A stretch of 64,000 nt of DNA from Conyzicola nivalis (GTDB lineage Bacteria > Actinomycetota > Actinomycetes > Actinomycetales > Microbacteriaceae), in contig NZ_BMGB01000001.1 in assembly GCF_014639655.1 (NCBI RefSeq), positions 1,690,882-1,754,881 on the forward strand, in the 5' to 3' direction. Below are positions 1 through 64,000 of this stretch, one piece after another. The notes beneath the pieces are model-generated. The model ran no database searches, had not been told where the DNA came from, and worked only from the letters and a program-made list of their open reading frames with translations. A program made the position numbers and the translations under genes. Each line of letters begins with the position of its first letter. The first letter of the stretch is position 1.

Positions 1-1335
1 GACGACGACCTCGCCCTTGTTGATGGTCCCCTCGGTGAGCGCGTCGAGCGCTTCACGCTCGCGCTCGAACACGCGCGCGGGGCCCTCGAAGACGTCGGCG
101 TCGAAGCCGGCGGTCTTGACGACGGATCCTTCGGGGGCGAACGAGCCGTGCAGCACCGTGAGGCCGCCCGTCGCGTGGATGGGGTTGTCGAGCGTGCGCA
201 GCACCTTGCCGTCGAGCGGGTCGATGCTCATCTCGGCGAGGTTCTCGGCGAGCGTCTTGCCGGTCACGGTGAGCACGTCGCCGTGCATCAGTCCGGCGTC
301 GAGCAGTGCCTTCATCAGCACCGGGATGCCGCCCTGGCGGTCGACGTCGTTCATCACGTACTTGCCGAAGGGCTTGAGGTCGCCGATGTGCGGCACCTTG
401 TCGCCGATGCGGTTGAAGTCGTCAAGGGTGAGCTCGACCTCTGCCTCGTAGGCGATCGCGAGCAGGTGCAGGATGACGTTGGTCGAGCCGCCGAGTGCCA
501 TCGCGACCGTGATCGCGTTCTCGAAAGCCTTCTTGGTGAGGATGTCGCGTGCCGTGATGCCGAGGCGCAGTAGGTTGACCACGGCCTCGCCGGAGCGGTG
601 CGCGTAGTAGTCGCGGCGGCGGTCGGCGGCAGCGGGGCTGGCGGAGCCCGGGAGGCTGAGACCGAGGGCCTCGGCGACGGAGGCCATGGTGTTGGCGGTG
701 TACATGCCGCCGCAGGCACCCTCGCCGGGCGCGAAGGCGCACTCGATGCGGTGCGCGTCCTCGAGGCTCATGGTGCCGGCCTTGACACCACCCACGGCTT
801 CGAAGGAGTCGATGATGGTGATGTCTTTCTCGGTGCCGTCGCTGAGCTTCACCCAGCCGGGCGCGATCGAGCCGGCGTACAGGAAGACGCTGGAGAGGTC
901 GAGGCGCGCGGCGGCCATGAGCATGCCGGGGATCGATTTGTCGCAACCGGCGAGCAGCACGGAACCGTCGAGGCGCTCGGCCATCATGACGGTCTCGACA
1001 GAGTCGGCGATGACCTCGCGGGAGACGAGCGAGAAGTGCATGCCCTCGTGCCCCATAGAGATGCCGTCGGAGACGCTGATGGTGCCGAACTGCAGCGGGT
1101 ATCCGCCGCCACCGTGCACGCCCTCTTTCGCCGCCTGGGCGAGGCGGTCGAGCGACAGGTTGCACGGTGTGATCTCGTTCCACGAGCTCGCAATACCGAT
1201 CTGGGGCTTCTCCCAGTCGGCGTCGCCCATGCCGACGGCGCGGAGCATTCCGCGCGACGTCGTGGCTTCGATACCGTCGGTGACGGTGCGGGAGCGGGGC
1301 TTGATGTCGATGGCGTCTCGGGGTGTGTCCGGCAT
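1..1335 (-). CDS. ilvD: Dihydroxy-acid dehydratase IlvD, 3' end cut off by the window edge
   Basis: Dehydrates 2,3-dihydroxy-isovalerate and 2,3-dihydroxy-3-methylvalerate to the 2-oxo acids in valine and isoleucine synthesis. The frame opens at ATG 1335 ([16 protein letters not shown]) and stays open to base 1, giving 445 codons of the roughly 565 usual for the family, so about 120 C-terminal residues are missing. Iron-sulfur ligand regions are visible: TPCN (Cys58), GCDKSIPG (Cys131) and [12 protein letters not shown] (Cys208). The last readable residues (INKGEVVV) match the conserved C-terminal half. It reads away from the Mrp operon on the same strand, 48 bp beyond mnhG. Assignment is secure; the missing end is purely an edge effect. 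Confidence 0.96.
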
Positions 1336-1383
1336 GTTACGAGTGTAATGAACGCAACTGACCGAGCGTTGCACAGTGCACGC

Positions 1384-1779
1384 TCAGTCGGCCTCTCGCT
1401 TCGCCTCGCGCTTCGCCGCCTCGAGCGTCTCGGCCGTCGCGCGCTCGACCGCCTCCTCGAGTTCGTCGGTGATCATCAGCTCGTGGTTGAAGTTCGCCGT
1501 GCGGTAGCCGGCCCGGCCGACCATGTGCGCGGAGATCGGCGCGGTGAGCATCTGAAAGAGCACCACCGGGATGAGCAACAGCAGGGTCGACCACTCGCGC
1601 GATTCGAGAGCGATCGCGAGCACGACGAAGATCAGCCCGAGGATCTGCGGCTTGGTGGCGGCGTGCATGCGGCTGAGCGCGTCGGGGAACCGCACGAGGC
1701 CGACACCGGCGGCGAGCGACAACAACGCGCCGAGCAGGAGGCAGATGGCGGCGAGGAGGTCGAGAATGTCGTTGGTCAT
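1384..1779 (-). CDS. mnhG: Na+/H+ antiporter subunit G (MnhG/MrpG)
   Basis: Small membrane subunit of the hetero-oligomeric Mrp antiporter, needed for complex assembly. The 131-residue product has three hydrophobic segments (about residues 5-28, 40-60 and 62-80) and the conserved family stretch LVRFPDALSRMHAATKPQ after the first helix. The C-terminal 45 residues form a charged, probably helical cytoplasmic tail rich in Glu, Ala and Arg that is longer than in many homologues. It is the last gene of the operon; its ATG overlaps the mnhF stop by 4 bp, indicating translational coupling. Confidence 0.95.
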   Translation of the reverse strand: MTNDILDLLAAICLLLGALLSLAAGVGLVRFPDALSRMHAATKPQILGLIFVVLAIALESREWSTLLLLIPVVLFQMLTAPISAHMVGRAGYRTANFNHELMITDELEEAVERATAETLEAAKREAKREAD

Positions 1780-2162
1780 CGCGCGCTGCCTTCGTCTGCT
1801 GCATCCGGTTCGTCGCCTATCTCGACCGACTCGTCGACCGGACCCGACGTCGCCGACGCGCTCTCGCCGAGCGGGCTGTCGACGCCCACCGGAACGCCGG
1901 CCGGGCGGTCCTGCTTCGAGACGTACCGCGCGACGGCGATCGTCGCGAAGATCGCGGTGCTGGCGAGCACGACCATGAGCGGGATCGTTCGGGTGTGTCC
2001 GTTGTAGACCATCTCGGCACCGACGACCAGCATCAGGGTAGTAAGCAGCACGTCGGAGGCGATCATGCGGTCGAGGATCGAGGGCCCGCGCACGATGCGG
2101 AAGACGGTGAGCAGGGCGGCCAGCGTGAACAGCACGCCGACGATCGCGTAGATGACGGTCAT
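1776..2162 (-). CDS. mnhF: Na+/H+ antiporter subunit F (MnhF/MrpF)
   Basis: Mrp complex subunit F. The first 85 or so residues show the family pattern of three membrane helices, with the signature FRIVRGPSILDRMIASDVL after helix 1. Residues from about 90 onward are a hydrophilic, Asp/Glu/Ser-rich tail not required by the family definition. The gene overlaps both neighbours by 4 bp (mnhE upstream, mnhG downstream). Length is 128 aa, against about 90 for short homologues, the surplus being the tail. Confidence 0.94.
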   Translation of the reverse strand: MTVIYAIVGVLFTLAALLTVFRIVRGPSILDRMIASDVLLTTLMLVVGAEMVYNGHTRTIPLMVVLASTAIFATIAVARYVSKQDRPAGVPVGVDSPLGESASATSGPVDESVEIGDEPDAADEGSAR

Positions 2163-2710
2163 GCGCCCAACCTCTCGAGGTCGTCGTGGGAGCCGAGCGC
2201 GCGCACGATGCGGCGCTCGATCAGGAGAACCCGCCGACGGGCGTTCTCGACGGCCTCGACCGTCGGGGTGTTGAGCACGTGCAGGTAGAGGATCGAGTTC
2301 GCCCGGTCGGCCTCGAGCACGAGGGAACCGGGGATGAGCGACAGAGCGATCGCCGTGAGCGTCATGATCAGGTCGGACCGGGTGTAGAGCTGCACCGCTA
2401 TGACGGCGTTCTGCCGGGCCGGGCGGCGCCCGAAGGCCTGGGCGGCCACGATGAACGATGCGCCGACGAGCTGCGAGGTGAAGGTGGCGATGAACACGGC
2501 GAGGTGCCCGGGGTGCAGTCTGCCGGTGAGGTCGACGGGTGGCAGGTAGAAGACGCGTGTGACGACGATCGCGAGGACGAGCCCGGTCACCAGGTTGAGC
2601 ACGGAGACGTTGCCCCAGAGCAGCATCCAGAGCACGACGAGGGCCACGATGAGCGGGATCTGGTGCAGGAACCGCACCCGCCGGTGCTTGTTGGCAGCGT
2701 GGTCAGTCAT
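2159..2710 (-). CDS. mnhE: Na+/H+ antiporter subunit E (MnhE/MrpE)
   Basis: Mrp subunit E, 183 aa. Two adjacent N-terminal helices (about residues 17-55) are followed by the family signature LVLAIVVTRVFYLPP and a cytoplasmic domain containing the conserved SLIPGSLVLEAD motif and LYLHVLN strand. The start overlaps the end of mnhD by 8 bp and its stop overlaps mnhF by 4 bp. Order, strand and overlaps fix it as part of the mnhACDEFG operon. Confidence 0.95.
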   Translation of the reverse strand: MTDHAANKHRRVRFLHQIPLIVALVVLWMLLWGNVSVLNLVTGLVLAIVVTRVFYLPPVDLTGRLHPGHLAVFIATFTSQLVGASFIVAAQAFGRRPARQNAVIAVQLYTRSDLIMTLTAIALSLIPGSLVLEADRANSILYLHVLNTPTVEAVENARRRVLLIERRIVRALGSHDDLERLGA

Positions 2711-4271
2711 CGATACCCCCGGGGAAGACGATGTCGACGTAGAACGACGGGCCCTCGAGGTTCTCGCCCGCGCGCGCCGCGATCGCGTAGAGCGGTCCGG
2801 CGAAGACGGTGAGGGCCACGCTCGCGACCACCATGCCCGCCGTCGCGGCGACCATCAGCTTCGGCGCGGTGCGCGTGGCGCGCATCACCGGGGCGTTGGG
2901 GGCCTCGGACACGTTGCGCAGCAGGGTCGACTCGTAGTTCTCCACCTCGGAGGCCGAGCGCCAGAACGCCATGTTCCACACGCGCACGAGCGCGTAGAGG
3001 GTGAGCAGCGACACGAGCGCGCCCGCCGCGATGAGCACATAGGCGAGCGGGGTGCCCTGCGCCGCACTCGCCTCGAACAGCGCCAGCTTGCCGATGAAGC
3101 CGGAGAACGGCGGGATGCCGCCCAGGTTGAGGGCCGGGATGAAGTAGAGCACCGCGATCACCGGCGCCGCCTTCATCAGCCCGCCGAGCTTCGTGATCGA
3201 CGTGGTTCCGCCCACCCGCTCGATCAGTCCGGCGGCGAGGAACAGGGTCGCCTGCACGATGATGTGGTGCACGATGTAGTAGATCGCCGCACCGGTGCCC
3301 GCCGCCGTTCCGAGCGAGATGCCGAGGATCATGTAGCCGATGTGGCTCACGAGCGTGAACGAGAGGATGCGCTTTATGTCGGCCTGCGAGACCGCTCCGA
3401 GCACACCGACGACCATCGTGAGCAGGGCCACGATCATCAGCGCCGTGTTCAGTTCGGGGCCGGGGAAGATAACCGTCTCGGTGCGGATGATGGCGTAGAC
3501 ACCGACCTTGGTGAGCAACCCGGCGAAGACCGCGGTGACCGGGGCCGGGGCCGTCGGGTACGAGTCGGGCAGCCAGAACGACAGCGGGAACACCGCCGCC
3601 TTGATGCCGAACGCCATCAGCAGCATCACGTGCAGGATGATCTGCACGTCCTGCGGGATCTCGGCCATGCGCACCGAGATCTGGGCGATGTTCACCGTGC
3701 CGACCGCGCCGTAGATCATGGCGATCGCGGCGAGGAACAGCAGCGACGAGAGCAGGCTCACCACGATGTAGGTGACGCCGGCGCGGATGCGCGCCTCGGT
3801 GCCACCCAGCGTGATCAGCACGTAGCTCGAGACGAGCAGGATCTCGAAGCCCACGTAGAGGTTGAAGAGGTCGCCCGCGATGAAGGCGGTGAAGACGCCC
3901 GCCGCGAGGATGAGATAGGTCGGGTAGTAGATCGAGACGGGGGTCTCGTGGTCGCCGTCGGCGAGGCCCTGCCCGACCGAGAAGACGAGCACGGCGAGCA
4001 GCACGAGTGCCGAGACCACGAGCATGAGCGCGGCCAGCCGGTCGACGATCAGCACGATGCCGAACGGTGCCTGCCAGCCGCCCACCTCGAGGGCGAGGGG
4101 AGCCGTGTCATCCACGACTATCACCATGACGACGCCGATCGCGAGCACCGCCGTCAGGGTGGCGATGGCAACGACGCGCTGACCGCGCGGGCGTTTGCCG
4201 AGGATCAGCGTGGACGCGGCGCCGAGCAACGGCAGCATCACCACGAGGGGCACGAGGGCGTTCATGTTCAC
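2703..4271 (-). CDS. mnhD: Na+/H+ antiporter subunit D (MnhD/MrpD)
   Basis: Proton-translocating antiporter subunit homologous to complex I NuoM/NuoN (Proton_antipo_M fold, about 14 membrane helices). The conserved NuoM-like elements NLYVGFEILLVSSYVL, PDSYPTAPAPVTAVFAGLLTKVGVYA and LSFTLVSHIGYM are all present. I place the start at GTG 4271, whose GTGA overlaps the mnhC stop by 4 bp like the other junctions here; ATG 4265 two codons later is the alternative. A longer upstream in-frame extension is Arg-rich antisense-like sequence and is rejected. Confidence 0.94.
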   Translation of the reverse strand: MNMNALVPLVVMLPLLGAASTLILGKRPRGQRVVAIATLTAVLAIGVVMVIVVDDTAPLALEVGGWQAPFGIVLIVDRLAALMLVVSALVLLAVLVFSVGQGLADGDHETPVSIYYPTYLILAAGVFTAFIAGDLFNLYVGFEILLVSSYVLITLGGTEARIRAGVTYIVVSLLSSLLFLAAIAMIYGAVGTVNIAQISVRMAEIPQDVQIILHVMLLMAFGIKAAVFPLSFWLPDSYPTAPAPVTAVFAGLLTKVGVYAIIRTETVIFPGPELNTALMIVALLTMVVGVLGAVSQADIKRILSFTLVSHIGYMILGISLGTAAGTGAAIYYIVHHIIVQATLFLAAGLIERVGGTTSITKLGGLMKAAPVIAVLYFIPALNLGGIPPFSGFIGKLALFEASAAQGTPLAYVLIAAGALVSLLTLYALVRVWNMAFWRSASEVENYESTLLRNVSEAPNAPVMRATRTAPKLMVAATAGMVVASVALTVFAGPLYAIAARAGENLEGPSFYVDIVFPGGIDD

Positions 4272-4690
4272 CGGCTTGCCCCGAATTCCGTGTCGTCGGT
4301 GGTGGATTCGAGCGTCTCGCCGAGCTCGGCGACCGCGGGACCGCGCAGCGCGACGTCGTCGGCGTCGTCGTCCACGTCGTCGTCGCGTTCGAGCCGCCAC
4401 GAGCGGTAGATGAGGGCCATCAGAAACGCCGAGACGCCGAAGGTGATGACGATCGCGGTGAGGATGAGGGCTTCGGGCATCGGGTCGGTCATCTCGGCCG
4501 CCGTGAGGCCGTCCTCGACGATCGGGGCGCTGCCGACCTTGCCGACCATGGTGATGAGCAGCAGGTTGGTCGCGTTTCCGACCAGCAGGAAGCCGAGCAG
4601 CACGCGCGTCATGCTGCGCTCGAGCAGCAGGTAGATGCCGGCGGCGTAGAGCACGACCATCACGGCGACGAGTACCAGGGCGATGTTCAC
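4268..4690 (-). CDS. mnhC: Na+/H+ antiporter subunit C (MnhC/MrpC)
   Basis: NuoK-like small subunit of the Mrp complex, 140 aa. Three membrane helices cover about residues 3-25, 30-52 and 75-98, with the family features LLERSMTRVLLGFLLVGNATNLL and DPMPEALILTAIVI. The last 40 residues are a highly acidic Asp-rich tail, longer than in typical MrpC. The start codon overlaps the mnhA stop by 4 bp and the stop overlaps the mnhD GTG by 4 bp. Confidence 0.95.
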   Translation of the reverse strand: MNIALVLVAVMVVLYAAGIYLLLERSMTRVLLGFLLVGNATNLLLITMVGKVGSAPIVEDGLTAAEMTDPMPEALILTAIVITFGVSAFLMALIYRSWRLERDDDVDDDADDVALRGPAVAELGETLESTTDDTEFGASR

Positions 4691-7608
4691 GCGGTCACCT
4701 CCTGGGTCTGCTCGTCGCTCGCGCCTGCATCGGTCGAGTCTTCATCGTTCTTGTCGTCGTCTTCCTGCTGCCTGTCGACCTCGGCACCGAGGCTGCGCAG
4801 CACGTCGAGGGTGAGGCCCACGACGACGAGGTAGACACCGATGTCGAAGATCGTGGATGTCACGAACTCGACGTGACCGAAGAGCCAGACCTCGCCCTCG
4901 ATGAAGCTCGACTGCAGCGCCGCCTGTCCGAAGAAGATGGGCACGAGCGCGGTGCCGACCGCGAGGGCGAGACCCGCGCCGAGGAGCTTGCCGGCGTCGA
5001 TGGGCGCGGCGGCTCCGAGCTCGTGCCTGCCGCCCGCCATGTAGCGGGCGACCAGGGCGAGGCCGGCAACCAGACCGCCGGCGAAGCCGCCGCCCGGGAG
5101 GTTGTGGCCGGCGAAGAGCAGGTAGATCGACACGATGAGGATGGGGTGGAAGATGAGCCGCACCACCACCTCGAGCAGGATCGATCGGTTGCCGGCGGCG
5201 AGCGTGCGTCCGGCGAGCAGCCAGGAGGTGCGTGCGTCGTCGCCGGAGACCTGCGCGTTGTAGGCGCTGATGCGCTGGGCCTTGATCTTCTTTTTGGCCT
5301 CGCGGCGGGGAAGGCGGGGCAGGTTGTCGGCGCGGCCGCTGATGAAGATGAGGCTGGCGACACCGGTCGCCGCGACGATGATCACGCTGAGTTCACCCAT
5401 CGTGTCCCAGCCGCGCAGGTCGACGAGGGCGACGTTGACGACGTTGCGGCCGTGACCCTGGTTGTAGGCCAGGTCGGGCCACTGCAACGAGATCGGCAGG
5501 GCCTCACGCGCGCCCAGGGTGACGATCGCGACGGCGCCCATAACGAGAGCGAAAGCGATGGCGACGACGGCCCGCACGATGTGGTTGCCCTGCCCGTTGC
5601 GCACACCCAGCCGGGCCGGCAGGCGGCGGAGAACGAGCACGAATGCCACGAGCGTGACGATCTCCACGAGGATCTGGGTGAGGGCGAGGTCGGGAGCGCC
5701 CTCGAGGGCGAAGATCCCCGCCATTCCGTAGCCGGTGACCCCGACGAGTACCACCGCCTGGAAACGTTTGGTGGCCCGGGTGGCCGCGATGGCGGCGATG
5801 ATCATCACGACACCGATGGCGGCCTGCGCCGGGAAGTCCCAGAACTTGATGCCGGTCGGCCAGCTGCGGTTGAACGCCAGAGCGGCGCCGACGGTGACGA
5901 TGAACACGGTCAGGATGACACCGAGGTAGAACGGCAGCGAACCGCGCTGGGTGGTGCTCGTGGTGCGCGCTGCCGTCAGGTCGACGGCGCGCAGCACGGC
6001 GGAGTAGGCCTTGGCCGCCGAGCCCGCGGAGGCGTCGACCTTCTGCACCGAGCGGCCGCGCCAGACGAAGATCGCGGCGCCGAGCACCAGCGTGGCCGCC
6101 GAGATGGCGAGGGCCGGTTCGAGGCCGTGCCAGAGGGCGAGGTGGTAGCCCTCGCCCTCCGACGGGATCGTCTCGGAGTAGCCGACGAGCATGGCGTCGA
6201 CGAAGGGGGCGACGAGGCCGAGCACGATGCCGCTCGCCGCGAGCAGCGCGGGCGGGGCGACGAAAGCCGGGTCCCTCTTCACCGGCTTCACGGTCTCGAC
6301 GCCCGCCTTGGTGAAGAAGGCTCCCCAGAAGAACCGCGCGCTGTAGGCGACGGTGAGCACCGAGCCGAGCGCGACTCCGACCAGCGCGACCCAGCCGAAC
6401 GGGTTTCCGGCCGTTCCGCTGTCGAGCAGCGCGGTGAACACGGCCTCCTTGGCCACGAAGCCGAGCGCGGGCGGGAGACCCACCATCGAGACCAGGGCGA
6501 GCGCGGTGACGACGGCGAGCACGGGCGTCCTGCGCCCGAGACCGGAGAGCTTACGTAGGTCGCGGGTCCCTGCGCAGTGGTCGATGATGCCGACGACGAG
6601 GAAGAGCGTGCTCTTGTAGAGCGCGTGGGCCAGCAGCAGGGCGAGGCCGGCGAGAGCCGTCTCCCGCGTTCCGAATCCGGTCACGACCATGAGGAAGCCG
6701 AGCTGGCTGACCGTGCCGTAGGCGAGCACGAGCTTGAGGTCGTGCTGGCGCAGGGCGGTCCATGCACCGAACAGCATGGTGAGCACGCCGAAGCCGACGA
6801 TGACCTCCTGCCAACCGGGGGTGTCGGCGAAGCCGGGCGCGAGGCGGGCGATGAGGTAGATGCCGGCCTTCACCATGGCCGCCGCGTGCAGGTAGGCGCT
6901 CACCGGGGTGGGCGCCGCCATCGCGGCGGGAAGCCAGAAGTGGAACGGGACGATCGCGGACTTCGACATCGCACCCACGAGGATGAGCATGATGGCGGTC
7001 GTGACGAGGGGGCCGCTGGGTGCGAGCGACACGATCTCGCTCAGTCGTGAGGTTCCCGTGTGCACCGAGAGGAGCACGAGTCCGACCAGCATCACGAGGC
7101 CGCCGAAGGTCGTGACGAGCAGCGCCTGCAGCGCGGCACCGCGGCTCGCCTTGCGGCCGGCGTAGTGCCCGATCAGCAGGTAGGAGAGTACGCTCGTCGC
7201 CTCCCAGAAGATGAAGAGCAGGTAGACGTCGTCGGCCACCACCAGCCCGTACATCGCGCCGGCGAAAGCCAGCAGCACGGCGGCGAAGCGGCCGAGTCCC
7301 TCTTCGGCGTCGGTGAAGTAGCGGGCGCAGTAGAGCAGCACGAGCGCGCCGACGCCGGTGACGACGAGCGCGAGCACCCACGACAGGGTGTCGAGACGCA
7401 CGGCGATGGAGAGGTCGAGCTGCGGCACCCACTGCACCACCTCAGCGACCTGCCCGCCGTCGGCCACGGCCGACGACTGGGTGAGGGTGTGCACGAAGGC
7501 GGCGGTCGGCACGAGGGCTGCGACCAGGAAGACCTTGCGGCCGAACGCGCGGCGCGCCAGTGGGAGGATCAGCGCGAGCGCTGCGAACGCGATGAGAATC
7601 GCGAGCAT
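4687..7608 (-). CDS. mnhA: Na+/H+ antiporter subunit A with fused MnhB domain (MnhA/MrpA)
   Basis: Largest Mrp subunit, 973 aa. Residues 1-500 are a NuoL-like proton channel (GLVVADDVYLLFIFWEATSV, FHFWLPAAMAAPTPVSAYLHAA). The middle contains the MbhD/DUF4040 region (GYGMAGIFALEGAPDLALTQ), and residues from about 800 are a complete MnhB domain (FAGHNLPGGGFAGGL). No separate mnhB exists, so this is the A-B fused form common in actinobacteria. It uses the proton gradient to expel Na+ in salt or alkaline stress. It is the first gene of a six-gene operon, with a strong RBS (TGGGAGG) just upstream of ATG 7608 and a leader stem-loop at 7667-7710. Confidence 0.96.
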   Translation of the reverse strand: MLAILIAFAALALILPLARRAFGRKVFLVAALVPTAAFVHTLTQSSAVADGGQVAEVVQWVPQLDLSIAVRLDTLSWVLALVVTGVGALVLLYCARYFTDAEEGLGRFAAVLLAFAGAMYGLVVADDVYLLFIFWEATSVLSYLLIGHYAGRKASRGAALQALLVTTFGGLVMLVGLVLLSVHTGTSRLSEIVSLAPSGPLVTTAIMLILVGAMSKSAIVPFHFWLPAAMAAPTPVSAYLHAAAMVKAGIYLIARLAPGFADTPGWQEVIVGFGVLTMLFGAWTALRQHDLKLVLAYGTVSQLGFLMVVTGFGTRETALAGLALLLAHALYKSTLFLVVGIIDHCAGTRDLRKLSGLGRRTPVLAVVTALALVSMVGLPPALGFVAKEAVFTALLDSGTAGNPFGWVALVGVALGSVLTVAYSARFFWGAFFTKAGVETVKPVKRDPAFVAPPALLAASGIVLGLVAPFVDAMLVGYSETIPSEGEGYHLALWHGLEPALAISAATLVLGAAIFVWRGRSVQKVDASAGSAAKAYSAVLRAVDLTAARTTSTTQRGSLPFYLGVILTVFIVTVGAALAFNRSWPTGIKFWDFPAQAAIGVVMIIAAIAATRATKRFQAVVLVGVTGYGMAGIFALEGAPDLALTQILVEIVTLVAFVLVLRRLPARLGVRNGQGNHIVRAVVAIAFALVMGAVAIVTLGAREALPISLQWPDLAYNQGHGRNVVNVALVDLRGWDTMGELSVIIVAATGVASLIFISGRADNLPRLPRREAKKKIKAQRISAYNAQVSGDDARTSWLLAGRTLAAGNRSILLEVVVRLIFHPILIVSIYLLFAGHNLPGGGFAGGLVAGLALVARYMAGGRHELGAAAPIDAGKLLGAGLALAVGTALVPIFFGQAALQSSFIEGEVWLFGHVEFVTSTIFDIGVYLVVVGLTLDVLRSLGAEVDRQQEDDDKNDEDSTDAGASDEQTQEVTA

Positions 7609-7666
7609 GGTGCCTCCCAGTGCGTTGGTGCGGCAAGTACACGTCGCTGGAGATTACTCGGAAAGG

Positions 7667-7710
7667 TTCCCTGAAGCCGCGTCACGAGTTTACCGTGACT
7701 CGGCTGGGAA
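7667..7710 (-). promoter_or_regulatory. Stem-loop in the mnhA 5' leader
   Basis: Three stacked helices pair in order: 7667-7671 with 7706-7710, 7675-7679 with 7701-7705, and 7681-7686 with 7694-7699. They make 16 base pairs interrupted by one 3-nt bulge (7672-7674) and one C/T mismatch, closing a 7-nt loop. It ends 59 nt upstream of the mnhA start. The position suggests an RNA leader element or attenuator for the antiporter operon, but no known riboswitch class is recognised. Confidence 0.45.
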
Positions 7711-7908
7711 ACGTCCGGTGCGTGCGGCGCCGAGGAGTACTCTCACCGGTTTCGCCGCCCACACGGTCGCCGCACCTATTCGGAAATTCAGGACTTCGGA
7801 TGCGCCAGCCGCCGCACGTCGGCACTATTCCGCGGCCCGTGCCACCGGCCCCGACGCTGACTCCTGAGTTTCCGAAAGTGGCGGGCACGCGCCGCCGATC
7901 ACTCGCGG

Positions 7909-7959
7909 GTTGCGCCGTTTGGGGCACTTCAGACGGCGGGGTGCCCCATTCGGCGCAAC
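7909..7959 (-). terminator. Strong hairpin after otsB
   Basis: Arms 7909-7927 and 7941-7959 are 19 bp each with two mismatches (GTTGCGCCG and GGGGCAC blocks) around a 13-nt loop. It lies 14 bp past the otsB stop and before the co-directional mnh operon. There is no U-tract, so it would act as a stalling or Rho-assisted terminator, or as an RNA 3'-end stabiliser. Confidence 0.5.
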
Positions 7960-7972
7960 TCGCCAGCTGCAG

Positions 7973-8788
7973 CTACTGCTCGTGTACGTCGCCCTCGCGC
8001 AGGTCGGCGAGCAGGGCCAGCGCACGCGCCACCTCGGCCGGACCCTTCACGCGGTGGTTGGCCAGGGTCGTTCCCTCGCCCGCCTTGAGTCCGAGATCGT
8101 CGGCGTTGAGTGCGGCGAACCCGTCTTCGTCGGTCACGTCGTCGCCGGCGAAGAACACGGCGGTCGCACCGGTGTACGCGCGCAGGTGCTCGATCGCCTC
8201 GCCCTTCGTGGTCGACCGCACCGAGAACTCGAGCACGTTCTTACCGCCGCGGACCGTGAGGTTGTCGAGCTCCGCAGCGGCCTCGCTGCGGGCCACCAGG
8301 TGCGCGACCCGCGAGTTGTGCTCGGTGGCGAGGCGTGTGTGCAGGGCAAATCCGGCCGGCTTCTCTTCAAGCCAGACCTGGTCGATCGACTCGGCGACCT
8401 CGTTCAGGACCTCTTTGAGCTTCTCAACCCGATCGAGTTCGGCGGCGTCGAGACCGATGATGTCGTCGGGGTCGTCGAGCCTGATCTCGATGCCGTGCGA
8501 ACCGATGAGCAGCGCGTTGTCGGGCAGCTGCGACACCCGCTCGAGGCTCGCCAGCGAACGGCCGGAGACGAGCGCGACCCGGGTGTGCGGCATCTCGAGC
8601 AGTCGCAGGACCGCGGCCCGCGCCTCGGGCAGTGCGCGCGCACGTTCGGGGTCGTCGACCTCGGGCGCCAGCGTGCCATCGAAGTCGAGCGCCACGAGCA
8701 GCTGCTTGGTGCGGGTGATTTCGCGCAGTGCCCCGACGAGCGGTTCGGGCAGTCGGGAGAACGGTGGCGGGGTGTCGACGTCGACCAT
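7973..8788 (-). CDS. otsB: Trehalose-6-phosphate phosphatase OtsB
   Basis: Removes phosphate from trehalose-6-phosphate, the second step of trehalose synthesis. HAD motif I is ALDFDGTLAPEVDD, and motif IV is FAGDDVTDEDGF near the C-terminus. The start is ATG 8788, which shares one base with the otsA stop (TGATG), giving 271 aa. A 13-codon upstream extension inside otsA is rejected. Cytoplasmic, co-transcribed with otsA, and adjacent to the Mrp antiporter operon, so this corner of the window looks devoted to osmotic and salt tolerance. Confidence 0.95.
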   Translation of the reverse strand: MVDVDTPPPFSRLPEPLVGALREITRTKQLLVALDFDGTLAPEVDDPERARALPEARAAVLRLLEMPHTRVALVSGRSLASLERVSQLPDNALLIGSHGIEIRLDDPDDIIGLDAAELDRVEKLKEVLNEVAESIDQVWLEEKPAGFALHTRLATEHNSRVAHLVARSEAAAELDNLTVRGGKNVLEFSVRSTTKGEAIEHLRAYTGATAVFFAGDDVTDEDGFAALNADDLGLKAGEGTTLANHRVKGPAEVARALALLADLREGDVHEQ

Positions 8789-10353
8789 CAGAGCGCGCTT
8801 CCTCGCGGTGCGCGTTCCACCGTCCATTCGAGTTCGCCGAGCGGGTCGTCGAGGTCGGTCCCGGTCTCGATGTCTTCGCGCTCGCCGCGCACGCCGGCGA
8901 GCGTGGAGAGGAACGATGTCGACCAGCGGGCAACGTCGTACTCGAGCACCCGCTTGCGCAGCGAGCGCATGCGGGCCACGCGTTCGCGCTTCGGCATCGC
9001 GATCGCCTGCAGGATCGTCTCCTTGAGGCCGTCGATGTCGTGCGGGTTGATGCGCATCGCACGCTTCAGCTCGTCGGAGGCGCCGGCGAACTCGCTGAGC
9101 ACGAGGATGCCGTCGTCGTCGAACCGCGCCGCGACGTACTCCTTCGCGACGAGGTTCATCCCGTCGCGCAGCGCGGTGACGAGCATGATGTCGGCGGCCA
9201 GGTAGAGCGCCGCCATCTCGTCGCGCGGGTAGCCGTGGTGGTGGTAGCTGATGGCGGTGTGGCTCATCGTGGCGAAGTCACCGTTGATGCGCCCGACGGT
9301 CAGCTCAATCTCGTCGCGCAGGTCCATGTAGGCCTGCACGCGCTCGCGGCTCGGGCTCGCGACCTGCACGAGCGTGACGTCCTCGACCTTGATGCGTCCG
9401 TCGGCGAGCAGCTCGCCGTAGGCCTTGAGCCGGTGGCCGATGCCCTTGGTGTAGTCGAGGCGGTCGACGCCGAGCATGATCGTCTTCGGGTTGCCCAGCC
9501 CCTCGCGGATCTCCTTCGCGCGCGCCTGGATGTGCGGCTGGCGCGCGAGCTCCTCGAACGACCGGGAGTCGATCGAGATGGGGAACGCTTTGGCGATGAC
9601 ACGGCGGGTCGGATGTCCCGGCGACGCCACCTCGATGGTGGTGGTCTTCGTGCTGGAGGTCGTCAGGCGGCGGACCGCGCGGGCGAAGTTGCTGGCGTCG
9701 GCCACCCGCTGGAATCCGATGACGTCGGCGCCGAGCAGGCCCTCGATGATCGCGGCGCGCCACGGCAGCTGCGAGTAGATGCCGTAGGGCGGGAACGGGA
9801 TGTGGTTGAAGAATCCGATGGTCAGGTCGGGACGCTTGTCGCGCAGCATCTTCGGCACCAGCTGAAGTTGGTAGTCCTGCACCCAGACGACGCCACCCTG
9901 CGCGCTGACGGCAGCCGCGGCATCCGCAAACCTCTGGTTGACGGCGACGTAGCTCTCCCACCACTCGCGGTGGTAGGTGGGCGGCGCGATCACGTCGTGG
10001 TACAGCGGCCAGAGCGTGTCGTTGCTGAAGCCCTCGTAGTACTTCTCGATGTCCTCTTCACTGAGGGGCACCGAAACGATGTGGATGCCGTCGTTGTCGA
10101 ACGGCTCGATGTCGAGGTCGGCCTGTCCTCCCCAACCGACCCACGCGCCGTCGTTGCTGCGCATGATCGGCTCGAGGGCCGTCACGAGACCGCCGGGCGA
10201 CCCCTTCCAGCTCTCGTTGCCGTCGGCGTCGACGACCCGGTCGACAGGAAGGCGGTTCGACACGACCACGAAGTCGTAGAACTTCGTCGTCTCGTCGGTG
10301 GACTGAGTTTCAGGGCTATCTAGGGGGGCGTTCATAAAACGCTGTGGCTCCAT
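8788..10353 (-). CDS. otsA: Trehalose-6-phosphate synthase OtsA
   Basis: GT20 glycosyltransferase that joins UDP- (or ADP-) glucose to glucose-6-phosphate. Hallmarks are VVVSNRLPV at the N-terminus, WKGSPGGLVTALEP, WVQDYQLQLVPKML, FFNHIPFPPYGIYSQLPW, GVDRLDYTKGIGHRLKA and the nucleotide-binding RDGMNLVAKEYVAAR. The length of 521 aa exceeds the usual 460-490 because of about 25 unconserved N-terminal residues. ATG 10335 is a possible alternative start. First gene of the otsAB pair, divergent from corA. Confidence 0.95.
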   Translation of the reverse strand: MEPQRFMNAPLDSPETQSTDETTKFYDFVVVSNRLPVDRVVDADGNESWKGSPGGLVTALEPIMRSNDGAWVGWGGQADLDIEPFDNDGIHIVSVPLSEEDIEKYYEGFSNDTLWPLYHDVIAPPTYHREWWESYVAVNQRFADAAAAVSAQGGVVWVQDYQLQLVPKMLRDKRPDLTIGFFNHIPFPPYGIYSQLPWRAAIIEGLLGADVIGFQRVADASNFARAVRRLTTSSTKTTTIEVASPGHPTRRVIAKAFPISIDSRSFEELARQPHIQARAKEIREGLGNPKTIMLGVDRLDYTKGIGHRLKAYGELLADGRIKVEDVTLVQVASPSRERVQAYMDLRDEIELTVGRINGDFATMSHTAISYHHHGYPRDEMAALYLAADIMLVTALRDGMNLVAKEYVAARFDDDGILVLSEFAGASDELKRAMRINPHDIDGLKETILQAIAMPKRERVARMRSLRKRVLEYDVARWSTSFLSTLAGVRGEREDIETGTDLDDPLGELEWTVERAPRGSAL

Positions 10354-10444
10354 TCGGATTGCGCACCAGCACCATCGTCGGCAAGCTTCCGTCAGAGTAC
10401 CAGCAGCGTCTGGGAGGCCCCGTGCGCGGCCCTAGCATTGCCTC

Positions 10445-11413
10445 ATGGTGACTACTCGGCTATATCGCGCCGGAAAACTCGTAAAGACAGATTTCCCGGT
10501 CGCCGAGATCTCGGACTATCTCGAAGAGGCGGATGCCACGGTCTGGGCCGATTTCACATCACCCACCGCCGCCGACCTCGCCATCATCGAGGAGGAGCTG
10601 AGCCTGCACCACCTGGCGGTGGAGGACGCGATTCACGAGCACCAGCGCCCGAAGCTCGACCGCTACGACAGCCACCTGTTCCTGACCGCCTACGCCGTGG
10701 ATCTCGACGCGGTGACGCACGAGCTCACGAAGGTCGAGGTGAAGGCGTTCATCACGTCGAAGGCGGTGGTCACGGTTCATCCGGAGTCCTTCGACATGGA
10801 CGCCGTCGTGCAGCGCTGGGACAGCAACCCCGATCTCGCCAAGTACGGTTCGGCCTTCCTGCTGTGGGGCATCCTCGACGTGATCGTGGACGGCCACTTC
10901 GAAACGGTGCAGGACCTCGACGGCGAGATCGAGACCTACGAGAACCTGCTGTTCGACGACAAAAACCACGGCACCGAGATCCAACGCAACTCATTCGAAC
11001 TGCGCAAGAACCTCGTCGGACTGCGACGGGCGGTGCTGCCGATGCGCGAGGTCGTGAACACGCTCATGCGACGCGACATGGAGCTGATGGCGCACGAGAT
11101 GGTTCCGTACTTCCAGGACGTGTACGACCACGTGCTTCGCGCGACCGAGTGGACGGAGTCGCTGCGCGACCTCGTGGCGACGATCCTCGACACGAACCTC
11201 AGCATCCAGGGCAACCGGATGAACCTCATCATGAAGAAGGTCACCAGCTGGGCGGCGATCATCGCCGTGCCGACCGCGATTACCGGGTTCTTCGGGCAGA
11301 ACCTGCAGTTCGTCGGATTCGGCACCGAGTGGGGCAGCTATCTCTCCCTCGGGCTGATCGTGGTCGTGGGCGGTGCGCTATACGCGTCGTTCAAGCGGCG
11401 CGACTGGCTATAG
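10445..11413 (+). CDS. corA: CorA-family divalent cation transporter with GQN signature
   Basis: Pentameric membrane transporter for Mg2+ or another divalent metal. The 322-aa protein has the large N-terminal cytoplasmic alpha/beta domain with the long stalk helix (RNSFELRKNLVGLRRAVLP) and two C-terminal membrane helices. The loop after TM1, normally GMN in CorA, reads FFGQN at residues 282-286. Such substitutions occur in CorA-like branches including actinobacterial ones, so ion specificity is uncertain. It ends with the usual basic stretch FKRRDWL. Transcribed divergently from otsA. Confidence 0.9.
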   Translation: MVTTRLYRAGKLVKTDFPVAEISDYLEEADATVWADFTSPTAADLAIIEEELSLHHLAVEDAIHEHQRPKLDRYDSHLFLTAYAVDLDAVTHELTKVEVKAFITSKAVVTVHPESFDMDAVVQRWDSNPDLAKYGSAFLLWGILDVIVDGHFETVQDLDGEIETYENLLFDDKNHGTEIQRNSFELRKNLVGLRRAVLPMREVVNTLMRRDMELMAHEMVPYFQDVYDHVLRATEWTESLRDLVATILDTNLSIQGNRMNLIMKKVTSWAAIIAVPTAITGFFGQNLQFVGFGTEWGSYLSLGLIVVVGGALYASFKRRDWL

Positions 11414-11514
11414 GGCCCGCCCGCCGATCGCGCAAGCTCGCGCGGATTCGGGCCCTCAGGTTGCCCGGCGCGCCGCAACCGGTACCGTGGAGTACCGAAC
11501 AAGGAGACACCCAC

Positions 11515-11706
11515 ATGCGCAAGTTCATCTTCAACGGCTCGATCATCAGCGCAATCTTCGGTGCTGTCGGCGTGCTGCAGACCACCCGCAAGGGTCCGCG
11601 CGACTGGCGCCTCATCCTGATGTGGATCAGCTGGGCCGCGACCCTCGCCATCGCGGTGGGAACCGTCGTCAAGCAGGCCAACGACGCCGACGAACTCGAG
11701 GGCTAG
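11515..11706 (+). CDS. Small one- or two-helix membrane protein
   Basis: A 63-aa protein beginning MRKFIFNGSIISAIFG, with a good AAGGAG ribosome-binding site 8 bp upstream. It has hydrophobic segments at about residues 8-20 and 31-50 separated by a basic turn (TTRKGPRDWR), and an acidic C-terminus. It is 3 bp from the next membrane-protein gene, so the two are probably co-expressed. I recognise no family. Confidence 0.75.
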   Translation: MRKFIFNGSIISAIFGAVGVLQTTRKGPRDWRLILMWISWAATLAIAVGTVVKQANDADELEG

Positions 11707-11709
11707 ACC

Positions 11710-12183
11710 ATGAGAGATTTCGGTTGGGGCTACTCGGGGTTCTCCCACCTGCTCGGCGCGGTGCTCTACGGCGTCTTCGCGCTCATCAGCGTCGCCGTCA
11801 CGGTGGCGCTCATCTTCTTCGTCGTGCGCTTCCTGATCTACGGCACGAGGGCCGCTCAGCTGTATATCGAGAAGAACTCGCCGCCGAAGCCCGCGGCAGC
11901 CGCCGATGCGCCGCACACGCGCGAGCCGGCCGCGCCGACTCCGGCGCCCGCGCCGACCCAGGCTCCTGCGCCCGCGCCGGCCGCGCCCCCGGCTCCGGCT
12001 GCCGCGCCCAAGGCGCCGGCCGAAAAGTCGGACACCGCGACCACGCCCGTGCTGCCCTCGACCCCCGTGGTCCCGCCCGCCGACGCCGCCCCGAAGGCCG
12101 CGCCCAAGGCGACCCCGGCGATCACTCCCCCGGCCACCAAGAAGCCGCCCGTCAAGAAGACGCCGCAGCCGCCCGTCGCCTGA
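11710..12183 (+). CDS. Membrane protein with Pro/Ala-rich cytoplasmic tail
   Basis: 157 aa. One long membrane segment (about residues 14-42, LLGAVLYGVFALISVAVTVA onward) is followed by a short conserved-looking juxtamembrane part (YGTRAAQLYIEKN). About 95 residues of Pro/Ala/Lys-rich low-complexity sequence then run to the stop. The tail resembles flexible linkers in cell-wall-associated proteins, but no domain is recognisable. It lies 3 bp after the small membrane gene and is followed by an inverted repeat. Confidence 0.75.
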   Translation: MRDFGWGYSGFSHLLGAVLYGVFALISVAVTVALIFFVVRFLIYGTRAAQLYIEKNSPPKPAAAADAPHTREPAAPTPAPAPTQAPAPAPAAPPAPAAAPKAPAEKSDTATTPVLPSTPVVPPADAAPKAAPKATPAITPPATKKPPVKKTPQPPVA

Positions 12184-12199
12184 CCCGCCGCAGCCCGAC

Positions 12200-12258
12200 C
12201 AGAGGGGCAGACTTTCGACCTTCAGGCACCCGCCGAAGGCTGGTTGTCTGCCCCTCTG
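12200..12258. repeat. Perfect 13-bp inverted repeat between convergent genes
   Basis: Arms CAGAGGGGCAGAC (12200-12212) and its exact complement (12246-12258) enclose 33 nt. The core GTCTGCCCCT recurs at 12317-12326. It lies between the plus-strand membrane gene and the convergent FadR-type regulator, where a bidirectional terminator is expected. Confidence 0.55.
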
Positions 12259-12348
12259 TTGCGTTGCGCCGGCGGCGGGGAAACGATTCGACGTCGAAGC
12301 AGGCCCTGGGCAGCGTCTGTCTGCCCCTCGGGCCTTGGGTACTCCGGC

Positions 12349-13167
12349 TCACGCCAGGAAACCGCGCAACAGTACGGCCGAGCCCTCGAGGTGTTCGCTC
12401 ATCGCCTGCGCGGCCCGGTCGCGGTTGCCGGTGAGGATCGCCGCCACGATCGCCTCGTGCTGCCGGTTCGAGTGCGCGATGTTGATCGGCAGCAGGGGGA
12501 TATGGTCGAGCAGCTCGTTCACCCGCGTGCGGTTGTCGGCCATCAGCGAGACGAGCGTGGGCGTGCCCACGAGCTGCCCGATGGTCAGGTGCAGCCGCGA
12601 ATCGAGCCGCCGGTAGTCGAGGGCGGATGATTCGGAGGTCTCGGTAAGCCGCTGCCAGAGCCCGTCCCGGTCGTCCGCCGAGAGGCTGCGCCCGGCTGCG
12701 GCGCGGGCAGCCCCCACCTCGAGGATCTCGCGCAGGCCGAGCACGTCGTCGATCTCGGCCGCCGTCGGCAGCGCCGTCTCGGGTTCGCCCCCGCCCTCGG
12801 CCGGCAGCCTCTCGCTCACGAAGGTGCCGCCGTACCTGCCGCGCCGCGCGACCAGGTAGCCGGCGTCGGACAGCGACCGGATGGCGTCACGCACGGTGTC
12901 GCGGCTCACCGAGAAGCGCGCCGCGAGGTCGCGTTCCGGCGGCAGGGCTCCCCCGGGTTCGACGATGCCGAGCCGCACGGCCTGCAGCAGTCGCGCGACC
13001 GTGTCCTCGAACGCGTTGCCGCTGCGAACCGGGCGGAACACCACGTCGTCGGCCAGGCTGGCGGGAGCAGGCAGGCTGGCGGGCGCGGCCACGCCCTGCA
13101 CCGGGGTCACCGGAGCGGAACCCGGCACGGTGTCCGTGGGGGTTGCCGCTTCCGTGTCATCCGCCAT
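12349..13167 (-). CDS. FadR-subfamily GntR transcriptional regulator
   Basis: 272 aa with an N-terminal winged helix (LPPERDLAARFSVSRDTVRDAIRSLSDAGYLVARRGRYGG, about residues 77-116) and a C-terminal all-helical FCD ligand domain (LGLREILEVGAARAAAGR through HLEGSAVLLRGFLA). The His residues expected to bind a metal in the FCD pocket are visible (HLTIGQ, NRQHEAIVAA, MSEH). The first 40 residues are Ala/Pro/Thr-rich and unconserved. It lies 2 bp after the SDR gene at the end of the catabolic operon and is the natural candidate for its ligand-responsive control. Confidence 0.9.
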   Translation of the reverse strand: MADDTEAATPTDTVPGSAPVTPVQGVAAPASLPAPASLADDVVFRPVRSGNAFEDTVARLLQAVRLGIVEPGGALPPERDLAARFSVSRDTVRDAIRSLSDAGYLVARRGRYGGTFVSERLPAEGGGEPETALPTAAEIDDVLGLREILEVGAARAAAGRSLSADDRDGLWQRLTETSESSALDYRRLDSRLHLTIGQLVGTPTLVSLMADNRTRVNELLDHIPLLPINIAHSNRQHEAIVAAILTGNRDRAAQAMSEHLEGSAVLLRGFLA

Positions 13168-13169
13168 TT

Positions 13170-13958
13170 TTACAAGGGTGTCACATAGGCGGAGCTGATC
13201 CCGCCGTCGACCATAAACGTCGACGCCGTGATGAAACTCGCGTCGTCGCTGGCGAGGAAGGCGACCGCGGCCGCAAGCTCCTCGGCCTCGGCGAACCGGC
13301 CGACCGGGATGTGCACGAGGCGGCGCTGGGCGCGCTCCTGATCCTTCGCGAACAGTTCCTGCAGCAGCGGCGTGTTGACCGGGCCGGGGCAGAGCGCGTT
13401 GACCCGGATCCCCTGTCGCGCGAACTGCACGCCGAGTTCCTTGGTCATCGCGAGCACGCCGCCCTTCGACGCCGTGTACGAGATCTGGCTGGTCGCCGAC
13501 CCCATCACGGCCACGAACGACGCCGTGTTGATGATCGACCCGCGCTGTTGCGCGACCATGTGACGCAGCGCGGCGCGCGAGCAGAGGTAGACGCTCTTCA
13601 GGTTGACGTCCTGCACTCGCTCCCAGGCCGGAAGCTCGGTGGTCTCGATCGAGTCGTCGTCCGGCGGCGAGATGCCGGCGTTGTTGAACGCGATGTCGAC
13701 CGAGCCGTAGGTGGCCGCGGCCGTGTCGAACAGGGTGTTCACCTGGTCCTCGTCGGTCACGTCGACCTTGACGAACAGTCCGCCGACCTCGGCCACCGCG
13801 GCCTCTCCGGTCTCGGCGTTGAAGTCGCCGATGACGACGGTCGCGCCCTCCGCGGCGAAGCGGCGCGCGGTGGCGAGTCCGATCCCGGATGCTCCCCCGG
13901 TGATCACGGCCACCTTGCCCGCGAGTCGCTGGGTGAGGTCGATCTTGGCTATCGCCAT
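13170..13958 (-). CDS. Short-chain dehydrogenase/reductase of the amine-catabolism operon
   Basis: Classical SDR, 262 aa. NAD(P)-binding motif TGGASGIG is at residues 20-27, NNAG at 92-95, and the catalytic triad is Ser147, Tyr161, Lys165 (YTASK). Asp45 after the second strand (VVIGDFNAE) favours NAD+ over NADP+, consistent with an oxidative role. It sits downstream of the aldehyde dehydrogenase, separated by a 46-bp palindrome, and 2 bp before the FadR-type regulator. In context I infer that it oxidises an alcohol intermediate to the aldehyde used by the neighbouring dehydrogenase. A generic 3-oxoacyl reductase role cannot be excluded. Confidence 0.88.
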   Translation of the reverse strand: MAIAKIDLTQRLAGKVAVITGGASGIGLATARRFAAEGATVVIGDFNAETGEAAVAEVGGLFVKVDVTDEDQVNTLFDTAAATYGSVDIAFNNAGISPPDDDSIETTELPAWERVQDVNLKSVYLCSRAALRHMVAQQRGSIINTASFVAVMGSATSQISYTASKGGVLAMTKELGVQFARQGIRVNALCPGPVNTPLLQELFAKDQERAQRRLVHIPVGRFAEAEELAAAVAFLASDDASFITASTFMVDGGISSAYVTPL

Positions 13959-13978
13959 TGCTGCTCCTGTGTCGGTCG

Positions 13979-14024
13979 GCCCTTCGACAGGCTCAGGGAC
14001 CGGTCCCTGAGCCTGTCGAAGGGC
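13979..14024. repeat. Perfect 46-bp palindrome, Microbacteriaceae-type intergenic repeat
   Basis: Bases 13979-14001 (GCCCTTCGACAGGCTCAGGG then ACC) are exactly complementary to 14002-14024 with no loop. It fills the gap between two same-strand genes, touching the last base of the aldehyde dehydrogenase stop codon. Related diverged copies are at 16106-16150 and 60011-60063. This sequence type is a widespread palindromic repeat in Microbacteriaceae and relatives (from memory). Confidence 0.9.
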
Positions 14025-15385
14025 TAGTCGGTGCTGATGAAGACGTTCTTGGTTTCGGTGAAGGCGGTCGCGGCGTCGGGGCCGAGTTCACGGCCGAGGC
14101 CGCTCTGCTTGAACCCGCCGAACGGCGTGGAGTAGCGCACCGAGGAGTGCGAGTTCACCGAGAGGTTGCCACTCTCGACGCCGCGCGAGACGCGCAGGGC
14201 GCGGCCGATGTCGCGGGTCCAGATCGAGCCGCTGAGCCCGTAGACGCTGTCGTTGGCGAGGTCGATGGCGTCGGCCTCGTCGTCGAACGGCAGCACGCTG
14301 ACCACCGGTCCGAAGATCTCGTCGGTGACCACCCGGTCGGTGCGCGAACCGGGCAACAGCACGGTGGGCGGGAACCAGAAGCCGGGCCCGTCCGGGGCGC
14401 TGCCGCGGAACGCCACCTGACTGTCGTCGGGCACGTACGACGCCACCTTGTCGAAGTGCGCCCTGGCCACGAGCGGACCCATCTCGGTGGATTCGTCGTG
14501 CAGGTCGCCGACCACGACTCCCTGCACGGCGGGTTCGAGCAGTTCCATGAACCGGTCGAAGACGCTGCGTTCGACCAGGATGCGGCTGCGCGCGCAGCAG
14601 TCCTGGCCCGCGTTCTCGAAGACCGCGTACGGCGCCGTCGCCGCGGCCTTCTCGAGGTCGGAGTCGGCGAACACCACATTGGCGCTCTTGCCGCCCAGCT
14701 CCAGGGTGACCGCCTTCACCTGCTGCGCGCATCCGGCCATCACCTTCTTGCCGGTCGCTGTCGACCCGGTGAAGACGACCTTGCGCACGAGTTCGTTGGT
14801 GACGAACCGGTCGCCCACCACGTCGCCGCGACCCGGGAGGGTCTGGAACAGTCCCTCGGGCAGGCCGGCCTCGAGCGCGAGTCCGGCGAGCCGGAGGGCG
14901 GTGAGCGGCGTCCACTCGGCGGGCTTGAGCACGACGGCGTTGCCCGCGGCGAGCGCCGGGGCGAACCCCCAGGCGGCGATCGTCATGGGGAAGTTCCACG
15001 GCACGATGATGCCGACGACCCCGAGCGGCTCGAGGAAGGTCACGTCGATGCCGCCGGCGACGGGAATTGTTTTGCCGATCATGCGTTCGGGTGCGGCGGC
15101 GTAGTAGTTGAGCACGTCGCGCACGTGGCCGGCCTCCCAGCGGGCCTGGGAGATCGGATGACCCGAATTCATCACCTCCAGTAATGCGAGTTCCTCGATC
15201 GCACCCTCGACGGCGAGGGCGAAGCGGCGAATCCCCGCCGCCCGTTCGGCCGGGGGAAGCGCCGCCCACGTCTTCTGCGCGGAGACCGCGTGCAGGATCG
15301 CGTCGTCGACCTCGGCGAGCGTCGTGTGTGCGAGCGAGCGGATGACCGTCTCGTCGGCGGGGTTGATGAGCGTAACGGACGTCAC
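14024..15385 (-). CDS. Aldehyde dehydrogenase, gamma-glutamyl-aminoaldehyde type (PuuC-like)
   Basis: NAD(P)+-dependent ALDH, 453 aa. Motifs: PWNFP at 129-133 (Asn131), LELGGKS with catalytic Glu229, and FENAGQDCCA with the nucleophile Cys263. The start is GTG 15385, whose GTGA overlaps the stop of the preceding hydrolase gene by 4 bp. A 25-codon upstream extension is rejected as antisense-like. Within the operon it would oxidise a gamma-glutamylated aldehyde to the acid released by the neighbouring PuuD-like hydrolase. The PuuC-like assignment rests on context. Confidence 0.9.
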   Translation of the reverse strand: MTSVTLINPADETVIRSLAHTTLAEVDDAILHAVSAQKTWAALPPAERAAGIRRFALAVEGAIEELALLEVMNSGHPISQARWEAGHVRDVLNYYAAAPERMIGKTIPVAGGIDVTFLEPLGVVGIIVPWNFPMTIAAWGFAPALAAGNAVVLKPAEWTPLTALRLAGLALEAGLPEGLFQTLPGRGDVVGDRFVTNELVRKVVFTGSTATGKKVMAGCAQQVKAVTLELGGKSANVVFADSDLEKAAATAPYAVFENAGQDCCARSRILVERSVFDRFMELLEPAVQGVVVGDLHDESTEMGPLVARAHFDKVASYVPDDSQVAFRGSAPDGPGFWFPPTVLLPGSRTDRVVTDEIFGPVVSVLPFDDEADAIDLANDSVYGLSGSIWTRDIGRALRVSRGVESGNLSVNSHSSVRYSTPFGGFKQSGLGRELGPDAATAFTETKNVFISTD

Positions 15386-16167
15386 TTGCGATACTCCTTC
15401 GCGGCCTCGACCAGTCCGGCGAACAGCCGCAGGTCGTCGGCGTTCTCTTCCGGGTGCCACTGCACGGCGAGACCGAACGGCACCCCGTCCACCTCGACGG
15501 CCTGGATCGTTCCGTCGTCGCTGCGCGCGCTCACCACCAGCCCGTCGGCCAGCTCGTCGATCGCCTGGTGGTGGTACGAGTGCACCTTCAGCGCCGCGGG
15601 CTCGTCGAGCAGGTCGCCGGCGATCGTGCCGGCGTGCACCTCGACCGAGTTCTCACTGAACCTGCCGTACCCGGCGTTGTACCTTGTCGACCCGATCACG
15701 TCGGGGAGGTGCTGGTGCAGCGTGCCGCCGAGCGACACGTTGAGCAGTTGCAGGCCGCGGCAGATGCCGAGGAACGGCAGCTCCCGCACGATCGCGCCGG
15801 TGAGGAGTGCGTCCTCCCACGCGTCGCGTTCGAGGCGGGGCTCGTCGGTCGTGGTGTGTGGCTGCTGGCCGTAGCGGGCGGGATCCACGTCTTTCCCACC
15901 CGTGATGATGAGGCCGTCGAGGCCGTCGAGCACGCGGTCGGTGATGGCGGTGTCCACCGGCTGCGGCGGCAGCAGCACGGCGATGCCGCCGGCGCGGGTC
16001 ACCGCGTCGAAGTAGACCTGGGGCAGGAAGGCGGCCCGCACGTCCCAGACTCCGGACTGCGCCCGCTCGAGGTAGGTGGTGAGGCCGATGAGCGGCGGCG
16101 CGGTCGCTGAGCCTGTCGAGGCGCGCCCTTCGACAAGCTCAGGCACCGGTTCACTAGAAGCGCTCAA
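15382..16167 (-). CDS. Gamma-glutamyl hydrolase, PuuD-like class I glutamine amidotransferase
   Basis: Peptidase C26 family, 261 aa. The nucleophile elbow is FLGICRG with Cys136, and the catalytic His238 and Glu240 lie in QWHPEE; LIITGGKDVDP marks the oxyanion strand. It should release glutamate from a gamma-glutamyl acid (gamma-Glu-GABA or gamma-Glu-Gly). Residues 6-22 are encoded by a copy of the local palindromic repeat, so the true domain starts near PPLIGLTTY. The only starts available are TTG 16167 (overlapping the ligase gene by 14 bp) or GTG 16146. The start is therefore uncertain. Confidence 0.88.
   Translation of the reverse strand: MSASSEPVPELVEGRASTGSATAPPLIGLTTYLERAQSGVWDVRAAFLPQVYFDAVTRAGGIAVLLPPQPVDTAITDRVLDGLDGLIITGGKDVDPARYGQQPHTTTDEPRLERDAWEDALLTGAIVRELPFLGICRGLQLLNVSLGGTLHQHLPDVIGSTRYNAGYGRFSENSVEVHAGTIAGDLLDEPAALKVHSYHHQAIDELADGLVVSARSDDGTIQAVEVDGVPFGLAVQWHPEENADDLRLFAGLVEAAKEYRK
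16106..16150. repeat. Diverged copy of the palindromic repeat inside the PuuD-like coding start
   Basis: GCTGAGCCTGTCGAG at 16106-16120 and CCCTTCGACAAGCTCAGG at 16126-16143 are the two arms of the same repeat family as 13979-14024. Read in the gene frame it encodes PVPELVEG-type sequence followed by RASTGSAT. Palindromes of this family normally sit between genes. Confidence 0.8.
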
Positions 16168-17533
16168 AACCGCGCGTCCTCTCCCAGTCGGTGACGGCCG
16201 CGTCGTAGGCGCGCTGTTCCACGCGCGCGTTGTTCAGGTAGTGCGCTACCACCTCGGGGCCGAAGGCCTCTGCCGCTATGGCGGAGGCGCCGAACAGTTC
16301 TGCCGCGTCACGCAGAGAGGTGGGGACGCGGGGCGCATCCGAACCGTACGCGTTTCCCTCGAAGATCGGTTCCAGCTCGAGCTCGTTCTCGATGCCGTAA
16401 AGACCGCCCGCGATGAGTGCGGCGGTCGCGAGGTACTGGTTCACGTCGCCGCCGGGCACCCGGTTCTCGACCCGCAGTCCCTGGCCGTGCCCGACGACCC
16501 GCAGCGCGCAGGTGCGGTTGTCGAGACCCCAGGCGACGGCGGTCGGCGCGAAGCTGCCCTCGACGTAGCGCTTGTAGGAGTTGATGTTCGGTGCGAAGAA
16601 CAGGCTGAATTCCCGGGTCGTGGCGATGAGGCCGGCGAGCCAGTGCTCCATGAGCTTCGAGAACCCGTGCGGCCCGTCGCCGGCCATCACGGGGGTGCCG
16701 TCTTCGCCGCGCACACTGAGGTGGATGTGGCAGCTGTTGCCCTCGCGCTCGTTGAACTTGGCCATGAAGGTGAGCGACTTGCCGTGCTTGTCGGCGATCT
16801 CTTTCGCGCCGTTTTTGTAGATGGAGTGGTTGTCGCAGGTCGCGAGCGCGTGGGCGTAACGGAAGCCGATCTCCTGCTGGCCGAAGTTGCACTCGCCCTT
16901 CACCCCCTCGCAGTACATGCCGGCGCCGTCCATGCCGTTGCGGATCTCGCGCAGCAGCGGCTCCATGCGTGTGGAGGCGAGGATCGCGTAGTCGATGTTG
17001 TAGTCGCTGGCGGGCGTCAGGCCGGCGTAGCCCTTCGCGAATGCCGAACGGTAGGAGTCGTCGAAGACGATGAACTCGAGCTCGGTGGCCGAGTAGGGCA
17101 CGAGGCCGTGCTCGGCGAGCCGGGCGATCTGCGCCTTGAGGATCTCGCGCGGCGACTGCACGACCGGCTCCTCGTCGAGCCAGGTGAGGTCGGCCATCAC
17201 GAGCGCGGTCGCCTCGAGCCACGGCACTACGCGCAGGGTGTTGATATCGGGCATCATCGCCATGTCGCCGTAGCCCTTCGACCACGACGAGATCTCGTAG
17301 CCGTCGACGGTGTTCATCTCGACGTCGACGGCGAGCAGGTAGTTGCAGCACTCGGCGCCGTGCGCCGCGAACTCCTCGAGGAAGAGCCGCGCCGACGCCC
17401 GTTTACCGACCAGACGTCCCTGCATGTCGGTGAACCCGATGATCACCGTGTCGATCTCCCGGTTGGCGACGAGCTCGGTGAGCCGCTCGATCGTGAGATT
17501 TCCCGAGACGGGGGTGGTGGCGAGCGTGGTCAT
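16154..17533 (-). CDS. Glutamine-synthetase-like gamma-glutamyl-amine ligase (GlnA4/PuuA type)
   Basis: GS-I fold, 459 aa, with recognisable catalytic segments: ATELEFIVFDD, KFNEREGNSCHIHLS, FAPNINSYKRY and NRVPGGDVNQYL. Canonical GlnA has NRSAA-type features and an adenylylation Tyr that are not obvious here. Together with the neighbouring hydrolase and ALDH this points to ATP-dependent ligation of glutamate to an amine. In Streptomyces coelicolor the GS-like GlnA4 was reported to make gamma-glutamylethanolamide, and E. coli PuuA makes gamma-glutamylputrescine. The adjacent ethanolamine-type permease favours the former. First gene of the minus-strand operon. Confidence 0.88.
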   Translation of the reverse strand: MTTLATTPVSGNLTIERLTELVANREIDTVIIGFTDMQGRLVGKRASARLFLEEFAAHGAECCNYLLAVDVEMNTVDGYEISSWSKGYGDMAMMPDINTLRVVPWLEATALVMADLTWLDEEPVVQSPREILKAQIARLAEHGLVPYSATELEFIVFDDSYRSAFAKGYAGLTPASDYNIDYAILASTRMEPLLREIRNGMDGAGMYCEGVKGECNFGQQEIGFRYAHALATCDNHSIYKNGAKEIADKHGKSLTFMAKFNEREGNSCHIHLSVRGEDGTPVMAGDGPHGFSKLMEHWLAGLIATTREFSLFFAPNINSYKRYVEGSFAPTAVAWGLDNRTCALRVVGHGQGLRVENRVPGGDVNQYLATAALIAGGLYGIENELELEPIFEGNAYGSDAPRVPTSLRDAAELFGASAIAAEAFGPEVVAHYLNNARVEQRAYDAAVTDWERTRGFERF

Positions 17534-17713
17534 GGCAGCCGATCTGGGTCGAGGGTTCCCTGTGCCGAAATTGCCTTGGCCCGACCATTAGACCACAGTC
17601 GGATGCTGCGGCTTCGGCTTTTTTGTAACGCGCTGTTTACAGCCAAAGGTAGACACGCGGTACCAATAGCGGCCATGCTCTCGGATAACCCGATCGTGCT
17701 TCCTGGAGGAGAA
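17534..17713. promoter_or_regulatory. Divergent promoter region of the amine-catabolism cluster
   Basis: A 180-bp spacer separates the ligase gene (minus) from the permease gene (plus). It contains TGTAACGCGCTGTTTACA at 17624-17641, an imperfect palindrome with TGTAA/TTTACA ends that also resembles GTAAC-type nitrogen-regulator boxes. It is the best operator candidate for the FadR-type regulator or a global nitrogen regulator. A strong TGGAGGAGA ribosome site precedes the permease. Confidence 0.45.
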
Positions 17714-19258
17714 ATGGCTGAGAAGTCAGGCAGAAGCGTTTCCGGCGTCACCTACACGAAGGCGGCCGACGGTTATTTCGAGAAACGCAGCCTCAAGCGC
17801 TCCGCCGGCGTCTGGGGCCTCTGGGGTCTCGCCGTCGCGGCCGTCATCTCCGGTGACTTCTCGGGCTGGAACTTCGGCATCGATTTCGCCGGCTTCGGCG
17901 GCATGCTCATCGCCTTCGCCATCCTCGTCGTGATGTACTACGGCCTCACCTTCTCGATCGGCGAGATGTCGTCGGCCATGCCGCACACAGGCGGCGCCTA
18001 TTCGTTCGCGCGTTCGGCGATGGGGCCGTGGGGCGGACTCGTCACCGGGCTCGCCGAGACCATCGAGTACGTCGCGACGACGGCCGTCGTGGTGTTCTTC
18101 TCCGCCCAGTACGCCAACTCGATCACCGCGGAACTGTTGAACTTCGACCTCTCGGGCAGCATGTGGATCTGGTGGATCGTGCTCTACGCCGTCTTCATCG
18201 CCCTCAACTCGGCCGGTGCCAACATCTCGTTCAAGTTCGCGATCGTCGTCTCGATCATCTCCATCGGCATCCTGCTCGTCTTCTCGGCCATGGCGGTGTT
18301 CTCGGGGGTCTTCAGCTTCGACAGCCTGTTCGACAAGGTGCCCGACCCGGGCCAGAGCGAGTTCCTCCCGCACGGGGTCCTCCCGATCCTGTTCGCCCTG
18401 CCGTTCGCGATGTGGTTCTTTCTCGGCATCGAGGAGCTGCCGCTCGCCGCGGAAGAGTCCCACAACCCCGCCCGCGACATCCCGCGCGCCGGACTCTGGG
18501 CCCGCGGCACCCTGATCGTCACCGGCCTGCTCGTGCTCGTGCTCAACACCGGTGTCATCGGCGCCGAAGCGATGGGCGTCTCGGCCGAGCCGCTGCTCGA
18601 CGGCTTCCGCGCGATCGTCGGAGACCAGGCGGCCGCGGTACTGGCGCTGCTCGCCCTCGTCGGCCTGCTCGCCTCGCTGCAGGGCATCATGTTCGCCTAC
18701 GGGCGCAACATGTACTCGCTCTCCCGCGCCGGGTACTACCCGAAGATCTTCTCGCTCACCGGAAAGCGCCAGACGCCGTGGGTCGCGCTTCTCGTCGGCG
18801 CCATCCTCGGCTTCCTCGCCCTCGTCGTCGTCGACGTGCTCGGCCGGCTCGACGAGGAGGGTGTCGGCGCCGTCGCCGGAGCGATCGTGCTCAACATCGC
18901 CGTGTGGGGCGCGGTCGTGGCCTACTTCCTGCAGATGCTGTCGTTCATCATCCTGCGTCGGAAGTTCCCGAACGCCGCGCGTCCGTACCGCAGCCCGTGG
19001 GGCCTCTTCGGCGCCTACTCGGCCGCGGTGATCGCGCTGCTGGTGTTCCTCGGCTTCCTGTTCAACGAGGCGTTCCAACCGGCCATCGTCGCGATCGTCG
19101 TCGTCTACGTGGTCATCCTGATCGGGTTCGCCATCTACGGACGCCACCGCCTCGTGCTCTCGCCCGAGGAGGAGTACGCCCTCTCCGGCGGCCTGCACGG
19201 CGACCCGCAGGCGGAGGGCTACGACACCATGGAGTCCGAGCTCTTCGACAAGAAGTAG
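17714..19258 (+). CDS. APC-superfamily permease, ethanolamine permease type
   Basis: 514-aa, about 12-helix amino acid/polyamine/organocation transporter. The N-terminal FEKRSLKRSAGVWGLWGLAV and the stretch AVISGDFSGWNFG are characteristic of bacterial ethanolamine permeases, as are EMSSAMPHTGGAYSFARSAMGP and GIEELPLAAEE. ATG 17714 has a TGGAGGAG ribosome site. The much longer upstream open frame runs antisense to the ligase gene and is rejected. Divergent from the ligase operon, it would import the amine substrate. Confidence 0.88.
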   Translation: MAEKSGRSVSGVTYTKAADGYFEKRSLKRSAGVWGLWGLAVAAVISGDFSGWNFGIDFAGFGGMLIAFAILVVMYYGLTFSIGEMSSAMPHTGGAYSFARSAMGPWGGLVTGLAETIEYVATTAVVVFFSAQYANSITAELLNFDLSGSMWIWWIVLYAVFIALNSAGANISFKFAIVVSIISIGILLVFSAMAVFSGVFSFDSLFDKVPDPGQSEFLPHGVLPILFALPFAMWFFLGIEELPLAAEESHNPARDIPRAGLWARGTLIVTGLLVLVLNTGVIGAEAMGVSAEPLLDGFRAIVGDQAAAVLALLALVGLLASLQGIMFAYGRNMYSLSRAGYYPKIFSLTGKRQTPWVALLVGAILGFLALVVVDVLGRLDEEGVGAVAGAIVLNIAVWGAVVAYFLQMLSFIILRRKFPNAARPYRSPWGLFGAYSAAVIALLVFLGFLFNEAFQPAIVAIVVVYVVILIGFAIYGRHRLVLSPEEEYALSGGLHGDPQAEGYDTMESELFDKK

Positions 19259-19293
19259 CGGTCACCCCGCCGCCGAACCTGCCCGCCCGGCGC

Positions 19294-19374
19294 ACCGAAT
19301 GCAGGAGATTTCGCCTCGAGTCACAGATCGGGTGGGATGCGCGGCCATTCGCGCAGAAATCTCCTGCATTTGGT
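19294..19374. terminator. 19-bp inverted repeat between convergent permease and LysE genes
   Basis: Arms 19294-19312 (core AATGCAGGAGATTTC) and 19356-19374 pair over 19 bp with one mismatch around a 43-nt loop. It lies exactly in the convergent gap, as expected for a bidirectional terminator, although the loop is unusually long for an intrinsic one. Confidence 0.55.
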
Positions 19375-19427
19375 ACAGGCGGCGGACGTGAGGGGCGGAT
19401 GCTGCGCGCGCCGGCCCGGCCGAGCCG

Positions 19428-20063
19428 CTAGTTCTTGGTGCCGGTCGCCGCCATGCCGACCCCGAGTCCGATCATGGCCACGCCTCCCGTTGCGCCGAGC
19501 CGGGCCAGCCGTTTCGGCGAACGCCCGAGCCAGTCGCGGGCGAAGCCGGCCCCGATCGCCCACACGCTGTCGAACACCATGGCGAGCAGCGCGAACACGG
19601 CGCCCAGCTCGATCATCTGCAGCGGCACTCCCCCGGCGAGCGGGTCGACGAACTGCGGCAGCACCGCGATGAAGAACACCACGGACTTCGGGTTGCTCAC
19701 CCCGACCGCCGCGCCCTCGGCGAGGGAACGCCAGCGGCTCGTGGGCGCATCCGAACCGCTCGTCGACGATCGCCGGTTGCGGTGTCGGATGGCCTGCACC
19801 CCGAGATAGACGAGGAACGCCGCGCCCGCGAACTTGACGATGGTGAACAGCACGATCGACTGTTCCAGGAGCACCCCGAGTCCGAGGGCGATCGCGACCA
19901 CCTGCACGAACATGCCGATCGCGTTGCCCACCACGCTGAGCAGCGCGCCCACGCGGCCGATCGCGAGGGCGCGGCCGACGACGAACAGAACGCTCGGCCC
20001 GGGCAGCACGACCAACAGCAGGGCAGCGAGCGTGAACGCCACGAGATTTGCGCTGGATACCAT
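19428..20063 (-). CDS. LysE/RhtB-family amino acid exporter
   Basis: 211 aa with six hydrophobic segments. The N-terminal family signature LLLVVLPGPSVLFVVGRALAIGR is followed by FLVYLGVQAIRHR and VGVSNPKSVVFFIAVLPQFVDP. It exports amino acids or related small molecules across the cytoplasmic membrane. It is divergent from the TetR gene at 20199, about 135 bp apart, a common regulator-exporter arrangement. The substrate cannot be told. Confidence 0.9.
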   Translation of the reverse strand: MVSSANLVAFTLAALLLVVLPGPSVLFVVGRALAIGRVGALLSVVGNAIGMFVQVVAIALGLGVLLEQSIVLFTIVKFAGAAFLVYLGVQAIRHRNRRSSTSGSDAPTSRWRSLAEGAAVGVSNPKSVVFFIAVLPQFVDPLAGGVPLQMIELGAVFALLAMVFDSVWAIGAGFARDWLGRSPKRLARLGATGGVAMIGLGVGMAATGTKN

Positions 20064-20136
20064 GCGCCGATGCTAGCGCGACCGCGGAATTATCGACACG
20101 CGCCGCGTAGCGTTCAGGGTTACGATTGACGCTCGC

Positions 20137-20183
20137 ACCGACCGACCGACCGACCACCACCGACCGACCACCACCGACAACCG
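20137..20183. repeat. ACCG/ACC low-complexity tract upstream of the TetR gene
   Basis: A run of ACCG tetramers interrupted by ACC triplets covers about 47 bp directly before the ribosome-binding site of the TetR gene and between two divergent genes. Tetramer tracts can vary in length by slippage. I see no palindrome in it. Confidence 0.7.
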
Positions 20184-20198
20184 AGCGGAGGGATTCCC

Positions 20199-20771
20199 GT
20201 GACCGAGCTGGCTCCCCAGGTCAAGGCGGTCCGCGGTCGGGCGATCGACGCGCGCATCCTCAGCGTGACGCTCGACATACTGCGTGGTCACGGCCCGGCC
20301 GCCGTGAACATCGAGGCCGTCGCCGCGAAGGCCGGCATCGCGAAAACGACCATCTACCGTCGCTACGACTCGCGCGAGCACCTGCTGCGGGCGGCGATCG
20401 AGTCGTCCACGGGCGAGGTCGCCATCCCGACCGACCTGCCCACCTACGAGACGTTCAAATGGCTGCTGCACGATGCGGCACGGATGGCCGAGAACATGGT
20501 GGGGCGGGGCGCCGCGGCATCCATCATCCTCAACGACCATCCCGAATCGAACGACCTGATGCGCGAGATGATCAAGGCCCGCTCGGTGCGGCTCACCGAG
20601 TTTCTGCACGAGCGGGTGGCGGCGGGCGACCTCAAGGCCGACCTCGACATCGGCCTCGCCGCCACCGTGCTGCTCGGCGCCCTCTTCGGGCAGCTGATCC
20701 GCGGCGGCGAGCTCGACGACGAGTGGGCAGACTCCGTGCTGGAGCTGCTCTGGCCGGGATTCTCGGCGTGA
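20199..20771 (+). CDS. TetR-family transcriptional regulator
   Basis: 190 aa. The N-terminal HTH reads VNIEAVAAKAGIAKTTIYRRYDSREHLLRAAI (about residues 33-64), followed by a helical ligand domain ending in LLGALFGQLIRGG typical of the C-terminal TetR_C_16-like group. The start is GTG 20199 after GCGGAGGGA. It is divergent from the LysE exporter and convergent with the ether-lipid operon, 7 bp between stops. Likely target: itself and/or the exporter. Confidence 0.9.
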   Translation: MTELAPQVKAVRGRAIDARILSVTLDILRGHGPAAVNIEAVAAKAGIAKTTIYRRYDSREHLLRAAIESSTGEVAIPTDLPTYETFKWLLHDAARMAENMVGRGAAASIILNDHPESNDLMREMIKARSVRLTEFLHERVAAGDLKADLDIGLAATVLLGALFGQLIRGGELDDEWADSVLELLWPGFSA

Positions 20772-20778
20772 TAACCGT

Positions 20779-22440
20779 TTAGTAGGTGATCACCTTGTCG
20801 GGGTTGAAGTTCTTCTTCGGGTCGGCAGCGGTGAACAGCCCGCTCATCAGCGCGACACCCTCGGTGGAGATGTCCTGCTCTAGCCAGGGCGCGTGCTCGC
20901 GACCGACACCGTGGTGGTGCGAGATCGTTCCGCCGTGGTCGACGAACGCCTGCTGGATGGCGCGCTTCACGACGTCGTACTGCGCGATCGCGGTGTCGCC
21001 GCCGTGCACGAAGGCGAACGTGAAGTAGAGGCAGGCCCCCGAGTGGTACGAGTGCGAGAGGTGGCTCATAATCCAGCCGGGCGTGCCGATCTGCTCGTAG
21101 GCCTCGTTCGCCGCCGCATACACGGCGTCGTGGATCTCGTTGAGGCGCGACCAGGGCGCGGCCGTCTCCGACACGTCGGCCGCGGCACCGCGGTCGAGCA
21201 GGAAGTCGCGCAGGTACGGGGTGTCGAACTTCTTCTGGTCGTAGAGCACGCCGGGGCCCTTGCCCACGCCGAGTCCGCCGTGCTTCTTCACGATGCGCGC
21301 GACGATCTTCTTCTCGTAGGCGACGTGGGACTTGCTGCCCTCGAAGCCGATGAACGACAGGTTGATGCCCTCGAGGTCCCAGCCGCGACGCTTCAGGTAG
21401 GCCATCAGGACCTTCTGCGGGTCGAAGCCGGTCTTCGCCTTGCCGGTGGCGAACGAGAAGCCGCTCTCGCGGGCGTCGGAGACGCGGGTCACGGTCGGTC
21501 GGGCGTCGCTCTCAGAGATCTCGTGCATCGCGGCGATGCCAGCCTCCCAGTTCGGGAAGAGGTAGCCGTTGATCTCGCGCACCTCGGGGGTGCGGTGCAC
21601 CTGCACGGTGACCTCGGTGATGACACCGAGCCTGCCCTCACTGCCGAGGATCATCTCGCGCACGCTCGGCCCGGTGGAGGCGGAGGGAACGGGACGGATG
21701 TCGACGATGCCGGCCGGGCGCACCATGCGCAGGCCGCGGGCGATGTCGGCGATGTCGCCGTACTTGTCGCTCTGCATCCCCGACGAGCGGGTGGCCACCC
21801 AGCCGCCGAGGGTGGAGTGGGTGAAGCTGTCGGGGAAGTGGCCCATCGTCCAGCCCCGCGCGCCCAGCTGCTCCTCGATGAACGGTCCCTGCGCGCCGGC
21901 TTGGATGCGGGCGAGGCCAGAGCCCTCGTCGATGGAGACGACCTTGTTCAGGCGTCCGAGGTCGAGCGAGATGACGACGCGGGCCTCGCCCGGGTGTGGC
22001 TCGAGGCTGCCCGAGATGTTGCTGCCGCCGCCGAAGGGGATGATCACGGCGTTGGCCGCCACGGCGGCGGAGACCACGGCGGAGACCTCGGCCTCGTCGG
22101 CCGGGTAGACGACGACGTCGGGCATGCGCGGCAGGTCGCTCGCACGGATGCGCAGCAGGTCGCGGATGCTCTTGCCGTAGGTGTGCACGAGGCGCAGCTC
22201 GTCGTCGACGATCGCGTTGTCGGTGCCGACGATGGCACCGAGCTCGGCGAGGAACGCCTGGTCGATCGTGCTCGACGGCAGCGTCAGGTCGGAGAAGGAG
22301 ACGCTCGAGCCGGCGCTGCCGTCGAGCTCGAGTCCGACGGCCTTCTTCACGAAGGGGGCGAATGCGGGCTTGTTGTCGTAGGTGAACGCGATTCCTTCGA
22401 CTCCCCAGCCCCACCACTTCATGTGCTTGACGTTCGCCAT
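20779..22440 (-). CDS. Alkyl-dihydroxyacetonephosphate synthase homologue (FAD-linked)
   Basis: 553 aa, related to AGPS, the enzyme that swaps the acyl group of acyl-DHAP for a fatty alcohol to form an ether bond. AGPS landmarks are the N-terminal HMKWWGWG (6-13), the PCMH FAD loop PFGGGSNISG (135-144), GHFPDSFTHSTLGGW (200-214), RSSGM, GSEGRLGVIT (266-275) and the catalytic HHH at 508-510 in SHHHGVG. Tyr and His equivalents of the AGPS active site appear intact. It is third in a minus-strand operon after the SDR and acyltransferase. Actinobacteria also carry AGPS-like oxidases of unknown role, so the exact reaction is inferred from context. Confidence 0.88.
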   Translation of the reverse strand: MANVKHMKWWGWGVEGIAFTYDNKPAFAPFVKKAVGLELDGSAGSSVSFSDLTLPSSTIDQAFLAELGAIVGTDNAIVDDELRLVHTYGKSIRDLLRIRASDLPRMPDVVVYPADEAEVSAVVSAAVAANAVIIPFGGGSNISGSLEPHPGEARVVISLDLGRLNKVVSIDEGSGLARIQAGAQGPFIEEQLGARGWTMGHFPDSFTHSTLGGWVATRSSGMQSDKYGDIADIARGLRMVRPAGIVDIRPVPSASTGPSVREMILGSEGRLGVITEVTVQVHRTPEVREINGYLFPNWEAGIAAMHEISESDARPTVTRVSDARESGFSFATGKAKTGFDPQKVLMAYLKRRGWDLEGINLSFIGFEGSKSHVAYEKKIVARIVKKHGGLGVGKGPGVLYDQKKFDTPYLRDFLLDRGAAADVSETAAPWSRLNEIHDAVYAAANEAYEQIGTPGWIMSHLSHSYHSGACLYFTFAFVHGGDTAIAQYDVVKRAIQQAFVDHGGTISHHHGVGREHAPWLEQDISTEGVALMSGLFTAADPKKNFNPDKVITY

Positions 22441-22497
22441 GGTTCCACTTTCTTGTGACGCTGATTCGGTACGGGGTCTGATTCGAGACGGCTGAGG

Positions 22498-23190
22498 CTA
22501 CGCGGAGTGCGCCGCGTGCAGGTCCAACACCGTGCGGTGCAGTCTTGCAGAGAAATCGGCGGGGCTCTCGCCCGGCTCGGCGATCATGGGCTCGCCGAAG
22601 ACGACCACGACGGGTGGGCGGCCCGGTACCGGCCAGTTGCGGCCGGGCGGCATGGCGTCGGCGGCCCCGATGATCGCGACCGGCACGCACGGCGCCCCGA
22701 CGTGCATAGAGAGCACGGCGGCGCCCGGCTTGAACGGGCCGATGATTCCGTCCTTCGACCGTCCGCCCTGCGGGAAGATCAGCAGCGGCACGCCGCGGCC
22801 GAGCAGCTCTTTCGCGAGGCCCGAGCGGGCGCCGCCCCCGCTGCGGTCGACGGGGAAGGCATTGAAGAACAGGGCGGTCGCGGCGCGGCGCCAGGCCACG
22901 TCGAAGAAGTAGTCGGCCGCGGCACCCGCGGCGAGATACCGCGCCCGCGCCCGCGGAAGGGCGCCGGTGATGAGGGGCGCATCCAGATGGCTCGAATGGT
23001 TCGCCACGACGATGAACGGGTCTTTCAGGTCTTTGAGGGTGTCTTTGCCCTTGACCGTCACCTTGGCCACCGACCAGACGACGCCCTTCAGGATGACGCG
23101 CTGGGCGATGAACCGCGCCGCGGCGTGACCCGACGACGAGAACCGGTGGAGGTGCGTGACCTTCACCGGCTTGGCGTCTTTGCCCGTCAT
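22498..23190 (-). CDS. PlsC-family acyltransferase with variant block III
   Basis: 230 aa, LPLAT superfamily. Catalytic block I is NHSSHLD (His65-x4-Asp70), block IV-like GPFKPGAAVLSM follows, and VPVAIIG lies near the C-terminus. Block III, normally FPEGTRS, reads FPQGGRS at 139-145, replacing the usual Glu with Gln. ATG 23190 overlaps the SDR stop by 4 bp (ATGA). In this operon it may acylate DHAP or alkylglycerol-3-phosphate, supplying the substrate of, or using the product of, the AGPS-like enzyme. A housekeeping lysophosphatidate acyltransferase role is possible. Confidence 0.87.
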   Translation of the reverse strand: MTGKDAKPVKVTHLHRFSSSGHAAARFIAQRVILKGVVWSVAKVTVKGKDTLKDLKDPFIVVANHSSHLDAPLITGALPRARARYLAAGAAADYFFDVAWRRAATALFFNAFPVDRSGGGARSGLAKELLGRGVPLLIFPQGGRSKDGIIGPFKPGAAVLSMHVGAPCVPVAIIGAADAMPPGRNWPVPGRPPVVVVFGEPMIAEPGESPADFSARLHRTVLDLHAAHSA

Positions 23191-23972
23191 GCGTGGGTCT
23201 CGACAGAGTCGCTGCGGCTCGACGAGATCTTGCCGGAGATCCAGCGCACGACGCCGCGTGGCAGGTGGTTCACGATGAAGAAGAGGAATTTGAAGCGCGC
23301 GGAGGGGATGACCAGGGCGCGCCCCTTCTCCGAGGCGCGGAGTCCGGACTCGATCGTCAGGCCCGCGTCGATCCAGAGGGCGTTCGGGATCGAACTCGTC
23401 GTGATGCCGGCGCGGTCGTGGAACTCGGTGTGCACCCAGCCGGGCAGCAGCGCCGTGACGCGCACGCCGGTGCCGCGGAGTTCGACCGAGAGCCCCTCGC
23501 TGTAGCTGCGCACCCAGGCCTTGACCGCGGAGTAGCTGCCCATCGCCATGTACCCGGCGACGCTCGAGACGTTGATGATGGCCCCGTCGCCCCTGGCCCG
23601 CATGGCGCGGCCGGCCGCCCCGCCGAGGACGAGCACCGACCGGATCATCACCTCGATGGCGCGATCGTGCGAGCTCGTGTCGACGGAGGTGAGCGGCGTG
23701 TGGATGCCGAACCCCGCGTTGTTGACGAAGACGTCGATGGGGCGGGCGGCATCCGTCAGTCTGTCGACGACCACCCCGACATCGGTGCGGTCGCTGAGGT
23801 CTGCACGCAGCGTCTCGACCGAGCGGCCCGTCGCGCGCAGTTCTGCCGCCATCGAATCGAGCCGTTCCGGGTTTCTCGCGACGAGCACGAGATCGTATCC
23901 ACGACGGGCGAGGGCCCGGGCGAACTCCGCTCCGAGGCCCGACGTCCCACCCGTGACGAGAGCAGTTGCCAT
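23187..23972 (-). CDS. SDR with hydrophobic C-terminus, candidate acyl/alkyl-DHAP reductase
   Basis: 261 aa. TGGTSGLG is at 7-14, NNAG at 84-87, and Tyr147/Lys151 (YSAVK) with Ser136/137 form the active site. Arg33 after the second strand (LVARNPER) suggests NADPH use. The C-terminal FKFLFFIVNHLPRGVVRW is amphipathic to hydrophobic, suggesting membrane association, as in yeast Ayr1-type 1-acyl-DHAP reductases. I start at ATG 23972 (MATALVTGG); a 27-codon upstream extension would run into the divergent operon's leader. First gene of the minus-strand operon. Confidence 0.88.
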   Translation of the reverse strand: MATALVTGGTSGLGAEFARALARRGYDLVLVARNPERLDSMAAELRATGRSVETLRADLSDRTDVGVVVDRLTDAARPIDVFVNNAGFGIHTPLTSVDTSSHDRAIEVMIRSVLVLGGAAGRAMRARGDGAIINVSSVAGYMAMGSYSAVKAWVRSYSEGLSVELRGTGVRVTALLPGWVHTEFHDRAGITTSSIPNALWIDAGLTIESGLRASEKGRALVIPSARFKFLFFIVNHLPRGVVRWISGKISSSRSDSVETHA

Positions 23973-24054
23973 TCGGACAGGATACGCTACGCGGCCCGTA
24001 TCGTTGATCGAATAGACTTCGGTGCACCAGATTATTTCGGCGGGAAAGAGCAAC
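23973..24054. promoter_or_regulatory. 82-bp divergent promoter region of the ether-lipid cluster
   Basis: The only space from which both operons (SDR-acyltransferase-AGPS to the left, ferritin-like/reductase genes to the right) can be transcribed. AATAGACT at 24011-24018 could hold a plus-strand -10 box. I cannot define matching -35 boxes. The shared control region supports joint regulation. Confidence 0.4.
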
Positions 24055-24894
24055 GTGCACAGTCAGTCAGACGGCCCTCCCGTGGCCGTTCCCGCTCAGG
24101 GATTCAGTGTGCGCGACTACGCCCGCACCGCATCCGGCAGCCACCGCGGCGAGATGGATCTCGCCCCCTTCGCCGCGTCTCCCCTGCGCCCCGACACGCT
24201 GCGCGCCCTGCGCTACGTGGCCGCGGTCGAGAGCGGAACGATGGGTCATCTGCGCAACGTGCTCGTCACCGCGACCCACAAAGACGCCAGGGTCACCGCG
24301 TTTCTCGGCACCTGGGCCTTCGAGAAGTTCTGGATCGCCGACGCGCTCCAGCACGTTCTCGACGCCCACGACACGACCCTCCCCACGCCCAAGCAGCGAT
24401 CGCGCGTCGCGGCCTTCTTCGGCGAGATCCGGGAGCGCGTGCGCCCCATCACCGGGTCGATCCGCGCCAACAAGCTCGGCGAAGACATGATCGCGGTGCA
24501 CATGACCCTCGGCACGATAGACGAGTGGATGACACAGGCTGCCCTGGCCCGCATCGTGGCTCTCGACCCCAACCCCGCGCTCGTCGCGATCGTCGACCGG
24601 CTCGTGGCCGTGCAGCAGCGCCAACTCGAATTCTTCGAGGCGCAGGCGCGCGACCGGCTCGCATTCGCCGAGCACACCCGTGTCACCGTCGCCCGCCAGA
24701 TCGCCGGAGCCCAGTGGCCCATCGGCGCCGAGGCCGAGGCGAAATCCGAGACCGACTTCTTCTACTCCTACCTCTTCGCCAGCGCCCCCGGCATCGCCGC
24801 GGCCATCGACGCGAAGATCTCCTCTCTCCCCGGCCAGGAAGGGCTCCCCCTCATTTCACGCGCAGTAGCAGCACACGGCGGTCGCGCCGCATGA
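24055..24894 (+). CDS. Ferritin-like protein lacking most diiron ligands
   Basis: 279 aa, all-helical, collinear with the protein encoded at 27175-27969. At the diiron positions it has Glu59, then Lys91/Ile94 in place of ExxH, Glu157, and Gln187/Gln190 in place of the second ExxH. Four of six ligands are thus lost and it should not bind a diiron centre. The flanking helices (AVHM, DEW, QARDRL) remain well conserved, so it is a folded paralogue, probably a structural or regulatory partner. Start GTG 24055 has GGGAAAGAG upstream; GTG 24022 is the alternative. The stop overlaps the reductase gene by 4 bp. Confidence 0.82.
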   Translation: MHSQSDGPPVAVPAQGFSVRDYARTASGSHRGEMDLAPFAASPLRPDTLRALRYVAAVESGTMGHLRNVLVTATHKDARVTAFLGTWAFEKFWIADALQHVLDAHDTTLPTPKQRSRVAAFFGEIRERVRPITGSIRANKLGEDMIAVHMTLGTIDEWMTQAALARIVALDPNPALVAIVDRLVAVQQRQLEFFEAQARDRLAFAEHTRVTVARQIAGAQWPIGAEAEAKSETDFFYSYLFASAPGIAAAIDAKISSLPGQEGLPLISRAVAAHGGRAA

Positions 24895-27185
24895 GTGCAG
24901 CAGAGAAGAAATCCGGCCTCGCCGGCGCCCACGTCTTCCTCACGGGAGCCACCGGTTTCGTCGGCCAGGCGGTGCTCGAGCGCCTGCTCTCGTCGTACCC
25001 CGACACCCGCGTCTCAATCCTCGTGCGCACGAAGGGCAGCGCCACCACCGAGACGCGCCTCGCCAACCTGCTGCGCAAGCCGGTGTTCTCGGCGTGGAAG
25101 GAGAAGGTCGGCGACGAAGAAGCCGCCCGCATTCTCGCCGAGCGCGTGACTGTCGTCTCGGGCAGTCTCACCTCGATCTCCGAGTTGCCCGGCGACATCG
25201 ATGTGGTGATCCACGGTGCATCCACCGTCTCGTTCGATCCGCCCATCGACGAGGCCTTCGACACCAACGTCGGCGGCGCTCTCGGCCTCTACGGCGCACT
25301 GCTGGCTTCCGGCTCCGACCCGCACGTCGTGCACGTCTCCACCTGTTACGTCGGCGGCATCCGCAAGGGCATCATGCCCGAGGCGTCGCTCACCCACGAG
25401 GTCGACTGGCGAGCCGAGGCCGCCTCGGCAGCGAAGGCGCGCGAACAGGTCGAGCTGGCCTCGCGCGAGCCCGAGAGCCTGCGGCGGTTCATCAACCGTT
25501 CGCGTGCCGTGAACGGCAAGGCCGGGCCGCAGGCCGTCGCCCGTGCCGCCGAGACCGCCCGCGCCGAGTGGGTCACGAAAGAGCTGGTCGACTACGGCCG
25601 CACCCGCGCCGAGAGCCTCGGCTGGACCGACGTGTACACGCTCACCAAGGCCTTCGGCGAGCGCGCGGCCGAGGAGCTGTGGGCCCAGGCCGGCCACCGC
25701 CTCTCCGTGGTGCGACCCGCCATCATCGAGAGCGCGCTGCACCACCCGTTCCCCGGCTGGATCGACGGGTTCAAGGTCGCCGACCCGCTCATCCTCGCCT
25801 ACGGCCGCGGCCAGCTGCCCGACTTCCCCGGCCTGCCCGACTCGATCCTCGACATCATCCCGGTCGACTACGTCGTTAACGCCATCATCGCGGCGGCGGG
25901 CACCGATCCCGACCCGGCAGACCCGCAGTACTACCACGTCAACTCCGGCGCCTCGAACCCGCTGCCGTTCCACGAGATGTACGAGAACGTCAACGAGTTC
26001 TTCACCGCGAACCCGCTCCCCCACGAGGACGGCCACATCAGCGTCCCGCTCTGGCGCTTCCCGGGCGCCCGCAAGGTGGAGCGTGCGCTCAAGCGCCGCG
26101 AAGACATCGCCGAGTTCGCCGAACGCACCATCACCCGGCTGCCCTCCACCAAGCGCACCCAGAAGTGGCTCGACGGCGTGCACGTCAACCAGAACGCGCT
26201 CGAGACGCTGCGTGGCTACACCGAGCTCTACCGCGCCTACGTGCAGACCGAGATCATCTTCGACGACAGCAACGCGAAGAAGCTGCACAACTCGATCCCC
26301 GCGGAGATGCGGGCCGATCTCGGCTTCGACGTCGCCGCGATCGACTGGAACGACTACTTCCAGCGCGTGCATTTCCCCGCTATCACCGCTCTCACGAACG
26401 CGTTCGCGAACCGCCCGCAGGGAAACAAGCGTGCGCAGCGCGCCCTTCCCAAGCGGTCGGATGTCGTGGCCGTCTTCGATCTGGAAGGCACCGTTCTCGA
26501 GTCCAACCTCGTGCAGCAGTACCTCTGGCTGGGCATCACGAAGACGTTCATGGCGCGCGAGCTCGCCAGCCTGGCCGTCTCGATCCCGAAGTACCTGCGC
26601 GCGGAACGCCACGACCGCGGCGAGTTCATCCGCACGTTCATGCGCCGCTACGAGGGCATCAGGGTGTCGCGCATCGAGGCGCTCGTGCGCGGCCGGTTCG
26701 GCCGCCAGCTGATCAACCACGTCTACCCCGACGCGCTGCGCCGGGCTCAGGAGCACCGCGAGGCCGGCCACCGCACCGTGCTCGTCACCGGCACCATCGA
26801 CCTCATGACCACGCCGCTCGCGCCGTTCTTCGACGAGGTCGTCGCCGGCAGCATGCACGAGCGCGACGGTGTGCTCACCGGCTACCTCGCCACGCCCCCG
26901 CTCGTCGACGAGGCACGCGCCTCGTGGCTGCGCGAGTACGCGAAGCAGCACGGCCTGAACCTTAGCCAGTCCTACGGTTACGGCGATTCCCACGCCGACG
27001 TGCCCTGGTTGCAGCTGCTCGGCAACCCGACCGCGGTGAACCCCGACACCCAGCTCTACAGCCAGGCGCAGGCCAAACGGTGGACTATCCAGTCGTGGGC
27101 CACTACGGCCAAACTGGGACGGCCCTCCGCTCCGAACGCTTCGGTATCCCCGACCGACGAGAAAGCTGTCTCCCATGGCGTTTGA
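24891..27185 (+). CDS. Fatty-acyl reductase fused to a HAD-IB domain
   Basis: 764 aa. Residues 10-360 form an NAD(P)-binding_4 (male-sterility type) extended SDR with TGATGFVG (18-25), STCYVGG and Tyr249-x3-Lys253. Residues 360-510 resemble the C-terminal part of fatty-acyl reductases. Residues 520-740 are a SerB-like HAD-IB domain with FDLEGT (530-534), VTGT (632-635) and GDSHAD (699-704). The usual DxD of motif I is D530-L-E532. The reductase would make fatty alcohol from acyl-CoA or acyl-ACP, the co-substrate of an AGPS. The HAD substrate is unknown. It overlaps the neighbours by 4 and 11 bp. Confidence 0.87.
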   Translation: MSAAEKKSGLAGAHVFLTGATGFVGQAVLERLLSSYPDTRVSILVRTKGSATTETRLANLLRKPVFSAWKEKVGDEEAARILAERVTVVSGSLTSISELPGDIDVVIHGASTVSFDPPIDEAFDTNVGGALGLYGALLASGSDPHVVHVSTCYVGGIRKGIMPEASLTHEVDWRAEAASAAKAREQVELASREPESLRRFINRSRAVNGKAGPQAVARAAETARAEWVTKELVDYGRTRAESLGWTDVYTLTKAFGERAAEELWAQAGHRLSVVRPAIIESALHHPFPGWIDGFKVADPLILAYGRGQLPDFPGLPDSILDIIPVDYVVNAIIAAAGTDPDPADPQYYHVNSGASNPLPFHEMYENVNEFFTANPLPHEDGHISVPLWRFPGARKVERALKRREDIAEFAERTITRLPSTKRTQKWLDGVHVNQNALETLRGYTELYRAYVQTEIIFDDSNAKKLHNSIPAEMRADLGFDVAAIDWNDYFQRVHFPAITALTNAFANRPQGNKRAQRALPKRSDVVAVFDLEGTVLESNLVQQYLWLGITKTFMARELASLAVSIPKYLRAERHDRGEFIRTFMRRYEGIRVSRIEALVRGRFGRQLINHVYPDALRRAQEHREAGHRTVLVTGTIDLMTTPLAPFFDEVVAGSMHERDGVLTGYLATPPLVDEARASWLREYAKQHGLNLSQSYGYGDSHADVPWLQLLGNPTAVNPDTQLYSQAQAKRWTIQSWATTAKLGRPSAPNASVSPTDEKAVSHGV

Positions 27186-27969
27186 CATCGACAAGTACAC
27201 CGCGACCAGCGTCAACGTGAACTGGAGCGACCTCGACTTCGACGAGTTCAAAACGAACCCGTTGCCCGCATCGACGCTCCGCAGCCTGCGCTACATGTGC
27301 GACATCGAGTACCACACGGTCTGCTACCTGCGCGACATGCTCGTGACGCCGTCGCACAAGGACCCCGAGGTTTCGGCGTTTATGACCATGTGGAACCGCG
27401 AGGAGTTCTGGCACGGTGAGGCCCTCGCCGAGGTGCTGGGTGCGCACGGCATCACCGTCGACTTCGACCAGCTCAAGGCCACCCGCCTCAAGCTGGGCTG
27501 GAAAGACAAGCTGGATCCCGTGAAGCAGTCGCTGCTCGGCAACATCGTGGGCAAGGACTTCATCGCCGTGCACATGATCTGGGGGGCCGCAAACGAGTGG
27601 TCGGCCGTCGCCGCCTACAACCGCCTGGCCGAACTCGAGAAGCACCCGGTGCTGGCCGTGCTGCTCAAGCGCATCGCCAAGCAGGAGGCCAAGCACGTGG
27701 CCTTCTACGCCACCCAGGCGCGCGAGCGTCTGGCCAGCAGCAAGAAGGCGCGCGTTATCGCCCGCTTCGCGCTGAAGAAGGCGTGGGGGCCGGTCGGCTC
27801 GAGCGTCATGGAGCCCGAGGAGGTGACCCACGTGATGGGCCACCTGTTCGCCGGCGAGGAGGGCATGCGTGAGATCCGCAAGCTCGACGACCACATCTCG
27901 CGGATGCCGGGGCTCGAGGGTCTCGAGATCGTGGAGACCGCGATGAAGAAGTACGGCGTCGCCGCCTAG
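27175..27969 (+). CDS. Ferritin-like diiron protein with complete E, ExxH, E, ExxH site
   Basis: 264 aa, four-helix bundle type. The ligand set is Glu45, Glu77-x2-His80 (EFWH), Glu141 (NEW) and Glu171-x2-His174 (EAKH), the same arrangement as soluble acyl-ACP desaturases and aldehyde-deformylating oxygenases. It should activate O2 on a long-chain substrate: possible roles are desaturation of an alkyl or acyl chain (including vinyl-ether formation) or hydroxylation. Its start overlaps the reductase-HAD gene by 11 bp. It is last in the plus-strand operon and paralogous to the protein at 24055-24894. Confidence 0.85.
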   Translation: MAFDIDKYTATSVNVNWSDLDFDEFKTNPLPASTLRSLRYMCDIEYHTVCYLRDMLVTPSHKDPEVSAFMTMWNREEFWHGEALAEVLGAHGITVDFDQLKATRLKLGWKDKLDPVKQSLLGNIVGKDFIAVHMIWGAANEWSAVAAYNRLAELEKHPVLAVLLKRIAKQEAKHVAFYATQARERLASSKKARVIARFALKKAWGPVGSSVMEPEEVTHVMGHLFAGEEGMREIRKLDDHISRMPGLEGLEIVETAMKKYGVAA

Positions 27970-28022
27970 GCACTCTTTTCGTCGGTCGCGGCCGGTCGTA
28001 CTATGGGCGCGAGGTGATCGCA

Positions 28023-28211
28023 ATGCGCGCAACGGTGGGCGAACGGATCGTCATCCACGGCAAGAACGTCGGGTCTCCCGACCGCCACGGGGAGATAGCC
28101 GAAGTTCGGGGGAACGACGGCGACCCGCCGTATCTGGTCAAGTTCGACGACGGGCATGAGTCACTGGTCTTCCCCGGTCCGGACTGCTCGCTCGAGCGGC
28201 TCGCAACGTAG
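28023..28211 (+). CDS. DUF1918 small protein
   Basis: 62 aa, MRATVGERIVIHGKNVGSPD onward, with the conserved RHGEIAEVRG and PPYLVKFDDGHESLVFPGPD of DUF1918, a beta-rich SH3-like family of actinobacteria with no known function. GAGGTG at 28011-28016 is the ribosome site for ATG 28023. Its last 74 bp overlap the 3' end of the convergent membrane-protein gene. Confidence 0.85.
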   Translation: MRATVGERIVIHGKNVGSPDRHGEIAEVRGNDGDPPYLVKFDDGHESLVFPGPDCSLERLAT

Positions 28212-28833
28212 CGAGCACCGCGACGCCGATCAGCAGCTGCCACACGGTCACGGAGTACACGCCGCCGCGCTCCCACAGCCCGTCGAACCGCACGTCCGAG
28301 AGCCCGGCGAGAAGCACACCCTCGCTCAGCAGACCGACGACGGGCAGCACCACGCTCGCGACCGAGAACCAGCGCGGCAGGCCCGCGCGCACCGCGGCGA
28401 CGCCGGCCACGAGCGCGGTCAGGTTGCCGAAGACGATCGCCAGCAGCGCCCCGATCAGGTGCAGCGGACCGGCATCCGCGGCCTCGTTGAAGAGCCCGAC
28501 CAGCACGATGCCCACGCCGTGGAGCACGGCGAACCCCACGAAGAGCCAGCGGGAGACGCCCCGGAACAGCACCGCGAGCAGCACGGCACCGAGAACGAAG
28601 AACACGCCCTCGAGCACGAACCCGGTGTTCATCACCCAGGCCAGCGGTGAGTAGACGTCCCGCCCGCCGTAGATCTGGGCGTCCGGTACGCCGAGGTCGC
28701 TGATGTAGTTGGCCGCGTGGTCGTAACGCGGCTCGATCCAGGCCGCGGCCGCGACGGCCTCGAGCGTGACGTACTGCAACGCGCCGACGATGAACGCCAG
28801 GGCTCCCGCTGAACAGCGCCCCGAGACCGTCAT
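28138..28833 (-). CDS. DUF998-type multi-pass membrane protein
   Basis: 231 aa with about six helices. The segment YDHAANYISDLGVPDAQIYGGRDVYSPLA, just after helix 1, is typical of DUF998 membrane proteins (function unknown). ATG 28833 shares one base with the stop of the upstream esterase gene (TGATG), showing co-translation. The hydrophilic C-terminus overlaps the DUF1918 gene on the other strand. Confidence 0.82.
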   Translation of the reverse strand: MTVSGRCSAGALAFIVGALQYVTLEAVAAAAWIEPRYDHAANYISDLGVPDAQIYGGRDVYSPLAWVMNTGFVLEGVFFVLGAVLLAVLFRGVSRWLFVGFAVLHGVGIVLVGLFNEAADAGPLHLIGALLAIVFGNLTALVAGVAAVRAGLPRWFSVASVVLPVVGLLSEGVLLAGLSDVRFDGLWERGGVYSVTVWQLLIGVAVLATLRAARASSPDRGRPVTHARRRT

Positions 28834-29756
28834 CACAGGCGCCACTCGTCCGCGGCGAGCACCGCCTCGATCACCGCGCGTGCCTCGGCCCCCTCGGGAA
28901 TCGGCAGCAGCGGATACACGTGGAGCATGTTCGCCCGCTGGTGGAAGTCGAGCGGGTGACCCTCGGCCCGTGCCTTCTTCGCCAGCGTGATCGCGTCGGC
29001 GTGGGTGATGTCGCGTGTGCCGCTGAACAGCGTGATGCGACCGATGCCGGCGAGCGGGGCGTTCACGGGGCTCACGAACGGGTGCTCGATCGGCAGGTCG
29101 CCGCGCCAGACCTCGGCGGCCGCCTTGGGACCCGGCACGTTCAGCCACGGGTCGCGCGGCTCGATCTCGTAGGTCAGCGGATCGCTGAAGGTGAGGTCGA
29201 TCACCGGCGAGATGAGCACGATGTCACGGGGCGCGGGCACACCGCGGTCGCGCAGCAGCATGGCCGCGGAAAGCGCGATGGTTCCGCCGGCGGAGTCGCC
29301 GAGGATAAGAACCGCGGATGAACCGGCCTCCGCCACGAGCTCGGCCGCGAGATCGGCGACCACCGGCACGACCTCGCCGGCCGTTCCCCGCGGTACGAGC
29401 GGATAGATCGGCACGGTGAACTCGGTGCCCGTGTTCACCGCGAGGCGCGCGATCAGCCACCAGTGGAACGGAGAGATCTCGTGCACCCACGCGCCACCGT
29501 GCACGTAGAGTGCCCGGCGGTTGACCGGGCTCTCGCGCGGCGTCAGGGTGTAGACCGGCCATCCGGCCACCCGGCGCACCGTGATGCGCACGGTTTTGTC
29601 GATGTTCTTCGGCGGCGCGAACGACTCCGGGCGCAGCACGTGGTCCGCCGCGAGGCGCATCGTGAGGTCGGGCGACGAGAACTCGCGCTTGCTCCCCCTC
29701 GCGCGCATGATCGGGGTCAGCAGGGCGGAACGGAGGCTTTGTCGCGAATGAGTCAC
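28833..29756 (-). CDS. Alpha/beta hydrolase, acetyl-esterase (HSL/Aes) family
   Basis: 307 aa. Oxyanion-hole motif is YVHGGAWVHE, the nucleophile elbow GDSAGG, and the acid/His pair is expected in SGTRDITHAD and ANMLHVYPLLP. It hydrolyses short-chain esters; cytoplasmic, no signal peptide. It is co-directional and overlapping with the DUF998 gene, so the two probably act together on a lipid or ester substrate. Specificity cannot be told. Confidence 0.9.
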   Translation of the reverse strand: MTHSRQSLRSALLTPIMRARGSKREFSSPDLTMRLAADHVLRPESFAPPKNIDKTVRITVRRVAGWPVYTLTPRESPVNRRALYVHGGAWVHEISPFHWWLIARLAVNTGTEFTVPIYPLVPRGTAGEVVPVVADLAAELVAEAGSSAVLILGDSAGGTIALSAAMLLRDRGVPAPRDIVLISPVIDLTFSDPLTYEIEPRDPWLNVPGPKAAAEVWRGDLPIEHPFVSPVNAPLAGIGRITLFSGTRDITHADAITLAKKARAEGHPLDFHQRANMLHVYPLLPIPEGAEARAVIEAVLAADEWRL

Positions 29757-29868
29757 ACACCATTCTCCCTACACGGCTTAGGGCCAACCTGCGAGCCATC
29801 CGACCTGCTATGCGACACGGGCCACCGTGGCGTACCGTCGAAGCAAGGAATCGACGAAAGGAAGATCA

Positions 29869-30003
29869 ATGACGACTTCGAAGCGCGAAGGCGAAGGCGA
29901 ATACACCGACAACGACCCGCTCGACCCGGCGGACCGTACGGTGGAGGCCGAAGGCGAGTACACCGACTCCGAGATTCCCGGCGAAACCATCCCCGAGAAG
30001 TAG
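29869..30003 (+). CDS. Small acidic protein with repeated EGEYTD
   Basis: 44 aa starting MTTSKREGEGEYTD, with a good AAAGGAAG ribosome site and a textbook terminator 18 bp downstream. The hexapeptide EGEYTD occurs twice (about residues 9-14 and 28-33), and a quarter of the residues are acidic. No membrane segment, no known family. The dedicated signals on both sides argue that it is a real, possibly abundantly expressed gene. Confidence 0.72.
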   Translation: MTTSKREGEGEYTDNDPLDPADRTVEAEGEYTDSEIPGETIPEK

Positions 30004-30020
30004 CGAGACGCGGCACGGCG

Positions 30021-30056
30021 AAGGCCCGTCACCCCGAGCGGGGTGACGGGCCTTTT
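30021..30056 (+). terminator. Intrinsic terminator after the small acidic protein gene
   Basis: A perfect 15-bp stem (30021-30035 with 30040-30054, AAGGCCCGTCACCCC) and a GAGC loop are followed by TTTT. It also faces the convergent FBP gene ending at 30088 and, having AA at its 5' foot, may work both ways. Confidence 0.93.
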
Positions 30057-30087
30057 GTCGTGGTCGGTCGAGGTCGGTCGCAGTGCG

Positions 30088-30579
30088 CTACTCGCCCAGC
30101 ACGATGCCGGTCGCGAAGTCGGTCGCCCGCTGCCGCAAGACGGCGATGCGCTGTTCGCGCGCGGCTTCACGGTCGAACCCGATGTAGGCCGACGGCGGCA
30201 GTTTGCGAACGTTGACCGAGCACTCGAACTTCGAGCAGATCAGCGTGCCGACCGTGTTGCCGTTGCGGCCGGCCGCCCCCACCCGGCGGGCACTGTAGAG
30301 CACCACATCGTTGGGCAGGTGCACGTCCTGGCACCACGAGCACTGGGCCCGGCTGCGAGGCGCGGCGTCGGCCTGTCTGAGCACGATGCCCACCGGGCCG
30401 TCGGGCAGGGGAACCACAATGTAGGCGCGCTTCGCCATTTTCGGGTCGATCCAGCCGAGATAGTCGAGACGGTCCCAGTCGAGTCCGGCGAAGTCGGCCG
30501 GCAGGGTCAGGTCGGATGTTTCTTTGCGCGACGCGTTCACGAACGACGCGCGGATGGTTTTCTCGTCGAGAGAGATCAT
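30088..30579 (-). CDS. FBP-type treble-clef zinc-finger protein (FusB-like C-terminal domain)
   Basis: 163 aa. The C-terminal half matches the FBP treble-clef zinc finger, with Cys80-x2-Cys83 and Cys115-x4-Cys120 as zinc ligands and the following VRKLPPSAYIGFDREAA helix. Staphylococcal FusB uses this domain to bind elongation factor EF-G and rescue it from fusidic acid. Actinobacterial FBP proteins are presumed to act on EF-G too, but proof for this branch is lacking. Its 5' region holds the structured element at 30627-30720. Confidence 0.85.
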   Translation of the reverse strand: MISLDEKTIRASFVNASRKETSDLTLPADFAGLDWDRLDYLGWIDPKMAKRAYIVVPLPDGPVGIVLRQADAAPRSRAQCSWCQDVHLPNDVVLYSARRVGAAGRNGNTVGTLICSKFECSVNVRKLPPSAYIGFDREAAREQRIAVLRQRATDFATGIVLGE

Positions 30580-30626
30580 GCGGATGCTCCAGGGTCGATG
30601 CCCGCGGCTGAGCGCCGTGAGCAGAA

Positions 30627-30720
30627 AGTTCGTTAAATGGGGTAAGCCGAGGGGCTATCTGCAGCCGGCGAGTGAAAAGCCGGCTACCCCCAAGCGCCCC
30701 GAGGGCATCACGAACGAACT
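30627..30720. ncRNA. Candidate multibranched structured RNA element
   Basis: An 8-bp perfect outer helix (30627-30634 with 30713-30720, AGTTCGTT) encloses four nested helices. These are 30639-30644 with 30685-30690 (GGGGTA); inside it 30645-30648 with 30653-30656 (4 bp, loop GAGG) and 30664-30669 with 30679-30684 (6 bp, loop GAGTGAAAA); and beside it 30696-30699 with 30703-30706 (loop CGA). It ends 48-52 nt from the start codon of either divergent neighbour. Purine-rich loops favour the plus strand, hence a leader of the gene at 30773, but a leader of the FBP gene is equally possible. No known class recognised. Confidence 0.45.
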
Positions 30721-30772
30721 GGAGATTCTCACCCGAGCAGCATAGTGTAGGTCCGAGCCGCATACTGAGGGC

Positions 30773-30991
30773 ATGGACACCACCGTCGCGGGCATTGTCG
30801 TCACCATCGTGCTGATCCTCACGGGCATCGTGGCCCTCGTCCGCACCGTCCTGGCGGCACGCCTGCGTCGTCGATTCGCGGCCGACCGCGACGACACCCA
30901 ACGGGCCGGCGCGTCGGAGGAACCGAATGCGTACGACGCTGCCCAGCGCGCCGGCGGAAGCTCGGCCTGGATGCGGCCCGGCGGGTTCTAG
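30773..30991 (+). CDS. Small single-helix membrane protein
   Basis: 72 aa. One membrane segment (about residues 5-27, VAGIVVTIVLILTGIVALVR) is followed by a basic juxtamembrane patch (ARLRRRF) and a hydrophilic tail ending in WMRPGGF. No family recognised. It overlaps the AraC regulator gene tail-to-tail by 4 bp and lies downstream of the structured element at 30627-30720. Confidence 0.65.
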   Translation: MDTTVAGIVVTIVLILTGIVALVRTVLAARLRRRFAADRDDTQRAGASEEPNAYDAAQRAGGSSAWMRPGGF

Positions 30992-31956
30992 CCCGCGTCG
31001 CGTCGCCGACCCGCCGTAGCGGTCGGATACACCCGCCGCCGGTACTCGGTGGGGCTCTGCCCGAAGCGCCGCTTGAAAGCGGTGCTCAGCGCGAACGGGC
31101 TGCCGTAACCCACGTCCGCCGCGATCTGGCCGGTGGTCGCCTCCGGCCGGGCGAGCATCTCGCTCGCGAGCAGCATGCGCCAGTTGGTGAGGTAGGAGAT
31201 CGGCGACTCGCCCACGGTCGCGCGGAACCGGCTGGCCACGGTGGCCCGTGACACGTTGAGCCGCCGGGCGAGCAGGTCGAGCGTCCAGGCGGCGGCGGGC
31301 TCACCGTGGAACAGCTCGAGCGCTCGCGCGACGAGCGGGTCGGAGCGTCCGGCGAGCCAGCCCCGCGCCGACTCCGGGTGCTCGGACGCCCACTGGCGGA
31401 TCGCATGCACGAGCAGCACGTCGAGCAGCCGGTCGACCGTGCTGCCCTGACCGGGCGCGTCGCTGGTGATCTCGCGCCCCAGAAGGCCGACGAGCACCGG
31501 GTCCAGCTGTCCCGCCGGCACGATCGCGACGCGGGGCAGCGCCGCTGTCACGGCACGACTGACCTCGGCATCGCTCGTGTAGGTGCCGATCAGCATGCTC
31601 GTCGCGCCGTCCGGCGAGTTGCCCCAGGTGCGCACCCCGTGCGACATCGGTAGGTCGAGATGCTCCCCGGCCGGGGTGGTGCAGAGCTGCCCCGGGTGGA
31701 TCACGGCGTCGGGCGCGCGGTCCGGATCATCCGAAACCCTGTACGGAGCCGGACCGCGCACCAACGCGACGTCGCCGGGTTCGAGCGCGTGCGTCCGGTC
31801 GTCGTCGACGAGCACCGCACTGCCCGTGACCATCGCCATCACCGTGAGCGGCGCCTCGTCGCGCACGTCGACCGACCACCCCGGCGACATCACCACGCGG
31901 AGGGCGAAGGCGCGGTGGGCGCGGGGGCCGTCGAGCAGGTGCGCGAGGGGGTCCAT
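30988..31956 (-). CDS. AraC-family regulator with N-terminal cupin
   Basis: 322 aa. Residues 1-180 are a cupin_6 ligand domain (PGWSVDVRDEAPLTVMAMVTG, LEPGDVALVRGPAPYRVSD). Residues 210-310 carry the two HTH motifs of AraC (LDLLARRLNVSRATVASRFRATVGESPISYLTNWRM and TTGQIAADVGYGSPFALSTAFKRRFGQSPTEYRR). It is divergent from the DUF1772 gene 80 bp away, which is the likely regulated target. Confidence 0.92.
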   Translation of the reverse strand: MDPLAHLLDGPRAHRAFALRVVMSPGWSVDVRDEAPLTVMAMVTGSAVLVDDDRTHALEPGDVALVRGPAPYRVSDDPDRAPDAVIHPGQLCTTPAGEHLDLPMSHGVRTWGNSPDGATSMLIGTYTSDAEVSRAVTAALPRVAIVPAGQLDPVLVGLLGREITSDAPGQGSTVDRLLDVLLVHAIRQWASEHPESARGWLAGRSDPLVARALELFHGEPAAAWTLDLLARRLNVSRATVASRFRATVGESPISYLTNWRMLLASEMLARPEATTGQIAADVGYGSPFALSTAFKRRFGQSPTEYRRRVYPTATAGRRRDAG

Positions 31957-32036
31957 GCGCTCAATTTAGACGATCGCGTATCAGAACGATACGGCTGACT
32001 ATTCAGGCGCGGTCCTTCGTGGTCTTGACTGGGACC

Positions 32037-32489
32037 ATGAACACTCTGGAAACCGCGACCGTCGTTACCGCCGCCGCCTGCGCGGGGGTGGCCGGCGGTG
32101 TCTACTTCTCGTTCTCGGCGCTGGTGCTGCCCGCGCTGCGCACCCGCGCGGCGAGCGACGCCGTGGCGGCCATGCGCGCGGTCAATGTCGCCGCGGTGCG
32201 CCCGCCGTTCATGCTCGTCTTCTTCGGCGGCGCCGTGAGCGCGGCAGCCGTGGCGGTGTTCGAGCTGGTCGGCGAGACCCACCCGGCGCGCATTGCGGGG
32301 GCGGCGCTCGCCCTCGTCGCGTTCGGCATCACCGTCGTGCGCAACGTGCCGCTCAACAACGCGCTCGCGGGCGGTTCGCCCGACTGGCAGCGGTTCGAGC
32401 CGCGCTGGCGCCGCGCCAACCACGCTCGGGCGGCCGCGTCCATCCTGGCCGCGGTGGCGCTCGCGGCGTCGCTGGCGGACCGATCCTAG
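32037..32489 (+). CDS. DUF1772 (anthrone-oxygenase-like) membrane protein
   Basis: 150 aa with four hydrophobic segments and the family features AGVAGGVYFSFSALVLPAL near the N-terminus and VRNVPLNNALA plus WRRANHARA near the C-terminus. Members include fungal anthrone oxygenases and many bacterial proteins without known role. ATG 32037 is chosen over an in-frame upstream start. Regulated probably by the divergent AraC protein. Confidence 0.85.
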   Translation: MNTLETATVVTAAACAGVAGGVYFSFSALVLPALRTRAASDAVAAMRAVNVAAVRPPFMLVFFGGAVSAAAVAVFELVGETHPARIAGAALALVAFGITVVRNVPLNNALAGGSPDWQRFEPRWRRANHARAAASILAAVALAASLADRS

Positions 32490-32537
32490 CCGTGTCAACC
32501 ACTCGGCTGGGCGGGTACGCGGCCCTAGGCTGGCGCC

Positions 32538-32711
32538 ATGTTTCGACGCCAACTGATCGGCCTGATGTTGCTGGTCGGCGGTCTGCTGCTCGGCGGCGGC
32601 GGGTGGTCGGTGGCGTCGGCGGCAGGCAACGAGCTCTTGGGTCTGTTCTTCGGTTTTCTCGGGCTGATGACCGTTCTCAGCGGCGGAATGCTGATGCAGC
32701 GCGGCACGTAG
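32538..32711 (+). CDS. Tiny hydrophobic membrane protein
   Basis: 57 aa, MFRRQLIGLMLLVGG onward, with two Gly/Leu-rich helices (about residues 6-22 and 34-52) and a basic end QRGT. No ribosome site is obvious within 15 bp, and GGCGCC directly precedes the ATG, so it may be leaderless. Frame and amphipathic pattern look genuine but no family is recognised. Confidence 0.5.
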   Translation: MFRRQLIGLMLLVGGLLLGGGGWSVASAAGNELLGLFFGFLGLMTVLSGGMLMQRGT

Positions 32712-32755
32712 ATCTGGGCCTTTCGTTTCGGCGTTCTCGATGCGAGGCTGGCTGC

Positions 32756-32989
32756 ATGTCGACTACAGATTCGTTTCTGCCCGATCCCGAACGGCGCCCC
32801 AGCGGTGCCGAGCAGGAGCTCGAATACGAGGTCGAGGGCGACGGTCCCGATGTTTTTATTCCGGATGCCGCCCAGGCTGACTCTGCCGACGAAGAGCCGG
32901 AGCCGCTGCATCCGAACCCGCTGTTCCGCACCCCGCACCCGGGCGAGCGGTTGACCGCGGACGAGCTCGAGCGGGACGTCGAGAACTAG
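32756..32989 (+). CDS. Acidic hypothetical protein
   Basis: 77 aa, MSTTDSFLPDPERRP onward, strongly acidic and Pro-rich, no membrane segment. The ending NPLFRTPHPGERLTADELERDVEN looks ordered compared with the rest. No family recognised. ATG 32756 is preferred over an upstream TTG-type extension that would overlap the previous gene. Confidence 0.6.
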   Translation: MSTTDSFLPDPERRPSGAEQELEYEVEGDGPDVFIPDAAQADSADEEPEPLHPNPLFRTPHPGERLTADELERDVEN

Positions 32990-33118
32990 ACGACTTGTCG
33001 GCCGCTCGGCTGCTCGCCCTGGTCGTCTTCTCCCATTCGACCTTGGGGATAAACCCGCTTTCCACAGGTTTTCGGCCGGGTGTGGGGCAATGTCGGTGGC
33101 CGCGGTTTCACTTCGGGC

Positions 33119-34558
33119 ATGACAGGTCTGCAGGGGTTCCCTCCGGGTGTCGAGGCGCCGCGGGTGGCGATGCTGCGCGGGTCGCTGGGCGGGGTGCTCG
33201 ACACGGTCGAAGCGGTGGATCGCATCGCCGGTGCGATCGCGGCGGCGCGGGCGGAGTTGATCGATGCCGCCCGTCGCACGAGCGAGGCCATCGCGGCGGA
33301 GGGGTCGTCCGGCGGGCCGCTGGGGGCCGAACCTCACGGTTGGAACGCCGCCGTTCGTGCCCGGCGGGAACTCGCGTTCGATCTGGCGGCGCGCCTGCGC
33401 ATCCCGGAGCGCACCGCGGAGACCCTGATCGGCGAGTCGCAGCGCCTCGTGCAGTCACTGCCCGACACCCACACGGCGTTGGGGGCCGGTGAGATCAGCT
33501 ACCGGCACGCGCAGGTCATCATCGACCAGACCGCCGGGCTCTCCGACATCGTGACCGCGGAGTTCGAGAGCACCGTGCTGCCGCGGGCGAAAGAGTTGAC
33601 GGTGTCGAAGTTCAAGAACGACGCCCGCAAGAAGCGGGAAGCCCTCGACCCCGACAGCATCGAACGACGTCACCGGGTCGCGATCGAGGACCGCACCACT
33701 TGGATCGACCCGCAGCAGGACGGCATGGCGATCCTGTCAACCCTGATGACCGCCGAGGCCGCGGTCGCGATCATGGACCGCATCACCCGCATCGCCCTCG
33801 CCAACGGCACCGACGGCACCGAGGACGGCGCCGGTAACGGGGCGAAGCGCACCCTCGCGCAACGGAAGGCGGACGCGGTCACCGACCTGCTCCTCGACGG
33901 CGATCTCTGCACGTCAGGCGACCCCGTCCCCCACGGCATCCGCCCGCAGGTGCTGGTCACCGTCCCGGTGCTGACCCTGCTCGGCCAGGCCGAGACCCCG
34001 GCCCACCTCGACGGCTACGGGCCCATCAGCCCCGACACCGCCCGCGACCTCGCCGTCAAAGCACCCGGTTTCGCCCGCATCCTCACCGACCCGGTCACCT
34101 CCGCGATCCTCGACTTCGACCGCAGCAAATACGCCGTCCCCGCCGACCTGAAACAGGTCGTCCGCCTGCAGCACGAGACCTGCACAGCCCCCGGCTGCAA
34201 CAAACGCGCCACACACTGCCAACTCGACCACACCCAGGACTGGGCAGGCGAAGGCACCACCTGCCTGGCCAACCTCAGCCCGCTCTGCACCGAACACCAC
34301 AACCTCAAACACCACACCAGGGTCAAACTCCGCAAACTCCCCGACGGCACCATGGAATGGACCACCGCGACCGGCAAAACCGTCACCGTCAGACCCACCA
34401 ACATCCTCGGCAGCGACATGCTCCGACGCGGATCCCCGGGCGCCGGGCCGAGCGGCAACAGGTCCGGAGACACCGGCGGAACGGCGCCGCCCGATATCAA
34501 GCCGCCACCACTTACCGGATGGGACGAACCACCGGATCCGGAGCAGTACCCGTTCTAG
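33119..34558 (+). CDS. DUF222 / HNH endonuclease (13E12 repeat family)
   Basis: 479 aa from ATG 33119; GTG 33080 would add 13 residues. Residues 10-330 are the helical DUF222 domain (VAMLRGSLGGVLDTVEAVDRI, RTAETLIGESQRLV, HAQVIIDQTAGL). The C-terminal HNH zinc finger reads CTAPGCNKRATHCQLDH, then NLSPLCTEHHNLKHH. A Pro/Gly-rich tail follows. These multicopy actinobacterial genes are probably homing or defence nucleases; activity is unproven. No target-site duplication is visible around it. Confidence 0.9.
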   Translation: MTGLQGFPPGVEAPRVAMLRGSLGGVLDTVEAVDRIAGAIAAARAELIDAARRTSEAIAAEGSSGGPLGAEPHGWNAAVRARRELAFDLAARLRIPERTAETLIGESQRLVQSLPDTHTALGAGEISYRHAQVIIDQTAGLSDIVTAEFESTVLPRAKELTVSKFKNDARKKREALDPDSIERRHRVAIEDRTTWIDPQQDGMAILSTLMTAEAAVAIMDRITRIALANGTDGTEDGAGNGAKRTLAQRKADAVTDLLLDGDLCTSGDPVPHGIRPQVLVTVPVLTLLGQAETPAHLDGYGPISPDTARDLAVKAPGFARILTDPVTSAILDFDRSKYAVPADLKQVVRLQHETCTAPGCNKRATHCQLDHTQDWAGEGTTCLANLSPLCTEHHNLKHHTRVKLRKLPDGTMEWTTATGKTVTVRPTNILGSDMLRRGSPGAGPSGNRSGDTGGTAPPDIKPPPLTGWDEPPDPEQYPF

Positions 34559-34593
34559 TTCGGACCAATCCAGCGATACCCGACACCGACCGC

Positions 34594-35163
34594 CTAGGCG
34601 GGCCCCGTCAGCACACCGAGCTCGGCGAACACCCCGCTCGCAATCTCCGCCATCGGCCTGGTCTCGCCGTCCGCGATCCACAGCTCGAACGACACCCGGT
34701 AGACGGTCACACCCATCTCCGCCGCGAGCGTGGCGGCCGTCTGCTTCACCCCGCGCTCGCGCAGGGCCGTCGCGAGAGTCGCCGCCAACGACGCCAACTT
34801 GAGCAACTCCCGCTCGTGCAGCTCGGGGTTGGCCATGATCACGCTCTGCCGCGTTCGCGAGTAGGGCTGCCGGTCGACGGTGAAGAACTCGGAGGCCGTC
34901 GCGACCGCCGCCGCCATGATCTCCATCGGCCGAGCACCCTGAGGCGCGCCCTCGATGCCGTCGAGGAACGGCCGCGTGAACTCGTCGTAGATGGCGAACA
35001 ACACCTCGCGCTTGTCCGCGAAATACCGGTAGAAGGTCCGCTCCGTCAGCCCAGCGACCTGAGCGATCTCGGCGACCGTGGTCACCTCGAATCCCTTGCC
35101 CGAGTACAGCGAGAGTGCCGCTCCCTGAAGGCGCTCGCGTGCGCCCGGCTCCCATCTACCCAT
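34594..35163 (-). CDS. TetR-family regulator of the epimerase/dehydrogenase pair
   Basis: 189 aa. HTH: FEVTTVAEIAQVAGLTERTFYRYFADKREVLFAIYDEF (about residues 26-63), TetR/AcrR type with the invariant FYRYF core. It is divergent from the epimerase gene, and the 93-bp spacer holds two palindromic operators (35193-35240), so it almost certainly represses itself and the plus-strand pair. Confidence 0.92.
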   Translation of the reverse strand: MGRWEPGARERLQGAALSLYSGKGFEVTTVAEIAQVAGLTERTFYRYFADKREVLFAIYDEFTRPFLDGIEGAPQGARPMEIMAAAVATASEFFTVDRQPYSRTRQSVIMANPELHERELLKLASLAATLATALRERGVKQTAATLAAEMGVTVYRVSFELWIADGETRPMAEIASGVFAELGVLTGPA

Positions 35164-35192
35164 GCGCTCATCCTAACGAAAAAGCACAGTGA

Positions 35193-35240
35193 TGACAGGC
35201 TCTGACATGACGTGTATGGTCGATGTCAGCATCTGACATC
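35193..35240. promoter_or_regulatory. Paired palindromic operators for the divergent TetR regulator
   Basis: GATGTCAG-CAT-CTGACATC at 35222-35240 is a perfect palindrome. TGACAGGCTCTGACA at 35193-35207 is a second copy with the same spacing and one mismatch between arms. The centres are 31 bp apart, about three helical turns. TGACAG (35193-35198) and TATGGT (35215-35220) with 16 bp between could be the -35/-10 boxes of the epimerase promoter, so both sites would block it. Confidence 0.75.
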
Positions 35241-35256
35241 AATCGAAGGAGCAGTC

Positions 35257-36141
35257 ATGCGCGTATTTGTTACCGGAGCCTCCGGCTGGATCGGATCTGC
35301 AGTGGTCGACGAATTGCTCGCCGCCGGACACGGGGTCGTGGGACTCGCACGGTCCGAATCATCCGCCCACTCCCTCGAGGCGAAAGGCGCCTCCGTGCAG
35401 CGCGGCGATCTCGACAGCCTGCGCGCCGGCGCCGCATCCGCCGACGCGGTGGTGCACCTCGCTAACAAGCACGACTTCGCCAACCCCGCGGCCTCCAACC
35501 TGGCCGAACGCAACGCGGTGCAGACGCTGGGCGACGCGCTGGTCGGTTCCGACCGGCCATTCCTGGTCGCGGCCGGCGTCGCCGGGCTCGTCATGGGACG
35601 CGTCTCCACCGAGAACGACGTGAACCCGTCGCACGGCCTCGATTCACCCCGCGGCGGCAGCGAGAACCTCGCCCTCGCGTTTGCCGATCACGGCGTGCGT
35701 TCGGTCAGCGTCCGGTTCGCCCCCACCGTGCACGGGCAGGGCGACCACGGCTTCGTGTCCGTTCTCGTCGACATCGCCCGCACGACCGGCGTCTCGGGCT
35801 ACGTCGGCGACGGCGCCAACCGCTGGCCGGCCGTGCACCGCTCCGACGCGGCACGTCTAGTGCGCCTCGCGCTCGAATCGGCGGCACCCGGCTCGGTGCT
35901 GCACGCCGTGGGCGAAGAGGGAGTGCCGACCCGCACGATCGCCGAAGCCATCGGGCGGGGCCTCGACCTGCCCGTGGTGTCGATTCCCGCCGACGAAGCA
36001 GCGACCCACTTCGGCTGGATCGGCGGATTCTTCGGCATGGACCTGCCGTCGTCGAGCGCACTCACCCAGCAGCGCACGGGCTGGACCCCGACCGGCCCGA
36101 GCCTCGCCGACGACCTCGCGAGCGGCGCGTACTTCGCATGA
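35257..36141 (+). CDS. NAD(P)-dependent epimerase/dehydratase-type atypical SDR
   Basis: 294 aa. Nucleotide motif TGASGWIG at 6-13 (MRVFVTGASGWIGSAVVDEL), Arg33 after the second strand, and VHLANKHDF. The classical YxxxK is not obvious, placing it with atypical SDRs such as flavonoid-reductase or NmrA-like oxidoreductases. ATG 35257 has GAAGGAG upstream. It overlaps the following dehydrogenase by 4 bp and is preceded by TetR operators, a typical inducible detoxification arrangement. Confidence 0.88.
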   Translation: MRVFVTGASGWIGSAVVDELLAAGHGVVGLARSESSAHSLEAKGASVQRGDLDSLRAGAASADAVVHLANKHDFANPAASNLAERNAVQTLGDALVGSDRPFLVAAGVAGLVMGRVSTENDVNPSHGLDSPRGGSENLALAFADHGVRSVSVRFAPTVHGQGDHGFVSVLVDIARTTGVSGYVGDGANRWPAVHRSDAARLVRLALESAAPGSVLHAVGEEGVPTRTIAEAIGRGLDLPVVSIPADEAATHFGWIGGFFGMDLPSSSALTQQRTGWTPTGPSLADDLASGAYFA

Positions 36142-37328
36142 CCCCCGACTACGTGACCCCGGCCGACGACCACACCATCACTGCCGCGTCCGAGCACACC
36201 GCCGCGACACCGCCGACCAACACCGCCGCCTGGCTCGGCCCGAAACACGCCCGTCTCGCGGTCGGTCCCGCGCCGTACACCCGGCCGGGCCCCGACGAGA
36301 TCGTGGTGCGAAACCACGCCGTCGCCATCAACCCGCTCGACTGGATTCTCCAGGAGGTCGGCAACATCATCTACCCGTGGATCAGGTACCCCTTCGTCGT
36401 GGGGTCGGATGTCGCGGGGCAGGTCGTCGAGGTCGGTGCGGCCGTCACCCGCTTCGCCGTGGGCGACCGGGTGCTCGGCTTCGCCACCGGAACCGACAAG
36501 GACGAGAACACCTCGGCGGCCGGCGCCTTCCAGTCGTACTCGGTCGTGCGCGAGCGACTGGCGTCGCCGATCCCCGACGACCTGTCGTTCGCGCAGGCAT
36601 CGGTGCTGCCGCTCGCCCTGTCGACCGCGGCGTGCGGGCTATTCCAGAAGAACCAGCTCGCGCTCGACCACCCCTCGGCGAACCCGGTGCCGACAGGCAC
36701 GACCCTGCTCGTCTGGGGCGGCTCGACGAGCGTGGGCGCCAACGCCATCCAGCTCGCGGTCGCCGCCGGCTACGAGGTGATCACGACCGCGTCGCCGCGC
36801 AACTTCGACTACGTCGTGGGGCTCGGCGCCACCCGGGTCGTCGACTACACGAGTCCGACCGCGGTCGCCGACGTCATCGCGGCGTTCGACGGCAAAACGC
36901 TGGCCGGTGCGATCGCCGTGGGCACCGGCTCGTCCGAGCGGTGCGTCGAGGTCGTCGGCGCCTGCGAGGGTAACCGGTTCATCGCCTTGGCCAGCACTCC
37001 GGCATCGTTCGACGCGGTGGGCAACGGTCGCGGACGCACGGCGCGACTCGCCCGCGTGATGCTGCGGATCGGATCATCCACCGCTGCTCTGCTGCTGAAA
37101 ACGCGGCTGCGGGGCATCCGCACGTCGACCATCTGGGGCAGCTCGCTGAAGAACGACGAGGTGAGCACCCTCGTTTACGAGTCGTTCCTACCGTCGGCCC
37201 TCGCCGAAGGCCGTTTCGTTGCGGCGCCCGAGGCCGTCGTCGTCGGTCACGGCCTCGACGCGGTGCAACTCGCTCTGGACACGCAGCGCGCAGGAGTCTC
37301 GGCGCGCAAGGTGGTGGTGACGCTGTAA
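36138..37328 (+). CDS. Zinc-independent MDR alcohol dehydrogenase/quinone reductase
   Basis: 396 aa. GroES-like N-terminal domain (NHAVAINPLDWILQEVG, FVVGSDVAGQVVEVG), then a Rossmann domain with VWGGSTSVGANAIQLA. Structural-zinc cysteines are absent, as in quinone-reductase-like MDR enzymes. The first 30 residues are unconserved. Translationally coupled (ATGA) to the epimerase-like gene, so both probably reduce the same inducer under TetR control. Confidence 0.9.
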   Translation: MTPDYVTPADDHTITAASEHTAATPPTNTAAWLGPKHARLAVGPAPYTRPGPDEIVVRNHAVAINPLDWILQEVGNIIYPWIRYPFVVGSDVAGQVVEVGAAVTRFAVGDRVLGFATGTDKDENTSAAGAFQSYSVVRERLASPIPDDLSFAQASVLPLALSTAACGLFQKNQLALDHPSANPVPTGTTLLVWGGSTSVGANAIQLAVAAGYEVITTASPRNFDYVVGLGATRVVDYTSPTAVADVIAAFDGKTLAGAIAVGTGSSERCVEVVGACEGNRFIALASTPASFDAVGNGRGRTARLARVMLRIGSSTAALLLKTRLRGIRTSTIWGSSLKNDEVSTLVYESFLPSALAEGRFVAAPEAVVVGHGLDAVQLALDTQRAGVSARKVVVTL

Positions 37329-37356
37329 CCGGGCGCGCGGCGCCCGGGGCAGCGAC

Positions 37357-38082
37357 CTACCAGGTGCCGCCCGGCGACTTCACGACGTCGACCGGGGCCT
37401 GCGACCAGTGGGCGCCGTTCGCGTAGTGGCTGGTCGCCCAGGGCGAAGCCCAGATGGCCTGTTCGATCTGGGCGGTCGGGGCGGATGACTCGAACCCGGC
37501 GACGATCGCGGCGTAGCCGGGATTTCCGTGCAGGGCTTTGGCCGCGTTCTGGGCCGCGATGTCGAGGTTGGCGTAGCTGCCGAGTCCCGATCCCCCGCCG
37601 GAACCCCAGCCGTTGTTCAGCGGATTGTTGCGGTTCCACCAGTCGTCGGTGCCGTTCTCCTGGCGCATCCAGCGGGTGAAGACGGCGACGTTGCTGTCGG
37701 TGACGGGGAACTTCGCGTAGAGCAGCACGAGCTTCGCCCAGTCGTGGTTGGTGCCGCCGGCCGCGTACATGGCGTGCCCCGAGGTGACCGTGAACGCATC
37801 GCGCGACGCGTGCACCACGGTCGCGTCCGCCGGAACCTCGATCGTCTGGGCATTCTCGGCGACGTACTTGTCGAGGTTCGCCAACGCTTGCGCGGCACGT
37901 ACATCGGCGGCACGAACGTCGTCGGCTCGGGAGGCAGGCGGGAACGCCAGCACCGAGGCGGCGCACGTGGCGAGCACGACCGCTGATGCCGCTAGGGCGA
38001 GCAGGGTCCGCAGTCCGCGGCCGTTGCCGAGGGCCAGGGGCGACGCGCGCACGGCGCGATAACTGGGAGTGGGAGAGGTCAT
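37357..38082 (-). CDS. Exported protein with lysozyme-like features
   Basis: 241 aa. A basic N-terminus and hydrophobic core (residues 26-48, LLALAASAVVLATCAASVLA) form a signal peptide or anchor ending near ASRAD. The C-terminal 110 residues (FTRWMRQENGTDDWWNRNNPLNN, SYANLDIAAQNAAKAL, ASPWATSHYANG) resemble cell-wall lytic or phage-lysin-associated domains with a possible catalytic Glu in RQENGT; this is pattern-based. A run of nine C residues precedes the ATG. No gene for a partner is adjacent. Confidence 0.7.
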   Translation of the reverse strand: MTSPTPSYRAVRASPLALGNGRGLRTLLALAASAVVLATCAASVLAFPPASRADDVRAADVRAAQALANLDKYVAENAQTIEVPADATVVHASRDAFTVTSGHAMYAAGGTNHDWAKLVLLYAKFPVTDSNVAVFTRWMRQENGTDDWWNRNNPLNNGWGSGGGSGLGSYANLDIAAQNAAKALHGNPGYAAIVAGFESSAPTAQIEQAIWASPWATSHYANGAHWSQAPVDVVKSPGGTW

Positions 38083-38085
38083 AGT

Positions 38086-38094
38086 GGGGGGGGG
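38086..38094 (-). repeat. Nine-base homopolymer next to a start codon
   Basis: Nine consecutive G (C on the coding strand) lie 3 bp upstream of ATG 38082 in the translation-initiation region. Length changes here would alter RBS spacing, so the tract could tune or phase-vary expression. Confidence 0.8.
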
Positions 38095-38187
38095 ACGAAC
38101 TCGGATGATCCGGCTCAAGTCACTTCCCACCATTGCAGCCGACCTTGGCAAAAGCCTGAGAATCGGCCGGCCGCGCGCGCGGAGCGG

Positions 38188-38877
38188 TTACTGCGGCAGG
38201 CTCAGCACGATGCCGGTCAGCCCGTGCAGCACGCCGGCCACACCCGCCCTGACCGCCTCGTCGGCGCGCTCCGGGGTGAAGCTCGCCGGGTCGATGTCGC
38301 CGGAGGTCCCGACGCTCGACCCCCGGTAGGCCGCCCCCGGCCAGATCACGGAACTGACGTTCTCGGTCGGCTCCGGCAGCTCGACGCCGATCATCAGGAA
38401 CGGCTGCGCGAGGTGCTGGGGCGTGAGCAGGGTGAAGACGTCGACCACGTCGTCTCCCGCCCCGATCACCAGGTCCGGCCGCAGGTCGACGGCCGCCTCG
38501 ATGTGCTCCTCGACCTCGTCGTCGTGCGCGGCGCTCAAGACCGCGAGGTCGATCGACCCCGCCGCGGCCCAGCGCTCGACGGCGGACGCGACCGTGGTCG
38601 TCTGGGCGTCGTCTCCCGCGGTTATCAACACGACGCGGTAACCCTCCGGCGGCACGACGCCGTCCCACGATCCGCGCTCTGGCGAGACGGTCGCCTCGGG
38701 CGAGGGCGAGGGGTTGCTCCCGAGGTAGCCCGCGCCGAGCGGCGGCACGTCCGCCGTGCGATCGGCGGCGGACGACTCCGCCGGGTTCGTGTCCGCCACG
38801 CTGCATCCGGCCAATGCGACCGCGAGTACGACGACGCCGGCTGCCGCTGCGACCGCGGTACGGGTGAATGAGATCAT
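38188..38877 (-). CDS. Lipoprotein with periplasmic-binding-like fold
   Basis: 229 aa. The signal sequence ends in a lipobox ALAGC with Cys25. A Ser/Pro/Glu linker follows, then alternating strands and helices (YRVVLITAGDDAQTTTVASAVERW, IDLAVLSAAHDDEVEEHIEAAVDLRPDLVIGAGDDVV) resembling one lobe of a BMP/sugar-binding protein. It is shorter than such proteins (about 300-350 aa). Anchored outside the membrane. Ligand unknown; no ABC transporter nearby. Confidence 0.78.
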   Translation of the reverse strand: MISFTRTAVAAAAGVVVLAVALAGCSVADTNPAESSAADRTADVPPLGAGYLGSNPSPSPEATVSPERGSWDGVVPPEGYRVVLITAGDDAQTTTVASAVERWAAAGSIDLAVLSAAHDDEVEEHIEAAVDLRPDLVIGAGDDVVDVFTLLTPQHLAQPFLMIGVELPEPTENVSSVIWPGAAYRGSSVGTSGDIDPASFTPERADEAVRAGVAGVLHGLTGIVLSLPQ

Positions 38878-39038
38878 CCGCGAAAGCCTGACAGCCGTGC
38901 GCTGGCGGCAGGTATCCGGTTCGGACCCGCGTGGTGAACGGGAGACGAACGATCGCGGCGTTTGCCCGGGGTTTGTGCGGCGTAAGCGCCGCGTTCACCG
39001 CGGTGGGGCAGGTTACCGGAGTCAACCGAAGGATCTCC

Positions 39039-40268
39039 ATGCACCTCGCTCGCCCCCGCCGCCGTATCTCCACGGTGATCGCCCTCTTGCTCGCCCTCGC
39101 CGCCACCGCGGTAGCAGCTGCCCCAGCGTCCGCCCACGGATTCTCGTCGACGGCGTACGTCGACGTCAGTACCTCCCGCGGGGACGGCGCGCTCCGTACG
39201 ACCCTCGACCTCGAGTACGACCTGCTCGTGGTGTCGGCCGCCGAGAACGAGAACGACGACGACCTGTTCCAGGAGGGCATGGACCTCTTCGAGACCGGCG
39301 ACGAAGCGGTCGCGATGAACGCGCACGCCGAGACCGTCGTCGACTACGCCACCAAGCGCTTCACCGTCGCCGCAGACGGCGCGAGCTGCACCGCATCGCT
39401 CGTCGGCGACATCACCGTGCACATCCGCGACGACGTGCCCTACGCGACCATGGTGCTCGACCAGGACTGCGCGGAGACAGAGGGCGAGTCCGCGGCGTAC
39501 GAGTTCGACAGCGCCCTCTTCCCCGACTCCGAGGGCTACGTCACCGATACCAAGACGATCGTCGACTACGACATCGACGGCGAGGCCGGCAGCGCGGCCC
39601 TCGACGCCCAGAACCCGACGTTCTCCACCGAACAGGCGTGGACCGACCGCTTCGCCGAGTTCTTCCTGCTCGGCGCCGAGCACCTCCTCGGCGGGCTCGA
39701 CCACATCCTCTTCCTGCTCGCGCTCATCGTCGGGTCGCGCCGCCTGCGCGACGTCGTGCTTGCCGCCACGACCTTCACCGTGGCGCACTCGGTGACGTTC
39801 CTCCTCGCCGCCCTCGGAGTGGTGAACGTGCCTGCTGCCGTGGTCGAACCGCTCATCGCCCTCTCGATCGCGATCGTCGCCGGCTGGTACCTCTGGGGCA
39901 CGTGGCGCCGACGCCCGTACTCCGCCACGTTCGAAACGACGCGCACCGGGGGTCGCTTCGGCCTCGACCGCAGCGACTGGACGCGGCTCGTGGTCGTCTT
40001 CGCCTTCGGGCTGATGCACGGCCTCGGCTTCGCCGGTGCGCTCGGGATCCAGGAGGCGTGGTCGTGGACCCTGCTTTGGTCGCTGCTCGTCTTCAACGTC
40101 GGCATCGAGGTCGTGCAACTCGGCCTGATCGCGATCATCTTCCCGGTGCTGACGATCCTGCGCCGTCGTGCGCCGCGCGTGGGCCTCTGGACCGGCATCG
40201 CGATCGCCGCCGTCGTGACCGTGATGGGCCTGATCTGGTTCGTCGAACGCATCCTGGGACTCGGGTAG
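39039..40268 (+). CDS. HupE/UreJ_2-family membrane protein
   Basis: 409 aa. Signal peptide 1-32 (ending ASAHG), an acidic extracellular domain to about residue 205, then six helices starting FFLLGAEHLLGGLDHILFLLAL, the HupE/UreJ_2 hallmark with conserved His/Asp. Later AHSVTFLLA and GLMHGLGFAGAL carry further conserved His. The family is thought to move metals such as nickel, cobalt or copper, but this large-ectodomain branch is uncharacterised. ATG 39039 has GAAGGA upstream. Confidence 0.85.
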   Translation: MHLARPRRRISTVIALLLALAATAVAAAPASAHGFSSTAYVDVSTSRGDGALRTTLDLEYDLLVVSAAENENDDDLFQEGMDLFETGDEAVAMNAHAETVVDYATKRFTVAADGASCTASLVGDITVHIRDDVPYATMVLDQDCAETEGESAAYEFDSALFPDSEGYVTDTKTIVDYDIDGEAGSAALDAQNPTFSTEQAWTDRFAEFFLLGAEHLLGGLDHILFLLALIVGSRRLRDVVLAATTFTVAHSVTFLLAALGVVNVPAAVVEPLIALSIAIVAGWYLWGTWRRRPYSATFETTRTGGRFGLDRSDWTRLVVVFAFGLMHGLGFAGALGIQEAWSWTLLWSLLVFNVGIEVVQLGLIAIIFPVLTILRRRAPRVGLWTGIAIAAVVTVMGLIWFVERILGLG

Positions 40269-40334
40269 CAAAAGGTATTGGCTGCGGACATGGCTATAGC
40301 GCCCTCCGTTCACCAGCGATTCATGGGACCCCCC

Positions 40335-40368
40335 GAATGTGGGTAAGCGCACTCGCGCATCCACATTC
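40335..40368 (+). promoter_or_regulatory. Hairpin in the leader of the phosphatase gene
   Basis: GAATGTGG (40335-40342) pairs perfectly with CCACATTC (40361-40368), and GCGC (40347-40350) with GCGC (40355-40358) inside. It lies 20 bp before ATG 40389, immediately ahead of the ribosome site. It could be a terminator for the HupE-like gene or a translational control hairpin. Confidence 0.4.
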
Positions 40369-40388
40369 TGAAAGGCACTGGAACCTAC

Positions 40389-42212
40389 ATGTCGATTAAC
40401 GGCAAACCGCGCGGAGTAAAGCCCGTGCACAAACGCGCATCGGTCCGCTGCGCGGCAGCAATCATCAGCCTCACCGTCGTGTTCAGCGGTGGCGCTGTCG
40501 CGGCCAACGCGGCCGACTCCACCACCCTCACCGACATCGTGCTCGGCGTGGGCTCCGACGACTCGCAGCGCAACCTCGCGTGGTACTCGTCGACCGACAC
40601 CGCGCAGGTCGCACAGGTGTCCCTCGCCTCCAAGGTCGTCGACGGTGTCTTCCCCGCAACGGCCACGAGCTTCACCGCGACCGGCGGTCTCACGACGAGC
40701 AACGAGTACAACCGCTTCGTGACGGTCACCGGCCTCAAGGAGAACACCGACTACGTCTACCGCGTCGGCTCCGAAGGCAACTGGTCGGCAACGAGCAAGT
40801 TCCGCACGCAGGACTTCGATGGCGACTTCAACTTCCTGTTCTTCGGTGACCCGCAGATCGGTTCGTCCGGAAACGTGGCCAACGACACCGCCGGCTGGGC
40901 GGACACGCTGAACGTCGCCACGTCGGCCTACCCGGACGCCGAAATGCTGTTCTCCGCCGGCGACCAGGTCGAGTCGGCCAACAGCGAGCCGCAGTACGAG
41001 GCGTTCCTCAGCCCGAACCAGCTGCGCCAGATCCCGTTCGTCGCCACCAACGGAAACCACGACGTGGGATCCAAGGCCTACGAGCAGCACTTCAACACCC
41101 CGAACGTCGACCGCACCGCAGGCGCGGGTTCGGCCACCGGCTCGGGCGGCGACTACTGGTTCATCCACAAGGATGTGCTGTTCATGAACATCAACTCGAA
41201 CAGCCGCGACTTCACCTCGCACATCAAGTGGATGACGGATGTCGTGGCCGCGCACGGTGCGGAAGCCAAGTGGTCGATGCTCGCCTTCCACCACTCGATC
41301 TACTCGCCCGCGGTGCACGCCACCGACACCGACGCAGTCGACCGCCGCAACAACCTGCCGACCACGATCTCGAACCTCGGTATCGACGTCGTCCTCCAGG
41401 GCCACGACCACGCCTACGCGCGTTCGTACCTGATCCGCAACGGCCAGAAGGCCGACGCGGCCGAGGTCGCCGGCGCTGACTCGGTCGTTCCCGGCCCCGG
41501 CGGCGTGCTCTACGTCACCGCGAACTCGTCGAGCGGCTCGAAGTACTACGGGCTGCAGAACAAGCCCGAGTTCTGGTGGCTGTCGGTTCAGAACCAGGAG
41601 CAGGTGCGCAACTACACCGCTCTCGAGGTAACCGACGACGCGATCAACATCAAGACGCTGCGCAGCCAGGCAAACGGCGCGATGGCCGTCAACAGCCTCG
41701 TCGACCAGGTCACGATCAACAAGGCGCCCGAGACCGACACGCAGGAGCTGCAGGTCACCGTGCCCAAGGCCGACGCCGGCGAGTTCGGCTGGAGCATCGA
41801 CGGAACGAACGCGCTCGTCGACCTCGGCACCGCGACCGAGAGCGGCGACCACTACGCCGCCGTCGGAACGCTCAACCCGATCCGCGTCACGGACACCCGC
41901 GTCGCCGGACCGGAGTGGTCGATCTCCGCTCAGGTCAGCGACTTCACCTCGGGCTCCACGTCGTTCTCGGGCAAGTACCTCGGCTGGACCCCCACCGTGG
42001 TCGAGGCGGGCGGCGGAGCAGTAGCCGGCGCCAAGGTCGAGTCGGGCTTCGAAGGCGGAAACGGACTCTCGGTCTCGTCGACCCTCGGTAGCGCGGCCAC
42101 CGGCCACGCCCGCGGCTCGGCGAAGCTGGGTGCCGGTCTCGACCTCCAGATTCCGATGGACGCGACCGACGGCACCTACAAGGCGACCGTCACCCTCACC
42201 GCACTGAGCTAG
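40389..42212 (+). CDS. Secreted purple-acid-phosphatase-like enzyme with C-terminal WxL-like domain
   Basis: 607 aa. Signal peptide 1-42; fibronectin-like N-domain of purple acid phosphatases (about 45-142); metallophosphatase core with GDPQIG (153-158), GDQ (191-193), NGNHD (221-225), HH (301-302) and GHDH (338-341). Residues 453-607 form a separate domain with EWSISAQVSDF (509-519), SFSGKYLGWTP and TLGSAATGHARGSAKLGAGL, closely resembling WxL cell-wall-binding domains. The enzyme should hydrolyse phosphomonoesters or diesters at the cell surface. The next gene encodes the matching DUF916-like protein, 85 bp downstream. Confidence 0.88.
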   Translation: MSINGKPRGVKPVHKRASVRCAAAIISLTVVFSGGAVAANAADSTTLTDIVLGVGSDDSQRNLAWYSSTDTAQVAQVSLASKVVDGVFPATATSFTATGGLTTSNEYNRFVTVTGLKENTDYVYRVGSEGNWSATSKFRTQDFDGDFNFLFFGDPQIGSSGNVANDTAGWADTLNVATSAYPDAEMLFSAGDQVESANSEPQYEAFLSPNQLRQIPFVATNGNHDVGSKAYEQHFNTPNVDRTAGAGSATGSGGDYWFIHKDVLFMNINSNSRDFTSHIKWMTDVVAAHGAEAKWSMLAFHHSIYSPAVHATDTDAVDRRNNLPTTISNLGIDVVLQGHDHAYARSYLIRNGQKADAAEVAGADSVVPGPGGVLYVTANSSSGSKYYGLQNKPEFWWLSVQNQEQVRNYTALEVTDDAINIKTLRSQANGAMAVNSLVDQVTINKAPETDTQELQVTVPKADAGEFGWSIDGTNALVDLGTATESGDHYAAVGTLNPIRVTDTRVAGPEWSISAQVSDFTSGSTSFSGKYLGWTPTVVEAGGGAVAGAKVESGFEGGNGLSVSSTLGSAATGHARGSAKLGAGLDLQIPMDATDGTYKATVTLTALS

Positions 42213-42297
42213 ACAGCTGTACCAACGATCGGGGTGGGCGTCGCGAGACGCCCACCCCGATCACCGCTCCACCCCACGATCCCCCAAGGAAACCCTG

Positions 42298-43350
42298 ATG
42301 CGCCGCTCCACCACTCTCACGCACGCCGCACTCGTCGCGATTCTCGCCACGGTCGGCACCCTCGCCGCAGTCTCACCGGCATCGGCCGACGCGGGGGATG
42401 TGAGCTGGGGCGTGCGGACCGCCGCCAACGACCAGGGCACCGATCGTCAGAACTTCGGCTACGAGATCGACCCCGGCGCGGCCGTCACCGACGCGCTCGT
42501 CGTCTCGAACCACGACGCCGTGCCCCTCGACCTCGCGCTGTACGGTGCGGACGGCTTCACCACCGAAGCCGGCCAGCTCGACGTCGTGACGCAGGACACC
42601 GAGTCGGTGGCCCTCGGCGCGTGGATCGACTTCACGGCGGACTCGGTCACGGTTCCCGCCGGCGAATCCGTCGAGGTCCCCTTCACGGTCAACGTGCCCG
42701 ACAACGCGACCCCCGGCGACTACGCCGGCGCCGTCATCACCTCGCTCGGCCAGCCGTCTCAGGAACAGGGCCTCAGCGTCGACCGCCGCCTCGGCATCCG
42801 GATCCACCTGCGCGTGGGCGGCGAGCTCGCCCCCGCCCTCACCGTCGCCGACATGCGCGTCGACTACACGGGTTCTGCCAACCCGTTCGCGGCGGGCGAC
42901 GCCACCGTCACCTACACGCTCGAGAACACCGGCAACGCCCGGCTGACCGCAGGCCAGAAGGTCACGGTCACCGGACCGTTCGGCATGCTGCCCGCCGACG
43001 CACTGAAGATGAAGGCCGTGCCCGAGCTGCTGCCGGGCGAATCGTGGAAGGTCACGACGCGCATCGCCGGGGTCATCCCGACGTTCTTGCTGTCGGCGAA
43101 GACCGTGGTGACGCTCCAGTCCGCGAGCAGCGACGAGGCCGACCCCGCGATCGCGCCCGTCGAGTCGACCGCGACGACCTGGGCGGTGCCGTGGGCGCTT
43201 CTCGTCCTGCTGCTGCTCGTCGCCGCGATCGTGGTCGCGACGGTGCTGATCGTGCGTCGCCGTCGGCGTAACCGCAAGCGTCTCGAAGACGCGCGGGTCG
43301 ACGAGGCCGTGCAGCGCGCCCTCGCCGAGCGCGAGACGGAACTGGTCTAG
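42298..43350 (+). CDS. DUF916-like WxL-partner membrane protein
   Basis: 350 aa. Signal peptide 1-30; residues 32-180 resemble DUF916 (SWGVRTAANDQGTDRQNFGYEIDPGAAVTDALVVSNHD, WIDF, VPFTVNVPDNATPGDYAGAVI). A second Ig-like part follows at 185-290, then a C-terminal helix (about 297-319) and a basic cytoplasmic tail. In Firmicutes such proteins bind WxL proteins and peptidoglycan and anchor them. Directly downstream of the WxL-like phosphatase, so the pair likely forms a surface complex. Confidence 0.85.
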   Translation: MRRSTTLTHAALVAILATVGTLAAVSPASADAGDVSWGVRTAANDQGTDRQNFGYEIDPGAAVTDALVVSNHDAVPLDLALYGADGFTTEAGQLDVVTQDTESVALGAWIDFTADSVTVPAGESVEVPFTVNVPDNATPGDYAGAVITSLGQPSQEQGLSVDRRLGIRIHLRVGGELAPALTVADMRVDYTGSANPFAAGDATVTYTLENTGNARLTAGQKVTVTGPFGMLPADALKMKAVPELLPGESWKVTTRIAGVIPTFLLSAKTVVTLQSASSDEADPAIAPVESTATTWAVPWALLVLLLLVAAIVVATVLIVRRRRRNRKRLEDARVDEAVQRALAERETELV

Positions 43351-43369
43351 CCGGAAGTTTGGCCGCCGG

Positions 43370-43425
43370 CCAGGGGCCGTCAGGCGGCCGCGTCGAGCCA
43401 GGGGCTCTCAGGCCGCCGCGTCGAG
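43370..43425. repeat. 28-bp tandem duplication at the 3' end of the response-regulator gene
   Basis: 43370-43397 and 43398-43425 are two units differing at four positions. The second contains the gene's last codons and stop (TCA at 43408-43410); the first lies beyond the stop. 28 bp is not a multiple of three, and only the outer copy is non-coding. Confidence 0.8.
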
Positions 43426-44067
43426 CCCGTGCCGGAACGCCCAGACGACCGCCTGCAACCGGTCGCGGGCGCCGATCTTCGCCAGCAGTCCGGCGACGTG
43501 GTACTTCACGGTCGACGGTTCGATGAACAGCCGCTGCGCCATCTCCTGATTGGAGAGCCCCTCGCTGAGCAGGCGCAGGATGTCGCGCTCCCGGCTGGTG
43601 AGCGTCTCGGCGACGGTGCCGGCTGTGCGCTCGGGGGCCGAACGGCGACCGGCGAATTCGGACAGCACCCGCCGCGTGATCTTCTGGTCGAGGGTGCCCT
43701 CCCCCGCCGCCACGGAGCGGATCGCGTCGACGAGCGTCCCCTCGTCCGCGCCCTTGAGCAGGAAGCCGGCGGCCCCCGCCTCGAGCGCGCCGAACACGTA
43801 GTCGTCGAGGTCGAAGGTCGTGACCACCAGCACGGGGATGTGCCCGTCGGGGTCGGCCGAGATGAGGCGGGTGGCCTCGATGCCGTCACGTCCGGGCATC
43901 CGGATGTCCATGCAGACCACGTCGGGCCGCAACTTCAACGCGAGCTCGACCGCCTCGTATCCGTCCTTCGCCTCGCCCACGACCTCGATGTCGCCGGCCG
44001 CTTCCACGATCACCGTGAAGCCGGCTCGCACGATCGCCTGGTCGTCGGCCACGAGCACTCTGATCAT
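43408..44067 (-). CDS. NarL/FixJ-family response regulator
   Basis: 219 aa. Receiver domain with acidic pocket Asp8/Asp9, phospho-acceptor Asp54 (VVCMDIRMPG), Thr in VVTTFDLDDY and Lys in FLLKGA. C-terminal LuxR-type HTH (LTSRERDILRLLSEGLSNQEMAQRLFIEPSTVKYHVAGLLAKIG). It overlaps the sensor kinase by 4 bp and lies downstream of an ABC-2 exporter, which it probably controls. Confidence 0.95.
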   Translation of the reverse strand: MIRVLVADDQAIVRAGFTVIVEAAGDIEVVGEAKDGYEAVELALKLRPDVVCMDIRMPGRDGIEATRLISADPDGHIPVLVVTTFDLDDYVFGALEAGAAGFLLKGADEGTLVDAIRSVAAGEGTLDQKITRRVLSEFAGRRSAPERTAGTVAETLTSRERDILRLLSEGLSNQEMAQRLFIEPSTVKYHVAGLLAKIGARDRLQAVVWAFRHGLDAAA

Positions 44068-45350
44068 TCGTCTCTCGTTTCGCTGTTCGGGTCGTCTCTC
44101 GGGTCGTCGTTCGGGTCGGGCATGGGCAGCGTCAGCTCGTTACGCCAGCCGCCGTCGGGCGTGGGTCCGGTGTCCAGTCGTGCGCCGGTGAGCGCGGCAC
44201 GCTCCCGCATCCCGATCAGTCCGTGCCCGCCGAGCGCGGGAGATTCGACACGCGACACCGGCCGGGCGTTCGTCACGCTGATCTCGGTGGCGGTCGGCGT
44301 GACTTCCACGCGCACCGTGCACGCGGCACCGGGCGCGTGCTGTCTGGCGTTCGCGAGCGACTCCTGCACCATGCGGTACGCGGCGGTCTCGGCCACCGGC
44401 CCGAGCGCGACCGGATCACCGAGCCACTCCTCGGCGATCTCCATGCCGCTCGCCCGCAGCGACTCGAGAAGATCGGGAATCTGCGCGATCGACGGTGCCG
44501 GGGCGAGCTCGCCTCGGTCGTCCGACCGCAGCAGCCCCACCGTCTGGCGCAGGTTCGCGAGCGTGAGCTGGGCGTCGCGCGCGACCGTGCGGATGTACTC
44601 CCGCGCCCGCTCCGGCTCGGCCGCGACGAGTGCCCCGGCCGCCTGCGCCCCGACGATGATGCCCGAGAGGTGGTGCGCGGCGATGTCGTGCAGCTCCCGC
44701 GCCATCAGCGCCCGCTCGCGCTGTACGGCGTCTGCCGCGCTCCGCTCCCGCTCGCGTTCCGCGAGTTCGGCCCGTTCGCGCAGCACGACCATGGCCCGCG
44801 CCCGCGACGCGACGAGCTCCGCGATGAGCGCGGGCACGAGGTAGACGATGCCCGAGCGTAGCGCGGCGAACGGCAGCTCCCACCCGGCGGGGGTGCTCGC
44901 GTCGGGCTCGTGGAAGGCCCACGCGACGAGGGTCGAGACGAGTGCGGCGAGACCCGTCGCGAGATAGACGGATGCGCCCGAACGCCACCGGAACACCGAG
45001 TACGCGGCAAACGAGACGGCGACCGACCCCACACTCAGGGTGCCCGACGAGAGAGCGAGCAGCACGACGTCGACGGCGCTCACGGCGACGAGCACGGCGA
45101 TGGGCCGGCGGTACCGCAGCCAGAGGGCCGCGGCCTGCGCGAGCACGAGAACCACCGTGAGCGTGGCCGGCGAATCGGGCAGCGACTCGCCGCCCACCAG
45201 TCCGCTGGCCGCATCCGTTCGCAGGTAGGCGTCGACCAGAGTGAGCCCGACGCCCAGGACGGCGACGAGGACCACCGGCGTCACGCGCCAGGACAGGCTG
45301 GTCGGCCGGTCCTGGCGCGCGGCGGTGTTCGTGTTCGCACGCTGTTTCAT
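44064..45350 (-). CDS. Sensor histidine kinase, HisKA_3 type
   Basis: 428 aa from ATG 45350; GTG 45365 is possible. Four or five N-terminal helices (to about residue 178), a coiled region, then dimerisation and phosphoacceptor RELHDIAAHHLSG with His221, and an ATPase domain ending in GGHGLIGMRERAAL. Typical intramembrane-type partner of NarL-like regulators. Coupled to the regulator by a 4-bp overlap and 42 bp after the ABC permease gene. Confidence 0.94.
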   Translation of the reverse strand: MKQRANTNTAARQDRPTSLSWRVTPVVLVAVLGVGLTLVDAYLRTDAASGLVGGESLPDSPATLTVVLVLAQAAALWLRYRRPIAVLVAVSAVDVVLLALSSGTLSVGSVAVSFAAYSVFRWRSGASVYLATGLAALVSTLVAWAFHEPDASTPAGWELPFAALRSGIVYLVPALIAELVASRARAMVVLRERAELAERERERSAADAVQRERALMARELHDIAAHHLSGIIVGAQAAGALVAAEPERAREYIRTVARDAQLTLANLRQTVGLLRSDDRGELAPAPSIAQIPDLLESLRASGMEIAEEWLGDPVALGPVAETAAYRMVQESLANARQHAPGAACTVRVEVTPTATEISVTNARPVSRVESPALGGHGLIGMRERAALTGARLDTGPTPDGGWRNELTLPMPDPNDDPRDDPNSETRDE

Positions 45351-45392
45351 GCCTTCATTCTGCACGTCGGCAGCCCGCAGACCCGTCCGCGG

Positions 45393-46217
45393 TCACAGGT
45401 CGCGCCGACGCAGGGCGACACCCGCGGCGGCGAGCACGGCGGCGGTCAGCGCGGCCAGCACCCCGAGCGCTACCGCCGGGGCCAGGCCCGAGTCGGCAGC
45501 CGGATCGGCGAGCCCCGAGCGCGCGAGCGACACGGGCAGCAGCTGCGCCCAGACGGGCAGGCCGCCGGTGACGAGCTGCACCAGCCCCTGCAGGATCGGC
45601 TCGGCGAGCAGCAGGGCGGCGATCGTGATGAACGCGGCGAGCTGGCTGCGCACGAGCACGCCGATCGCGAGCCCCAGGAGTGCGAGCAACACGACCACCA
45701 CGACACCGCGACCGAGGGCGCTCGCCACGTCGAGCGGGCTCAGAGCGAGTCCGCCGCCGGTCAGCGCCGAGCCGAGCAGTACGGCGAGCGCGATCACGGC
45801 GAGCGCGATCCCGAGCACGGCCGCCGCAACGGCGGTCGCGCCGACCTTTCCGGCGAGGATTCCACCGCGACGCGGGCAGGCCAGCGCCGTGCCGACGATG
45901 CCGCCGTGACGGTAGTCGGTCGTGCCGGCCAGCACGCCGAGCGCGAGCACCGCGATGGTCGCGATCCCGATCGAGCCGGACGCACCACCCGTGCCGAACA
46001 CGTTGAGCGCAGCGTATTGGAAGGCCGCCGCCCCCGTGTCGATCGCACCGAGCTCGTCGCGCACGGCGGGTTCGTCGCCGAGCACCGCTCCGCTGGCTAG
46101 GGCGGGCAACAGTGTCACATTGAGCACCTGGGTGACGAGCAGCCCGCCCGCCGCGACGGCGAGCGCGACCCACGTGGAGGCGACGGTGCGCAGTTTCAGC
46201 AGTTCCGCGTGCACCAT
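45393..46217 (-). CDS. ABC-2 type transporter permease
   Basis: 274 aa with six hydrophobic segments. N-terminal MVHAELLKLRTVASTWVALAV is the hallmark of actinobacterial ABC-2 permeases that pair with a CcmA-type ATPase. Its ATG shares one base with the ATPase stop (TGATG). Substrate unknown; lipid, peptide antibiotic or drug export are typical. Confidence 0.92.
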   Translation of the reverse strand: MVHAELLKLRTVASTWVALAVAAGGLLVTQVLNVTLLPALASGAVLGDEPAVRDELGAIDTGAAAFQYAALNVFGTGGASGSIGIATIAVLALGVLAGTTDYRHGGIVGTALACPRRGGILAGKVGATAVAAAVLGIALAVIALAVLLGSALTGGGLALSPLDVASALGRGVVVVVLLALLGLAIGVLVRSQLAAFITIAALLLAEPILQGLVQLVTGGLPVWAQLLPVSLARSGLADPAADSGLAPAVALGVLAALTAAVLAAAGVALRRRDL

Positions 46218-46951
46218 CAGATCACCCCCGCGTTCTCGCCGGTGAGCCGCAGGTAGAACGACTCGAGGTCGCCCCCGTGCTCGTCGGTCAGCTCGTCGAC
46301 GCGTCCTCCGCCGACGACACGGCCGTGGTCGATGACTACGACGTCGTGCGCGACGTGCGCCACCTCGGCGAGGATGTGTGACGAGAGCAGCACGGCGCCG
46401 CCGCGTGCGGCGAAGGCGTGCACGAGGTCACGCAGCCAACGGGTGCCGGCCGGGTCGAGACCGTTGGCGGGCTCGTCGAGCACGAGCACATTCGGGTCGC
46501 CGAGCAGCGCGGTCGCGAGCGCGACCCGCTGCCGCATGCCCAGGGAGTAGGTGCGGATCGGCCGGTCGGCCGCCGCCGTGAGACCCGTGTCGTCGAGCAG
46601 GGGCTGCACCCCCGTGTCATCCACGCCCGCCATCGATGCGGCTATGCGCAGGTGTTGCCGTGCCGTGCGACCCGGGTGCAGTCCGCCCGCGTCGAGCACG
46701 GCGCCGACGGTGCGCGCCGGCTCGTCGAGTTCGGCGTAGGGCCGACCGTGGATGTGCGCCCGACCGCCGTCGATCGACGCGAGGCCGAGCAGCATGCGCA
46801 TCGACGTGGTCTTGCCCGCGCCGTTCGGCCCGAGCAGGCCGAGCACCCGGCCGCGGGGAACGCTGAAACTCACCTCCTCCACGGCCGTCGTGTGCCCGTA
46901 GGCCTTGCGCAGCCCGTAGGCCGCGATTGCTGGTGTGTCGTCTGTAGTCAT
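46217..46951 (-). CDS. ABC transporter ATP-binding protein
   Basis: 244 aa. Walker A GPNGAGKT (41-48), signature YSLGMRQRVALA, Walker B VLVLDEPANGLDP and H-loop LLSSHILAE. Start ATG 46951 (MTTDDTPAIAAYGLRK); a 120-codon extension further upstream lies opposite the serine hydrolase gene and is rejected. First gene of a probable four-gene run with permease, kinase and regulator. Confidence 0.94.
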   Translation of the reverse strand: MTTDDTPAIAAYGLRKAYGHTTAVEEVSFSVPRGRVLGLLGPNGAGKTTSMRMLLGLASIDGGRAHIHGRPYAELDEPARTVGAVLDAGGLHPGRTARQHLRIAASMAGVDDTGVQPLLDDTGLTAAADRPIRTYSLGMRQRVALATALLGDPNVLVLDEPANGLDPAGTRWLRDLVHAFAARGGAVLLSSHILAEVAHVAHDVVVIDHGRVVGGGRVDELTDEHGGDLESFYLRLTGENAGVI

Positions 46952-47060
46952 GCTCCCAGCGTGGATGTCACGGGGCAGGCGCACCCCCGCCAAAGGTCGA
47001 GTCGTGAGACCGTTCTTCGGACGGGGGTGCCGCGCGTCCCGGGTGACGAGTGTGGAGGGC

Positions 47061-48314
47061 ATGGAAAACACACCCGTCACCCCAGAAGCCCCCGCAGCCT
47101 CCACACCTCCCGCGAAGAAACCCCACACCCGCCGCAACCTGATCATCGGGGCTGCCGCGGTCGTCGTCGTCGCATCGTCCGTGGCATCCGCCCTCTTCTT
47201 GGACGATCCCTTCGACGACAGGCCCGCCGCCGCCTCCCACTCCGGGGCCGCGCACTCCGACGCCGTCCAGTCGAGCCTCGACGCGCTCGTCGCCGACGAC
47301 GGGTTCCCGGGGGCCATCGCCGCCGTGACCGACGCCGACGGCGAGGTCGCCGACTACGTCGCGGGCGTCTCCGAGCTCGGCGAGAAGACCCCGCCGCCGG
47401 CCGACGGCCTGGTGCGCATCGCCAGCAACACGAAGATGTACACCTCCGTGGTCGTGCTGCAGCTCGTCGACGAGGGTCTCGTCTCGCTCGACGAGCCGGT
47501 CGAGACCTACCTGCCGGGCCTCGTGCGCGGCGACGGCATCGACGGCTCGCTCATCACCGTGCGCCAGCTGTTGCAGCACACGAGCGGACTGCCCAACTAC
47601 ACGTCGGCGATCGCCGGCGACCTGTTCGCGATCCGCGACACCTACCTCGCGCCGCGGTCGCTGCTCGACCTCGCCCTGGCCATGCCGGCCTCGTTCGCGC
47701 CCGGCTCCTCGTACGAGTACAGCAACACCAACTACGTCGTCGCGGGACTCATCGTCGAGAAGGTCACCGAGCGTCCCTTCGCCGAGCAGGTCGAGGAGCG
47801 CATCATCGACCCGCTGGGACTCGACGAGACGTTCTTCCCGGCTCCCGGCGACAAGACGATCCCGGGCGAACACCCCACCGGTTACAACAACGACGCGAAC
47901 CGCGAGCTGAAGGACATCACCGAGACGGACCCGTCGTGGGCCTGGGCCGCCGGCCAGATCATCGCCTCCCCGAGCGACGTGAACCGCTTTATGCGGGCGC
48001 TCGTCGGCGGCGACCTGCTGACCCCCGGCACCCTCGCCGAGATGCAGACCACCGTGAAAGGCGCCGAACTGTGGGAGGGGGCCGAATACGGCCTCGGCCT
48101 GATCCGCTACCCGCTGTCGTGCGGCGGAGTCGCGTGGGGACACGGCGGAGACGTCTCCGGTTTCGAGACGCGCAACGCCGTGGATGAAACGGGGCGCGCG
48201 GTGACCATCGCGGTGACCGCCCTCCCCGGCGCCCTCGCGACGGACGAGGACACCATCGTCGCCACCATCGGCAACGTGGAGAAGGCGGTCGACACCGCGC
48301 TGTGCGCGAAGTAG
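47061..48314 (+). CDS. Membrane-anchored serine hydrolase (beta-lactamase/DD-peptidase class C fold)
   Basis: 417 aa. One N-terminal membrane helix (about residues 26-46) with an extracellular catalytic domain: SNTK (Ser122, Lys125), YSN (220-222) and HGG (361-363), the three motifs of class C beta-lactamases and D-alanyl-D-alanine carboxypeptidases such as Streptomyces R61. Likely acts on peptidoglycan stems or D-amino-acid esters. ATG 47061 follows GGAGGG. Divergent from the ABC exporter operon and followed by a good terminator. Confidence 0.92.
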   Translation: MENTPVTPEAPAASTPPAKKPHTRRNLIIGAAAVVVVASSVASALFLDDPFDDRPAAASHSGAAHSDAVQSSLDALVADDGFPGAIAAVTDADGEVADYVAGVSELGEKTPPPADGLVRIASNTKMYTSVVVLQLVDEGLVSLDEPVETYLPGLVRGDGIDGSLITVRQLLQHTSGLPNYTSAIAGDLFAIRDTYLAPRSLLDLALAMPASFAPGSSYEYSNTNYVVAGLIVEKVTERPFAEQVEERIIDPLGLDETFFPAPGDKTIPGEHPTGYNNDANRELKDITETDPSWAWAAGQIIASPSDVNRFMRALVGGDLLTPGTLAEMQTTVKGAELWEGAEYGLGLIRYPLSCGGVAWGHGGDVSGFETRNAVDETGRAVTIAVTALPGALATDEDTIVATIGNVEKAVDTALCAK

Positions 48315-48340
48315 CTGTCGCGCTTCGCAACGACCGCGTA

Positions 48341-48381
48341 AACCCCGGGAGCGGCTTCTGGCAAGGGGCTGCTCCCGGGGT
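48341..48381 (+). terminator. Hairpin terminator after the serine hydrolase gene
   Basis: AACCCCGGGAGC (48341-48352) pairs perfectly with GCTCCCGGGGTT (48370-48381) around 17 nt, followed by TCG rather than a long T-run. It separates the hydrolase gene from the SDR gene beginning 22 bp later. Confidence 0.75.
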
Positions 48382-48403
48382 TTCGTGCGCGCAGGATGGG
48401 GTC

Positions 48404-49327
48404 ATGAGCAAAGACCAGAACCTCGCCGGAAAGACCATCGTCGTCGCCGGAGCGTCCAGCGGATTCGGCCGCGGCGCCGCCCAGAAGCTCGCCGAGCTCG
48501 GCGCCAACGTCGTGGTCGCCGCCCGCCGTGGCGACGTGCTCGACGAGTTCGTCGCGCAGATCGCGGCCCAGGGCGGCACCGCCGTCGCGGTACCGACCGA
48601 CGTGAGCGACGCGGCTGCCGTCGCGCGGCTCGCCAGCACCGCGATCGAGCGGTTTGGGCGCATCGACGTCTGGGTCAACAACGTGGGCATCGGGGCCCTC
48701 GGACTGTTCTGGGATATCCCGGTCGAGGACCACGCGCGGGTCGTCGACGTCAACCTGAACGGCCTCATCTACGGCGCGCACGCCGCGCTGACCCACTTCC
48801 TCGCCGTCGGCGGCGGCGTGCTGGTCAATGTCGGATCCGTCGACAGCGAGGTGCCGCTCGCCTACCAGGCCTCCTATGCAGCCTCCAAGGCCGCCGTTCT
48901 CAGCCTGAGCCGAACCCTGAACGAAGAGCTGCGGCTCGTCGGCAAGCACGACACGATCAAGGTCGGCACGATCATGCCGTGGGCGGTCGACACCCCGTGG
49001 TGGACTCACGCCGCGAACTACACCGGCCACGCCCCGCGCATGGCCGCTATGGACGACCCGTCGATCGTCGTCGACGCGATCGTCGCCGCCTGCACGAACC
49101 CCAAGGAGGAGGAGCCGGTCGGCCCGAAGGCGCGCGCCTCCGACGTGTCGCACCACCTCTTCCCCGACCTCACCGAGCGTCTGTCGGCGAAAGTGGCTGA
49201 CGCCGAGGTCGACCGTGGCTCGCGGGCGGCCAACACCACGGGCTCGATCCACCGGCCGACCCCCGAGGGGACGACGGTCGACGGCGGAATACGCGAGCGG
49301 ATGAAGCGGGAAGACGCCGCGCGCTAG
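48404..49327 (+). CDS. Short-chain dehydrogenase/reductase
   Basis: 307 aa. Cofactor motif GASSGFGRG (about 17-25), Arg40 after the second strand suggesting NADPH, NNVGIG in place of NNAG, and the YxxSK element YAASKAA. The C-terminal 60 residues are longer than in classical SDRs. Substrate unknown. The stop codon abuts the convergent RibD-like gene with no spacer. Confidence 0.88.
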   Translation: MSKDQNLAGKTIVVAGASSGFGRGAAQKLAELGANVVVAARRGDVLDEFVAQIAAQGGTAVAVPTDVSDAAAVARLASTAIERFGRIDVWVNNVGIGALGLFWDIPVEDHARVVDVNLNGLIYGAHAALTHFLAVGGGVLVNVGSVDSEVPLAYQASYAASKAAVLSLSRTLNEELRLVGKHDTIKVGTIMPWAVDTPWWTHAANYTGHAPRMAAMDDPSIVVDAIVAACTNPKEEEPVGPKARASDVSHHLFPDLTERLSAKVADAEVDRGSRAANTTGSIHRPTPEGTTVDGGIRERMKREDAAR

Positions 49328-49888
49328 CTAGCGCACCACGTCGTAGACGGCCTTGATAATGCCGTTCGAATAGACCTCGTGCTCGACCAGGTCGAGCTTC
49401 TGCATCGCATCGGCGGTGTCGTCGAAGAGTCGGCGCCCGGCACCGAGCAGCAGCGGGAAGATCAGCAGGTGGTACCGGTCGACCAGGCCCGCGGCCGCGA
49501 GACCCTTGGCGAGGGTGGCGCTGCCGTGCACGATGATGGGGCCACCGTCGCCCTGCTTCAACGCGGCGACATCGTCGATCGAACGCAGCACGCTCGTGTT
49601 GTTCCATTCGGGGTTCTCGAGCGTGGTCGAGACGACGTACTTGGGCATGGCGTTGTACTGCGGGAACTCGTCGGTCATGCTCGGCCACACCGGTGCGAAC
49701 TCGTCGTAGCTGACGCGCCCCATGAGCATGGCGGTGGCCTCGACCTGCTCGCGCCCCTTGATCTCGTAAGCCTCCGCGACGAACGGCACGTTCTTGAACG
49801 TCCAGCCCGCGTGCGGGTACGGCCCGTTGCCCGGGGAGTCGATGACGCCGTCGAGGCTGATGAATTCGGTGACGATGAGCTGGCGCAC
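49328..49888 (-). CDS. RibD C-terminal/dihydrofolate-reductase-like protein
   Basis: 186 aa. VRQLIVTEFISLDGVIDSPGN is the standard opening of the bacterial YyaP/YwjB-like RibD_C family; LMGRVSYDEF and GPIIVHGSATLAKGL are conserved NADPH-binding elements. Start GTG 49888 has CGGAGA 8 bp upstream; an 11-codon extension is less likely. Probably an NADPH-dependent reductase of unknown substrate. Adjacent stops make it exactly convergent with the SDR. Confidence 0.9.
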   Translation of the reverse strand: MRQLIVTEFISLDGVIDSPGNGPYPHAGWTFKNVPFVAEAYEIKGREQVEATAMLMGRVSYDEFAPVWPSMTDEFPQYNAMPKYVVSTTLENPEWNNTSVLRSIDDVAALKQGDGGPIIVHGSATLAKGLAAAGLVDRYHLLIFPLLLGAGRRLFDDTADAMQKLDLVEHEVYSNGIIKAVYDVVR

Positions 49889-49956
49889 GGCTGTTCTCCG
49901 ATCGGTCGGGATTCGGATCAACTATGCCGTGTTCGATGCCTCGAGCGCACGGGTGA

Positions 49957-50169
49957 TCAGGGAGCCGCGGGCGCGTCGGGATCGTCGTCACCGTCGGCGA
50001 GCATCAGATCGACGCGTACCTTGCGTTCGAACGTGATCGCGTTGAGCGCGCGCGTGGCGGCGAGCATCAGTCGCACCAGCACAATGGCGATCACAACGAT
50101 GCCCGCGATCACGAGCAGGTAGCTGAGACCCCAGAGAAGATCGAACGGATAGTACGGCGAGAAGGACAT
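49957..50169 (-). CDS. Small single-helix membrane protein
   Basis: 70 aa. A hydrophobic segment (about residues 11-36, LLWGLSYLLVIAGIVVIAIV) is followed by a short amphipathic part (NAITFERKVRVDLMLA) and an acidic Asp/Pro/Ala tail. No family recognised. It lies alone between two minus-strand genes. Confidence 0.6.
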   Translation of the reverse strand: MSFSPYYPFDLLWGLSYLLVIAGIVVIAIVLVRLMLAATRALNAITFERKVRVDLMLADGDDDPDAPAAP

Positions 50170-50220
50170 GCCGCGAGCCTAGCGCGGTACCTGAGACATC
50201 GTCTATTACCGGCTCCGCCG

Positions 50221-50751
50221 CTATCGGGCGCGCTCGTAGGCGGCCCGAAGCCAGCCGAGAAGCTCCTCGTCGATCTCCGCGACGCTCGTGATCGTCACCC
50301 GGTGGGAGCACATGGCGTTGCCGACCTGCAGCCGCTCGGTGGCGGGTTCGCCCGGCAGCTGGATGCCGAGCTGGACGCGTTTCGCGCTCGGAACCTCGAT
50401 CAGCGCGAACTGCTTCGAGCGGCGCAGTGAGACGCCGGTCTTCTTCGGCACGGCCTCGACGTCGGCGCCGAAGGCGGTCGCCGCGGCGACGAGACCGTCG
50501 TGGATCGGTCGCAGCGGCGCCTTCGCCCCTGAGTACTGCACCGCGACGAGGTCGTCCTCCGCGTCGGATTCGCCGCGGTTGCGGAACGCCAACGCGATGC
50601 CGTTCGCGAAACCGTGGGTCAGCGTGTGGTCCGCCTTCAGCCAAGCGACGATCTCGGAGTGCTTGCTGAGACCGGAACCCTCGACCACGACGATCCACTC
50701 GGGCATGGTGCGCCCAGTCTTCTCTGCCAGGTGGGTGAATGGGTCGTTCAT
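50221..50751 (-). CDS. DUF4287/DUF5655 domain protein
   Basis: 176 aa. The N-terminal 60 residues (KTGRTMPEWIVVVEGSGLSKHSEIVAWLKADHTLTHGFAN) match DUF4287, and the remainder (KAPLRPIHDGLVAAATAFGADVEAVPKKTGVSLRRSKQFAL) matches DUF5655, usually found together in cytoplasmic proteins of unknown function. It follows tRNA-Lys on the same strand, beyond the tRNA terminator. Confidence 0.85.
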   Translation of the reverse strand: MNDPFTHLAEKTGRTMPEWIVVVEGSGLSKHSEIVAWLKADHTLTHGFANGIALAFRNRGESDAEDDLVAVQYSGAKAPLRPIHDGLVAAATAFGADVEAVPKKTGVSLRRSKQFALIEVPSAKRVQLGIQLPGEPATERLQVGNAMCSHRVTITSVAEIDEELLGWLRAAYERAR

Positions 50752-50805
50752 GGCAACGAGTGTGGCCCCGTCGGCGTCGGCGCGCTAGCGGTCACAAAAA
50801 CCAGA

Positions 50806-50842
50806 AAAGCCCCTCACAGCAGAACTGCTGGTGAAGGGCTTT
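50806..50842 (-). terminator. Intrinsic terminator of the tRNA-Lys gene
   Basis: On the minus strand a hairpin (outer AAAGCCC/GGGCTTT, inner CAGCAG/CTGCTG, one bulge and one mismatch) is followed by TTTTCTGGTTTTT. It begins 7 bp past the tRNA 3' end. Confidence 0.85.
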
Positions 50843-50848
50843 GTTCGG

Positions 50849-50921
<73 letters not shown>

Positions 50922-50994
50922 GTAGCGCTCAGAACTTCAGCGCCGAGAAGCAAGATTAGCATGAGTAAAACACCCCTGCGACACGAGGAGCACC

Positions 50995-51471
50995 ATGAGC
51001 GCCACAAAACTCGAAATCGGCACGAAAGCACCCGCCTTTTCCCTGGAAGATCAGGATGGGGCATCCGTATCGCTTTCCGACTTCGACGGCCAGAAGGTGA
51101 TCGTCTACTTCTACCCGGCGGCCGGCACCCCCGGCTGCACGACGCAGGCGTGCGATTTCCGCGACAACATCAACTCGCTGAAGTCGGCCGGGTACCAGGT
51201 GCTCGGGGTGTCGAAGGACTCCGTGGCCGACCTGAAGAAGTTCCAGGCCCAGCAGGGGCTCAACTTCCCGCTGTTGAGCGACCTCGACCTCGCGGTGCAC
51301 AACCTGTACGGCGCATACGGCGAGAAGAACCTCTACGGCAAGCTCGTCACGGGCGTGCTGCGTTCGACGTTCGTACTCGACGAGAGCGGGACCATCGACC
51401 TCGCCCTCTACAACGTGAAGGCCACGGGCCACGTCGCGAGCCTGCGCAAGAAGCTGGGCGTCGACGCGTAA
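50995..51471 (+). CDS. bcp: Thioredoxin-dependent peroxiredoxin (Bcp/PrxQ)
   Basis: 158 aa, thioredoxin fold. Peroxidatic Cys48 and resolving Cys53 are five residues apart in AAGTPGCTTQACDF, the atypical 2-Cys arrangement of PrxQ/Bcp. Reduces H2O2 and organic hydroperoxides in the cytoplasm. Start ATG 50995 has ACGAGGAG upstream. Stand-alone gene after the divergent tRNA. Confidence 0.95.
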   Translation: MSATKLEIGTKAPAFSLEDQDGASVSLSDFDGQKVIVYFYPAAGTPGCTTQACDFRDNINSLKSAGYQVLGVSKDSVADLKKFQAQQGLNFPLLSDLDLAVHNLYGAYGEKNLYGKLVTGVLRSTFVLDESGTIDLALYNVKATGHVASLRKKLGVDA

Positions 51472-51492
51472 GGCCCCTCGCAGGCGCGCGCC

Positions 51493-51930
51493 TTAGGCGT
51501 CGCGGTGCGAGGTCTCCGCGAGCACAGGCTTGGCGAACAGCAGCACCATAACGACGATCGCCGGGATCAGCAGCAGCCAGCCGATGTCGACCCGCGACCA
51601 CAGCCCCTGAAAACTGCCGAGGGCGAGCGCGCCGATCAGCACCTGGACGACGATCGCGGCGCCGCGGATCCACGCCCGGCCACGCAGCGAATTCAGGGCG
51701 ATGAGGAAGACCCAGACGGTCGCGATCGCGGCGCACACGGTGAGGGCCACGGCGCTCGCGAACGAGTCGGGCCGGGCGACGAGCAGCTCGAAGATCAGCA
51801 CGACCGTCGCCGCCGCGAGCGCCGCGGCCTCGAGGAAGAGGACCGCCGCGAGCAGCAGCACGAGGGGGTGGTGACGGCGTCGAGAACCCCGATTTTCCGC
51901 GGAATCGTCAACATTTCGAGCGTCGGTCAC
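51493..51930 (-). CDS. Four-helix hypothetical membrane protein
   Basis: 145 aa. Four hydrophobic segments (about 23-47, 56-78, 86-106, 113-133) with short loops; a charged N-terminus (MTDARNVDDSAENRGSRRRHH) and a short charged end. Reads convergently with bcp, 21 bp apart, and divergently from whiB1. This type of small integral protein is common in actinobacteria without assigned role. Confidence 0.8.
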   Translation of the reverse strand: MTDARNVDDSAENRGSRRRHHPLVLLLAAVLFLEAAALAAATVVLIFELLVARPDSFASAVALTVCAAIATVWVFLIALNSLRGRAWIRGAAIVVQVLIGALALGSFQGLWSRVDIGWLLLIPAIVVMVLLFAKPVLAETSHRDA

Positions 51931-52097
51931 AGCTACATCCCATACAAAACCATTGATTTGCGTGCTTCGTTATGAGAGTCTATTGGAGGTTGATTTCGAG
52001 CCCGCAGCGGCGCGGGCGAATCCCATCTCTCTTTCTCACCCGAATCTTGACGGCTCCTTACTCGCGCCCGAAAGAGCCCTCTATCAAAGGAGCACCC

Positions 52098-52346
52098 ATG
52101 GATTGGCGCGACAAAGCCGCCTGCCTCACCGCCGACCCGGAACTTTTCTTCCCCGTCGGAAACACCGGTCCGGCCGTCGACCAGATCGACAAGGCAAAGG
52201 CAGTATGTGCGCGTTGCTCTGTGACCGAGATGTGCCTCCAGTACGCACTCGAGACCAGCCAGGACTCCGGCGTCTGGGGCGGACTCAGCGAAGACGAGCG
52301 CCGCGCCCTCAAGCGTCGCGCCGCCCGCGCCCGCCGCGCCTCCTAG
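52098..52346 (+). CDS. whiB1: WhiB-like iron-sulfur regulator WhiB1
   Basis: 82 aa. Four cluster-binding cysteines (Cys9, Cys37, Cys40, Cys46), the GVWGG turn at 58-62 and the basic DNA-contact tail LKRRAARARR define a Wbl protein. MDWRDKAACL, PELFFPVGN and GVWGGLSEDERRALKRR match WhiB1, the essential NO-responsive partner of the primary sigma factor in mycobacteria. ATG 52098 has AAAGGAG. whiB1 next to an opposite-strand pdtaS is the mycobacterial order too. A strong hairpin follows. Confidence 0.95.
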   Translation: MDWRDKAACLTADPELFFPVGNTGPAVDQIDKAKAVCARCSVTEMCLQYALETSQDSGVWGGLSEDERRALKRRAARARRAS

Positions 52347-52374
52347 GTCTCCCGCAGGGTCTCCACCTAGCAGT

Positions 52375-52412
52375 CCGAACTGCCGCTCTCCTCAGGGAGG
52401 GCGGCAGTTCGG
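52375..52412 (+). terminator. Terminator after whiB1
   Basis: CCGAACTGCCGC (52375-52386) pairs perfectly with GCGGCAGTTCGG (52401-52412) and the stem extends inward through CTCCT/GGAGG. TCGTT follows; the T-run is weak but the stem is very stable. Confidence 0.8.
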
Positions 52413-52463
52413 TCGTTAACGCAAGGCTCCGTGAAAACTTGAGCATTGCGCTTGAATGAGCGG

Positions 52464-53129
52464 ATGACACAACTACCGCAGGGCTGGGTGACGCTCCGCA
52501 GCACCTCCACTCGGCGCCTGCTCTGGTCAGCGCCCCCGCCCGGCCGCCTCAGCCTCGGGTTCCTCGTCGTCATTCTCGGCCTGCAGTTCGTGATTCGAGC
52601 CGTGTTGAGCTGGGTGTTCGACACGAACGGCTGGCCCGGCGTCATCGTCCTCCTCGTCGCACTCGCCCTCGCGATCATCAGCGTGTACCTGTTCCGCAGC
52701 CCCGGCAGCGAGTGGGCCCGGTTGAACTTCGACGAGTCGCTCGTGCGCGACGGCCGCGTGAAGACGCCCTTCGACCAGATCACCGACGCCACCTTCATGA
52801 CGATGCAGCATCGCGGGCACATCGACAGCTACCTGGGGTTCGGCGCTTCGGTGGAGAAGTCGACGTACGTGCGGGTGAAGTCCCCGCACCTCCCCGAGTT
52901 GGATGAGGCCAGCCGCGAACTGGTGGCCGAGGTGCTGCGCCGCAGCCCGATCCGCATCCCCGAACCGGTGGCGGATAAGTACGACCCGACGGGTAAGTTC
53001 GGCTGGATGGATCATCCGAACAGCCTCTCCAAAGACGAGGCCATCGAATTCGTCCTGCACACGCCTGAATCGGGCGAACCCGTGCGCGCGCCGGAACGGC
53101 CGAAGAGTATCCGGGTCGACGAAGACTAG
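52464..53129 (+). CDS. Hypothetical membrane protein with two helices
   Basis: 221 aa. Helices at about residues 31-50 and 60-80 are followed by a cytoplasmic domain that looks PH-like (SEWARLNFDESLVRDGRVKTPFDQITDATFM, STYVRVKSPHLPELDEASRELVAEVL) and a C-terminal KYDPTGKFGWMDHPNSLSKDEA motif. ATG 52464 is chosen; TTG 52446 would add six residues. No firm family. Between whiB1 and pdtaS. Confidence 0.72.
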   Translation: MTQLPQGWVTLRSTSTRRLLWSAPPPGRLSLGFLVVILGLQFVIRAVLSWVFDTNGWPGVIVLLVALALAIISVYLFRSPGSEWARLNFDESLVRDGRVKTPFDQITDATFMTMQHRGHIDSYLGFGASVEKSTYVRVKSPHLPELDEASRELVAEVLRRSPIRIPEPVADKYDPTGKFGWMDHPNSLSKDEAIEFVLHTPESGEPVRAPERPKSIRVDED

Positions 53130-53137
53130 CCCGGCCG

Positions 53138-53213
53138 ACAGGACAGCGCGTGCGAACCGGGCGAATTTGTCCTGTTGAGCGGTCGCCGGCGGTAAACCGC
53201 CCTGTTGAGCGGT
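53138..53213. repeat. Inverted and direct repeats in a convergent gap
   Basis: ACAGGACA (53138-53145) and TGTCCTGT (53168-53175) are inverted; CCTGTTGAGCGGT occurs twice (53171-53183 and 53201-53213, 30 bp apart), and GGCGGT-AA-ACCGCC (53188-53201) is a perfect tight hairpin. The region ends 10 bp before the pdtaS stop, where a bidirectional terminator is expected. Confidence 0.6.
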
Positions 53214-53222
53214 GTCGTGCGA

Positions 53223-54719
53223 CTAGCTCTTCGTCAGCCAGTTCAGCGGGATCTCGATGGTGACCTCGGTGCCCGAGCCCATCATCGTGTGCCAGTCGAT
53301 CGCTCCACCGAGCTCGCCCTGGATGAGCGTGCGCACGATCTGGGTGCCGAGGCCGGAACCGACCTTGCCCTCGGCGAGACCGACACCGTTGTCGCGCACC
53401 TTCACGCTCAGCATCTCGTCGTCGCGCTCGGCGATGATCTCCACCTCGCCCTCGGCACGGCCGGCGAGCCCGTGTTCGACCGCGTTGGTCACGAGTTCGG
53501 TCAGCGCGAGCGCGAGCGGGGTCGCGTACTCGCTCGGCAGAATGCCGAAGCTTCCGGTGGACTTCGGATGCACCGTGGTCGTGTGACCCGTCGCGATCTC
53601 CGCGATCAGCAGCAGCACCCGGTCGAAGACGGCGTCGAAGTCGACGCTCTGGTTGAGCCCCTCGCTGAGGGTATCGTGCACGACGGCGATCGCGGTGACG
53701 CGGCGCATCGCCTGGCCGAGGGCCTCGCGGGCCACATCGCTGTGGGTGCGGCGGGCCTGGATGCGCAGCAGCGAGGCCACCGTCTGGAGGTTGTTCTTCA
53801 CCCGGTGGTGAATCTCGCGGATCGTGGCATCCTTCGTGATCAGCTCACGCTCCTGATGCCGCACCTCGGTCACGTCGCGGCAGAGAACGATCGCCCCGAC
53901 CCGCTCGCCGTGGTTTCGCACCGGGATCGCGCGGATCGACACCGTGACCCCGCGCGCTTCGATGTCGGTGCGCCACGGGGCGCGACCGGTCACGACGAGC
54001 GGCAGCGACTCGTCGACGACGAGCCGGCCGTGCAGCAGGCTCGTGGTGACCTCGGCGAGCGACTCGCCTTCGAGCTCTCCCGCGAATCCCATGCGGTTGA
54101 AGGCGCTGAGCGCGTTCGGGCTGGCGAAGGTGACGGTGCCGTCGACGTCGAGACGGATCAGGCCGTCGGATGCCCGGGGTGCGCCCCTGCGCGGACCGGT
54201 CGGCGCGCCCAGGTCGGGGAAGTCGCCCGAGGCGATCATCGCGAACAGGTCGTTGGCACACTCGTTGAACGTCAGCTCCTGGCGTCCGGGAGTGCGGGCT
54301 TCGCTGAGGTTACTGTGCCGGGTGATGACGGCCACCGGAGATTCGGAGATCGCGTTGTTGCTCGGCGAGAGGCGGCGAAGCACGGGCACGGCGCGCACCC
54401 GCGTGGGGGTCTCCTCGTACCAGGTGGGAGCGGCGGCATCCACGATGCGGGCGGTCTCGAACGCCTCCGTCACCTGGTGCACCCACTCGGGCTTGACGGC
54501 CTGGCCGACGAAGTCGCGGTAGAAGAGTGTGGCCGAGCTCGAGGGCCGGGCGTGCGCCACGGCGACGAAGCTGCCCTCGGCGCTGGGTACCCACAGCACG
54601 ATGTCGGCGAAAGCGAGGTCGGCGAGCAGTTGCCAGTCGCCGACGAGCAGGTGCAGCCACTCGATGTCGGCTTCGCTGGAACGCCCCTGGGCCTGTACGA
54701 GATCACTGAGGGTCGACAC
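53223..54719 (-). CDS. pdtaS: PdtaS-type sensor histidine kinase
   Basis: 498 aa, soluble. N-terminal GAF-like part (about 20-155), PAS domain (about 180-285), HisKA_2 phosphoacceptor IHHRVKNNLQTVASLLR with His305, and a HATPase ending SGLGTQIVRTLIQGELGGAI. Matches mycobacterial PdtaS (Rv3220c), which phosphorylates the ANTAR antiterminator PdtaR and senses NO and copper. Its position near whiB1 on the opposite strand supports orthology. No pdtaR gene is in the window. Confidence 0.93.
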   Translation of the reverse strand: MSTLSDLVQAQGRSSEADIEWLHLLVGDWQLLADLAFADIVLWVPSAEGSFVAVAHARPSSSATLFYRDFVGQAVKPEWVHQVTEAFETARIVDAAAPTWYEETPTRVRAVPVLRRLSPSNNAISESPVAVITRHSNLSEARTPGRQELTFNECANDLFAMIASGDFPDLGAPTGPRRGAPRASDGLIRLDVDGTVTFASPNALSAFNRMGFAGELEGESLAEVTTSLLHGRLVVDESLPLVVTGRAPWRTDIEARGVTVSIRAIPVRNHGERVGAIVLCRDVTEVRHQERELITKDATIREIHHRVKNNLQTVASLLRIQARRTHSDVAREALGQAMRRVTAIAVVHDTLSEGLNQSVDFDAVFDRVLLLIAEIATGHTTTVHPKSTGSFGILPSEYATPLALALTELVTNAVEHGLAGRAEGEVEIIAERDDEMLSVKVRDNGVGLAEGKVGSGLGTQIVRTLIQGELGGAIDWHTMMGSGTEVTIEIPLNWLTKS

Positions 54720-54773
54720 GGTCTTCAGGCTACCGTGTCTGTCGCGCAGGCACCGGCTGCGAGAATAGCTGGT

Positions 54774-55112
54774 ATGAGCAAGGGCTGGGCGATCACACTG
54801 CTCGTCCTCGTGGTGGTGCTGTTCGTCGGCGGCAGCACGGTCGCCGCGCTCTCGTTCGTCGCGAGCCTCAACGCGCGGCCGCTCACCGTCAGCTGCACCG
54901 TCGACTCCACCTACGGCGACGTGGCGCAGCCGTCGGACGAGGGCGAGCGCCCCGGCTTCAGCGTTCAGACCACGGGTGGCGGGAACTGCGAGGACTTCTA
55001 CGTGCGCGATGTCGCCGTGCGCGAGCAGCTCGCGGTCGGGCAGAGCTACGAGTTCACGATCGAGAACCTGATCGGCTACACGAACGTTGTGTCGGTCGAG
55101 CCGGTGGAGTAG
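54774..55112 (+). CDS. Hypothetical exported or membrane-anchored small protein
   Basis: 112 aa. One N-terminal helix (about residues 6-30) and an extracellular domain with two cysteines (in VSCTVDST and GGNCEDFYV) likely forming a disulfide. No family recognised. Divergent from pdtaS, 2 bp before the GNAT gene, so probably co-transcribed with it. Confidence 0.7.
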   Translation: MSKGWAITLLVLVVVLFVGGSTVAALSFVASLNARPLTVSCTVDSTYGDVAQPSDEGERPGFSVQTTGGGNCEDFYVRDVAVREQLAVGQSYEFTIENLIGYTNVVSVEPVE

Positions 55113-55114
55113 AC

Positions 55115-55612
55115 GTGCTCTCCACCGAACGCCTGCTGCTTCCCCCGCTCGGTCTCGAGCACGCAGACGACCTGGTCGCGCTGTACTCCGATCCCGAGGT
55201 CGCCCGCTACGTCGGCGGCGACTCGCTCACCGCGCAGACGATCCCGCTGCAGGCCGCCCGTTTCGCCGCGATCTGGCGCGAGCACGGCTACGGGCAGAGT
55301 GCAGTGATCGACCGGGAGACCGGAGAATTCCTGGGGCGGGTCGGGCTGCACTACTGGCCCGGCTGGGACGAGGTCGAGCTGGGCTACGTTCTCGCCGCCG
55401 ACGCGCAGGGACGCGGGCTCGCCGCCGAAGCCGCCCGCGCGTGGATCGCGTGGGCGCGCGCGTCGCTCGCCCGTGACCACCTCATCTCGGTCATCGACCC
55501 GCGGAACGCGGCATCCGTCACCCTTGCCCTTCGCCTCGGCTTCGTCTGGGATCGCGACGACGTGACGCCGACCGGCGTCGTGGTGGCCGTCTACCGCCTA
55601 GGCCTCGCCTAA
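55115..55612 (+). CDS. GNAT N-acetyltransferase (RimJ/RimL-like)
   Basis: 165 aa. LSTERLLLPPLGLEHADDLVALYSDPEVARYVGG opening, acetyl-CoA loop LAADAQGRGLAAEAARA (R/Q-x-x-G-x-G/A type) and LRLGFVWD near the end. Acetylates an amino group, either a protein N-terminus or small molecule. GTG start 2 bp after the previous stop. Its last 15 bp overlap the convergent ATPase gene. Confidence 0.88.
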   Translation: MLSTERLLLPPLGLEHADDLVALYSDPEVARYVGGDSLTAQTIPLQAARFAAIWREHGYGQSAVIDRETGEFLGRVGLHYWPGWDEVELGYVLAADAQGRGLAAEAARAWIAWARASLARDHLISVIDPRNAASVTLALRLGFVWDRDDVTPTGVVVAVYRLGLA

Positions 55613-56317
55613 GAACGCCTGCGGGTCGAGCAGAAAACGGGTGTAGTCCTCGACGAGGGCGAGATCCATCCATTGCCGCTCGCGCAGACCCCACTCCCCC
55701 ACCTCGTAGACGGTGGCGCCGGGCAGCGCCGCCAGCACCGGCGAGTGCGTCGAGAGCACGACCTGCGAACGGCCGTCGTCGAGCAGCGAGGTCAGCAGGC
55801 GCAGCAGCGCGAGGCATCCGGAGAACGACAGAGCCGACTCCGGCTCGTCGAGCACCCAGAGCCCGGGCCCACGGAAACGGTCGGCCACCAGCTCGATGAA
55901 CGATTCGCCGTGGGAGCGCTCGTGGAACGGGATGTCGGGCCGCATCCCCGGGTGTTCTTCGAGGTAGGTGTAGAAGCCGTGCATCGTCTCGGCGCGCAGG
56001 AAGTAGCCGCGCTTGCTCGCGCCCGCGTTGCGCACGAGCTGCAGGTGGTCCCAGAGCTCGGACTCGGTCGCCCTGGTCGAATGCATCGCACCGGTCGAGC
56101 CGCCCTCGGAACCGAGACCGTACGCCAGGGCGATCGCCTCGACGAGCGTCGACTTGCCCGAGCCGTTCTCGCCCACGAGGATCGTGGCCGCGCCGAGTTC
56201 GAGCCCGGCGTCGAGCACGCGCGCCACGGGCGGGAGGGTCGCCGGCCAGACGGAGCGGTCGAGCGGGTTGAGCGGATGCTCGCCGAGGGACCGCACGGGC
56301 AACCGGGAGAACTGCAT
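55598..56317 (-). CDS. AAA/ABC-type ATPase, predicted ATP-binding protein
   Basis: 239 aa. Walker A GENGSGKST (49-57), Walker B LWVLDEPESALS, and H-switch VVLSTHSPVLAALPGATVYEVG, the arrangement of SMC/OLD-like and toxin-antitoxin-associated single ATPases (AAA_21/AAA_23). No nuclease or partner gene adjacent. ATG 56317 (MQFSRLPVRSL) is preferred over a 15-codon extension. Confidence 0.88.
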   Translation of the reverse strand: MQFSRLPVRSLGEHPLNPLDRSVWPATLPPVARVLDAGLELGAATILVGENGSGKSTLVEAIALAYGLGSEGGSTGAMHSTRATESELWDHLQLVRNAGASKRGYFLRAETMHGFYTYLEEHPGMRPDIPFHERSHGESFIELVADRFRGPGLWVLDEPESALSFSGCLALLRLLTSLLDDGRSQVVLSTHSPVLAALPGATVYEVGEWGLRERQWMDLALVEDYTRFLLDPQAFLGEA

Positions 56318-56377
56318 GCCCACAGCTTCGCAGAACCCACCGTCAGCGACGCTCGTCGCCACCGCCGTTCCAGGTTC

Positions 56378-57595
56378 TCAGCGACGCCAGAATCGCGAAC
56401 CCGCGACGGTGCGCCGCCGCACGGCCGTCGCCGGAAGCAGCCGGTCGAACACGAGCCGCTTGATCGCGAGCCGCGTCGCCGACTTGGGCGCCGCATCGGC
56501 GAGGGTGCGCGCGCTCAGCACCGCGGCATCCGTTGCTTGAAGGTCCCACGGAACCAGCACCGGCGCCTCGATGCCTCCGAACCGTGACAGGGTCTGCGCC
56601 ACCTGGCCCGAGGCGCCGAGTCCGATCGCGCTGGCCCGCACCTTGTTCGCCACCACCGTGATCGAGAGGGTCACCGCCACGTCGGCGAGGTCGCCGTGCG
56701 CACGGAGGAACCGCGAGAGGCCGACGGGGTCGGCGGATGCGACAGCGACCACGTGGTCGGCCTCCCGAATCGCCGCGAGTGTCGCCGCGTTGCGCCGCGG
56801 CGCGAACGTGTCGGTCGAGATCTCCTCGTCGCTCTCGAGGCTCGACGCGGTGTCGAGCACCACGTAGTCGACCCAGCGCCGGCACTCCGTGATCGTGGCG
56901 CGGACCCGTTCGCCCGACAGCTCGGGCCAGCGGCTCGGCTGCCCGATGCCGGTGAGCACCCAGAACCCGGCCGCGCCGCCCTCGTAGCGCTGGCCGATGC
57001 GCTCGAGCTCCGCGCGGGTCAGGCTCTCCGCCCCGGCGAGGCGGCACGCGGCGGCGAATCCGGGGGCCTCGTCCATCAGCCCGAGCACCGGAGCGATCGA
57101 GGCGCTGTGCGTGTCGACGTCGCACAGCACGACCGAGAAACCGGCCGCCGCGATCTCCGCCGCGATGCCGACCGCCAGGGTCGTCCGGCCCGGCGACCCG
57201 GCCGGCCCCCACACGGCGATCACGGTGCCGCGCTCCTCGCGCTGCTCGGCCGCCGGCGTCGCGTCGTCCCCGCGGGCGAGACGTTCGAACTCCTGCCACT
57301 CGGCTTCGCCGTCGACGAGGTCGTAGAGTCCGATGCCGTTCGCGTAGCGGCGCTGCTGGTCGTTCGACACCGCCGCGAGCACGCGCACCCCGTGCGCGTC
57401 GCACTGCGAGAGCAGTCCGTAGCTGAGGTAGTCCGGCGTCGCCCAGACGATCACGGCATCGGGCCGGGCGAGGTCGAGCGCGTCGCCCAGCTCGTCCGCG
57501 CCCCGGGCGCTCGCCACTATTTCGTGGCCGTGACGCGCGGCCTCCCGCGCCAGTCGGGCGTCGTGCGGTTCGGGTGCCCCGATCGCAATTCTCAT
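56378..57595 (-). CDS. CpaE-like P-loop ATPase
   Basis: 405 aa. Residues 1-105 form a receiver-like Rossmann fold without obvious phosphoacceptor; residues 123-380 are a MinD/ParA-type ATPase with deviant Walker A WGPAGSPGRTTLA (129-141) in which Arg137 replaces the second Lys, and switch VVLCDVDTHSASIAPVLG. Relatives in actinobacteria are labelled CpaE/Ssd (septum-site). The next upstream gene encodes a SAF/CpaB-like protein, but no other pilus genes are present. Confidence 0.85.
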   Translation of the reverse strand: MRIAIGAPEPHDARLAREAARHGHEIVASARGADELGDALDLARPDAVIVWATPDYLSYGLLSQCDAHGVRVLAAVSNDQQRRYANGIGLYDLVDGEAEWQEFERLARGDDATPAAEQREERGTVIAVWGPAGSPGRTTLAVGIAAEIAAAGFSVVLCDVDTHSASIAPVLGLMDEAPGFAAACRLAGAESLTRAELERIGQRYEGGAAGFWVLTGIGQPSRWPELSGERVRATITECRRWVDYVVLDTASSLESDEEISTDTFAPRRNAATLAAIREADHVVAVASADPVGLSRFLRAHGDLADVAVTLSITVVANKVRASAIGLGASGQVAQTLSRFGGIEAPVLVPWDLQATDAAVLSARTLADAAPKSATRLAIKRLVFDRLLPATAVRRRTVAGSRFWRR

Positions 57596-57600
57596 GCGCC

Positions 57601-57660
57601 CGGCAGCCTGGTCATGTGCGCGGCATCCCGGTCATGTGCGAGGCATCCCGGTCATTTGCC
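57601..57660. repeat. Three tandem 20-bp repeats between two CpaB/CpaE-like genes
   Basis: 57601-57620, 57621-57640 and 57641-57660 are three units of exactly 20 bp (consensus CGGCATCCCGGTCATGTGCG) with 2-3 differences. They fill the gap between the SAF gene stop (57652) and the CpaE-like start (57595). On the coding strand each unit contains ATGACC, so they include the stop of the first gene and additional start-like ATGs. Confidence 0.85.
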
Positions 57661-58305
57661 CGGCAGACTCGCGGGCACCACCGAGACGGCGTCGTCGTTG
57701 GCGACGGCCTCGAGCACCCGCGCGATCTGCGACCGCGGCACGAGCACCTCGATCGCCGCCGATCCGTCGTCGACGACGAAGCCCTCGCGGTCGACCAGTC
57801 GCACGACGGTCGCCGCCGACACGATCACCGCGGGCGCCTCGAACAGGCCGGACCCGATCTGCCGCGCGCTCCAGACGTCAACGCCGGACCCGGGGACGAC
57901 GGATGCTGCGAGCTCGCCGTTCACCGCGAGAACGATCGCGGTCTGCTGCTCGCCGAGCATCGACCCCACGGCCGACGCGGGAACGAGTTCGCCGTCGGCC
58001 ACCGGCTTGGTGACGACGAGGCCGTCGTCGGGCACGTCGTCGGGCAGCAGGTAGAGCTCCGCGGCACTGTCGAGACGCACGCTCGTCGCCACGAGGTCGT
58101 CTCCGTCGATGCGGTCGCCAGGGGCCAGCGGGTCGCGCGCGGCGTAGACCAGCAGGCTCGTGTCTGCGGCACCGACGATCGCGACGACGCCCGCCACCGA
58201 CGCCGCGACCAGCAGCACGCCGATCGCGAACCGCGGATCGAACCAGAACCGTCTGCGCGCGGGCGTGCCGGCGCGGTCGCGGGCTGCACTGGTCATGGTG
58301 ACCAT
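57652..58305 (-). CDS. SAF-domain membrane protein (CpaB/RcpC-like)
   Basis: 217 aa. One N-terminal helix (about residues 27-47) and an extracytoplasmic SAF domain (YAARDPLAPGDRIDGDDLVATSVRL, VVTKPVADGELVPASAVG). CpaB homologues stabilise the outer part of Tad pili. Here it stands only with the CpaE-like ATPase and an HTH protein, so a pilus role is doubtful. ATG 58305; ATG 58296 is possible. Confidence 0.83.
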   Translation of the reverse strand: MVTMTSAARDRAGTPARRRFWFDPRFAIGVLLVAASVAGVVAIVGAADTSLLVYAARDPLAPGDRIDGDDLVATSVRLDSAAELYLLPDDVPDDGLVVTKPVADGELVPASAVGSMLGEQQTAIVLAVNGELAASVVPGSGVDVWSARQIGSGLFEAPAVIVSAATVVRLVDREGFVVDDGSAAIEVLVPRSQIARVLEAVANDDAVSVVPASLPGK

Positions 58306-58335
58306 GCTGACGGCCCGAGCACATCCGTGAAAAAG

Positions 58336-58344
58336 TTATCCACA
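58336..58344 (+). promoter_or_regulatory. Perfect DnaA box
   Basis: TTATCCACA lies 40 bp upstream of the HTH gene start, between divergent genes, and is preceded by AAAAAG, giving a short AT-rich island. A second perfect box is at 59392. Confidence 0.6.
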
Positions 58345-58383
58345 CCTCCGTTTCCTGCACAGCGGCGCGACCATAATCGATGC

Positions 58384-58677
58384 ATGAACCAGAGCGACAT
58401 CGGCAGTTTGGGGCGCTTTCTCACGCTGTCCGACACGGCCGAGGTGCTCAACGTCTCGCTCAACCAGGCCTACGTGCTGGTGCGCAGCGGCGAACTGCCC
58501 GCCATCAAGATCGGCGGCAAGGGCCAGTGGCGGGTCGAGCGCTCGGTGCTCGAGTCGTTCATCGAGGCCAAGTACGAAGAGGCCAGGCGACTCAGCCTGT
58601 GGAACCAGTCGGACTTCGGCAACATCCCCGAGCTGGCCGGGCAGCGCGAGCCTCGACCGCGCGACGACGCGGAGTAG
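58384..58677 (+). CDS. BldC/excisionase-type HTH DNA-binding protein
   Basis: 97 aa. The MerR-like winged HTH (FLTLSDTAEVLNVSLNQAYVLVRSGELPAIKIGGKGQWRVERSVLESFIE) is of the HTH_17/excisionase class that includes BldC. A charged tail follows (RRLSLWNQSDFGNIPELAGQ). Divergent from the SAF gene with a DnaA box between. No integrase is near, so a regulator rather than a phage excisionase is likely. Confidence 0.85.
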   Translation: MNQSDIGSLGRFLTLSDTAEVLNVSLNQAYVLVRSGELPAIKIGGKGQWRVERSVLESFIEAKYEEARRLSLWNQSDFGNIPELAGQREPRPRDDAE

Positions 58678-58740
58678 GCGCCGCGCCAGGTACCGGCCCC
58701 ATAGCCGGCGCCACAGACACCGCCGCTCAGAGCCCGCCGC

Positions 58741-59352
58741 TCAGAGCCGCACGAGCAAGACCTGGTGCAGCGGGATCGTTCGGTAGTCGATCACCGCCGA
58801 CTCGCGGCGCGGGCGGTCGCTGTCGTGCGTCGCCAGGTCGAGGTGGTCACGGCCGACCCGGTCGATCGTGCCGTGCACGTCGCCGAGGGCCGTGCGCACG
58901 TCGATCGGCGCGCGTCGGCGGCACAGGTCGCGCAGCACGAACGGCAGCGTCAGGCGCGACGCGAGGGTCGACTCCGCGGGCGCCGGCGCAGGGTCCGGGG
59001 TGAGACTCAGCTCGAGCTGCGCCCGCGTCAGCACGAGCGACGAGATCGCGGCGAGCGGCAGCACACACTGGGCCGCGCGGCGGGTCTCGCCGAGCAGCTG
59101 GGCCGTCATCCAGTCGCGCCCGAACGAGAGAGCCCGCACCGTCACGTGCTCGCCCGAGCTGAGGATGACGCGCACGGCACGGTCGACGTCGTTGTCGGCG
59201 CCGGCGCCGGCGTGCACGGCCACCAGCCGGTCGCGCACCGAGAGACGCCCGATGCGCAGCCGTTCCTCTTCGGCGTGCTCGTCGAGTTCTTCGGCGCGCA
59301 GCTCTTGCTCGAGCTGACCCTCGAGGTCGTCGAACAGGTTGTCCCACCGCAT
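58741..59352 (-). CDS. Actinobacterial hypothetical protein
   Basis: 203 aa, cytoplasmic, with an acidic N-terminal helix (MRWDNLFDDLEGQLEQELRAEELDEHAEEERLRI) and a C-terminal beta-rich part containing VLRDLCRRRAPIDVRTALGDVHGTIDRVGRDHLDLA. The latter resembles a small barrel domain with a GxxxRVGxDHLDL turn. I know homologues next to secA-region genes in Microbacteriaceae but no function. Confidence 0.72.
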   Translation of the reverse strand: MRWDNLFDDLEGQLEQELRAEELDEHAEEERLRIGRLSVRDRLVAVHAGAGADNDVDRAVRVILSSGEHVTVRALSFGRDWMTAQLLGETRRAAQCVLPLAAISSLVLTRAQLELSLTPDPAPAPAESTLASRLTLPFVLRDLCRRRAPIDVRTALGDVHGTIDRVGRDHLDLATHDSDRPRRESAVIDYRTIPLHQVLLVRL

Positions 59353-59391
59353 GCGCCGACCCTAGCGACACCGGCGGGAGGACAATACCGG

Positions 59392-59400
59392 TTATCCACA
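59392..59400 (+). promoter_or_regulatory. Second perfect DnaA box
   Basis: TTATCCACA in the 149-bp spacer between the hypothetical gene (minus) and the Rv3235-family gene (plus). A perfect 5-bp GC hairpin (59453-59457 with 59462-59466) follows 52 bp downstream. The spacing to the box at 58336 is 1,056 bp. Confidence 0.6.
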
Positions 59401-59501
59401 GATTTGGGTAGGGCGCGATTGCGGGCACCGCGCCTCTGGTTGAGTCTTTGCACCCCCGTTCGGGGGCCTTCGTAGAGCTATCACACCGAGGGGAGTCCGG
59501 T

Positions 59502-59969
59502 TTGAGCGCGACGGCCCGCAAAGCAGTACACGAACACGACGATGCGCACGAGGTGCTGCCGTCGAAACCGATCCGCGCGCCCTACGACGGAGACGAATTC
59601 TTCGGCGTGCAGCCGGCGACGCGGGCCGTGCTTCCGAATCCCGAGCCCCTGCTCGAGAACCTCACCCGCTGCGTCATCGAGATCCTCGCCGGCGCCCGCG
59701 ACCTCGAGCAGATCGCACGCTGGGTCGACGACGACGTCTACCGCCACCTGCTCAAGCGGGTCGTGCTCTCGACCCGCGCGCGTCAGGCCAAGGGTCAGCC
59801 GGCGAGGGCGCCGAACTTCGCCATCGGGTCGATGTCGATCTGCGAACCGCGCGATGGAGTGGTCGAGGCGGTGGTGATCGTGATCGGCAAGGCGAGAACC
59901 CGCGCCGTGGCGCTACGGCTGGAGGGCTTCGACACGAGGTGGCGGGCCACCGCGATCAACGTGCTGTGA
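59502..59969 (+). CDS. Rv3235 family protein (DUF6459)
   Basis: 155 aa. The conserved core is ENLTRCVIEILAGARDLEQIARWVDDDVYRHLLKRVVLSTRAR followed by a beta-rich C-terminus. Mycobacterial Rv3235 also lies close to secA1. TTG 59502 is chosen because GGGGAG precedes it at proper distance; an 18-codon extension to TTG 59448 lacks one. Function unknown; a SecA-linked or ribosome-linked role is only suggested by conserved location. Confidence 0.85.
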   Translation: MSATARKAVHEHDDAHEVLPSKPIRAPYDGDEFFGVQPATRAVLPNPEPLLENLTRCVIEILAGARDLEQIARWVDDDVYRHLLKRVVLSTRARQAKGQPARAPNFAIGSMSICEPRDGVVEAVVIVIGKARTRAVALRLEGFDTRWRATAINVL

Positions 59970-60010
59970 CCGGATCGTGCCGTTGGCGCGGATGGCGCCC
60001 TTAACGCGGG

Positions 60011-60063
60011 TTGAGCCTGTCGAAATCTCCTGGCGTATACATCGGGGATCTCGACAGGCTCAA
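60011..60063. repeat. Diverged palindromic repeat between convergent genes at secA
   Basis: TTGAGCCTGTCGA (60011-60023) and its exact complement (60051-60063) flank 27 nt; they belong to the same family as the palindrome at 13979-14024. Lying between the stops of the Rv3235-family gene and secA, it probably serves as a transcription end for both. Confidence 0.8.
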
Positions 60064-60079
60064 TCGTCGGCTGGTGTTA

Positions 60080-62908
<2,829 letters not shown>

Positions 62909-62992
62909 GACTTACTCCAAAGGTTATTGAGCGCGGGTCTTTCCTCGCGCGGGCACTCGGGTGGCGCCCGCCGTTACCGGCTCGTAATGGTA

Positions 62993-63042
62993 GCAAGCCT
63001 ACCCAGCCAGCGGCTGTGCCCCGTCTGGGTGGGCAGGCTTGC
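62993..63042 (-). terminator. Hairpin between hpf and secA
   Basis: GCAAGCCT and ACCCAG (62993-63006) pair with CTGGGT and AGGCTTGC (63025-63042) with a 4-nt bulge and an 18-nt loop. No U-run follows. Probably ends hpf transcription before the secA promoter. Confidence 0.5.
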
Positions 63043-63101
63043 CACCTGGTTACGCGCAAGGCGTACTCAGTGCCTTTCGCGCGAGGCGTAGTGGCCCGCG
63101 C

Positions 63102-63806
63102 CTAGCGCGCGACGACGAACTTCGCCCCCGCCTGCGCGGACGCGTCGGCGTTCGATGCGTTCTCGTCGAGCCCGATGACGCCGTAGTCCCAGCCTTTGCG
63201 CCGGTAGACCACGCTGGGGCGGTGCGTCTCGCTGTCGATGAAGAGGTAGAAGTCGTGGCCCACGAGTTCCATCATGTACAGCGCGTCGTCGACGGTCATG
63301 GGCGTCGCCTCGAAGACCTTCTTGCGGATGACGACCGGCGAGTACGGCTCTTCGACGTCTTCCGAGAGATCGGAGGCGGCCTGTACCGGAACAGAACCGG
63401 TGCGCACGCTCTCGATCACCTGCGGCGCCGCGGGCGTGATGTCGATCACGCTGAATCCATCACTGGAGGCTTCACGCAGAGAGACCGGGCGGTGCTGTCC
63501 CCGGTGGACCTTCTTTCGGTCCTTGGCCTGGCGGATGCGCTCGACCAGTTTGGCCATGGCGAGATCGAAAGCGACGTACTTGTCGGAGCCGGAAGACTCG
63601 GCTCGGACGAGGGGGCCCGGCCCGATCAGGGTGAGTTCGACACGGTCGTCGCCGCTCGCTCCCCTGGTTTCGTGATGACGGGTGACCTTGATTTCGAAGG
63701 CAATGGCTTTCTCGGCAAGGTGGGCAACTTTGTCCGCCTTTTCCATTGCGTACTCGCGGAAGCGATCCGTAACGCCAACATTGCGTCCGGTGATGGAAAT
63801 TTCCAT
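63102..63806 (-). CDS. hpf: Ribosome hibernation promoting factor, long form
   Basis: 234 aa. N-terminal S30AE domain (MEISITGRNVGVTDRFREYAMEKADKVAHLAEK) binds the decoding region, and the C-terminal domain (KVFEATPMTVDDALYMMELVGHDFYLFIDSETHRPSVVYRRKGWDYGVIGL) drives 100S ribosome dimerisation, linked by a loop of about 70 residues. Expressed in stationary phase or stress in relatives. Upstream 120 bp hold its promoter and a GGGAGG ribosome site. hpf followed by secA is the conserved actinobacterial order. Confidence 0.96.
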   Translation of the reverse strand: MEISITGRNVGVTDRFREYAMEKADKVAHLAEKAIAFEIKVTRHHETRGASGDDRVELTLIGPGPLVRAESSGSDKYVAFDLAMAKLVERIRQAKDRKKVHRGQHRPVSLREASSDGFSVIDITPAAPQVIESVRTGSVPVQAASDLSEDVEEPYSPVVIRKKVFEATPMTVDDALYMMELVGHDFYLFIDSETHRPSVVYRRKGWDYGVIGLDENASNADASAQAGAKFVVAR

Positions 63807-63926
63807 GTGCGACCTCCCAGCCCTATGGCGCCGCCCTTTTTATCAGGCGATGAAGAATTTCTTTCGCGCCTTTTCGCCCAACTTAGTCCGGTTGCACCGC
63901 AAAGTCACGAACGCGTCACGCTAGTC

Positions 63927-64000
63927 TCATGAGACGTTCAGAGAATGGACACCGGCCTCTGGCATGCGCTTTCGCGTGTACGCCAGAGCGGCCGCCGCGA
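63927..64000 (-). CDS. Possible 3' end of comF
   Basis: An open minus-strand frame enters from the right edge and stops with TGA at 63927-63929, ending in RKRMPEAGVHSLNVS. In many actinobacteria a ComF-type phosphoribosyltransferase gene precedes hpf on the same strand, so this could be its last 24 codons. Too little is visible to confirm by motif. Confidence 0.35.
   Translation of the reverse strand, partial: AAAALAYTRKRMPEAGVHSLNVS

Follow-up and report, generated by a model that had tools for sequence, protein, structure and literature searches.

Gene content and regulation of the locus

The window analysed here, a stretch of 64,000 nucleotides from the genome of Conyzicola nivalis, carries six genes at positions 20779-27969 which are arranged as two divergent operons on either side of an 82-bp promoter region (23973-24054). 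The minus strand encodes a short-chain dehydrogenase/reductase (SDR; 23187-23972, 261 aa; Pfam adh_short, 4e-43) and a PlsC-type acyltransferase (22498-23190, 230 aa; Pfam Acyltransferase, 1e-19), the genes overlapping by 4 bp, followed by an alkyl-DHAP synthase (AGPS; 20779-22440, 553 aa), an FAD enzyme of the VAO fold which matches the solved structures 2uuu and 4bby. On the plus strand are DI1 (24055-24894, 279 aa), a degenerate diiron-fold paralogue of DI2; a 764-aa fusion (FAR-HAD; 24891-27185) of a fatty-acyl reductase (FAR, approximately 24918-26384) to a HAD-IB phosphatase (approximately 26466-27053); and the diiron protein DI2 (27175-27969, 264 aa), in which no ligand of the E / ExxH / E / ExxH pattern is missing. 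The FAR-HAD gene overlaps that of DI1 by 4 bp and that of DI2 by 11 bp. These six open reading frames had been recognised in the initial annotation, and matches in Pfam, NCBIfam and among solved structures confirm both that they are real and that they belong to the families then named. The length of the divergent gap also holds, given that the GTG at 24055 is taken as the start of DI1; a further in-frame GTG lies at 24022. Just downstream of the cluster, the minus strand carries a DUF998 membrane protein (28138-28740) and a hormone-sensitive-lipase-type esterase (28833-29756), neither of which is conserved with it.

What the annotation overlooked in its six-gene unit is a seventh gene, encoding a TetR-family regulator (20199-20771, plus strand, 190 aa; Pfam TetR_N, 3e-10, and TetR_C_11) and convergent with AGPS across a gap of 7 bp, together with two palindromic operator sites. 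The first, the predicted TetR operator CGCTACGcggccCGTATCG (23985-24003), sits in the SDR/DI1 promoter, has the form CGCTACG-N5-CGTAGCG and is conserved in TetR-bearing loci; the second, CGACACGCGCCGCGTAGCG (20094-20112), lies upstream of the TetR gene and, with two mismatches to that form, is a probable operator.

The conservation of these elements was followed in a scan with the DI2 alignment, one genome per species, which gave 289 confirmed relatives, the best 80 loci being kept. A TetR homologue is present in 32 of these best 80 of 289, and a site with no more than two mismatches accompanies it in all 32, as against six of the 48 loci without the gene, two of which (L037 and L053) end before the TetR position. 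The site at 23985-24003 is the sole zero-mismatch match to CGCTACGN5CGTAKCG in its own genome, and perfect sites in whole genomes occur almost only at the cluster. Upstream of TetR, at the position matching 20094-20112, the palindrome is perfect in the close relative G001 (CGCTACGCCGGGCGTAGCG), and in the Plantibacter loci (L038-L041) an operator site is found upstream of TetR as well. No match to the sigma-70 consensus was found in the 82-bp region. Hairpin formation by the promoter DNA was considered and is unsupported (z +1.34), and the palindrome is thus read as a protein site. On account of the operator conservation, TetR and both operons are taken to form one unit, and it is proposed that TetR acts on the palindromes in the divergent promoter and upstream of its own gene, the binding itself being inferred.

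Distribution and modular structure of the cluster

All six genes occur together in 62 of the 80 loci (the best 80 of 289), 60 of them with identical order and strands, and these 62 span the Microbacteriaceae, Phytoactinopolyspora, Streptomyces and the Ruaniaceae; the cluster is not a chance grouping. The next most conserved neighbours in the same best 80 are TetR and then diacylglycerol kinase (13 loci), and when the open reading frames of nine loci were compared with those of all 80, no gene beyond the six reached the same breadth of conservation. Genes for DAGK/YegS-type lipid kinases lie in or near the cluster at these 13 loci (e.g., L040:2297-3328, L036:2234-3175 and L097:10879-11982), whilst in the window genome the homologues are found only outside it (G000:C1:2235920, 1554709 and 1582585).

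A wider comparison covered 296 genomes of the order Actinomycetales, with cut-offs of E<1e-150 for AGPS, E<1e-60 for FAR-HAD and E<1e-90 for DI2. AGPS and FAR-HAD were both present in 62 genomes and both absent from 228, with FAR-HAD alone in six and AGPS alone in none (p 2e-57); for DI2 and AGPS, 37 genomes had both, six DI2 only, 25 AGPS only and 228 neither (p 3e-24). These p-values are only indicative and overstate independence, as the sampled genomes are related. DI1/DI2 are found without AGPS or FAR-HAD in five of the 43 genomes of this sample which have DI2, and AGPS with FAR-HAD but no close DI2 in 25 of the 296. AGPS is missing genome-wide in Agromyces, Leifsonia Leaf264 and a further genome (G060) which carry the DI1/DI2 pair (L072, L074, L099 and L119); the neighbours of the pair in AGPS-less genomes (amine oxidase, ABC1 kinase, epoxide hydrolase) give no common hint of another substrate. 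The core stays clustered, in the order FAR-SDR-PlsC-AGPS, in Jiangella and in members of four other families (f12, f14, f3 and f7), where DI1/DI2 may lie next to it, lie at another site or be absent.

The cluster is therefore composed of two modules, a core of FAR-HAD, SDR, PlsC and AGPS and the paralogous pair DI1/DI2. As to the earlier supposition that all six genes travel together, strict linkage is limited to the four core genes because a minority of genomes keep the DI pair without the ether core. The DI2 of one Microbacterium species (G130, K24) is 90% identical to that of the window, that of a genome of another family (G227) is 88% identical, and most sampled genomes of Microbacterium and of the latter family lack it; such high identity combined with patchy presence suggests, as an inference, that the cluster moved as a block.

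The proposed ether-lipid core and the diiron pair

AGPS, for which the window genome has a single gene, combines an FAD-binding VAO fold with an FAD-oxidase_C domain and is similar over nearly its full length to solved AGPS enzymes (Dictyostelium ADPS, 2uuu, E=4e-117; guinea-pig AGPS, 4bby, 1e-87), whilst other FAD oxidases of the superfamily match at 5e-19 or worse. The motifs HMKWWGWG, GHFPDSF and SHHHGVG, picked out in the initial annotation, are present and near-invariant among relatives, and alignment to the solved enzymes likewise bears out its comparison with the mammalian active site. R319, R411, Y472 and H508-510 are the equivalents of guinea-pig R419, R515, Y578 and H615-H617, which we take to be the catalytic residues, and are invariant in an alignment of about 59-60 related loci. 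Judged by alignment, the homologue keeps every mammalian catalytic residue; activity in exchanging acyl for alkyl is inferred.

The FAR domain, whose earlier identification was correct as far as it went, matches the solved FAR 7eoz (E=8e-44), and the additional C-terminal HAD phosphatase domain had been missed (Pfam NAD_binding_4, 2e-44; Sterile, 2e-8; HAD, 1e-31). The FAR motifs TGxTGFxGQ and YxxxK are invariant in relatives; motif I of the HAD domain (26466-27053) reads D-x-E-G-T, not D-x-D-G-T, with the D and E kept in 64 of 64. In family f12 one stop codon falls inside the FAR-HAD match, and FAR and HAD may there be two separate genes. FAR, the gene for which is present wherever AGPS is, is proposed to supply the fatty alcohol, this product being inferred. 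The PlsC-type enzyme has HX4D, as do 64 of 64 relatives, and its motif III is FPEG in all 64 but FPQG in the window (residue 141) and in the sister genome G001, a Glu to Gln change which may alter activity or acceptor. The SDR conserves YxxxK and TGxxxGxG, its best NCBIfam match being a mycolate reductase at a score far under cut-off. Neither protein could be resolved to a DHAP-specific subfamily; the former is proposed to be a DHAP or sn-2 acyltransferase and the latter an alkyl-/acyl-DHAP reductase.

The single complete diiron ferritin-like protein described previously is DI2; there are, however, two paralogues, 32-33% identical, and the site in DI1 is incomplete. DI2 meets the carboxylate-bridged diiron pattern E/ExxH/E/ExxH, and its ligands E45, E77, H80, E141, E171 and H174 are kept in 47 of 47 sequences. 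DI1 fails this pattern: E77 is replaced by K or R in 40 of 40 sequences and E171 in 39 of 40 (Q in the window), and H80 by I, M, V, L or T, hydrophobic in nearly all. With E77, H80 and E171 lost in DI1, the idea that both proteins are active was rejected. The nearest folds to the DI2 model (pLDDT 85.5) are acyl-ACP desaturases (7t63, TM 0.61; 1afr) and then R2-like oxidases, and to the DI1 model (pLDDT 91) R2-like oxidases. DI2 thus shares fold and ligand pattern with the soluble acyl-ACP desaturases (FA_desaturase_2) and R2-like oxidases, yet has only around 15% identity to them, falls under the Pfam FA_desaturase_2 cut-off (19.9 bits against 22.7) and is paired with a ligand-less paralogue. 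Bacterial multicomponent monooxygenases have alpha and beta subunits which form a catalytic/metal-free pair, an arrangement which that of DI2 and DI1 resembles, and DI1 is probably a metal-free partner subunit of DI2, their physical association being inferred. In Jiangella (L058, L063-L065, L067, L070 and L080) a solo DI2-type protein occurs, with AGPS elsewhere; DI1 was not found in the four Jiangella genomes tested, and may thus not always be needed.

Plasmalogen markers and the proposed pathway

Dimethyl acetals (DMA) are the chemical mark of plasmalogens. The aerobe Subtercola vilae DB165 has 22% branched dimethyl acetals (i16:0, 17.0%; a15:0, 3.2%; a17:0, 1.9%) and no unsaturated acid in its tabulated profile (PMC5945732), as would be expected if desaturation enters vinyl ethers and not acyl chains; a role for DI2 as a classical acyl-chain desaturase is weakened by the same table. 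This strain (L097) carries all six genes, DI2 lying 2.6 kb downstream, and DMA are found in three further Subtercola species. The a15:0 DMA/aldehyde is reported from Frigoribacterium faeni and F. adelgis D8 (PMC12823222), and the Frigoribacterium MAGs L093 and L096 carry the cluster. For Kineococcus rubinsiae, a15:0 DMA was labelled 14:0 2-OH by MIDI according to its authors (PMC7472656), and such mislabelling may mean that DMA are under-reported. No DMA or 2-OH data for Herbiconiux, Plantibacter or Salinibacterium were found in the literature searched.

That the cluster makes ether lipids, as first suggested from the sequence, is supported by the gene linkage, the AGPS residues and the S. vilae DMA (PMC5945732), and is held here with considerable confidence; the vinyl-ether step is inferred. 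A plasmalogen is the probable end product, there being no lipid data for the window organism itself. The pathway which we consider likely is TetR-controlled and oxygen-dependent, follows the animal (DHAP) scheme and has plasmalogens as its most likely end point; it rests on gene content, catalytic residues, linkage and operator conservation as established from sequence, whilst every substrate, the order of the steps and the role of the HAD domain are inferred. FAR would form the fatty alcohol by reduction of a branched acyl-CoA or acyl-ACP, the PlsC-type enzyme would make acyl-DHAP or acylate sn-2 later, AGPS would exchange the acyl chain for the alcohol and the SDR would convert alkyl-DHAP to alkyl-G3P, after which general phospholipid enzymes would complete the lipid. 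DI2, complexed with metal-free DI1, would then introduce the C1'-C2' double bond into the alkyl chain, consuming O2 and electrons and giving the vinyl ether, and TetR would occupy the palindromes in the divergent promoter and its own. For DI1/DI2 a vinyl-ether (delta-1') desaturase with DI2 as the catalytic subunit is the best assignment, yet it has only an even chance of being correct and remains unproven, because the pair is also found without the core; the reaction is inferred.

It is possible, though rather unlikely, that the core yields saturated alkyl ethers only, with DI1/DI2 acting on another substrate (acyl chains, alcohols, or in a hydroxylation) and the DMA arising by other means. 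Both the occurrence of the pair without the core and the 25 genomes with the core but no close DI2 are in keeping with this. So is the finding that each of the seven genomes examined, that of S. vilae among them, encodes a PF00487 membrane fatty-acid desaturase outside the cluster, an enzyme which might itself form the vinyl ether. Kineococcus (G082, K. radiotolerans) is among these 25, having AGPS and FAR-HAD without close relatives of DI1/DI2, and as a DMA is reported from K. rubinsiae, another enzyme may serve in this genus. A candidate for the desaturase behind the Kineococcus dimethyl acetals is a distantly related diiron protein which belongs to no Pfam family, observed in this genus and other families (L131:4976-5983, L130:777-1892 and L128:3991-5901); the Kineococcus protein can be aligned to the ligand pattern of DI2, and FAR-HAD has a gene of this kind next to it in G204 and at L130. 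On the other hand, genomes with both modules often carry them side by side, as a single divergent unit with a single operator, and the tabulated profile of S. vilae shows none of the unsaturated acyl chains expected from an acyl desaturase (PMC5945732).

It is very improbable that an AGPS-like flavoenzyme has shifted to another reaction (e.g., as a hydroxy-acid oxidase), making the cluster product an unrelated lipid or natural product: FAD_binding_4/FAD-oxidase_C is admittedly a broad superfamily, and for this protein NCBIfam gives GlcD-type matches only and under cut-off, but its matches to solved AGPS surpass those to the superfamily's other FAD oxidases by some 70-100 orders of magnitude and the AGPS catalytic residues are all invariant in about 59 loci. 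Synthesis of alkanes or fatty alcohols, with reductase and diiron protein acting as acyl-ACP reductase and aldehyde-deformylating oxygenase, is scarcely tenable in spite of the presence of both proteins and of a DI2 structural match at rank 34 to 6d9f, with reported aldehyde-deformylating activity, and is rejected because AGPS, which with PlsC and SDR would be unaccounted for, is present and never found without FAR (296 genomes), the best structural matches of DI2 moreover being acyl-ACP desaturases.

The preferred DHAP-type pathway resembles the animal peroxisomal/ER pathway (FAR1, GNPAT, AGPS, DHRS7B/PexRAP and PEDS1/TMEM189), in which the enzyme types of the four ether-forming steps are those of the core genes and oxygen-dependent desaturation comes last, as proposed here; it differs in being encoded by a single bacterial divergent cluster, in the fusion of FAR to a HAD phosphatase and in having as candidate desaturase a soluble-type diiron pair, whereas animals use the membrane protein TMEM189. 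In Myxococcus xanthus, likewise an aerobic host, AGPS adjoins FAR, an acyltransferase and an NAD(P) oxidoreductase (MXAN_1676-1674, with CarF; PMC9131029), but that operon is without the HAD fusion, DI1/DI2 and TetR. The Myxococcus ElbA-E operon combines a FAR-type domain, a HAD protein and an acyltransferase, as in the cluster; it has no AGPS, however, and ElbD contains domains for acyl-CoA synthetase and ACP which the cluster lacks. The anaerobic PlsA/PlsR route matches the proposal in product class (vinyl-ether lipids) but reduces a diacyl lipid directly, without DHAP or AGPS.

The contention that the route is distinct from both PlsA/PlsR and CarF/ElbD agrees with the outcome of searches for their components. 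PF09989 (DUF2229), presumably a marker for PlsA, was found in none of eight DI2-bearing genomes, S. vilae included, its positive control matching in four genomes. The ElbD multidomain architecture FAR-ACS-ACP-AT was not found in the cluster, where FAR is fused to HAD only. The CarF family (PF10520) was found neither in the cluster nor in these eight DI2-bearing genomes; this genome-wide absence should be considered with caution as the search was without a positive control. No description of the cluster was found in the literature searched, which left subscription journals largely uncovered.

Plasmalogen-type lipids were measured in S. vilae years ago without a known gene, and the animal enzyme for the vinyl-ether reaction was itself found only in 2019-2020. 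Whether DI1/DI2 are a heteromeric soluble-type diiron plasmanyl desaturase, independent in origin of CarF/TMEM189, and this cluster is the source of the Subtercola and Frigoribacterium plasmalogens is, on present evidence, evenly balanced. If true, aerobic actinobacteria would form vinyl ethers with an enzyme of a third kind, and the pair would represent a new enzyme class for the reaction, a soluble-type system which could prove more tractable than a membrane desaturase; the cluster provides a directly testable gene list.
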